Shown piece by piece: positions 1 through 34,325 of a DNA stretch of 34,325 bases. Source of the DNA: Xenococcaceae cyanobacterium MO_234.B1 (lineage in GTDB: Bacteria > Cyanobacteriota > Cyanobacteriia > Cyanobacteriales > Xenococcaceae). A program made the translations under genes and the position numbers. The notes below the pieces were generated by a model, which was not told the origin of the DNA, did no database searches, and saw nothing but the letters and a program-made list of their open reading frames with translations. Numbering within the stretch: the stretch's first letter is position 1; each line of letters starts with the position of its first letter. The stretch is from NCBI GenBank assembly GCA_030064915.1, contig JASJEK010000075.1:1-34325 (forward strand), written 5' to 3'.

Positions 1-73
1 GAACTGATTGAATCGTCTTAGCAATATATTTTTCGATGTTGTAGGTAGGAACAATAACAGACACCAATTTCAT
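1..73 (-). CDS. Glycosyltransferase family 2, N-terminus (runs off window)
   Basis: Only the first 24 codons are in the window. Reading the minus strand from the ATG at 71-73 gives MKLVSVIVPTYN followed by IEKYIAKTIQSV. This is the start of a GT-A fold family 2 glycosyltransferase: a first beta strand ending in the nucleotide-binding P-T-Y-N, then the helix that usually reads L..ai.Sv. A good ribosome binding site (AGAGGG) lies about 8 bases upstream of the ATG. The enzyme would transfer a sugar from a nucleotide-sugar to a growing glycan at the inner membrane face. It fits the exopolysaccharide genes found further right. It is divergent from the kinase operon starting at 348. Confidence 0.75.
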   Translation of the reverse strand, partial: MKLVSVIVPTYNIEKYIAKTIQSV

Positions 74-126
74 AACTCAAACCCTCTTGAAATCTTGACG
101 GTTGGATATGCTCTCGGAAGCGCGAA

Positions 127-194
127 CAACAGCGTGGTTGGATATGCTGAGGTTTCCTCAGCATCCCCCACGCTCATATCCAATCACCGTGTTG
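127..194. repeat. REP-like palindromic element, copy 1
   Basis: A 68-bp imperfect palindrome. The outer arms are caacagcgtggttggatatg (127-146) and, inverted, catatccaatcaccgtgttg (175-194). An inner hairpin CTGAGG-ttt-CCTCAG sits in the middle, followed by a CCCCCACGC block. The left 20 bases recur exactly at 25841-25860, and a third diverged copy lies inside a CheA gene at 18596-18646. A partial copy of the GTTGGATATG half is also at 101-110. It lies between two divergent genes and encodes nothing itself. Confidence 0.75.
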
Positions 195-206
195 ACAGCA
201 CTATTA

Positions 207-260
207 TCTGAGTCCCATATATGCGATCGCGTATTTCTTGTTGTCTGATTTGTATAACTT
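207..260 (+). repeat. Dispersed intergenic repeat, copy 1
   Basis: This stretch aligns with 9572-9659 and 10586-10662. Shared blocks are TCTgAgtCC, ATtTGCGATCGCGTAT, GTCTGA and, at the right end, TTTGTATAACTT. The three copies differ in the length of the central AT-rich part. This one ends about 88 bases before the start of the hybrid kinase gene, so it may carry part of its promoter. Confidence 0.5.
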
Positions 261-273
261 GAGGTATAACTTG
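252..273 (+). promoter_or_regulatory. Tandem GTATAACTTG sites upstream of the kinase operon
   Basis: Two exact copies of GTATAACTTG (252-261 and 264-273) are spaced 12 bases apart, about one helical turn. Each contains TATAAC, which resembles a -10 hexamer. They lie about 75 bases before the ATG at 348 and form the right edge of the dispersed repeat. They could be a promoter or a regulator-binding site; this is inference from position and spacing only. Confidence 0.35.
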
Positions 274-347
274 CTATTTTTGTTGGTCAAGTGGGAATTC
301 AAAGAATACAACAGAAATAATAAAAGCTAAGTTGAGCGAGCAAATTG

Positions 348-3300
348 ATGGCAGAGAAGTTTTCAGAAGCCCAAGAACGACAAAAAATTCGTCACTTGCT
401 AGTAGTCAAAGATCAAAAAGGAAAAAAAACCTTTCCCTTAGAAGCAACAACTTACTCTCTGGGGCGAGATTCTCGTAATTCCATTGAACTTGACGCACCA
501 TCTATTTCTCGGCATCATGCGACTATTTTGCGGATCACTATGCCAGAAAATGAGCAATCCTTGTTCCGTATTATTGATGGCAGTCTCAATGGGAAAAGAA
601 GTACTAATGGCTTATTTATTAATCGTCAAAAAAAGCTTTCTCATGACCTCAAACATGGTGATGTAATTGAGTTTGGTGGTGGAGTTAAAGCTAAATACTA
701 TGCTTTCTCGAATCTCTTAGATTCTCAGTTTGATGATTTTTGTGAAACTGATGATGTTTCGGGTTTTTTCTCTAATCCTCCCAGTTCTTTTAGTACCCTA
801 ATTGCACGACAAGAGGATACTAGGGATTCTGGGGATGTCGCTTTAGCTCGTTTGGCTTCTTTTCCGGAGTTAATTCCTAATCCCATTATTGAATTGGATT
901 TGACAGGAAAAATAACTTATCTCAATCCAGCAGCATTACAGAGATTTCCTGAATTAGAGATTCAAGGCATTAATCATCCTATCTTGTTTGGGTTTCCTGA
1001 TTTAGTCCTCAAAGAAGAAACTGATTCTCTTGTAAGAGAAATTAGCTTCGAGCAGGCAACATTTGAACAAGCCATTCACTATCTTCCTCAAAGCGAGCTA
1101 ATTAGAATCTTTTTAACTAATATTACCGAAAGAAAACAAATAGAAATCGAGAAAGAGCAGCGCATTCGCGAAGTAACATTTCGCGATCGCTTATTACAAG
1201 AAGTTATTGGCGTAAAAGATTGTATTTTTGAGCAAGATCTGCAAAATCTCTTAAAAATTGGTTGTGAATTTTTCAGGCTTGAAGTAGGAATTTTTGCGCT
1301 CAAAGAGTCTGATTATTGGCAAATTAAGTCAATTTACCAAGAAAATAAGCAACTTCAGTTACCAGACCTCATAACCAAGTTAATAACCAAGTTAAGCTGC
1401 AATTTGTGGCAACAAACTTTGATGGCTCAAGAGCCAACTGTTATTAATCAACTGACTGAGCAAGGGAAAATAGTCACCCCGCAGCGCCTCCCTTGCAGCG
1501 AGACTGCCAATCAAGAGCAACCCTATTTTTCCATAGCAACTTATTTGGGAAGGGGAATCAATGTTAGACAAGAAGTTGAGGGTATTCTCTGTTTTTTTAG
1601 CTCTACATCTCGGCAGTATAATTTTACTTCAGGAGATAAAAAATTACTAGAGTTGATGATTCAGTGGTTGGAAAGTCAAATTGAGCGACAACAAATTGAG
1701 CGAGATTTAAAGCAACAATTTCTGAAAAGCATTTTACTCAAACATATAACCCAAGAAATACGTCAAAGTTTAGATGGGGAAAAAATTGTCCGAATTACAG
1801 TAAAGCAAGTAACGAAAGCTTTTGAGGTCAATCGTTGCATTATTAACCGATATATAGACGGTTCTCCTAGTCGTATTCCTTGTGTAGCAGAATATATCAA
1901 AGGCAATGTGCCATCAATGATGACTAGGGAAATTACCATTGAGGGAAACTCTCACGCGCAGAAAGTTTTGAGTCAGGATGCAGCAGTAGTTACCAATGAT
2001 GTATTTCAAGACTCTATGTTAACACCAATAATTGAAGTATGTCGGGAACTACAGATTAAATCTATGATAGCAGTACGCACATTCTATCAGGGTCAGGTGA
2101 ATGGGATAATTGCGCTGCATCAATGTGACCGGATTCGTAAATGGAAACAAGATGAAATTAATTTATTAGAAGCGGTTGCTGCTCAGGTAGGAATTGCCCT
2201 AGGTCAAGCCCAGTTACTAGAAAGAGAAAGTCTACAAAAAATTTTATTAGCCAAGCAAAATCAAGAATTAAACGCAGCCAAACAAGCAGCAGAAATTGCC
2301 AACCAAGCCAAAAGTGAGTTTCTGGCTACTATGAGCCATGAAATTCGGACACCCATGAATGCCATTATTGGGATGTCAGGTTTGTTACTCGATACAGATC
2401 TTACAGCAGAGCAACAAAGTTTTATTAATACTATTCGTAACAGTAGTGAAACTCTCCTAAATCTCATTAACGACATTCTCGATTTTTCTAAAGTTGAGTC
2501 AGGAAATCTGGAACTGGAACAACATCCTTTTGTTCTGGAAAATTGTCTGCAAGAAGCTATGGATTTACTGGCTTCTAAAGCTTTAGCCAAGAAAATCACT
2601 CTAACTTGTAACGTTATGGATGATGTTCCATCGGTTATTGTGGCGGATATCACTCGCTTACGACAAGTTCTGGTGAATTTAATTGCTAATGCCGTTAAAT
2701 TTACCGAGAGTGGAGGAATTGAGGTAGGAGTAAGTTCGGTATTGGTTTCTGAAGAGAAATCTCTTTATCAACTAGAGTTTTTGGTCAAAGATACAGGAAT
2801 TGGGATTACTTCCGAGCAACAAAGGCATTTATTCAAGTCTTTCAGTCAAGCAGATTCTTCTATTAGCCGCAAGTACGGTGGTACAGGTTTAGGTTTAGCA
2901 ATTTGCCGACAATTAATCGAACTGATGGGAGGAAGAATTTGGGTAGAAAGTCGCGGGGGAGTAGCGGGGAATCCTCCTGCAGATTGGCAAATCTCTTCTC
3001 AAGAAGAGGATGTTGGTTCTACTTTTTACTTTAGGATACTGGCTCAATCTAGCTCTGCTTGTCTTCTTACTCATAATTCTGAACTGTTCCCTGATATAAC
3101 CAAGTCTTTCGAGTCAGTACCCCTGAAAATTTTGATCGCCGAAGATAATGGGGTTAATCAACAAGTATTGCTACTGCTATTAGAAAAATTGGGTTTGCGA
3201 GCAGATGTTGTCAGTAATGGCTTAGAAGCAGTGGCAGCTTTAAATTCTGTTCCTTACGATCTGATTTTGATGGATGTGGAAATGCCTGAAATGGACGGTA

Positions 3301-3905
3301 TTACTGCTAGTAAAAGAATCATTCAAGAAAGCGACCCCCAACCTTACATTATTGCTCTTACTGCCTACGCTACCCCAGAAGACCGCAAAAAGTGTCTCGC
3401 TGCTGGGATGAATGATTTTCTCACTAAACCCATTAGAATTAATGACCTCCATCAAGCAATCAGTAAAGCTGTGTCTCTTAAACTTGGAGAAATAGAAGGA
3501 GACATAGAAGTAGAGGCGCAGCAGGAAGAGGAGACAACCCAGGAAAATCAGATACTAGACTCCCAGGTTTTGGATTCTCTGCGTCAATTAGCAGGAGCCA
3601 AAGCTTCAACCTTAATTAATAAAATTATCGGACAGTATTTTGAAGATAGTCCTGAAAAATTGCAAGCTATAGCAACAGCAGCAGCCGAAAAAAATGCTGA
3701 TGCTTTACGCAAGGCTGCCCATAGTTTACGGTCTAGTAGTGCTAATTTAGGCGCAATTACTGTTGCCGAACTCTGTAAAACAGTGGAGAATATTGCTCGC
3801 ACGGGAACAACAAAAGGAACATCAGAAGCAATTGCCCAACTTCAAACTGAGTATGCCAAAGTTGAGATAGCTTTACAAAGAGAATGGGAACATGACAGCT
3901 TCTAA
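348..3905 (+). CDS. FHA-PAS-GAF-GAF hybrid histidine kinase with receiver and Hpt
   Basis: A large soluble phosphorelay protein; no membrane segment was seen. An FHA domain comes first (about residues 15-120; GR at 40-41, S-RHH at 55-58), a phosphothreonine-binding fold. A PAS-like segment follows (about 170-260), then two GAF domains (about 280-460 and 485-630), neither with a bilin-binding cysteine. The kinase core has MSHEIRTP with the phosphorylated His at about 664, an ATPase domain with NAVKF and GGTGLGLA, a receiver with Asp about 976 (LILMDVEMP), and an Hpt with His about 1125 ([13 protein letters not shown]). All four relay residues are intact. Start: TTG at 345 is followed directly by ATG at 348, which I prefer. 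The stop overlaps the next gene by 14 bases, so the two are probably translationally coupled. The FHA input suggests cross-talk with Ser/Thr kinases (inference). Confidence 0.9.
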
Positions 3906-4395
3906 GACCACTGAAAAACCCCTAATTTTAATCGTTGATGATGATCGTTCGATGCGCGCCTTACTGAATCTAGCCATGACAGAGGAAGGTTATGAAGTGG
4001 CAGAAGCCAAAAATGGTGAACAGTGTTTGGGAGAATATCAACTCCTAAAACCCGATGCCATTCTTTTAGACGCAGTAATGCCTGATTTAGACGGATTTAC
4101 CTGTTGCCAGAAGATTCGTCAACTTCCAGGAGGTGACTTAATCCCGATTTTAATGCTCACTGTACTTGACGATCAAAAATCTATAGACCAAGCCTTTAAT
4201 TGTGGCGCAACCGACTATATTACCAAACCCATGCACTGGGCTGTCTTATCTCAGCGCATGCGGAGACTCTTAGCCACCAATCAAGTGCTTCGAGAAGTAC
4301 AAGCTGTCAAGCAACAATTACACCAACAACAGTCAATGATTAATCAATTGTGTAACTTGGCTGTGTTTCTTTCTATGCAAACCACTGATCACTAA
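3892..4395 (+). CDS. Stand-alone response regulator with C-terminal coiled coil
   Basis: A 167-residue CheY-like receiver. The acidic pocket is DDD at 16-18, the phosphoacceptor Asp60 (ILLDAVMP), Thr90 (LMLTVLD) and Lys112 (YITKP), all conserved. After the receiver, residues about 125-155 form a Gln-rich coiled coil with no DNA-binding domain. It starts inside the last codons of the upstream kinase gene and ends 14 bases before the NACHT gene. It is therefore the likely relay target of the kinase Hpt. A paralogue of the same shape lies at 9743-10276. Output could be protein-protein contact with the downstream NACHT protein (inference). Confidence 0.88.
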
Positions 4396-4409
4396 ACTAT
4401 TTCTTAATT

Positions 4410-6698
4410 ATGGCAAAGCGATCGCTAAAAGCCTCACCCACAGGAATTATTCAAGCAAAAAGAGCTTTTGAGCTTACAGGATGGACACAAGAATATTTAG
4501 CTGCGGAGGTAGGCTTATCTACCCGTCAATCAGTTTGGAAATTTTTTACGGGAAAGCCTGTTGAGCGCCATATTTTTATCGATCTCTGCTTTCAATTAGA
4601 TTTAGAGTGGGAAGATATTGCGGATCTACCCCAAAAATCTAAGTCTTTATCTTCTCATACTGCTAATAATACCACCTCTTTAAATTCTGAGGACTTATTA
4701 ACCATTGCCAGAGACAGAATTCAAGGACAAATTCAAGCTCAATGTAGTACAGTACAATCCTTTTTTGAATATGCTCAACCTTTAAAATTAGATGCTATCT
4801 ATACCAATCTCAATTTACTAACTCACTTAACCAGCCAACGATGGCTAGAAGTATCAGATTTACAAAACAATAATCATTCTGAACGTCTCGACTTTTCCCA
4901 TAACAATTCTCAATCTATCTCTGCTATTTCGGCTGTTAATAACCACGACAAACTGGTATTACTAGGTAAACCAGGAGCAGGTAAAACTACTTTTTTACAA
5001 TATCTAGCCCTACAGTGTATTCAGGGTAAATTTAAACCTGATTGTCTTCCTGTATTTATTTTCTTAAGAACTTTTGTTCATCAATGTAAAGAGAATAATA
5101 ACTTTAGTATTATCAACTATCTGCAAAATCTCTGGGCTAATTACGATCTTGCTCCAGAACAAATAGTAAATCTTTTGCAACAGGGTAAAGTATTAATTCT
5201 TCTCGATGGTTTAGATGAAATCCCTCAAAATTATGAAGTAGAAATATTGTCAGAAATCCAGCAATTTTCAGAGGTTTATTATCAAAACCCGATCATAATT
5301 ACTTGTCGGTTAGCTGGTCAGCAATATCGCTTTAATGGTTTTACTTATCTAGAAGTAGCAGATTTTAACCAAGAACAAGTAGCGACTTTTGCCCAAAAAT
5401 GGTTCATGGCGACAGCCAATAACCCAGAAACAGGAGCTACCAAATCGCAGCAATTTTTAGAGCAACTACGACGTAAAGAAAACCTACCAATTCGAGAATT
5501 AGTAACTACTCCTATCTTACTTAATCTCATCTGTTCAGTATTTCAAGAAAGATTATCTTTTCCCACCAAAAGAGCTAGATTATATCAAGAAGGATTAGAT
5601 ATTCTACTCTTGCGTTGGGATCGTTCTAGGGGAATTGAAAGAGACATTATTTATCAAAACTTATCTTTGCCAGATAAAATCAAGCTTCTGAGTCATATTG
5701 CTGCATACAATTTTCAAAAAGGCAATTTTTTCTTTGAAAAACAGGAATTTATACAAACTATTAGTGATTATCTGTTAACTTTACCAGATACTAATAGGGA
5801 TCCTGAAACTTTAAGGTTAGATAGCGAGGCAATTCTCAAAGCAATTGAAGTACAACATGGATTATTAGTAGAAAGAGCCAGAGGAGTTTATTCTTTTTCC
5901 CATCTTACGTTTCAAGAATATCTTACATCGAGAAAAATTGTCTCTAGCTCTACCAGAGAAGAATTGCACCAAAATTTACAATATTTGGCTAGTAAAATCT
6001 TTAACCCCCAATGGTGCGAAGTCATTTTATTAACTGTTAGTGAATTACCCAACGCAGATTATCTCATCCAGCAACTAAAAATAGAAATCGACTCATTCAT
6101 CCAAAAAGAATCTTATTTACCAGAGTTTTTGCAGTTTATTGACACCAAAGCAAACTCTCTATCCTTACCTTACAAATCAGCAGCAGTCAGAGCTTTTTAT
6201 TTTAGTTTATTTCACAATCGAGACTTAAATTTAGCAATTACTCTAGATGGAAGATTAGCTAACAATTTAGACAACGAGCTAGCTTTAGATTTAGCCTTAG
6301 AAAGAGCTTTTGCTATGGCAGAAACTTTAATGACTAATCCCACAATTCAACAAATTATCAATTTTAGTTTTTCCCTAGACCTTGAATCAAGTTTCTCTCT
6401 ATCTTCTAAAATGAAACAAGCTCTCAGTAACCTTAAACAAAAACTTCCTGAGCCAACAGAAGGAAAAGAAAAAATACTAGCTTGGTGGAATATAGAAGGA
6501 AAAGATTGGTTAGTGCTATTGCGTCGGATGATCAATGATTTTCGTTATGAAGGAACACAATGGGACTTTACTATTCCACAACAAAAAATTCTCCAGCAAT
6601 ACTATGTAGCTAATCAATTTTTCTTAGAATGTCTCCATAGTAATTGCAAATTACTCAATACAACGACAGAAGAACAAGAAAAACTAATCTTGAAATAA
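4410..6698 (+). CDS. HTH-NACHT NTPase (STAND/NLR-like)
   Basis: A 762-residue STAND-class NTPase. Residues 1-75 form an XRE-like helix-turn-helix (GWTQEYLAAEVGLSTRQSVW followed by KFFTGKP), common in front of cyanobacterial NACHT proteins. The NACHT module has Walker A GKPGAGKT at 186-193, Walker B LLDGLDE with Asp266 and the D-G-x-D-E signature at 266-270, and the downstream SFSHLTFQEYL motif near 492. The C-terminal half is helical with no clear repeats, resembling the helical C-terminal domains of bacterial NACHT proteins. Bacterial NACHT proteins include antiphage NLR-like defence proteins, so a defence or programmed-death role is possible but unproven here. It is the third gene of a tight unit with a phosphorelay kinase and receiver, an unusual partner set. 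Confidence 0.87.
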   Translation: MAKRSLKASPTGIIQAKRAFELTGWTQEYLAAEVGLSTRQSVWKFFTGKPVERHIFIDLCFQLDLEWEDIADLPQKSKSLSSHTANNTTSLNSEDLLTIARDRIQGQIQAQCSTVQSFFEYAQPLKLDAIYTNLNLLTHLTSQRWLEVSDLQNNNHSERLDFSHNNSQSISAISAVNNHDKLVLLGKPGAGKTTFLQYLALQCIQGKFKPDCLPVFIFLRTFVHQCKENNNFSIINYLQNLWANYDLAPEQIVNLLQQGKVLILLDGLDEIPQNYEVEILSEIQQFSEVYYQNPIIITCRLAGQQYRFNGFTYLEVADFNQEQVATFAQKWFMATANNPETGATKSQQFLEQLRRKENLPIRELVTTPILLNLICSVFQERLSFPTKRARLYQEGLDILLLRWDRSRGIERDIIYQNLSLPDKIKLLSHIAAYNFQKGNFFFEKQEFIQTISDYLLTLPDTNRDPETLRLDSEAILKAIEVQHGLLVERARGVYSFSHLTFQEYLTSRKIVSSSTREELHQNLQYLASKIFNPQWCEVILLTVSELPNADYLIQQLKIEIDSFIQKESYLPEFLQFIDTKANSLSLPYKSAAVRAFYFSLFHNRDLNLAITLDGRLANNLDNELALDLALERAFAMAETLMTNPTIQQIINFSFSLDLESSFSLSSKMKQALSNLKQKLPEPTEGKEKILAWWNIEGKDWLVLLRRMINDFRYEGTQWDFTIPQQKILQQYYVANQFFLECLHSNCKLLNTTTEEQEKLILK

Positions 6699-6812
6699 TC
6701 TTCAATTCGATTTTATACCAATTCTCGAATTAATTTCCGAGTGAGGTTAACTTCGCGAGGGGAGTTCAGGAAATGAACCTCACCTATTTGAGAAAGGCTA
6801 TATTTATGATTA
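6699..6812. other. Intergenic gap between convergent genes
   Basis: The NACHT gene (plus) and the small gene at 6813 (minus) converge here. A GTGAGGTT / AACCTCAC inverted repeat (6741-6748 and 6776-6783) with a 27-base loop could act as a weak bidirectional stop, but no T-run follows it. Nothing else is recognised. Confidence 0.35.
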
Positions 6813-7043
6813 CTAATATTTGTAAAATTTTAGAGAATAATAGCCTTTTTGTGGGACAGAATTGTGTTTCTTAGCTTGTCTCTCGAAATCTATAGGTCTA
6901 TTTAATTTACACCCTTGGTTATCAGGGCTAACAGTACATCCATTAGGATCATCTAGAGAACTCGCCATAATAGTAGTAGAACTTATAATAATAGCAGGAA
7001 ATGCCATCAACAAAATAAACAAATAATCAGGGAAATTTTTCAT
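6813..7043 (-). CDS. Small secreted protein, unknown function
   Basis: A 76-residue product. The N-terminus is a clear signal peptide: a charged MKNFP, then a hydrophobic run LFILLMAFPAIIISSTTIMA, with likely cleavage after MASS. The mature part is short, polar and has two cysteines in a CTVSPDNQGC loop that could form a disulphide in the periplasm. I do not recognise the family. The ATG at 7043 has no strong ribosome binding site. It faces the NACHT gene and lies at the left edge of the decayed polysaccharide island. It may be a real small gene or a remnant. Confidence 0.5.
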   Translation of the reverse strand: MKNFPDYLFILLMAFPAIIISSTTIMASSLDDPNGCTVSPDNQGCKLNRPIDFERQAKKHNSVPQKGYYSLKFYKY

Positions 7044-7178
7044 AGCTACTTTTTAATCTGGTTAGTTGAGATTATTAGCATTAGCTATTTACTTATGCTC
7101 TTTCTTTATTTTCCAAAACAACTATTTGCTATCCCGTTCATTAAGTTGTTTTATTTAATAATATTTTGTATATTTTGT

Positions 7179-7600
7179 CTAATTTACTGACAAAATTTTG
7201 AAGACATAACGAGTTGCCCAAAGAGTAAACAAAGGCATAAAAATTACGTGAGTGATTAATACAGAAGCTGCGACCCCCTGACTCTGCCAATGTACACCTA
7301 GGAAGAGTGCGATCGCAAATAAGCCAGTAAACAAAATATTCCACTTTAAATCTATTTCTGGCTTATCTGCTGATAATAGTAACTGAGAAGCAGAATCAGC
7401 AAAAGGACGGGGGATTGCTGATAAACAAATTAGAATTAAAACAGGAATTGCTGGAATCCATTTTTCGCCAAAAACAATCGGAACGTAGATCGGGGCTAAA
7501 CTAGATTGCAGTAAAACCATTGGCACAATGATTATGGCAATAGTTTTAAGACTATTAAAATAACGGGATTTGAACTGCTGTATATTATCTCTTGCTCCAC
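7179..7600 (-). pseudogene. Polysaccharide flippase (Wzx-like), C-terminal remnant
   Basis: The last ~140 residues of a MOP-superfamily polysaccharide flippase. They show RDNIQQFKSRYFNSLKTIA, a helix with P-x-VLLQSSLAPIYVPIVFGEKW, then APIPVLILIC-like and further hydrophobic helices. FGEKW before a helix is typical of the C-terminal half of Wzx/oligosaccharide flippases. The frame has no proper N-terminus: the ATG at 7652 lies in sequence that, in another frame, encodes a glycosyltransferase. The flippase part therefore begins at a deletion junction near 7590-7600. Such flippases move lipid-linked repeat units across the inner membrane; this one cannot be functional. Confidence 0.75.
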
Positions 7601-7881
7601 AAATGCTCAAATCCTTGACAGTAATGATGATCTGCGATCGCCAGTTGACCATATTGTTTCAGCCACAGTAACTGAGGAAGATATCTCCAAGCACAAGCAT
7701 AATGAAAGACAATTAAATCTGGATTTAGATGTTTAATTTTTGGCTTAATTTCTTCCAATCGCCCTACAGAAAAGTTAAATTCTTCTTGGAGACGAGAAGT
7801 AACTAATCTTTTGACGTAAATATTCGAGCCACCAACCCCTTTATCTCCGATGACGTGCAGTATTCTAGGATTCATCTTCAT
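7585..7881 (-). pseudogene. Glycosyltransferase, N-terminal remnant
   Basis: From the ATG at 7881 (MKMNPRILHV) or 7875 the frame reads the first ~95 residues of a GT-B glycosyltransferase. They contain a first strand with a glycine-rich loop (HVIGDKGVGGSNIYVKRLV), then NPDLIVFHYACAWRYLP and ADHHYCQGFEHL, which match the first Rossmann half of family 1/4 enzymes. The frame stops at 7585, where it runs into the flippase remnant in another frame. The usual second domain with its donor-binding E-x7-E is absent. This is the left partner of a deletion that joined two polysaccharide genes. Confidence 0.72.
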
Positions 7882-7964
7882 CTTATCTATTGAGAAGTTT
7901 CGACGATTGCAACTTTTGTTTCTCCTAACCTTCCCAAAACTAAACAAAAACTAACGCCGATTTG

Positions 7965-7998
7965 AAAAAAGTATCCGCAATTCATGAATTGCGGATAC
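7965..7998 (-). terminator. Rho-independent terminator of the gene at 8067-8768
   Basis: Positions 7971-7998 form a perfect 28-bp palindrome (GTATCCGCAATTC, then ATGAATTGCGGATAC). On the minus strand it is followed directly by a T-run (complement of the A-run at 7965-7970). It lies about 70 bases after the stop codon at 8067. Confidence 0.75.
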
Positions 7999-8066
7999 AC
8001 GAAATGATAGATAGTAAACACCAACAACCCAAACTTGTAATCTGAGGTCTTGCAGTCCTTACAATA

Positions 8067-8768
8067 TTATTGAAAGTCATGACAAACAGGAATAAAATAC
8101 TGCTTTAAAACTTGCTCCTGATCGTAGTTAGCAAAACGTCGTCTAATAAAATCCCACTCTGTTGCCCAATTTAGATGTTGTATTTTGTCTTCTTGAAGAG
8201 AAATTTCAGGATGACGAGCATAAAAAATAGCATCGGTTAAATCTCGGTATAAGCCTTCAAAAAAATAATCTCGATTTTGTCGCCAATAAAAATCTCTTTC
8301 CCAAAGATGTTCCTCCTCTAAAACAAATTCTTGCTGATTATTTGGGCTAAATTCTGATTTTCTGGGTCTATTAGATAAATTTCTGTTAATTGCTCTAGGA
8401 TAATATCTATAACGAGGATATTGTTCTGAATTATTAGGTCTTGCTTGTTCTGTTAAAAAGAAGTAATGATTTCTATGGGATTGATGACAAGTAGCAAATA
8501 AAACATAGGTTACTACTTGGCTAATAGCAGCTTTTTCTCTTCGGTAAAGTTTATCATAAACTTTAACATCTTTTCCTATTGTTTCGGGACGGAGTAAATC
8601 AAAAAAATGCTGTGTCCAATAATCAATAACTTCTAGAGTTTCTGCATTTATTTTATGCTTTTGTATTAAAGGAGTTTGAGGAATTGCTTGAGCTTTTTTG
8701 GGGATAAATATTGAGAAAAAACAACTAGAAAAAACTAGCAGAAAGATGGTTTTTCTTATACCAATCAT
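8067..8768 (-). CDS. Secreted or lipid-anchored hypothetical protein
   Basis: A 233-residue protein with an N-terminal export signal: MIGIRKT, then a hydrophobic stretch IFLLVFSSCFFSIFI and KKAQA just before IPQTP. Cleavage at AQA fits a Sec signal peptide; the cysteine in the hydrophobic part is not in an obvious lipobox. The mature region is rich in Tyr, Arg and Asn (RYRYYPRAINRN) and has a paired-helix C-terminus (NWATEWDFIRRRFANYD). I recognise no catalytic motif. It ends in a strong terminator at 7965-7998 and has its own 216-base upstream region, so it is probably monocistronic. It lies inside the polysaccharide island, but a link to it is only positional. Confidence 0.7.
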   Translation of the reverse strand: MIGIRKTIFLLVFSSCFFSIFIPKKAQAIPQTPLIQKHKINAETLEVIDYWTQHFFDLLRPETIGKDVKVYDKLYRREKAAISQVVTYVLFATCHQSHRNHYFFLTEQARPNNSEQYPRYRYYPRAINRNLSNRPRKSEFSPNNQQEFVLEEEHLWERDFYWRQNRDYFFEGLYRDLTDAIFYARHPEISLQEDKIQHLNWATEWDFIRRRFANYDQEQVLKQYFIPVCHDFQ

Positions 8769-8926
8769 TGCCTTTAATAATTATCTAATTATAGTAGATA
8801 TACTTTAGTAAGCAAGATTCAAACATCAGGATTACTTGATTTGATTGTAACTTTTAAACAAAAATAAACACTGACTCTAATCTAAACATTATTATTTGTA
8901 ACGTCAATACTGTCTTCCCCCGCCAA

Positions 8927-8956
8927 GAAACAGTAATTTTTGAAACAGTAATTTTT
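8927..8956. repeat. Tandem 15-mer, two copies
   Basis: GAAACAGTAATTTTT occurs twice head to tail (8927-8941 and 8942-8956) in the gap between the secreted-protein gene and the Alg13-like gene. It is a short tandem repeat of the kind scattered through cyanobacterial intergenic DNA. Confidence 0.7.
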
Positions 8957-8984
8957 CAGTAAAATACCGTAAATTCACTTAATC

Positions 8985-9530
8985 TTACACAAAAGATGGA
9001 ACTAAATCGCCTATTAGTTCTTCTGTTAAATCTTCTAAGACTATTTCGTTTTCAAATTGCTCTTCCAGAAGTAAACTAGCTTGAGCGTAATATTCTGTAG
9101 GAGAGTGAGTGATTGGGACTACTTTAGGATTAGCTAAAAACTCTACTAAATCTTGGGGAGAGTTAGCAATAGATACTCCCTGTTTAGCTAACTCTTCTGC
9201 TAATTCCATTTGGTGATCATCTACGTGTTCTTGATATTTACCACTACGGGGGACAAGAACAAAAGGTTTTTTAATATTGGCTAATAGATCGATAGTTCCT
9301 TCTCCACAGTGAGCAATTATTAAACGAGCTTGAGTTACAAGATTTTTAAACTCTTCTGAAGGTAAAATTGAACAATTCTTCGCTCCTTGAGGAGTAATAG
9401 TACAAGAACCATATTGAATAATGATTTCTTCTTGATTTGGCTGAATTAAGTTTTGGTGGATGAGATTATCTATCCATTCCATAAGGCGGTTAAAAGGAAA
9501 TTTTTCAGTGCCAACTGTAACTAAAATCAT
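8985..9530 (-). CDS. Alg13/PssE-like glycosyltransferase subunit (GT28 C-terminal fold)
   Basis: About 181 residues from the ATG at 9530 (MILVTVGTEKFPFNRL); a TTG at 9539 would add three residues. The fold is the C-terminal half of family 28 glycosyltransferases. VTVGT opens the domain, IIIQYGS is the next strand, IIAHCGEGTIDLL is the donor-binding loop, and KPFVLVPRSGKYQEHVDDHQ is the classical P-R-x(3)-EHvDdHQ segment. Proteins of this size work as the catalytic partner of an Alg14/PssD membrane subunit, adding the second sugar to a lipid-linked repeat. The matching Alg14 gene is present only as a truncated remnant at 10317-10585, with a response regulator between the two. This enzyme may have lost its partner, or may use one elsewhere. 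Confidence 0.85.
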   Translation of the reverse strand: MILVTVGTEKFPFNRLMEWIDNLIHQNLIQPNQEEIIIQYGSCTITPQGAKNCSILPSEEFKNLVTQARLIIAHCGEGTIDLLANIKKPFVLVPRSGKYQEHVDDHQMELAEELAKQGVSIANSPQDLVEFLANPKVVPITHSPTEYYAQASLLLEEQFENEIVLEDLTEELIGDLVPSFV

Positions 9531-9571
9531 AATTGCCAATCTCGTGTTTGTCGTTGTCTAGCATTTCTTGC

Positions 9572-9659
9572 TTATTTTTAGTATCTCAATTCCTTATTTG
9601 CGATCGCGTATCTTTATTTGTTTAAGTTTCTGCAATTATGTATATTTTTTGTATAAGTT
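9572..9659 (+). repeat. Dispersed intergenic repeat, copy 2
   Basis: Aligns with 10586-10662 from TTATTtTTAGTaTCTCAA through CCTTATTTGcGATCGCGTAT to a right end TTTTTGTATAAgTT. It lies upstream of the Alg13-like gene in the opposite reading direction, and 3' of the response regulator at 9743. Confidence 0.6.
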
Positions 9660-9670
9660 CTTCCATCAAT

Positions 9671-9699
9671 AAAAAAACTCCCCTGAACACTCAAGGGAG
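9671..9699 (-). terminator. Rho-independent terminator of the response regulator gene
   Basis: The stem CTCCCCTGA (9678-9686) pairs with TCAAGGGAG (9691-9699), nine positions with one mismatch, around an ACAC loop. On the minus strand it is followed by seven T (complement of 9671-9677). It lies 44 bases after the stop codon at 9743. Confidence 0.8.
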
Positions 9700-9742
9700 A
9701 AAAGGGAGAAAACAACAGAAATTGATGGTTAGCTATGGATTA

Positions 9743-10276
9743 TCATAAACCTGACAAACTTAAGGTAATCATTCTTCGGGGTTCTTTTTGGTTATAACGT
9801 TTTAAACTTTGATGAACATTAGCATCTATAGCTTGTCTTAAGTGATTAAGTTCGCCAGATTGTTGCTTGAGTTGATTATGCTTTTGTTGATTTTGCAGTA
9901 ATCGTTGAATGGTGCGAGTGAGATTATCCCAATTGATGGGTTTGAGGACATATTCGGTAATACCAACATCAAAGCTGCGATAAACAGAATCTTTGTCGTC
10001 TAGAACAGTCATCATCAGAATCGGTGGGGATTGGTAACCCAAGATTTTTTTCAATTTTGCACAGCAACTAAAACCATCCATACCAGGCATTACTGCATCC
10101 ATTAATATTAGGTCTGGTGTTTGCTGTTGACAAATATTTAAACTAGCTTCTCCACTGTCTGCTTCAATAACTTCGTATCCTCTAATTTCTAGAACCGTTT
10201 TAACAGTAATGCGGATACTAGTATCGTCGTCAACAAGTAAGATGGTTGGCAGTGTGTTAGAAGTATTAGTATTCAT
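9743..10276 (-). CDS. Stand-alone response regulator, paralogue of 3892-4395
   Basis: A 177-residue CheY-like receiver. Conserved positions are LLVDDD (14-18), phosphoacceptor Asp60 (LILMDAVMPGMDGFSCC), Thr of MMTVLDD, and Lys of VLKPINW. A Gln/His-rich coiled-coil tail (QNQQKHNQLKQQSGEL) follows and there is no DNA-binding domain. It shares the DAVMP-x-x-DGF-x-CC and ML/MTVLDD signatures with the receiver beside the FHA kinase, so the two probably descend from one duplication. It ends in its own terminator and separates the Alg14 remnant from the Alg13-like gene, suggesting it was inserted into the polysaccharide locus. No cognate kinase is adjacent; the FHA hybrid kinase is a candidate. Confidence 0.87.
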   Translation of the reverse strand: MNTNTSNTLPTILLVDDDTSIRITVKTVLEIRGYEVIEADSGEASLNICQQQTPDLILMDAVMPGMDGFSCCAKLKKILGYQSPPILMMTVLDDKDSVYRSFDVGITEYVLKPINWDNLTRTIQRLLQNQQKHNQLKQQSGELNHLRQAIDANVHQSLKRYNQKEPRRMITLSLSGL

Positions 10277-10316
10277 GATAGTTATGGTTGATAAAAATAG
10301 ATCACAAGCTTGAAAT

Positions 10317-10585
10317 CTAGAGACGAATTAATTTTGCTTGAGGATATTTAACTTGTAATTGCTTCCATTGCACATAAAGCGCATCGAGAAAAGGAAGAAC
10401 TAGACGAGCAGATAAACTTAATTCCTTAACCCGGGTAAAAGATTCAATAAAAGCTGTTTTAATACCTTTGAGTTTGGCCAAGATGAGAAAAGGAACTGCA
10501 ACTCCAGCACCTGTAGAAAGAACTAAATCAGGAGATTCCTGATTAATTACGTACCAAGCCAGGCCCAGATTGCGGATTAAATTGG
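10317..10585 (-). pseudogene. Alg14/PssD-like membrane subunit, C-terminal remnant
   Basis: The minus strand reads NLIRNLGLAWYVINQESPDL, then VLSTGAGVAVPFLILAKLKG, then AFIESFTRVKELSLSARLVL and YVQWKQLQVKYPQAKLIRL, ending at TAG (10317-10319). STGAG-x-AVP, the IESfTRV motif and the YVQW..l..kYP C-terminus are diagnostic of Alg14/PssD, which anchors the Alg13/PssE catalytic subunit to the membrane. The N-terminal ~70 residues (including the CSSGGH-type loop) are missing. The open frame ends at a TAA inside the dispersed repeat at 10586-10662 and has no start codon. It is a 5'-truncated pseudogene, cut exactly where the repeat begins. Confidence 0.82.
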
Positions 10586-10662
10586 TTATTCTTAGTGTCT
10601 CAAGCCCTTATTTGTGATCGCGTATGTGTATCTGTCTGACTTAAATTGATTTTGTATAACTT
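10586..10662 (+). repeat. Dispersed intergenic repeat, copy 3
   Basis: The closest match to copy 2: TTATTcTTAGTgTCTCAAgCCCTTATTTGtGATCGCGTAT is shared in segments, then GTCTGA and TTTTGTATAACTTT. It abuts the broken 5' end of the Alg14 remnant and lies about 100 bases upstream of the Wza-like start at 10762, so it may also supply that gene's promoter. Confidence 0.6.
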
Positions 10663-10761
10663 TATCTATGTATCTATCAGTTCTGATTAGTTGTATTTTC
10701 TGATGTCAAATAAGACTCCGCAAAATTACGATGAGGTGGAATTAAACACTGATGACGTTAT

Positions 10762-11525
10762 ATGTTCAACCCCAGGAAAACTGCAAGCAAGTTTAGTCCC
10801 GGTCTGGGTATTTTAGGAACAATCCTGATGTCCTCAACAACGATTTCATCTGCTTCAGCATTACCCTTATCTCCAGGCGATCGCCTTTCGGTTTCGATTC
10901 CCAATGAAAAATATTTTGCTCGCACCTATGAAGTGAATCAAAATGGAGAACTCGAAATCCCCTTATTAGGAGAAGTGACCGTTGCAGGATTAGAGCCTAT
11001 CGAAGTAGATTTAAAAGCAGAACAAGAAGGGTTATTGGGGCAAATGGCAACCCTTAAAGCCCAAATAAGTCGCTTAGAAAACGAATTAACGATTCTGGCT
11101 CAAAAAGAAGTAGTACTAGATACTCTAGATCGGGATTTGCAGATTGCTCAAGCTGTTTTTGCTTCTACCCTCACAAAAATCGATCTTAGCAAAGGAGACC
11201 CTTTCGCTGATACTGTTGGCGAAAGTAATATTGGATGAAACTAATAGTACTACAATAACGAGAAATCTTTACTTGGGCGATAAGTAATACTCGATGTAAG
11301 ATGCTTTGTAGCACATTCGCCAACAGTATCTTCGCTTCTTTCCCGATGATACAGGTTATCGAAGAACCAGGTCTTCCCACTGAACCTAGCGCACCAAAAC
11401 CTAAATTAGTCATGGCAGGAACAGTTATTGGCTGTTTGTTAGTAAGTATGGGATTAACTATTCTCTGGTGGCGTGAACCTTTAGTTAAACTCAGCAAAAA
11501 AATTATGTTAAAAATCATCGAATAA
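10762..11525 (+). pseudogene. Wza-GumC deletion fusion, interrupted by a MITE
   Basis: Residues 1-85 are the N-terminus of a Wza-type outer-membrane polysaccharide export protein. They comprise a signal peptide ending SSASA, then LSPGDRLSVSIPNEKYFART and LEIPLLGEVTVAGLEPIEVD. The frame then becomes the coiled coil of a GumC/Wzz-type chain-length protein (LLGQMATLKAQISRLENELT, then LDRDLQIAQAVFASTLTKID). A 122-bp MITE (11209-11330) stops the frame at 11236. The same protein resumes at 11337 with SFPMIQVIEEPGLPTEPSAP and a transmembrane helix ending LTILWWR. Removing the MITE and one copy of its 6-base target restores an exact in-frame join (DPFA-SFPM) of about 211 residues. Two successive events are therefore visible: deletion fusion, then insertion. 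Neither parent protein is functional here. Confidence 0.82.
11209..11330. mobile_element. 122-bp MITE with ends of the 30721 transposon
   Basis: Perfect 15-bp terminal inverted repeats GATACTGTTGGCGAA / TTCGCCAACAGTATC bound a non-coding interior. Both flanks carry TTCGCT (11203-11208 and 11331-11336), a 6-base target duplication. The terminal 15 bases, and at the left end also AGTAAT, are identical to the inverted repeats of the transposon at 30721-33152. It is therefore a non-autonomous derivative, or shares its transposase. Confidence 0.85.
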
Positions 11526-11612
11526 GGCTGTTAACACTTAACACTTTGTTGAGTAAGAAATAATGAAATCGGGAATACTATGACTGTTGCTAATTGTGGG
11601 ATCCCCTAATTA

Positions 11613-11879
11613 ATGACCGAAACGAAGCAAAAGCCCAACAAAATTCAACCAGAAAACTTCCCTGAAAGAGTCGTTTGGTACACTATGATATGGACTTATA
11701 TTTGGTTTTTATTAGGTGCTACTTATATAGTTGGCTCAGTAATCGGCTGGATTTTATTTTTTTATCTGGTACTTAAGTTGTGGTTTCAAGATGAAAATAC
11801 ACCTCCAGAAGAAAGGATAGTTATCCCTTGGATTACTTGGGTGTGGTTAAAAGGAAAAATTAAAAATCAAAAGTATTAA
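11613..11879 (+). pseudogene. Small membrane protein, probably the N-terminus of a polysaccharide polymerase
   Basis: An 88-residue frame with two hydrophobic helices. The first is around WYTMIWTYIWFLLGATYIVG and the second around SVIGWILFFYLVLKLW. They are followed by the charged QDENTPPEERIVIPWITWVW and a frayed end KGKIKNQKY. The motif ..P.ERVVWYt...TYi.yLLGAlYivap..aWiLf.yL..kLW...e.tPPEeri.IPW..WvW is one I associate with the start of cyanobacterial O-antigen polymerase/ligase-like proteins, which continue for 300 or more residues. Here the frame stops straight after, at the convergent sugar transferase gene. It is probably a truncated Wzy-type gene, consistent with the decay of this island, but it could be a genuine small membrane protein. 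Confidence 0.5.
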
Positions 11880-11887
11880 TTGTAATC

Positions 11888-12874
11888 TTAACAAGCTCCA
11901 CTTTTTTTACTAAAAATTACTCCGATAGTTTTAATAATTAATTTCAAATCATAAAGCACAGTCCATTTTTGTTGATATTGCAAGTCCAGGCGCATTACTT
12001 CGTTGAAATCAGTGATTTGTGAACGCCCGTTAACTTGCCATTCGCCAGTCAAACCGGGTTTAACATTTAGACGTTGATGGTAATTCACTTCGTAGTTTTC
12101 TACTTCTTTAACGGTAGGAGGACGAGTGCCAACTAAACTCATTTCTCCTTTGAGAACGTTCCAGAATTGGGGAAATTCATCCAAGCTCGTTTTTCTCAGA
12201 AACTTACCGACTCTGGTAATGCGAGGATCGTTTTCGTTTTTAAATAAAGGTCCCTGGACTTGATTTTCTACTTGATGCTTTAATTGCTCCGCATTGACTA
12301 CCATTGAGCGAAATTTCCAAATCCGAAATTTTCTACCCATGTGTCCGCAGCGAATTTGGCTAAAGAAAATTGGACCTGGATTATCGAGCTTAATAGCAAT
12401 GGCGATCGGCACAAACAAAATCGCCGTAATTCCCAAACCAACTATAGCACCGCAAATATCTAACAAACGCTTGCTTTTAGAAAGTACAGCAGGATGAATA
12501 TTAGTTTGTTGGTTGCTGTCATCTGTAATAATAGCATCCGTGCCATCTTCACTAGAAAAAACTTGTTCTAATCCTGCTAAAGACAAAATCATTTTCACCT
12601 GAGGAGAAAAACTCCAAAAAGTCAAGTCAAATTTTGTGTTTTTAGCCAACTGTACAATTTGGCATAAACCAACTAAACCGCTACTATCCATAAAGGTAGT
12701 TTGCCCAAAATCAAGGATTATTTTTTTGACAGCAAGACTATTTTGACAAAATTGCTGAAATAGTTTGTTAAAAGCATTTGCCTCAACAGAAGTGAACTTC
12801 GATGGCATCTGAATTAAACAAGCTTGATTTAAATTAGTTAATAAAAAATTGTAAGTTAGAATTGTGCTATTCAT
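11888..12874 (-). CDS. STAS domain fused to a bacterial sugar transferase (initiating phosphoglycosyltransferase)
   Basis: A 328-residue protein with two modules. Residues ~8-115 form a STAS (anti-sigma antagonist-like) domain with KIILDFGQTTFMDSSGLVGL; Ser64/Ser65 sit where SpoIIAA-type proteins are phosphorylated. Residues ~130-328 form a monotopic phosphoglycosyltransferase of the WcaJ/WbaP class. They comprise KRLLDICGAIVGL with one membrane segment (about 136-160), NPGPIFFSQIRCG, KFRSM, DPRITRVGKFLRKTSLDEFP with the catalytic Asp-Glu pair, SLVGTRPP, and PGLTGEWQVNGRS. It would move a sugar-1-phosphate onto undecaprenyl phosphate, the first step of repeat-unit assembly. The STAS half could make that step respond to a partner-switching kinase. 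It is the best-preserved polysaccharide gene here and is convergent with 11613-11879. Confidence 0.88.
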   Translation of the reverse strand: MNSTILTYNFLLTNLNQACLIQMPSKFTSVEANAFNKLFQQFCQNSLAVKKIILDFGQTTFMDSSGLVGLCQIVQLAKNTKFDLTFWSFSPQVKMILSLAGLEQVFSSEDGTDAIITDDSNQQTNIHPAVLSKSKRLLDICGAIVGLGITAILFVPIAIAIKLDNPGPIFFSQIRCGHMGRKFRIWKFRSMVVNAEQLKHQVENQVQGPLFKNENDPRITRVGKFLRKTSLDEFPQFWNVLKGEMSLVGTRPPTVKEVENYEVNYHQRLNVKPGLTGEWQVNGRSQITDFNEVMRLDLQYQQKWTVLYDLKLIIKTIGVIFSKKSGAC

Positions 12875-12957
12875 AATTGTCTCAGTCCCTGAATAATTTT
12901 GTTTAGAAATAGCTAGTTAAAAAATGTTTTAATTTAACTTGATAAAAGCAATATTTT

Positions 12958-13152
12958 TTAAGTATATGCTGGAATTAAATCTTCTAAAACTGAATCATTT
13001 TCAAATTGTTGTTCTAGCATTAAACTAGCTTGAGCGTAATAATCTGTTGGTGTTACTGGAATCTCAGCTACAGTTGGCTCTGCTAAAAAACGAACTAAAT
13101 CTCCAGGACAGTTGGCAACGGAAATTCCTTGTTTTACTAGCTGCTGTGCCAA
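12958..13152 (-). pseudogene. Second Alg13/PssE-like gene, C-terminal remnant
   Basis: The minus strand reads LAQQLVKQGISVANCPGDLV, then RFLAEPTVAEIPVTPTDYYA and QASLMLEQQFENDSVLEDL. It lines up residue by residue with the C-terminus of the intact Alg13-like protein at 8985-9530 (LAEELAKQGVSIANSPQDLV and onward). Everything upstream of LAQQ, including the donor-binding loop, is missing. The frame continues to 13311 only through unrelated sequence. It is a paralogous remnant on the far side of the sugar transferase gene and shows that the Alg13 region was once duplicated. Confidence 0.8.
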
Positions 13153-13463
13153 GCTCTTGTGAAGCAAGAGAACTAAATGCCATATCTGTGGCGAAAACTT
13201 CGTGACACTAACCGATTTCAGGCTATTATTCTTAATTCTATCTCCCCCAGAGTCCGAAAAGAGCGCTAAGTAAATATTCGGAACGGGTTTGATGATAAAT
13301 AGAGTAAACATTTACTTAAAATTAATTATTTTGGGATATTTCTTGATGCCAAATTAACCCAATTTATAACTCATTAGATTAAATTAAAAGCTGTTTGTAA
13401 AGAAATATTAAGCTTTCGGCTCTCCCTTATCTAGAACACTAATTCAGTAATCACACAAACTCT

Positions 13464-14642
13464 ATGAACTTTACTTACCCACTTCTCAATTTATTAGTCA
13501 ATTTTGAACAAAATAACTTGACAGGAAAAGCTTTAGTTAAGTCTGACAAAAATACTCAATGGCAATTATATTTTTGGTTTGGTAGATTAATTTGGGTCAA
13601 TGGAGGGGAGCATCCTCATCGTTCTTGGCTCAGGTATTTGGTTAAATTTTGTCCAGAAGTTAATTGTGAAGAACTTTTGTATGGCTCCCAAAATTACTAC
13701 GAATGTAGTCAATACAAAATTATATACTTATTATCTAAAAAACAACTCATTGGTCAAGATTGCCTCAAATCAATTATAGAAAATAGAATCCAAGAAAATT
13801 TTTTTGATATTTTACAAGAAGCTCAAAAATACGATGTAAAATACATAACCGAGCCAGACAGCCCTCGTAATATATTAAATTGTGGATTTAAACCTGACTT
13901 GGCGATTATTGACTCCCAAGAAATGTTCCACACTAGTCACAAATATAGTTCCTTATTTGAGCAATACGGTTTCAAGAATATTTCCTTAAATTGTGCTCCC
14001 AAAGTCTTAGATATTAACCAACTACAAGCCAAAATTGACTTAAATACTTATGGAAACTTAATTCATCTCTTCAATGGTCAATTGACCTGGCGCGATTTAA
14101 GTTTGAAACTTAATAAACATGTTATCAAACTTATCCGTTCTTTAGCTCCTTATTGTAATCAAGAAATACTAGAATTCAGAGAAATACCAGATTTAGCTAG
14201 TAACTTTACTGCCCAACAATATATTTCTCAGTTTTTAAAAGGTGCCACATCAGAGGGACAATTCACTGTGACTTGCATTGATGATAACAACCAAGTGCAT
14301 CAGATGATGAACCAAATTGTTACTCACGCTGGTGGGAGATTGGTCGGAATTAAAGATGAATTTGAAGTACTTCCCCGTCTAATGGAACATACTCCTGATG
14401 TAATTTTTCTCAAGATGGCAATGCCTATCGTCAACGGTTATGAACTCTGCGCTCAAATCAAACGAGTCCCTAAACTTAATCAAATCCCGATTATTATGCT
14501 ATTTGAGAATAATTACCTAACTGAGCGCATGAGAGCCAAATTAGTAGGTGCTTCTGGTTTTATGACCCAACCCTTTGACCAACAGCAAATAACCAAAATT
14601 CTCGAAAAATTTGCTTATTTTGGCAACCAACCTGCTCGATGA
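13464..14642 (+). CDS. PatA-type response regulator with a phosphorylation-dead receiver
   Basis: A 392-residue PatA/PixG-like protein. Residues ~1-240 are the PATAN (DUF4388-like) region, with LTGKALVKS, a WQLYFWFGRLIWVNGG strand pair and HPHRSWLRYL, as in the paralogue at 26136-27359. Residues ~266-385 are a receiver. The acidic pair survives (CIDDN, Asp273-274). The phosphoacceptor is Lys317 (VIFLKMAMPIVNGYE against VIFLDIGMP-type in the paralogue), the conserved Thr is Phe347 and the conserved Lys is Gln369 (FMTQPF). All three switch residues are therefore gone while the fold and reading frame are kept. It has no chemotaxis genes beside it. It may act as a phosphorylation-independent or dominant partner of the canonical PatA protein (inference). 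The last codons touch an IS remnant, so the true C-terminus may be slightly altered. Confidence 0.87.
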   Translation: MNFTYPLLNLLVNFEQNNLTGKALVKSDKNTQWQLYFWFGRLIWVNGGEHPHRSWLRYLVKFCPEVNCEELLYGSQNYYECSQYKIIYLLSKKQLIGQDCLKSIIENRIQENFFDILQEAQKYDVKYITEPDSPRNILNCGFKPDLAIIDSQEMFHTSHKYSSLFEQYGFKNISLNCAPKVLDINQLQAKIDLNTYGNLIHLFNGQLTWRDLSLKLNKHVIKLIRSLAPYCNQEILEFREIPDLASNFTAQQYISQFLKGATSEGQFTVTCIDDNNQVHQMMNQIVTHAGGRLVGIKDEFEVLPRLMEHTPDVIFLKMAMPIVNGYELCAQIKRVPKLNQIPIIMLFENNYLTERMRAKLVGASGFMTQPFDQQQITKILEKFAYFGNQPAR

Positions 14643-14716
14643 TGAGCTGTGGTCGAATGATACGATTCTACAAGAATACAAAAATCAGCCGTTTTGTGAA
14701 CGAGGCTTTCGATTCC
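14641..14716 (+). pseudogene. IS1634-like transposase, short internal fragment
   Basis: The plus strand reads LWSNDTILQEYKNQPFCERG then FRFLS. This resembles the conserved ..eELL..YK.Q..VE.GFRFLkdP segment of IS1634/DUF4277 transposases. It is cut at 14717, exactly where the TGTCAC end of the next element starts. The N-terminal end of a similar element lies at 28015-28277. Confidence 0.55.
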
Positions 14717-14878
14717 TGTCACTTGAACTATAAAATGGGACTAACGGGACTTTGACAAAAAATGAGACAGTTTAGGGGCTAAAAGTCAATAAATTCGTCA
14801 AGTAAATTTTTGAGAGGGAAAAATTTTTGAACCATAAAATGGGACTAAGTAAAAAATTGAAGCATAAAGTGAGACTAA
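14717..14878 (+). mobile_element. Probable end of a Tn7-like transposon with four 22-bp repeats
   Basis: The segment begins TGTCACTTG, matching the TGT terminus of Tn7-like elements. It holds repeats of TTGAACyATAAAATGGGACTAA-type sequence at 14723-14744, 14827-14848 and 14857-14878, and a diverged copy at about 14752-14773. Repeats of this size and direct orientation near a TGT terminus are how TnsB-binding sites are arranged. The opposite end was not found in the window. Identification is by architecture only. Confidence 0.5.
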
Positions 14879-15002
14879 ATAATTTAAAATCAGCAGGAGC
14901 GATCGCGCTTTCGAGGCTGCGATCTCGTTCCGAGCCAGCGAAGCTGACCGCTTTAGACACAGTGTTGTTTTATCTTGTAATGAAGGGTGCAGTTAAAAGT
15001 AG

Positions 15003-15260
15003 TTGCCGAGCCAGAAAAGCGATCGCCATTGCCTGAATCCTTACGATGTTATCAAATTAATTTTGTCCACCTGCTTATTACGTCGGCAAGAATTCATTCA
15101 ACAAGCTTGTAATGAAGTTCGACAACTTGCTCCACTACTTTATGCTCAGGGGATTAATCCTACACACAAAAATATCCGTCACTTTATGAGTAAACCCTCA
15201 GCTTTGTGGAAAAAGGAAGTGGTTGAGGCCTTATCTGAAGCTCGACGTTTCCTTGAATAA
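15003..15260 (+). pseudogene. Possible TniQ/TnsD-type protein, C-terminal remnant
   Basis: The plus strand reads FIQQACNEVRQLAPLLYAQG, INPTHKNIRHFMSKPSALWK and KEVVEALSEARRFLE, ending at 15260. The pattern (a helix, then a small basic helix-turn-helix with G-I-N-P-T, then kP..l...eV..aL.eAr..L) is like the C-terminal DNA-binding segment I associate with proteins of cyanobacterial Tn7-like elements. No credible start exists: the TTG at 15003 lies in non-homologous sequence, and homology probably begins near 15040. Its position just inside the TGT-repeat end at 14717 supports the assignment. It may instead be another small DNA-binding protein. Confidence 0.4.
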
Positions 15261-15299
15261 AACGAAACCTAGTCTAGCTCTGGGTTCGGCAACCTTCTG

Positions 15300-15859
15300 C
15301 TTTAAATTCCGGCAATCTTTTCCTTAAAGTCACAGAATTACACATTGATCGGGCTTATCTGACCAGTAGATGGGTTAAAGAACGCGTGGGAGCAACTTCA
15401 GATTTTTTGTAAGGCTTGGTCAGTAAGTAATGGCAAACGATTTCGTAAGACAGATTTTGTTTTAGACTGGGAGAGTGGTTTGATTGGCTGCCCCAATCAG
15501 GTAAAAATTCCGTTTCAGGAAGGGAAAGTTGTTCACTTTCCCCAGCAAGAGTGTAGTGGAAAGTCCGTTGCGGCAGCGTTGTACTACCAGTAAGAGAGGG
15601 CGCACCGTTTCCATTCATCCCGATGAATCTTTATTGCAGGAGCTGCGTGAGCGCCAGTTGACGAGTGCAGGTCGAGCGAAGCTCAGGGAGCGAACGCGAG
15701 TTGAACATACTCTGGCTCATATCGGACTAGGCCACGGAAATCGTGCTCGCTACATTGGTTGGCGCAAGAATTTGTTTGACCTCCGTCGCGATCGCAGTTG
15801 TTCATAATCATGTAATTGCTCGTATAGAAGACTCACTCCGAAAACAACAAACTTCCTAA
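15300..15859 (+). pseudogene. DDE transposase (IS1182/IS5-like), C-terminal half, frameshifted
   Basis: Homology jumps between frames. ELHIDRAYLTSRWVKER is followed by FCKAWSVSNGKRFRKTDFVL, DWESGLIGCPNQVKIPFQEG and VVHFPQQEC. Next come RQRCTTSKRGRTVSIHPDES and RTRVEHTLAHIGLGHGNRAR, and finally VVHNHVIARIEDSLRKQQTS ending at TAA 15857-15859. This is the C-terminal part of a large DDE transposase: the cysteine motif before RCTTS is a zinc-like knot, and the Glu in VEHTLAH is the final catalytic residue. At least three frame changes are needed and the N-terminus is gone. A 92-residue open frame at 15529-15807 is only the best-preserved part. Confidence 0.78.
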
Positions 15860-15962
15860 GGACCTGTTCGGAAATAAGTTCGGCCTTAGTAACCCAACAG
15901 ATAATGGTGGAGACTGAACAATCAACCCAAAAAGGCCGAACTTATTTTTGAACGACTCCTAA
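15857..15962. mobile_element. Short inverted-repeat element (MITE-like)
   Basis: AATAAGTTCGGCCTT (15873-15887) is repeated inverted at 15932-15946. The similarity extends outward imperfectly (TAAGGACCTGTTCGG against TTAGGAGTCGTTCAA), giving ends of about 30 bases around a 44-base interior. It begins at the stop codon of the transposase remnant, so it may be that element's terminus folded back or an independent MITE. Confidence 0.6.
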
Positions 15963-16067
15963 ACATTGTTGTTGTTATTGGCGATCGCCTCTGGGGATTT
16001 TCCATTCATATCAAAGCTTTTTTGTCAACCCTTATTTCTTGACCGATGCCCTAGCCACCAAAATCAA

Positions 16068-19000
16068 TTAAACAGATTTGTGACCAATAATGCTGCTAAT
16101 CGTGTCAAATAATTCTTGTTCGTCACAAGGTTTAATTAAATAAGCTGCTGCACCCAACTGTAAGGCTAGTTTGCGATGTTTATCACTATCTCTGGAAGTT
16201 AGAATAATTACAGGAGTATCGCGAAGACTTTGATTTTGACGCAATGCTTTCAAAAATTGAAAGCCATTCATCATCGGCATTTCTAAATCGCAGACGACAA
16301 GATTAACCTCACCAGACTGTTGCAACTTTTCTAAAGCTTTTAAGCCATTTTCTGCCTGAATTACTGTTTGACTGACTTTTTCTAAAGACATGGCAATACT
16401 CTTTCTTAAGCTAGAAGAATCATCTACTACTAGCAAGGTTTGAGCTAAAGTTGAGCCACCTAAAAGTAGTTGCTGATCGGTATTTCCAGACAGTTTTTGA
16501 GGACTATAATCTGCTAGATAAGCATTTTGAGTAATAGCAGATGCTGTATTTTGATTTTGTTGTAATATTATGTTGCCATCTATAACGAGAGTTAGACTAC
16601 TGTCTTTGAGAACACTACAACCATATATATAATTAGGGGGTGCGATCGCGCTGCCTAAAGGTCTAATTACTAATTCTTGTTCTCCTAAAACTTTTTCTAC
16701 TTCTAACCCTACTAAGCTTCCTTGGCGACGTAGTAGTAAGATTGGATTGTTATTAGAGCTATCAGATTCATCAGTATTTCTAGTTCTTCCTAAAACAGTA
16801 CGCGGATACTCAATTAAGTCGCCTAATTTCCTTACAGGAATAGTTTGAACTTCTGAGTTAGTTTGCCAATGCAGTACTTTATGTCCTTCAAAAACTCGAA
16901 TTTGATTAGAAATTGGCACAACAATTTTTTCTATCGCATCTGTAAGTAAGGCATAGGTAAGACCATCTGCTTGGGTAAGCATAAGTTTAGCAATGGTCAA
17001 AGTTAGGGGTATTTGTAAAGAAAAAACTGTTCCTTGATTGGGGACAGATTCAATTGAAATACTGCCGTCCATGGCTTCAATTTGAGCGCGAACTACATCT
17101 AATCCCACACCTCTTCCTGATAAGGAACTAACTTTTTCCGCAGTCGAAAATCCTGGTTCAAAAAGTAATTCTAGCAGTCTAGATGCTGGAAGACGGTCTG
17201 CATCTTGTGCTGTAATTAGTTTCTTCTTAATAGCACTATTTTTAATTTTTTCTAAATTGATTCCTTTGCCATCATCTTTGATTTCAATAATAGTTTTGCC
17301 ACCTTGATAATAGGCTCTGAGTTCAATAGTTCCTGTCTCTGGCTTGCCATTTTGAAGACGAACTTCGGGAGTTTCTAAACCATGATCAAAACCATTACGA
17401 ATTAAATGAAGTAACGGGTCATATAGTTTTTCTTCTACTGTTTTATCAATTAAGATATGACCTCCAGTAATTTTTAGATCAACCTTTTTCTTATAGGTAG
17501 TTGCTAATTGCTGTAGCATTCGAGGGAACCGATTGAAAACCCTACCAATAGGAGACATTCTGGTATCAATCAATTCATCTCTCATATTTAACAGCATTCG
17601 TTGCTGTTTTTGGGTACTTCTTTGGGCTTGTTTATTGTAGGTTTTGATTTTTTCTGCTATTTCTGAGAGTTCGGAATTACTGTGAAGAGATAATTTGAGT
17701 AACTGTTCAATATTCGTTTCATTGACAGGATCAAGATTAGATTGTGATCGCGTAATTCCAGAATTATTAACAAAAGATGTATCTGGATTAGTTTTAACTA
17801 ATTGTTGTAATTTATTGGGTAATGATTGCCTAATTTTTTGTTGTTCAGGAGAAATATAGACTTCATCAACAATACTAATTAGACTATTAATGATTTGTTC
17901 ATTATAGTTAATTTTATCTAGCAAGTCTTGAACCAAATCATAAATCTTCTCATCCTTAAGAATATTTTGGTTTTGATTAATTAAAATTTCTCCTACTAAA
18001 TCATTTAATTTTTCAAGAGATTCTAAGTTAACCCGAACTGTTTGATTTACTGATTTTTTCTGGTTTGTGTGCGATCGCGAAGGAGAATTTAATTTAGATT
18101 TTGTAGAAGTAATAACTGTAGTATTGTCTGCGTTAATAACTGGTTTAGCATCAATTGTAATAGAGGTTTCTACAGCAGTAAAAGATACTTCTAATTTATT
18201 AGTGTTATCTTGGAATTCATCAGAAATAATCGATGATGTAGCGGTTATTTCGGGCGTAACTGAATCAGAGGGAGCAGAATTTTCATTCAATACTTCGGAA
18301 GATTCAACTTCATTACCCCAAATTTCTCCCAGTAATTCTTTGGAAGAGGTATCTTGATTAAGTGCTTCTGGAGGTTGTGGCAAGATCACCGATGCCATAC
18401 TATTTTCTATATCCTCATTAATCAAACTAAATGAGGATTCTATTTCTGGCTCATCTTGTTCAACGGAAGCAGAAGGAGAGTCTTCTAATAATTGCAAATC
18501 TTCTGCTGATAAAGAAAATAAATCATCATCCTCTTCTTCTTCTGGTTGATTAACTATAGATACTGAGTTTTCTGCTTGATTTAGAGATTGAATTTGACGG
18601 TGGGGGATGGCGAGGTCTCCTCGCCATATCGAACCACCATGTTGACTTACATCTTGAGGAGGAAATTCATTTTGCATCTCCCTCAATAATTCCATAGCTT
18701 CTGAATCATTTTCTTCATTAGAAAACTCAGTTTCTAGAGACGCTGCTAAATCTGAAATATCTTGCTCTGTTGGTGTATCTATTAGAGTTGCAGTTATATC
18801 TATATCATCTTTTCTGTCTTGATTAGACGAATCAACAATTTGAGATTCCAAATCTATATATGATGTTGAGACATCTTCAATTAATTCAGTTGCTGGAAGA
18901 CCACTAGCTAATTGCAATAAAGCAGGAGAAGGTTCTCCGCCTCTTTCTCGATCTCCTTCCAAGACTTGTTTTTGCGCTTGTTCGATATTGGCGATCGCAG

Positions 19001-19697
19001 CTTGGGCTACTTCCATAATGGGATTGCTACTGTTATCTAAAGCCATAATAATAGTCTGGGCAATCTCGCCAAATCCAGGTAGCCCTAAAGATTCAGCTAA
19101 ACCGATAAAGATTTCTGCCTGAGAGCGCAAAAATTCCCCAATCTGATTATCATCAGCTCCAGCTACCGCAGCATAAAGTTCTTGCAATCTTTCTGGAATT
19201 ACGGCTTCAAAGAAAGATTCTACAACGTCTAGACCCAACTCTTCCGAAGTGGGGAAAGCATCTTGATCTGTGAGATAGTCGCCAAATATTTCTTGTAATT
19301 GAGCAAAAACTGTAGCAGCGCGGTCTAAAATTGCATCCCGATCAATGGAAATCTTACTAAATTCAGCCGTTAGAGGTTGACGGAGACATTCATAGCTTTC
19401 ATAAATGAGTCTTTTAGTTTCTGCATCAAGTTCTAACTCAGGATTATAAAGAGCCTTAAAAACGTCTTCCATCGAGTGGGCTACGGTTTTAATAGTTTCT
19501 AGTCCTACATTAGCAGCCCCACCCTTGAGAGTATGAGCAGCTCGCATCAGTTGATTAACCCTTAAAGCTCGATCTTGAAGCGCCACCTCACCTTCGTTGA
19601 TGGCAAAAATTTCCTCTTCGATAGTTTGGAGCAATTCTGGTGCTTCTTCGAGAAAATAGTGATAGGCTTGGTCACGAATATCAGGATCAGTAATCAT
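16068..19697 (-). CDS. CheA-type hybrid histidine kinase (PixL/HmpE-like)
   Basis: A 1209-residue chemosensory kinase. An N-terminal Hpt has His55 (AAHTLKGGAANVG). A long acidic linker follows, then a P3-like dimerisation region (RVNLESLEKLNDLVGEIL). The ATPase domain has its N-box around 764-773 (HLIRNGFDHG) plus DDGKGI and GRGVGLDVV. A CheW-like domain precedes the C-terminal receiver, whose phosphoacceptor is Asp1137 (VVCDLEMPMMNGF), with T/S in ILTSRD and Lys in LIKP. This is the pixL/hmpE layout. It autophosphorylates the Hpt under control of the MCP and passes phosphate to CheY/PatA receivers that control type IV pilus motility. A palindromic repeat is inserted in frame at residues about 351-368 in the linker. 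It lies 98 bases downstream of the MCP gene and is last in the operon. Confidence 0.92.
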   Translation of the reverse strand: MITDPDIRDQAYHYFLEEAPELLQTIEEEIFAINEGEVALQDRALRVNQLMRAAHTLKGGAANVGLETIKTVAHSMEDVFKALYNPELELDAETKRLIYESYECLRQPLTAEFSKISIDRDAILDRAATVFAQLQEIFGDYLTDQDAFPTSEELGLDVVESFFEAVIPERLQELYAAVAGADDNQIGEFLRSQAEIFIGLAESLGLPGFGEIAQTIIMALDNSSNPIMEVAQAAIANIEQAQKQVLEGDRERGGEPSPALLQLASGLPATELIEDVSTSYIDLESQIVDSSNQDRKDDIDITATLIDTPTEQDISDLAASLETEFSNEENDSEAMELLREMQNEFPPQDVSQHGGSIWRGDLAIPHRQIQSLNQAENSVSIVNQPEEEEDDDLFSLSAEDLQLLEDSPSASVEQDEPEIESSFSLINEDIENSMASVILPQPPEALNQDTSSKELLGEIWGNEVESSEVLNENSAPSDSVTPEITATSSIISDEFQDNTNKLEVSFTAVETSITIDAKPVINADNTTVITSTKSKLNSPSRSHTNQKKSVNQTVRVNLESLEKLNDLVGEILINQNQNILKDEKIYDLVQDLLDKINYNEQIINSLISIVDEVYISPEQQKIRQSLPNKLQQLVKTNPDTSFVNNSGITRSQSNLDPVNETNIEQLLKLSLHSNSELSEIAEKIKTYNKQAQRSTQKQQRMLLNMRDELIDTRMSPIGRVFNRFPRMLQQLATTYKKKVDLKITGGHILIDKTVEEKLYDPLLHLIRNGFDHGLETPEVRLQNGKPETGTIELRAYYQGGKTIIEIKDDGKGINLEKIKNSAIKKKLITAQDADRLPASRLLELLFEPGFSTAEKVSSLSGRGVGLDVVRAQIEAMDGSISIESVPNQGTVFSLQIPLTLTIAKLMLTQADGLTYALLTDAIEKIVVPISNQIRVFEGHKVLHWQTNSEVQTIPVRKLGDLIEYPRTVLGRTRNTDESDSSNNNPILLLRRQGSLVGLEVEKVLGEQELVIRPLGSAIAPPNYIYGCSVLKDSSLTLVIDGNIILQQNQNTASAITQNAYLADYSPQKLSGNTDQQLLLGGSTLAQTLLVVDDSSSLRKSIAMSLEKVSQTVIQAENGLKALEKLQQSGEVNLVVCDLEMPMMNGFQFLKALRQNQSLRDTPVIILTSRDSDKHRKLALQLGAAAYLIKPCDEQELFDTISSIIGHKSV
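18596..18646 (-). repeat. REP-like palindromic element, copy 2, inside the CheA gene
   Basis: On the minus strand GTCAACATGGTGGTTCGATATG-type sequence (read in two parts: CAACATGGTGGTTCGATATG, then GCGAGGAGACCTCGCC) is followed by ATCCCCCACCGTCAA. It matches the element at 127-194 in order: CAACA-GTGGTT-GATATG, a GAGG/CCTC hairpin, then ATCCCCCAC. The stem GGCGAGG (18609-18615) pairs with CCTCGCC (18619-18625). It is translated as SQHGGSIWRGDLAIPHRQ without breaking the frame. Confidence 0.72.
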
Positions 19698-19795
19698 TAT
19701 CTATTTTTTATCTATATAAGAAACGTCATAATAAAAAATCTGAACTCCAAAACAGAGTTAATCTGTTTCAGAATTCAGGATTTATAGTGCAGAAT

Positions 19796-22700
19796 TTACT
19801 TTACTTTGAACTGAGCCACACTAGATTGCAAGTTGTTAGCCAGCTTTTCTAGTTGTTGGAAGGAAGCCGAGATTTTCTGGGATTCATCAGAAGTTTCATT
19901 GGCGATTTCTGCTACTTGTCCCATTACCTGAGTTACAGATTCTGCTTGTTGAGTTTGCTCACTAGCAGCACTACTAATATCTTGTACTAAGGCTCTAATT
20001 TCATCAGTAGCAGTAACGATCGCATTGAGACTATCACGAGTATCATTTACTAAACTTGTTCCTTCTGCGACTTGCTGTACTCCTGCTTCCATTGCAGCAG
20101 AAACTTCTTGAGTTTCATCTTGAATCTCTCTTACCAGTTTTTCAATTTCGATGGTAGCTTCTGAGGATTGTAAAGAGAGGTTTCGTACTTCATCTGCTAC
20201 TACGGCAAAGCCTTTACCATATTCTCCAGCACGGGTTGCTTCTAAAGCAGCATTGAGAGCTAGTAAGTTAGTCTGAGCAGCGAAAGAACTAATGAGATTA
20301 ACCACACGAGAAATCTTTTGAGAAGAATCACTGAGTCGTTTAACTCGCTTACCAGCATCAGCCACAGTTTGACGGATACCCACAATACTATCTACAGTTT
20401 TATTCATAGCCCGATCGCCTTCTTTAACGGTGCGATCGGCTTGTTCGATAGCTACTTCTACTTTTTGGGCTTTTTGAGTTGTGAGATTAGAAGCTTTGAT
20501 GGTAGCTTTTACTTTATCCAGAGCTGCTTGTAGTTCTTCTAACTGCTTCTGGGACTTAAAGGAGAGATTTTCTACCACACCACTACTGACTTGAGTAGTT
20601 TGAGCTACCTGTCCAACAGCTTCTTGTACTTGTAAAACGATTTGTTTGAGAGAATCGAGAGTAGTATTATAGGCTCCTGCGATGGTGCCAATTTCATTTT
20701 CTGTAACTTTGGCTCTCACGGTTAGGTCTCCACTAAAAGCAGGTCTAACAGTGCGAAGCATATCTACTGCTTGTTTCTGTAGTTCTTCTTTAGCTGCTTT
20801 TTCTCTAGCTAGGGTTTGAGAGAGGTTTTCTGATTGAATGCGTAGTTGCTCTGATTTTTCTGCTTGTTCGATAGCAATTCCTAGTTGAGGGGCAATTTTT
20901 AGGAGCAAATTCAGTTCGTTAGCTTTCCATTCCCGCGCTCCAGAGTTTTGATAAACGGCAAATAAACCCCAAAGTTTATTTTCTTGGAAAATTGGAACAA
21001 TAATATAAGCTCTAGCTTGATATTTTTCTAGAGAGCGCAGATAGCAAGAAGAGAATCCAGCACTATAGACATCATTAACTACATTGAATTTTTTGCCCCT
21101 GGTATAGTCTCCTCCTTGGGTATTGATAAAATAAGTATCTTGATCGAGAGCTGAACCTGCTTCCATATTTTTCAGGGTACATTGCTCATTGGCATTCATT
21201 TCTTTGCTAAAGAGAGTTTCATCAGTTTCCTGAATTTCCATGATCGATACCCACTCTGAACCAGCAGATTCCGCCAAAACTTCTCCTGTCCAGTCAGGAT
21301 TAAAACGATAAACTACGGCGCGATCAACTTGCAGCAGCTTGCGAACTTCCTGGGTAGAGCTGCGGAAAATTTCTTGCAGTTTCAGAGAACTACCAATACG
21401 CTGCACAATATTGGAGACAGCTTTTTCTTGTTGTGCCTGAGTTTGTAACTCTTCTAAATACTGTTTTTGTTGAATGACGATTCCGATTTGTCCTACTATT
21501 TGCTTGAGAAACTCTAGGTCATCTTCTTGCCAAACACGAGTTTGAGATTGATAGATATTGATTATGCCCCAGAGCTTTTGATCGACAAAAATCGGCATTC
21601 TGACGTAAGCCTTGATGTCTAATCTTTCCAAGACTCCAATGAGACGTTCTTCCAGACCTGATTTGCTAACATCATTAACGATACAGGATTCACCATTTTT
21701 ATAGCTTCCACCTTGATTTTTTTGTAAATAAGGATAGGGGTTTTTAGCAAAAGTAGTTTGAAAACAAGAAGCTTGAGAAGATTTAAAATCCTGATCGATA
21801 GGGACTTCTACAATATTTGCTCCGCTCCAGTCAGAATTAAAACGATAGATGCTGGTTCTTGCTACTGTTAGTAATTTACGAGTTTCTTGAGCAGCAATTT
21901 CTAAAACATTCTCTAAGGATGGGGTATCTCCCATCCGATCGACCATCTGAGCCAGACTTTTTTGCCTAACTACTGTTTTTCTGAGTTGTTCAGTTGTTTC
22001 TGCTTGTTCGATGGCAATTCCTAGTTGAGGAGCAATTTTGAGGAGCAAATTCAGTTCATTGGCTTGCCATTCCCGTACTCCAGAGTTTTGATAAGCAGCA
22101 AATAAACCCCAAAGCTTATTTTCTTGGAAAATTGGAACGATGATGTAAGCTTTAGCTTGATATTTTTCGAGAGACTGTAAATAACAAGAAGAAAAGCCAG
22201 CACTATAGACATCATTAACTACTTGGAATTTCTTACCTTTAGTGTATTCTCCCCCTTGATTGAGCTTAAAGTAAGTGTCGTTGTCTAATGCAGGAGTAGC
22301 TTCCAAGTATTTCAAAGTACAGCTACTAGAAGCATTCATTTCTGTACTGTATAGTTCATCATCGGTTTCTTGGAGTTGCATTACCGATGTCCAACCAGAA
22401 GACATCGACTCTGCTAGAACTTCGCCACTCCAATCTTGTTTAAATTGATAAACGACAACGCGATCGCATTCTAACAGTTGACGAACTTCGTTAGTAGAAG
22501 TACGGAAAATATCTCGTAAATCTTGAGATTGCTGAATTTTCTGGACGATTTTAGCTACTGCTCTTTCTTGTTGCGCAATTTTTTCCTGTTGCTTGACTTG
22601 ACTTTCAATCTCTTTCAGGGAACGGATTTTGCCTATCCCAATTCCCACTTGTAAGCCAATTTGTCGGAGAATATCAATCTCTTCTTGTTTCCATTTACGA

Positions 22701-24310
22701 GAACCAGAGTTTTGATAAACTGCCACTAATCCCCAGAGTTTTTTATCAGTAGTCATATCTCCGATAAAAATAGGTGCGATCGCATAAGCTCTAGCTTCAA
22801 ACTGCTCTAGTAACTCAATATGGCAAGCTTGATGACCAACCATGTAGATATCATCAACAGCAAAACATTCGCCATATTTATAACGTCCTCCCTGATTTTC
22901 TTGGAGGAAAGTGTCTTTGACAATAGGAATACTATCAATTAGTTTCGACCACCCAGAAGCCACAGATTCGGCAATAAATTCGCCACTCCAATCATCATTA
23001 AAACGATAGATAGCTAGACGATCTGCTTGGAGTAATTTTCTTCCTTCTTGGGTTGCCACTTGAAAAATTGCTTTTTCATCATTAGCAATCTGCATTCTCT
23101 CCAGCATTTTGCTCAAACCTTTTTCTCTTTGAATTGCCTTTTCCATTTGTTTGGTTTGAAATTGGCTATTGCGGAGAAACAGAGTTTGTTGTAAGGGGAG
23201 GGCAAATTTAGTAGCTTGCTTAACTAGTTGATTAACTTCAGACTTTTGCCAATTACGAGAACTAGAGTTTTGATAAATTCCTAAAACCCCTAAAAGCTGA
23301 TTGTTGTATTCAATGGGAACAACAATATAGGCTTTGGCTTGTAATGCTTCTAAATTTTCTACAAGACAGCGTGCAAAGCCTTTTGTATATATGTCATTCA
23401 CTACGTAGTAAGGCTTATATTCATCTGTCTTGAGGAAATAATCAAAATCAAAATATGAACCTGCTTTTGCCCAATTGCTTCCTACTGATTCTGTTAAAAT
23501 TTGACCACTCCAGTCAGGATTGAAAGCATAAACTAAAGCTCGGTCTGCTTTGAGAGACTCTCTTATTTGATGCAAAGAATCTTGCATCAATTCCTGCATT
23601 TCACGGTCAATTTTGCCTAAAATGTCTTGCTGATATCCAAATTGAAAACTAGGTTGATTTTTCTCGACAACAATAGTTAATTCAGTGGCAATGCGATCGA
23701 GTAAATTAATTTCTTCTTCTTCCCAAGAGCGAGGTTTGGAACATTGTTGAACTACCAATAAACCCCAAACTTTATTAGAAGCATAATTATCGTTTTCTAA
23801 GGAAAAAGAATTAAGAGTTATGGGAATACTTAGAGAGGCTCTTACCTGAAACTTCTCTAGCAGTTGTTTTTGATAGGGAGTTAGTCGGCTTTGTTTTACA
23901 TCTTGAATCGCCAAAAATCCTTTAGACTGATAATCTAAGATTTTCTGACCGCCAAAACTACTGCAAGGGATAACCTCATCTTGAGTAGGAGTCCAACCTT
24001 CGATGATTGATTCGGCAATAACTCTTCCTTCATTTTGAGCTTCAAACTGGTAAATCAAAACTCGGTCTGCTTTGAGGTTTTGACGGATTACAGAGACAGT
24101 TTTAACTAAAAAAGCTTCAAAATTTTTAGCTTGACGAATTTGTTTGATAATTTTATTAGCTCGTTCTCTTTCTCCTTTAAAAAGATTGGTTTTAATCTTT
24201 TTAACTAGATCATTTTTTGATGATCCTTGCTGATTAACTTGGGTATTGTCTGCATCTTCAATGGCAGGATTTGTTCCATTATTTGTTACAGAAATAGTTG
24301 AAGTATCCAT
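19796..24310 (-). CDS. Methyl-accepting chemotaxis protein with six GAF domains (PixJ/HmpD-like)
   Basis: 1504 residues with no membrane segment. Six GAF domains occupy about 50-1170, then a HAMP-like stretch (~1185-1235) and the MCP signalling coil (~1250-1500; VADEVRNLS hairpin). Bilin-site cysteines vary. GAF1 has Pro-Tyr and no Cys. GAF2 has Cys315 (ARCLVENL). GAF3 has Cys496-His ([10 protein letters not shown]), the best canonical site. GAF4 has Cys709-Tyr plus a second Cys664 (SCTLK) in an insert. GAF5 has none. GAF6 has Cys1089-Tyr plus Cys1044 (QCTLK). GAF4 and GAF6 are near copies, also at DNA level. GAF3, and possibly GAF4/GAF6 as insert-Cys types, could bind phycocyanobilin, making this a candidate phototaxis receptor. 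It controls the CheA gene next to it through CheW. Lack of membrane helices suggests a cytoplasmic or pole-tethered array. Confidence 0.9.
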
Positions 24311-24605
24311 AGTATTTTCCAGGATTGTTGATGGTTATTTCTCTAAAATATTGACTTGAAGTGTCTTGATTGACTGAAATAGTTTCTCGGCTAAAAATAA
24401 AATTTGAGACTTAGCAGTGAAAATTATTCGCTGTTTGTCTTAATTTCAACCTCGAATGATTATTCCTATTTAAAATTAGCCTCTTTCAACCCTTATAATT
24501 TCTTGAGTTACTTTTGGTTGTGGTAGAAAGTTTAACTAAACCAAATTACTATCTTTCTATAGCTCTATGATGTTTTAGCTATATTTATTCTTTCAAACTC
24601 TCTGA
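24311..24605. other. Gap between CheW and MCP genes
   Basis: About 295 AT-rich bases separate the CheW and MCP genes of the operon, much longer than the other operon gaps. No conserved frame, terminator hairpin or clear promoter was seen. A separate promoter for the MCP-CheA pair is possible. Confidence 0.3.
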
Positions 24606-25190
24606 CTATTTATAAGTACTGAAATTAGGGTTAATCGCAAAGAACTGAAAAACCTCTGCTGCATTAATAAGCATCACTATATTATTACTTTTATCTGTTA
24701 GATATCCATTGAGAAAAGGGAGGACATCTTCAGAAAAAATTTCCGAAGAAGGAGCTTTAAACTGCTCTAAATCTTGTTCGATTATATTGTCAATTTGAGG
24801 AATTACTAATCCTAGTGATTGTCCTTCTATTTGAACTACCATCACCAATACAGTGTCATTCGTTGGCTCAAAAGAAGGGGGATAACCTAAAAGATTCTCT
24901 AAATCGACAATCCATAACATTTCACTACGCCAACTGTAAATGCCAAGAACACAATAAGGCATTTGAGGCACAGATAAAATTTCTGATACGGAGACAGTAA
25001 TTATCTCTGTTACGATTTCGGCTTCTAATAAGGCGAAGTCTCTACCACTAGCGGAACTGGTAACGCTGTCGCTGCTTCCGAGATAAAATTGTAGGAATTT
25101 ATTAATTTGTTGGGTTGTTGATTCTCGATCAGTCTTGGAATTAATACTGACAGATAGAGAATTAGAAGAAGAAGTGCTTAACATAACCAT
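24606..25190 (-). CDS. CheW-like adaptor (PixI/HmpC-like)
   Basis: A 194-residue protein. After a Ser-rich N-terminus (1-30) comes a CheW fold: FLQFYLG, FALLEAEIVTEII, VPQMPYCVLGIYSWRSEMLW with the G-x-x-x-x-R-G-like turn replaced by GIYSWRSE, then IVDLENLLGYP and a final strand. It would couple the GAF-MCP to CheA. It starts 5 bases after the stop of the CheY gene, so the two are in one operon. Two in-frame ATG codons (25190 and 25184) are possible starts; the first is kept. Confidence 0.88.
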   Translation of the reverse strand: MVMLSTSSSNSLSVSINSKTDRESTTQQINKFLQFYLGSSDSVTSSASGRDFALLEAEIVTEIITVSVSEILSVPQMPYCVLGIYSWRSEMLWIVDLENLLGYPPSFEPTNDTVLVMVVQIEGQSLGLVIPQIDNIIEQDLEQFKAPSSEIFSEDVLPFLNGYLTDKSNNIVMLINAAEVFQFFAINPNFSTYK

Positions 25191-25195
25191 TGTTA

Positions 25196-25558
25196 TTATT
25201 GAATGAGTTGCTGTACTTTTCCTAGTAATTCATCTCGATTAACAGGCTTGGTTATGTAAGCATCTGCTCCGACAACATCTCCCCACATTTTGTCAGCTTC
25301 AGTGGATTTAGAAGAACAAAGAATCACTGGAATTGGTTTGGTATTTTGATCTGCTTTGAGGTTGCGACATAATTCAAAACCACTTTTACCTCCCATCACT
25401 ACGTCAAGAACTATCAGTTGAGGTTGATAGTCAGCTATTTTGTCCATTGCTTCTTCTGCACTTTCTACGTCTAGTACAGTTAAGCCAGCTTCTGTGAGAT
25501 AGGTAGTTAAAACTCGTCTGTCCATTAAACTGTCATCAACAACCAATACTTTACTCAT
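25196..25558 (-). CDS. CheY-type response regulator (PixH/HmpB-like)
   Basis: A 120-residue single receiver: VVDDS (6-10), Asp52 (LIVLDVVMGGKSGFELC), Ser82-Ser83 in place of the usual Thr (ILCSSK), and Lys104 (YITKPVNRDELL). It belongs to the pixH/hmpB position of the operon, between PatA and CheW. The protein should take phosphate from the CheA Hpt and act on the type IV pilus machinery or as a phosphate sink. Start ATG at 25558; the stop is 5 bases before CheW. Confidence 0.92.
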   Translation of the reverse strand: MSKVLVVDDSLMDRRVLTTYLTEAGLTVLDVESAEEAMDKIADYQPQLIVLDVVMGGKSGFELCRNLKADQNTKPIPVILCSSKSTEADKMWGDVVGADAYITKPVNRDELLGKVQQLIQ

Positions 25559-25840
25559 AACCTAAATTTCCTCGGGGCAAATACGTAATTGAACTATTTA
25601 AAGAGTTCCCAAAAACTTTTTGAAACTAACAGTAAGAGTTAGAAAAGTTTAATAGAATTATCTGGAAATAAGAACCAAATTATTCTGAAATACTCTTCTA
25701 GAAAGCCTTCTATAATTTAAAGTGTTACAAAAATCAAAATCCTGATAGAGAAAGCAATTTAGCGATTTATTTAGGGATTTTCAAAGGTTAAACCCTTTCC
25801 AGTTTAAGGGCGAGGGATGCTGAATTTATTGAACCATTTC

Positions 25841-25981
25841 CAACAGCGTGGTTGGATATGCACAGGGTATAAAGCGCATCCTTGGAGGAGGGACTTTTAA
25901 CAACACCATCAAATGTTTTAATCCCGAAAGATAAACTAATTGAAGTCCCCCTTCCACCCCACACGCTCAATCGCCCTGTTG
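25841..25981. repeat. REP-like palindromic element, copy 3, with an inserted interior
   Basis: The left arm (25841-25860) is identical over 20 bases to 127-146. The right arm CACACGCTCAATCGCCCTGTTG (given in parts: ccccacacgctc, aatcgccctgttg) ends at 25981. Between them about 95 bases replace the short hairpin. This interior has its own inverted repeat, GGAGGGACTT against AAGTCCCCCTT. It lies in the gap between the PatA and CheY genes, so that operon step is interrupted by 577 non-coding bases. Confidence 0.65.
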
Positions 25982-26025
25982 AAACCAGTAGTTTTCATCT
26001 TTGAGTATCAAACCCTGTTGCTAGC

Positions 26026-26053
26026 TTACCTATTACCTATTACCTATTACCTA
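26026..26053. repeat. Heptanucleotide tandem repeat (TTACCTA)4
   Basis: Four perfect head-to-tail copies of TTACCTA. Heptamer short tandem repeats are a known feature of cyanobacterial intergenic DNA. It lies between the PatA-like and CheY-like genes. Confidence 0.85.
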
Positions 26054-26135
26054 CCTCAAAACTCCACTTCTCGAACTAGACGAGGTTTATTTTCCGACAG
26101 GTCTAATAGTATTAGATTCTGTAGAGTAATTTTAG

Positions 26136-27359
26136 TTAGATCGGATTAGGAGTCATCTTACCCTGAGTTTCACGAACTTTTCCCTGAACTTTAGCCTTAG
26201 AGGGCATATTTTCAGCGATCGCTTCATGAATTTTCTCGATCTCAACAGGTTTGGCCACAAAGGCATTAGCTCCTACAACTTTAGCTCTGACGCGATCTAC
26301 TATCCCATCATTTCCCGTGAGAATAACGATAGGAATATTTTTGAGTTTAGAGACTCTTTTAATCTGAGAACAAATTTCGTAGCCATTGACAATCGGCATC
26401 CCAATATCGAGAAAAATCAAATCAGGATCAGCAGCAATTAAGCCAGGAACAGCTTGGAGAGCTTGTTGAATTCCGACAAACCTGTATCCTGCTTTAGTGA
26501 TAATTTGCTCCATAATGTTACAAATTTGGGGACTATCATCAATGCAAGCAATTAAGGGTTTATTAACAGAATTTTGTGATTTAGGAGAATTAGGCTCTTG
26601 AACTTGAAGATTAGGGGGTTCAATATCATCAATAACTAATAGATCTAGTAGCCCTTGATTAATATAGGGAACTAGAGAAGAGGTTAGTTTGCGTACCTCT
26701 TTGTTCATCCGCGCGGATAAATCGAGAAGAGTTCTTTGACCATCCAGCAGTCTGAGAAAATTTTGAAAGACGATACCAGAAACTTCTTCTCGTAATCTCT
26801 CTTGCTGTTTCATCTTGGGAGCTAGATGAGGAGACCATTTTCCTAGTCCTTTTTCTTGCCAAATTAACCATGCTTGTTCCGACTCTGCCAGTACTTCTTC
26901 GATATTGACTAGAGAAATGGACATTTGTAAGCCAGATGTCAAGAAAGATGAGGTAGATGCAGTTTCAGGTGTAATCTTTAGAGGACCTTGACTTTCATGT
27001 TGTAAGAGATCGAAGAAAACCTCATTAGCTCTGGTTTTGATTACTTCTGCTGCTTGTTCTCGTTGCAGTAATTTTCTTTGTAATAAAACTGTTAAAACGT
27101 AATAGTCTCCACATTTAAATTTTGCATCCTTTCTGAGTTGAAGATTGTTCCAATTAACTTGAGGACAATATTTATCTAGTAATCTTTTCCATGAACGATG
27201 GGGATGAATTCCGCCGTCAGTCCAAACTAATCTCCCTAAACAAAGATAAAGTGACCACTCAATTCCTGTGGAAGATTGTATTTTGACTTGGCCTGTAAAT
27301 TGTTTTTGTTTGATAAACATTAACTTATTTGCTAATTGACTATTAGATTTATGCACCAT
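26136..27359 (-). CDS. PatA-type response regulator (PixG/HmpA-like)
   Basis: A 407-residue protein, first gene of the Pix-type operon. Residues ~1-245 are the PATAN region (FTGQVKIQS, SLYLCLGRLVWTDGG, HPHRSWKRLL). Residues ~267-390 are an intact receiver: CIDDS with Asp274-275, phosphoacceptor Asp318 (LIFLDIGMPIVNGYEIC), Thr of ILTGND, and Lys of VAKPVE. PatA/PixG proteins act with PilB/PilT-linked machinery to set pilus position and direction of movement. The paralogue at 13464 shares most motifs but has lost the phosphorylation residues. The gap to the CheY gene (577 bases) is filled with repeats, so internal promoters are likely. Confidence 0.92.
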   Translation of the reverse strand: MVHKSNSQLANKLMFIKQKQFTGQVKIQSSTGIEWSLYLCLGRLVWTDGGIHPHRSWKRLLDKYCPQVNWNNLQLRKDAKFKCGDYYVLTVLLQRKLLQREQAAEVIKTRANEVFFDLLQHESQGPLKITPETASTSSFLTSGLQMSISLVNIEEVLAESEQAWLIWQEKGLGKWSPHLAPKMKQQERLREEVSGIVFQNFLRLLDGQRTLLDLSARMNKEVRKLTSSLVPYINQGLLDLLVIDDIEPPNLQVQEPNSPKSQNSVNKPLIACIDDSPQICNIMEQIITKAGYRFVGIQQALQAVPGLIAADPDLIFLDIGMPIVNGYEICSQIKRVSKLKNIPIVILTGNDGIVDRVRAKVVGANAFVAKPVEIEKIHEAIAENMPSKAKVQGKVRETQGKMTPNPI

Positions 27360-27810
27360 AACAAAACCACGCTTTTATTACTTTTATAGATACTCAAACA
27401 AAATATCAGTTGCTATGAAATAACTTTGATTTATTCCCAGAGCGAACTTTTAATCTTAGCTGGTATTATTATGGCATAGAGTTTTTTAAAATACTGAAAA
27501 ACTGAGATTAGAATTTATAACTATATCCTATAATATTATCTATTAAAAATTAGTAAAAATACTGATTTACTGAATTTTAATTACTATTATCTCAGGGATA
27601 TTACATACAGGACTTCAACGACATAGCATGAAATGCACGAGAACTTATATTGTTAGGATAAGTTACTCTACAAACTTAAAGTCCTGCTGGTAATAATAGC
27701 AGCGAACGAACCAGTATAGTCTTTGAATAAATACGAGACCTAAATGAGAAAGTTTCAGGCTTTCTTGCCAAAAGTTTCGTAGTGTAAACAATATTTTGGA
27801 GAATCGATCA
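27360..27810. other. Divergent intergenic region
   Basis: About 450 AT-rich bases between the PatA-like operon (minus) and the hydrolase remnant (plus). It holds the promoter of the chemosensory operon by position. An inverted repeat CAGGACTT (27608-27615) / AAGTCCTG (27679-27686) brackets 63 bases and could be a small MITE or a structured leader. A good ribosome binding site (GGAG, 27797-27800) serves the ATG at 27811. No gene was recognised. Confidence 0.35.
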
Positions 27811-28014
27811 ATGAGTATTTCTGACTCGGCAGTAAATAGTAATTCAGAGTGGCATTCTTGGGAGAAAGGCAACTTTAAAATATATCAATCAGGAATTCAT
27901 AAAGAAGGTGACTACATTCGAGTATATGCTCCCTTAAAAAATATTGAGGTTCCAGTAGCAATTTTGCACGGAGTTGATGACAAAATTGTTAAACCAAAAG
28001 AATGGGTCAAACCC
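27811..28014 (+). pseudogene. Alpha/beta hydrolase remnant (internal deletion)
   Basis: From ATG 27811 the frame gives SEWHSWEKGNFKIYQSGIHK, then YIRVYAPLKNIEVPVAILHG and VDDKIVKPKEW. The first part looks like the start of a large hydrolase. VPVAILHGVDDKIVKP is the strand with the catalytic Asp that normally lies ~150-200 residues later (PVLLIHG-x-DD-x-IVP). The nucleophile elbow G-x-S-x-G and the C-terminal His are absent. The gene was therefore shortened internally, then cut by the end of an IS1634-like element whose sequence begins near 28015. Its last residues are read from that element. Confidence 0.55.
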
Positions 28015-28277
28015 ATTGATAATTTCTACTATTCCTAGTTCATCCACAATTTCGGCTACTAATCCCAAATGGTCGAGATTTTTGACTTGAATTTCCCCAT
28101 TTATTGGTGTCATTTATTGGTAGCAATTAAGATTCCGCAATAGTCTCTTAAACCCATGAAATCTCTCTTGACCCAAATTATGACTCAACTCAAACATTAG
28201 TACTATTTGCCGTCTAGATTGATTATCATTCTCAGGTAATGAGTTGTGACACTTTAGGGTGCGGAAGATGGGTTATC
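28015..28277 (-). mobile_element. IS1634-like (DUF4277) element, left-end remnant
   Basis: On the minus strand from ATG 28113 the frame reads VKNLDHLGLVAEIVDELGIV then EIIN, the conserved start of DUF4277/IS1634 transposases (..venLDHLGLVAgiiDElgl...iN). It stops matching near 28015. The remaining 160 bases to about 28277 would be the element's 5' non-coding end, finishing at GATAACCCATCTTCCGCACC on the minus strand. Only this end survives. It separates the hydrolase remnant from the photoreceptor kinase. Confidence 0.62.
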
Positions 28278-28479
28278 ATGTTAACTGGGCAAGAAAATGA
28301 AGCAATTGAGGCAAAGGCAATGAAAAGTCAAAAATAAACAACAACAAAAACTAACAGCAAATATAGCTTTACGAATTCGTCAATCTCTTAATTTACAAGA
28401 TATTCTCGATATCGCAGTTAGGGAAGTCCAAAAATTACTGGATTGCGATCGCGTTGTAGTTTATCGTTTTGCTGCTGAT
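28278..28479 (+). pseudogene. 5' part of the photoreceptor kinase gene, disrupted frame
   Basis: The GAF domain of the kinase continues upstream of 28480 in the same frame ([20 protein letters not shown], then [18 protein letters not shown]) as far as an in-frame TGA near 28321, with no ATG, GTG or TTG. A frame starting at ATG 28278 gives [19 protein letters not shown] and stops at TAA in an A-run (CAAAAATAA). One extra A there would join the two frames into a plausible linker plus GAF start. Either a single-base deletion broke the gene, or translation starts at a non-standard codon. Confidence 0.6.
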
Positions 28480-30453
28480 ATGACTGGAGATATTGTCGCC
28501 GAATCAGTCAAATCTGGCTGGAGAAAGGCGCTTGGGACGAAAATAATCGATACTTGTTTTCAAACCCAGGGGGCAGATAAGTATCGACGGGGCGAAACAA
28601 TGGCAATTAATGATGTTTATGCAGCCGAGCTTAGTCAATGTCATGTCAAGCTTTTGGCAGAATTTCAAGTCAAAGCCAACGCCATAGTCCCAATCCTCTC
28701 TCTATCTCCCTCTTCTCCTTCTAATTTTAGTAATTCTCATCTTTGGGGATTACTTATTGCCCATCATTCTTATCGCACTCATCAGTGGCAAAAAGACGAA
28801 ATTGAATTACTCAATAAGTTGGCAGTACATTTAGCGATCGCAATTCAACAAGCAGAACTATTAAATAATCTTAAAAATGAGCTAAATCGACGCCAGCAAA
28901 TAGAAGCAGAAATTCAACAAGCAAAGGAAAAACTCCATCAAGCTAATATTCAATTAGAGCAAAGGGTAAAAGAGCGAACCAGAGAACTCTCTCAAGCTAA
29001 ACAAGCTGCTGAGGCTGCTAATGAGGCAAAAGATGCTTTTATTGCTCACATGAGCCATGAATTACGTACCCCGTTAAACAGTATCTTGGGTTTTAGCAGC
29101 ATCTTGCAAAAAGAGGCACATACTACCTCAAAACAACTTCATCACCTCAATATTGTTCATCAATCAGGTCAACATCTCCTGACTCTAATTAACCACATTC
29201 TTGATTTTTCAAAAATATCTGCTAACAAACTGGAATTAGAAACCCAAGATATTAATTTAAGGCAATTTTTCCGGGAAATTATCGAAATTTTCTGTCTCCG
29301 CACTCGACAAAAAGGTTTAGAATTCTTTAGCTACATCTCGCCGTCTCTCCCCACTGTCGTCAATACTGATCCCACCAGGCTACGACAGGTTTTATACAAT
29401 TTACTGGGTAATGCCGTCAAATTTACTAATACTGGTAGAGTGACCCTCAAAGTCGGTTATGTGAAAGATTTTGAGGCAGATTTTGAGGCAGATTTTGAGG
29501 ATAACAATTTCCGTGAGTCTTCCCCGTCCCCTGAACCCTCACCTGTCAAAAAAATTCGCTTTCAAATCGAAGATACAGGAATAGGGATTCCTGCCGATAA
29601 ATTCCCTGCTATTTTTGCTCCTTTTGGACAGTTAAATAGTGATGGAGGAAACAATGAAGGCACTGGTTTGGGATTGACCATTAGCCAAGAAATTATGCAA
29701 CTGATGGGGAGTCAAATCCAACTCGAAAGTCAGGTAGCCCAAGGTAGCAAGTTTTGGTTCGATTTAGAACTGTTGGCAGTAGAGACTAATATCTCTCCCA
29801 ACTTACCAAAGTTTAGCTGTCAAGTTCCCCGTCGTTTGCGTGTACCCCGTAAAATTCTAGTGGTAGATGATAATTATGACAATCGCAGCTTACTGGTTAA
29901 CTATTTACAGCCCTTCGGCTTTACCTTAGCAGAAGCAAATAATGGTCAAGTTGGTTTAGAGATTGCCAAAACCTTTCAACCCGATGCCATTTTAGTAGAT
30001 TGGCTCATGCCCGTAATGGATGGCAAAGAAATGGTTGCTAGGCTCAAACAACAACCTCAGTTGCAGGATTGTCTAGTTGTTATGATTTCTGCTAGTAGTC
30101 AGTCCATAGTTGAGCCATCAGAAGTAGGCTGTCATGAGTTGTTGTCTAAACCAGTAAACTTAAAACAACTAATGGCATTATTAGAGAGTCATTTGCAGCT
30201 AGATTGGCTATCGGGTGAATCCACCACAGAACCCGATAACTCATCGATTCTGGTAACTCCTCCTCAAGAAACATTAATCAAATTATTAGAGTTAACCGAA
30301 CTCGGGGATATGGAAGAGATTGAACAGCAAATAAATTCTCTAGAAGCATTAGATGCCCAATATATTCCTTTTATCAAGCAAATCCGACAGCTTGCTGCCA
30401 GTTTTCAACAGCATCAATTGGAAATTTTTATTAAGAATTTTCTGGAAAATTAA
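28480..30453 (+). CDS. DXCF cyanobacteriochrome hybrid histidine kinase
   Basis: Numbering is from the ATG at 28480, although the GAF fold really begins about 50 residues upstream. The GAF carries Asp-Thr-Cys26-Phe ([10 protein letters not shown]), the DXCF motif, and the canonical bilin Cys54-His55 ([15 protein letters not shown]), with [10 protein letters not shown] after it. This pair defines DXCF cyanobacteriochromes, which usually sense violet/blue against green or orange light. A coiled coil leads to HisKA with His193 ([10 protein letters not shown]), an ATPase domain ([18 protein letters not shown]), then a receiver with Asp507 ([16 protein letters not shown]) and Lys in LSKPVN. The last ~65 residues are helical, like an Hpt without its His. 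It should be a soluble light-regulated kinase. It stands next to the Pix-type operon, a natural output target. If 28480 is the true start, the GAF lacks its first strand and helix. Confidence 0.87.
29467..29501 (+). repeat. In-frame 12-bp tandem repeat in the kinase gene
   Basis: GATTTTGAGGCA is repeated almost three times, encoding [12 protein letters not shown] within the ATPase domain, between the NAVKF strand and DTGIGIP. It lies in a loop and lengthens it by whole codons. Confidence 0.8.
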
Positions 30454-30720
30454 GTATTATTGCTCACTAAATTTTCAACTAAATTGCTAGATTTTTCCGA
30501 TTTTTATTGAACAATCGTAGGATTAAAGACAGTAAACAAAGTGTTTTTACTGAGCTAACTAGAACTCTTGCAAAAGTTTTTTGTGATATCACCGATTTTC
30601 ATGTTACGAAAAGAGGCTAACAATTCAGGAACGAGAATCTCCAGAAATGATCAGCCTTCGTCCGTCAAAAATTCGAGAAGGTTTTTCCCGAAATTTTTGA
30701 GTAGGGGGAAAACTAGCGAA
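30454..30720. other. Gap between the photoreceptor kinase and the transposon
   Basis: No supported gene. A weak frame near 30555-30620 reads TLAKVFCDITDFHVTKRG and could be the start of a lost transposase, but I cannot place it. The last 20 bases (30701-30720) are the inverted match of 33153-33172, across the transposon. Confidence 0.35.
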
Positions 30721-30815
30721 GATACTGTTGGCGAAAGTAATCAGTTCAAACTTCAAGCGTAATATAAAAGCGAGGTAATTAGTACAAATGATTGGGTAAG
30801 ATGGCAGACAAGTTC

Positions 30816-30868
30816 TCAAGTATTACATGGAAGAGGTAAGTGGAACTAATTTCCCATGTAATACATGG
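30816..30868. promoter_or_regulatory. Two palindromic operator-like sites before the transposase
   Basis: TCAAGTATTACATGG (30816-30830) and CCATGTAATACATGG (30854-30868, the near-perfect palindrome) lie 46-99 bases before the ATG at 30915, where a promoter would be. They sit 96-110 and 134-148 bases from the left transposon end, mirroring the pair at the right end. Confidence 0.65.
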
Positions 30869-30914
30869 AAAGAATCGATATCCTGAAAGTAGAAATTTGG
30901 GATAAATCAAGTTA

Positions 30915-32573
30915 ATGTCGTTACATCCACAACCGATTCCACCAGTGCCAGAAGCAACCGCACGAATTGCCCGTGCTGCTTTCCCCAAAGGTAATATTTA
31001 CATTAAGATTCGAGATACTTTGGGTAGTATTTACGTTGATGAGGACTTTGCTGATTTATTTTCAGTGAAAGGTCAACCTGCTCAGTCACCTTGGAGATTA
31101 GCTTTAATCTCTGTCATGCAGTACATGGAAAACCTATCAGACCGTCAAGCGTGCCGTCTGCAGTCAGAGGAAGAATTGATTGGAAATATGCACTTTCTCT
31201 GCCTTTAGAAGACTCTGGGTTTGATTTTTCTGCTTTGAGTGAATTTCGGAAACGTTTGATTGAAGGGAGTTCTGAAGAACTGTTATTAAACCGAATCTTA
31301 GAGAAATTAAGAGAAAAAGAATTAATTAAAGAGCATAAGCGACAACGTACTGATTCGACACATATTTTGGCAGCTATTCGCCCTCTCAATCGCTTAGAAA
31401 CCTTGGGGGAGACAATGCGGGCAGCCCTCAATAGTTTGGCGATCGCTGCTCCTGATTGGTTAGCCAAACGCCTCAAGAAAGATTGGTTTGACCGTTATGG
31501 AAGAAGAGTCGAAAATTACCGTCTGCCTAAACTCGATTCCGAACGAGCAAATTTAGGCAATCAAATAGGAGAAGATGGTTTTAATTTACTCAACAAAATT
31601 TATGCTCAAAATGCTCCAGAATGGCTACGTTACATTCCTGCTGTAGAAATTCTGCGACAAGTTTGGGTTCAACAATTTTATGCTCCTGTTGAGGGAAAAG
31701 TGAAATGGCGTAAGCCTAAAGATATGCCTCCCTCAACCATAGCCATTCATTCACCCTATGATGTGGAGGCTCACTATAGTTCTAAAAGAAGTGTTAATTG
31801 GGTTGGCTATAAGGCTCATGTAACTGAAATCTGTGATGAAGACACGCCACACTTCATTACTGATGTTCAGACAACTTTATCTACTGTCACCGATGAAGCA
31901 GTAGTTGAACCAATTCATCACGCCCTACTTGAGAAATCGCTACTCCCAGAGGAACACTTGATGGATTTGGGTTATATTACCGCAGGACATTTAGTTTCTT
32001 CTCAAGAAAATTATGGCATTGAATTAATTGGTCCAGTACGCAACGATCCTACTTGGCAAGCCAAACACCATCCTAAATTTGCCAATTCTAATTTTCAAAT
32101 AGATTGGGACAAGCAAGTAGCTATTTGCCCTAGAAAACATCAAAGTAAAGGATGGATTGAAAAAACCGATTCTAAGGGACAGCCCATAATTCATATCAGA
32201 TTTTCTCAATCTAACTGCTCCCCTTGCCCTTCTCGTAGTCGATGCACCCGTGCTAAAACCGAACCAAGAGGGCTGACTATTCATCCGAAACAAGAATACA
32301 TTGCGCTTCATCATCGTCGTGAAATTCAACAGACTCCTGAATTTCTCAAAACTTATAATCAGAGAGCAGGAATTGAAGGTACGATATCTCAAGGTGTCAG
32401 ACGTTCAGCTTTGCGTCAATCTCGCACTAATTGGTTTAGCTAAAACTCATCTACAACATATCTTGATGGCTGTTGGGCTGAATTTGTGTCGTCTCAATGA
32501 TTGGTTGAATGGTATTCCCCTTGCACCTACTCGTTATTCTCGATTTATGCGCCTCAAACCCAAAACTAGCTAA
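30915..32573 (+). pseudogene. IS1182-like DDE transposase, two frameshifts
   Basis: The start MSLHPQPIPPVPEATARIAR, then DLFSVKGQPAQSPWRLALIS and VMQYMENLSDRQA, is the N-terminal domain of IS1182/DUF772 transposases. At about 31150 the frame shifts, and VRGRIDWKYALSLPLEDSGF continues. Catalytic residues are visible: TDSTHILAAI (first Asp), EEHLMDLGYITAGH (second Asp) and AGIEGTISQG (Glu). A cysteine cluster CSPCPSRSRC precedes the last part. At about 32430 a one-base change (CGCACTAATTGG) shifts the frame again, after which GLAKTHLQHILMAVGLNLCR and PTRYSRF complete the protein at 32573. Apart from the two shifts the protein looks full length (~550 residues), so inactivation is recent. It would cut and join at the 43-bp ends. 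Confidence 0.85.
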
Positions 32574-32603
32574 ATTTTCGCCCCTATTTTAACAATTTTT
32601 TCT

Positions 32604-32618
32604 CCATGTATTACTTGG
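32604..32618. promoter_or_regulatory. Palindromic site at the convergent gene ends
   Basis: CCATGTATTACTTGG, the fifth-element motif, overlaps the TAA stop codon of the RHH gene (32611-32613) and follows the transposase stop by 30 bases. Being in neither promoter, it argues for a structural or termination role beside any operator role. Confidence 0.55.
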
Positions 32619-32991
32619 AGGCAACTAAGATAAGTTCAATCAATCGTTTCAAGCTTTTCTTCACTAGCTTGTAGCTAGAAGCTTGTTTACCTAATCTCAA
32701 TTCCTGTAAAACTTTATCAGCTAAAAAATTCAATTCATCTTTATTAAAGGATTTTTGGGCAATTGAGCCGATTTTTAGGGAATTTAGTGGTTCAATTCCC
32801 CGTGAATCTGGAAAAATCTCCTTATTTTGTTGGACTAGATTTTCTAATAAGTCAGCCCTAGTTATACCCCGACATTCCGAAGCCATGCCCAATTTTTTCC
32901 AGGTACTTTCGGTTAATCGAAGAGAACGAACTTGACGATAATCATGGTTTTTTAAGGTGAATTTCCCCTGGATATCTCGTTTGCGCTTCAC
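32611..32991 (-). CDS. Ribbon-helix-helix (CopG-like) DNA-binding protein, transposon passenger
   Basis: A 126-residue basic protein from a GTG start at 32991. After a charged N-terminus (MKRKRDIQGKF), residues ~20-52 read VRSLRLTESTWKKLGMASEC then RGITRADLLENLVQQ. This is a beta strand with alternating R-S-L-R-L followed by two helices with a G-I-T-R-A-D turn, the ribbon-helix-helix fold. The C-terminal half (FNKDELNFLADKVLQELRLG, then KLVKKSLKRLIELI) is helical and basic, probably for oligomerisation. RHH dimers bind short palindromes. Two copies of the element's 15-bp palindrome lie 10-24 and 42-56 bases upstream of this start, and two lie before the transposase, so it probably represses itself and the transposase. 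It lies wholly within the 43-bp inverted repeats. Confidence 0.75.
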   Translation of the reverse strand: MKRKRDIQGKFTLKNHDYRQVRSLRLTESTWKKLGMASECRGITRADLLENLVQQNKEIFPDSRGIEPLNSLKIGSIAQKSFNKDELNFLADKVLQELRLGKQASSYKLVKKSLKRLIELILVASK

Positions 32992-33000
32992 GGTGTTTGT

Positions 33001-33047
33001 CCATGTATTTCATGGATAAAGTTTAACACTTACCTTGTATTACTTGG
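33001..33047. promoter_or_regulatory. Two palindromic operator-like sites before the RHH gene
   Basis: CCATGTATTTCATGG (33001-33015) and CCTTGTATTACTTGG (33033-33047) lie just upstream of the minus-strand GTG start at 32991. The near one would overlap the ribosome binding region, fitting autorepression. They are 138-152 and 106-120 bases from the right transposon end, almost the mirror of the left pair. Confidence 0.65.
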
Positions 33048-33177
33048 AAGTAAGCCATAGTTCTTTTTGTTTGTCACCTAGGTTTTTTGTACTAATCAGC
33101 TTAGATAAGATTACGCTTGAAGTTTGAACTGATTACTTTCGCCAACAGTATCTTCGCTAGTTCTACCCCTACAAGAG

Positions 33178-33912
33178 GTGCTCAATAATCAGAAACCAGA
33201 GGTTGTCAAGTATCTACTCAGCAGCGCGATCGCGGATAATTTCTGCGCTCCCCTATGTAATGCTCTCGGTGGGTTAGTTGCAGAAGCGGGTAGGAAAAAT
33301 ATCAGTGGAGAAGCCTTTCTTGATTGGTTGCAGGAGACCAATATGTTCGTGATTTCTCTGGACGAGGAACATAAATGGTTTCGCTATCACCATCTGTTTC
33401 AAGATTTATTGCGTGAGCAAGCAATGCGAAGATACGGCAATGATGCGATCGCCGAGTTGCACCGTCGAGCTAGTGAGTGGTTCGAGAGGGAAGGGTTCTG
33501 GAAAGAGGCGATCAAACATGCCCTGGCAACAGGAGACATAGAGAAAGCAGCAGAGCTTGGGGAAAAGAACGCATATTTAGCAGTAGGAGCCAGCAAAGCG
33601 AAAGTCATCAAGCTGAAGCAGAAGTCTAATCGTGAGAGCCTGGGTGTAAAAAACACCTCCTTGGGGAACTCTCAAGTGTCAACTTATCTCCAACAAATGC
33701 TAATTGAGCCGCTGACAGTGCGCGAGTTTGAAATACTGGAATTCCTCGAACAGGGTTTGTATCAAAAAGAAATTGCTCACAGGCTATACATTTCCACTGA
33801 AACCGTCAAAACTCACTGTAAGCATATCTACCATAAGCTGGGAGTCAAAAATCGCCGGAGTGCGATCAAAAAAAGCTATGCTCTAAATTTGCTAGTATGT
33901 AATGAAACATAA
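33178..33912 (+). pseudogene. MalT/LuxR-type regulator, 5'-truncated and internally deleted
   Basis: The frame (GTG at 33178) starts in the middle of a MalT-like STAND regulator. VVKYLLSSAIADNFCAPLCN, then FLDWLQETNMFVISLDEEHK and WFRYHHLFQDLLREQ are its winged-helix region after the ATPase. ASEWFEREGFWKEAIKHALA opens the superhelical repeat domain. That domain, normally ~300 residues, is cut to about 60. Then the LuxR HTH follows: EPLTVREFEILEFLEQGLYQ, KEIAHRLYISTETVKTHCKH and IYHKLGVKNRRSAI. The whole N-terminal ATPase is missing because the transposon ends at 33152-33172. The intact HTH could still bind DNA if expressed from the transposon end, but the gene is best called a pseudogene. Confidence 0.78.
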
Positions 33913-33986
33913 TTAATTACCCAACCTTCATCAATAAATCCTGCTTCCTACCAACAATCCTGGTAACCAAGGTTGGGTAATTAATT
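33911..33986. repeat. 76-bp hairpin element with an 18-bp perfect stem
   Basis: AATTAATTACCCAACCTT (33911-33928) is exactly inverted at 33969-33986, around a 40-base interior with a smaller CAGGATTG-type fold. It starts within the stop codon of the LuxR remnant and is followed by TTTTGT. It could serve as a terminator or be a MITE. Confidence 0.7.
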
Positions 33987-34011
33987 TTGTCTAGGTACTT
34001 ACCACTAACTA

Positions 34012-34325
34012 GGGTTTGCTGAAAAAGTAATCCAAAAAATTGACAATAATCAACTTATTTGAAAGATAAGTTTTTCTGTTGCTAAATATCTTTTAATATC
34101 AGCTTTGATAATAAAATAATCAATCAAAAAGCCTAATGCGCGATAGATTCAGAAATAAAGACATAAAAAGACAGTAAACCTGCAACAGCAGGGTAGAAAG
34201 ATTGATAACTAAAAAGGTAATTGCAATCGAAGTTTCTGCTGTTTCAGAAAGTTTTTCCATAATACAATTAAGACCGTAACGCCTGTCTTGGTGCGCGTTC
34301 CCTTGCGCCTGACGGCGACGCGGGG
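34012..34325 (-). mobile_element. IS4-like element, end and transposase C-terminus (runs off window)
   Basis: GGGTTTGCTGAAAAAG at 34012-34027 looks like an IS terminus. The minus strand, from the window edge to the TGA at 34120-34122, reads RRYGLNCIMEKLSETAETSI, then AITFLVINLSTLLLQVYCLF and MSLFLNLSRI. This resembles the YGLnCIMEKL...aFLimNLSTlLRQVfC C-terminus of a cyanobacterial IS4-type transposase. The rest lies outside the window, so its integrity is unknown. Confidence 0.6.

Follow-up and report, generated by a model that had tools for sequence, protein, structure and literature searches.

A probable 5′-amputated relic of a DXCF cyanobacteriochrome kinase gene beside a Pix-type operon in a Xenococcaceae cyanobacterium

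Bilin-binding GAF domains comparable with the one studied here have been described on both kinases and chemoreceptors. In PPHK of JSC-1 (PDB IDs: 6oap, 6oaq and 6ob8), the GAF domain lies between a receiver (REC) domain and a histidine kinase, and the solved state absorbs green light at 562 nm (PMC11480761). TePixJ carries a blue/green DXCF GAF domain (PDB IDs: 4fof, 4glq and 2m7u) on a chemoreceptor. In Synechocystis, PixJ1 is thought to signal via PixL to PixH and PixG (PMC5812497), and GAF domains with a CXXR/K motif form the insert-Cys type (PMC5240096). Here we describe a DXCF GAF kinase gene in a 34,325 nucleotide stretch of DNA from Xenococcaceae cyanobacterium MO_234.B1 (hereafter, the window). 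It makes up the entire contig C296 of a genome assembled from a metagenome, 81% complete and in 459 contigs, and the evidence is at the level of the assembly. The gene is probably a 5′-amputated, recently broken relic of an ordinary REC-GAF(DXCF)-histidine kinase-REC gene. Features of the window are listed in Table 1.

Table 1. Features of the kinase gene, its flanks and the neighbouring operon (window coordinates)
Feature	Coordinates	Strand	Basis or remark
PixL-like CheA-REC	16068..19697	-	Domain matches
PixJ/PtxD-like chemoreceptor	19796..24310	-	Six GAF matches, two of the insert-Cys type (CTLK ... DTYF)
PixI-like CheW	24606..25190	-	Domain match
PixH-like CheY	25196..25558	-	Domain match
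PixG-like response regulator (DUF4388 + REC)	26136..27359	-	Domain matches
Short ORF, weak alpha/beta-hydrolase scrap	27796..28038	+	E 0.02
DUF4277 (transposase N-terminus) remnant	27937..28113	-	Domain match
Transposon-like end	28139..28272	+	Terminal sequence TTGTGACACTTTAGGGTGCGGAAGATGGG at 28244-28272, recurring elsewhere
REC remnant, 19 codons	28272..28328	+	Frame other than that of the kinase, closed by TAA at 28335-28337
Kinase open frame	28324..30453	+	GAF ~28390-28845, HisKA ~29026-29223, HATPase_c ~29365-29772, C-terminal REC ~29854-30183
Deletion junction	28325..28334	+	~101 bp of the G007 homologue (REC end and linking helix) lacking here; frame shifts
ATG taken as start in the sequence-only reading	28480..28482	+	Residue 53 of the open frame; within GAF, after strand 43-49 and before strand 55-62
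DTCF (DXCF) motif, second cysteine = residue 78	28549..28560	+	Motif alignment, family conservation
Canonical chromophore Cys-His, residues 106-107	28639..28644	+	Motif alignment, family conservation
Transposase (DUF772 / DDE_Tnp_1_6), split over two frames	30915..32443	+	Downstream of the kinase

The gene had been read from the letters of the sequence as an ORF at 28480–30453 encoding a light-sensing hybrid kinase. This ORF is present as described (657 codons from an ATG, plus strand), and the frame is open further upstream, to an in-frame stop at 28321, giving 709 codons and a stop. About 45 stops would be expected by chance in 709 codons of the same composition and none was observed, which, together with the recognised domains, rules out a chance frame. 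The domains found are GAF, HisKA, HATPase_c and Response_reg, with HisKA and HATPase_c above the cut-off. The Pfam match to GAF spans residues 23–174 of the 709-codon frame, and the bases from 28324 to 28480, upstream of the ATG, read as the beginning of that domain.

The GAF domain is, by its sequence, of the DXCF cyanobacteriochrome class. DTCF occupies residues 76–79 of the open frame, and a Cys-His pair of the kind that binds the bilin A-ring follows at Cys106 and His107; these are the residues named in the sequence-only reading as Cys26 and, in SQCHVKLL, Cys54-His55, and they lie where it placed them. The region of the two motifs aligns without gaps with the TePixJ GAF domain (2m7u), with the same 28-residue spacing between cysteines. 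Both cysteines are nearly invariant in 21 family sequences (the window gene and 20 homologues), the exceptions being L115, which lacks the first, and L130, which lacks the second. An AlphaFold2 model of the GAF domain, built on the frame from 28324 with 20 homologues (mean pLDDT 82.9), has its best PDB matches in PPHK (6ob8 and 6oap), AnPixJ (3w2z) and TePixJ (4fof), with TM-scores to TePixJ 4fof and 4glq of 0.85–0.88 (by target length), so that from 28324 the fold is complete. The placement of Cys26 in the chromophore pocket was checked indirectly, through the match of the model to bilin-bound 4fof and the gap-free motif alignment. Motif alignment, family conservation and fold thus all bear out the earlier assignment as a dual-cysteine DXCF GAF domain on a hybrid histidine kinase.

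The start codon is another matter. In the model, the GAF domain opens with helices at residues 2–20 and 24–39 and a first strand at 43–49, and Met53, encoded by the ATG at 28480, falls after all three. A protein begun there would miss two helices and the first strand, so this ATG is wrong as the start for the GAF domain, and expression of the annotated ORF from it would probably yield a misfolded domain. From the stop at 28321 to position 28480, the frame holds no ATG, GTG or TTG, and the gene is without the start codon that an ordinary gene has before its first domain; an ATG upstream of GAF is present in 20 of 20 homologues. Of the working sensor kinase proposed earlier, the class and the intact kinase motifs stand, but the claim that it works is weakened by the loss of the front of the gene and by the lack of an ordinary start codon before the GAF domain. 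Reading by motif gave the right photoreceptor class and overlooked the loss of the front end, which is a caution for such readings.

What the homologues carry in this place is an N-terminal REC domain, found directly before GAF in 18 of the 20 and absent in L115 and L128, two cases by which REC loss occurred more than once in the DXCF kinase family. The window gene does not have the REC-GAF-HK order of PPHK; it keeps an out-of-frame remnant of 19 codons, and across every forward frame back to 26000 this remnant (28272–28328) was the only REC sequence consistent across homologues. Over 55 bp, its nucleotides match a REC fragment in the terminal part of another contig of the same genome (G000:C254) at 95% identity. 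The REC sequence on that contig is a second broken copy (L152, ~7143–7307, minus strand), which runs into unrelated sequence and soon a stop, and a transposase-like ORF lies near it. On the upstream side, the REC homology of the window abuts the repeated end TTGTGACACTTTAGGGTGCGGAAGATGGG at 28272, and this end recurs at G000:C304 and, in the same genus, at G004:C34, with different flanks. On the downstream side, the ~101 bp gap was defined against the G007:C106 gene, whose GAF domain is 75% identical. The interval of ~1.1 kb between PixG and the kinase holds the hydrolase scrap, the DUF4277 remnant and the transposon-like end; from adjacency alone, we infer that the DUF4277 remnant is part of the same element as the repeated end.

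These observations suggest an order of events. A transposon, probably a DUF4277 element, would have landed within the part that encodes REC and severed the gene's front, and the loss of ~101 bp would have taken the remaining REC, with a change of frame. Left over would be the GAF domain, the kinase and the C-terminal REC as one intact frame with no ordinary start before GAF. The ancestor was most likely a blue/green photoswitch, in which the GAF domain would have bound phycocyanobilin at Cys106 and converted it to phycoviolobilin; Cys78 would have made and broken a second bond, altering kinase activity and the flow of phosphate to the attached REC. As in PPHK, the ancestral N-terminal REC would have supplied a second input.

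The kinase half keeps 67 of 69 positions conserved in other sequences, with two deviating, as in other relatives; HisKA and HATPase_c carry the catalytic motifs of a histidine kinase, and the motifs of both kinase and receiver are intact. Against the nearest relatives, dN/dS is ~0.24 for the GAF domain and roughly 0.27–0.33 for the kinase (NG86 and YN00), although these values and the conserved-position figures mostly reflect the time before the damage and fit either a recent loss or a partly working gene. Because dN/dS is low, any loss of function would be recent; a long decay of the gene was considered and rejected on the open frame, the conserved catalytic residues and the low dN/dS. The two halves differ in their nearest relatives, the GAF domain being closest to G007:C106 and the kinase to G004:C197 (65% identity) and G007:C277 (62%), versus 48% for the kinase of G007:C106, and the kinase half may have been exchanged in a domain swap. 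An in-frame 12-base tandem repeat, GATTTTGAGGCA, at 29469–29502 (plus strand) between the N box and the G boxes of the kinase, encodes 11 residues.

The 709-codon frame without a stop, the kept kinase positions and the low dN/dS speak against a relic, as do L115 and L128, which are naturally without REC and both have a start codon, so that loss of REC need not by itself inactivate a kinase of this family. The same evidence favours the rival that survives best, that the window gene encodes a functional, REC-less light-sensing hybrid kinase, read either from a non-canonical start upstream of GAF or by frameshift from an ATG in the frame of the REC remnant. We regard this as rather unlikely: the start codons shared by all 20 homologues are missing here, the frame of the remnant ends at the TAA at 28335, and by eye the junction shows no recognised programmed frameshift signal. 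It is quite unlikely, too, that the amputated gene is still translated and that transposon damage turned a kinase with two inputs, phosphate and light, into one that responds to light only.

It is very unlikely that an assembly artefact masks an intact gene, whether through a base error or through misjoining at the repeated transposon-like end. The genome is a metagenome-derived draft in many contigs, with a repeated end sequence at the junction, both of which would favour an artefact, but the repeat is shared over a short length, with differences between copies, and the ~101 bp gap lies on the kinase side of the repeat, between two blocks homologous to one and the same gene. A single base error does not suffice to explain the change of frame and was rejected, since that change is accompanied by the ~101 missing bases.

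The sequence-only reading also placed the gene beside a phototaxis-like operon, pointing away from it, and this is correct: a PixGHIJL-type run occupies 27359–16068 on the minus strand. The further suggestion, that the kinase may feed into this operon, is not supported. In the three relatives with a visible flank (G005, G003 and G001), a second PixG-like gene and rsmI (named by reading the sequence) stand before the operon, and no kinase does, so the window gene has no conserved linkage with pixGHIJL; tandem PixG-like genes occur in at least seven further genomes. In the window, the kinase is bounded by transposon remnants. The operon needs no neighbouring kinase, as it has its own PixJ with two insert-Cys GAF domains, whose CTLK insert and DTYF match the CXXR/K type, and its own CheA, PixL. 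The kinase gene most likely came to lie next to the operon by chance, through rearrangement. A working DXCF kinase started at 28480 and feeding the operon is thus almost certainly wrong, for although the GAF and kinase motifs do exist and the operon lies alongside, its GAF domain would lack the opening helices and strand, its neighbourhood is not conserved in relatives, and the operon has a photoreceptor and CheA of its own.

Elsewhere on the contig, the stretch 4410–6698 (plus strand) encodes a protein with a NACHT domain and, at its C terminus, NCH2. It partially matches the PADLOC candidate PDC-S60 (E 1.7e-13), and its neighbours are a response regulator and a hybrid kinase. Fragments resembling polysaccharide export, flippase and glycosyltransferase genes at 7179–8000 and 10762–11238 have clashing frames, which suggests more gene decay on the contig. 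Searched against Rfam and for tRNAs, the window yielded no matches.

Set against known systems, the operon of the window resembles the tax1/pix operon of Synechocystis and the ptx operon of Nostoc punctiforme (PMC5812497), with homologues of PixG, H, I, J and L likewise in one run. The kinase is not a conserved part of this operon. With its six GAF domains, its insert-Cys and no strongly hydrophobic 19-residue segment, the PixJ of the window looks closer to N. punctiforme PtxD, which we take to be NpF2164, than to Synechocystis PixJ1. The GAF domain of the kinase shares with TePixJ the fold, the cysteine spacing and the gap-free alignment of DXCF and CH, but is carried on a hybrid kinase and not on a chemoreceptor. 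PPHK, its best structural match, has the REC-GAF order of the homologues of the window gene; however, the PPHK GAF domain is without the DXCF cysteine that the window GAF domain has, and the window gene is without the REC in front. The nearest counterparts are the REC-GAF-HK proteins of Pleurocapsa-, Hyella- and Waterburya-type cyanobacteria, with a homologous GAF domain, DTCF and CH at the same positions and a histidine kinase output. A paralogue in the same genome (G000:C45), with a 60% identical GAF domain in a 573-codon frame, is a better bench target than the window gene, and the intact relatives in Xenococcaceae-type cyanobacteria, with a DXCF GAF domain behind REC on a kinase, suit tests of how one kinase serves both a receiver and a blue/green sensor. 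The window gene itself is best viewed as a decayed representative of this ordinary, known cyanobacterial kinase family, in which 18 of 20 members keep the REC and all 20 the start codon, whereas the window copy has lost both.
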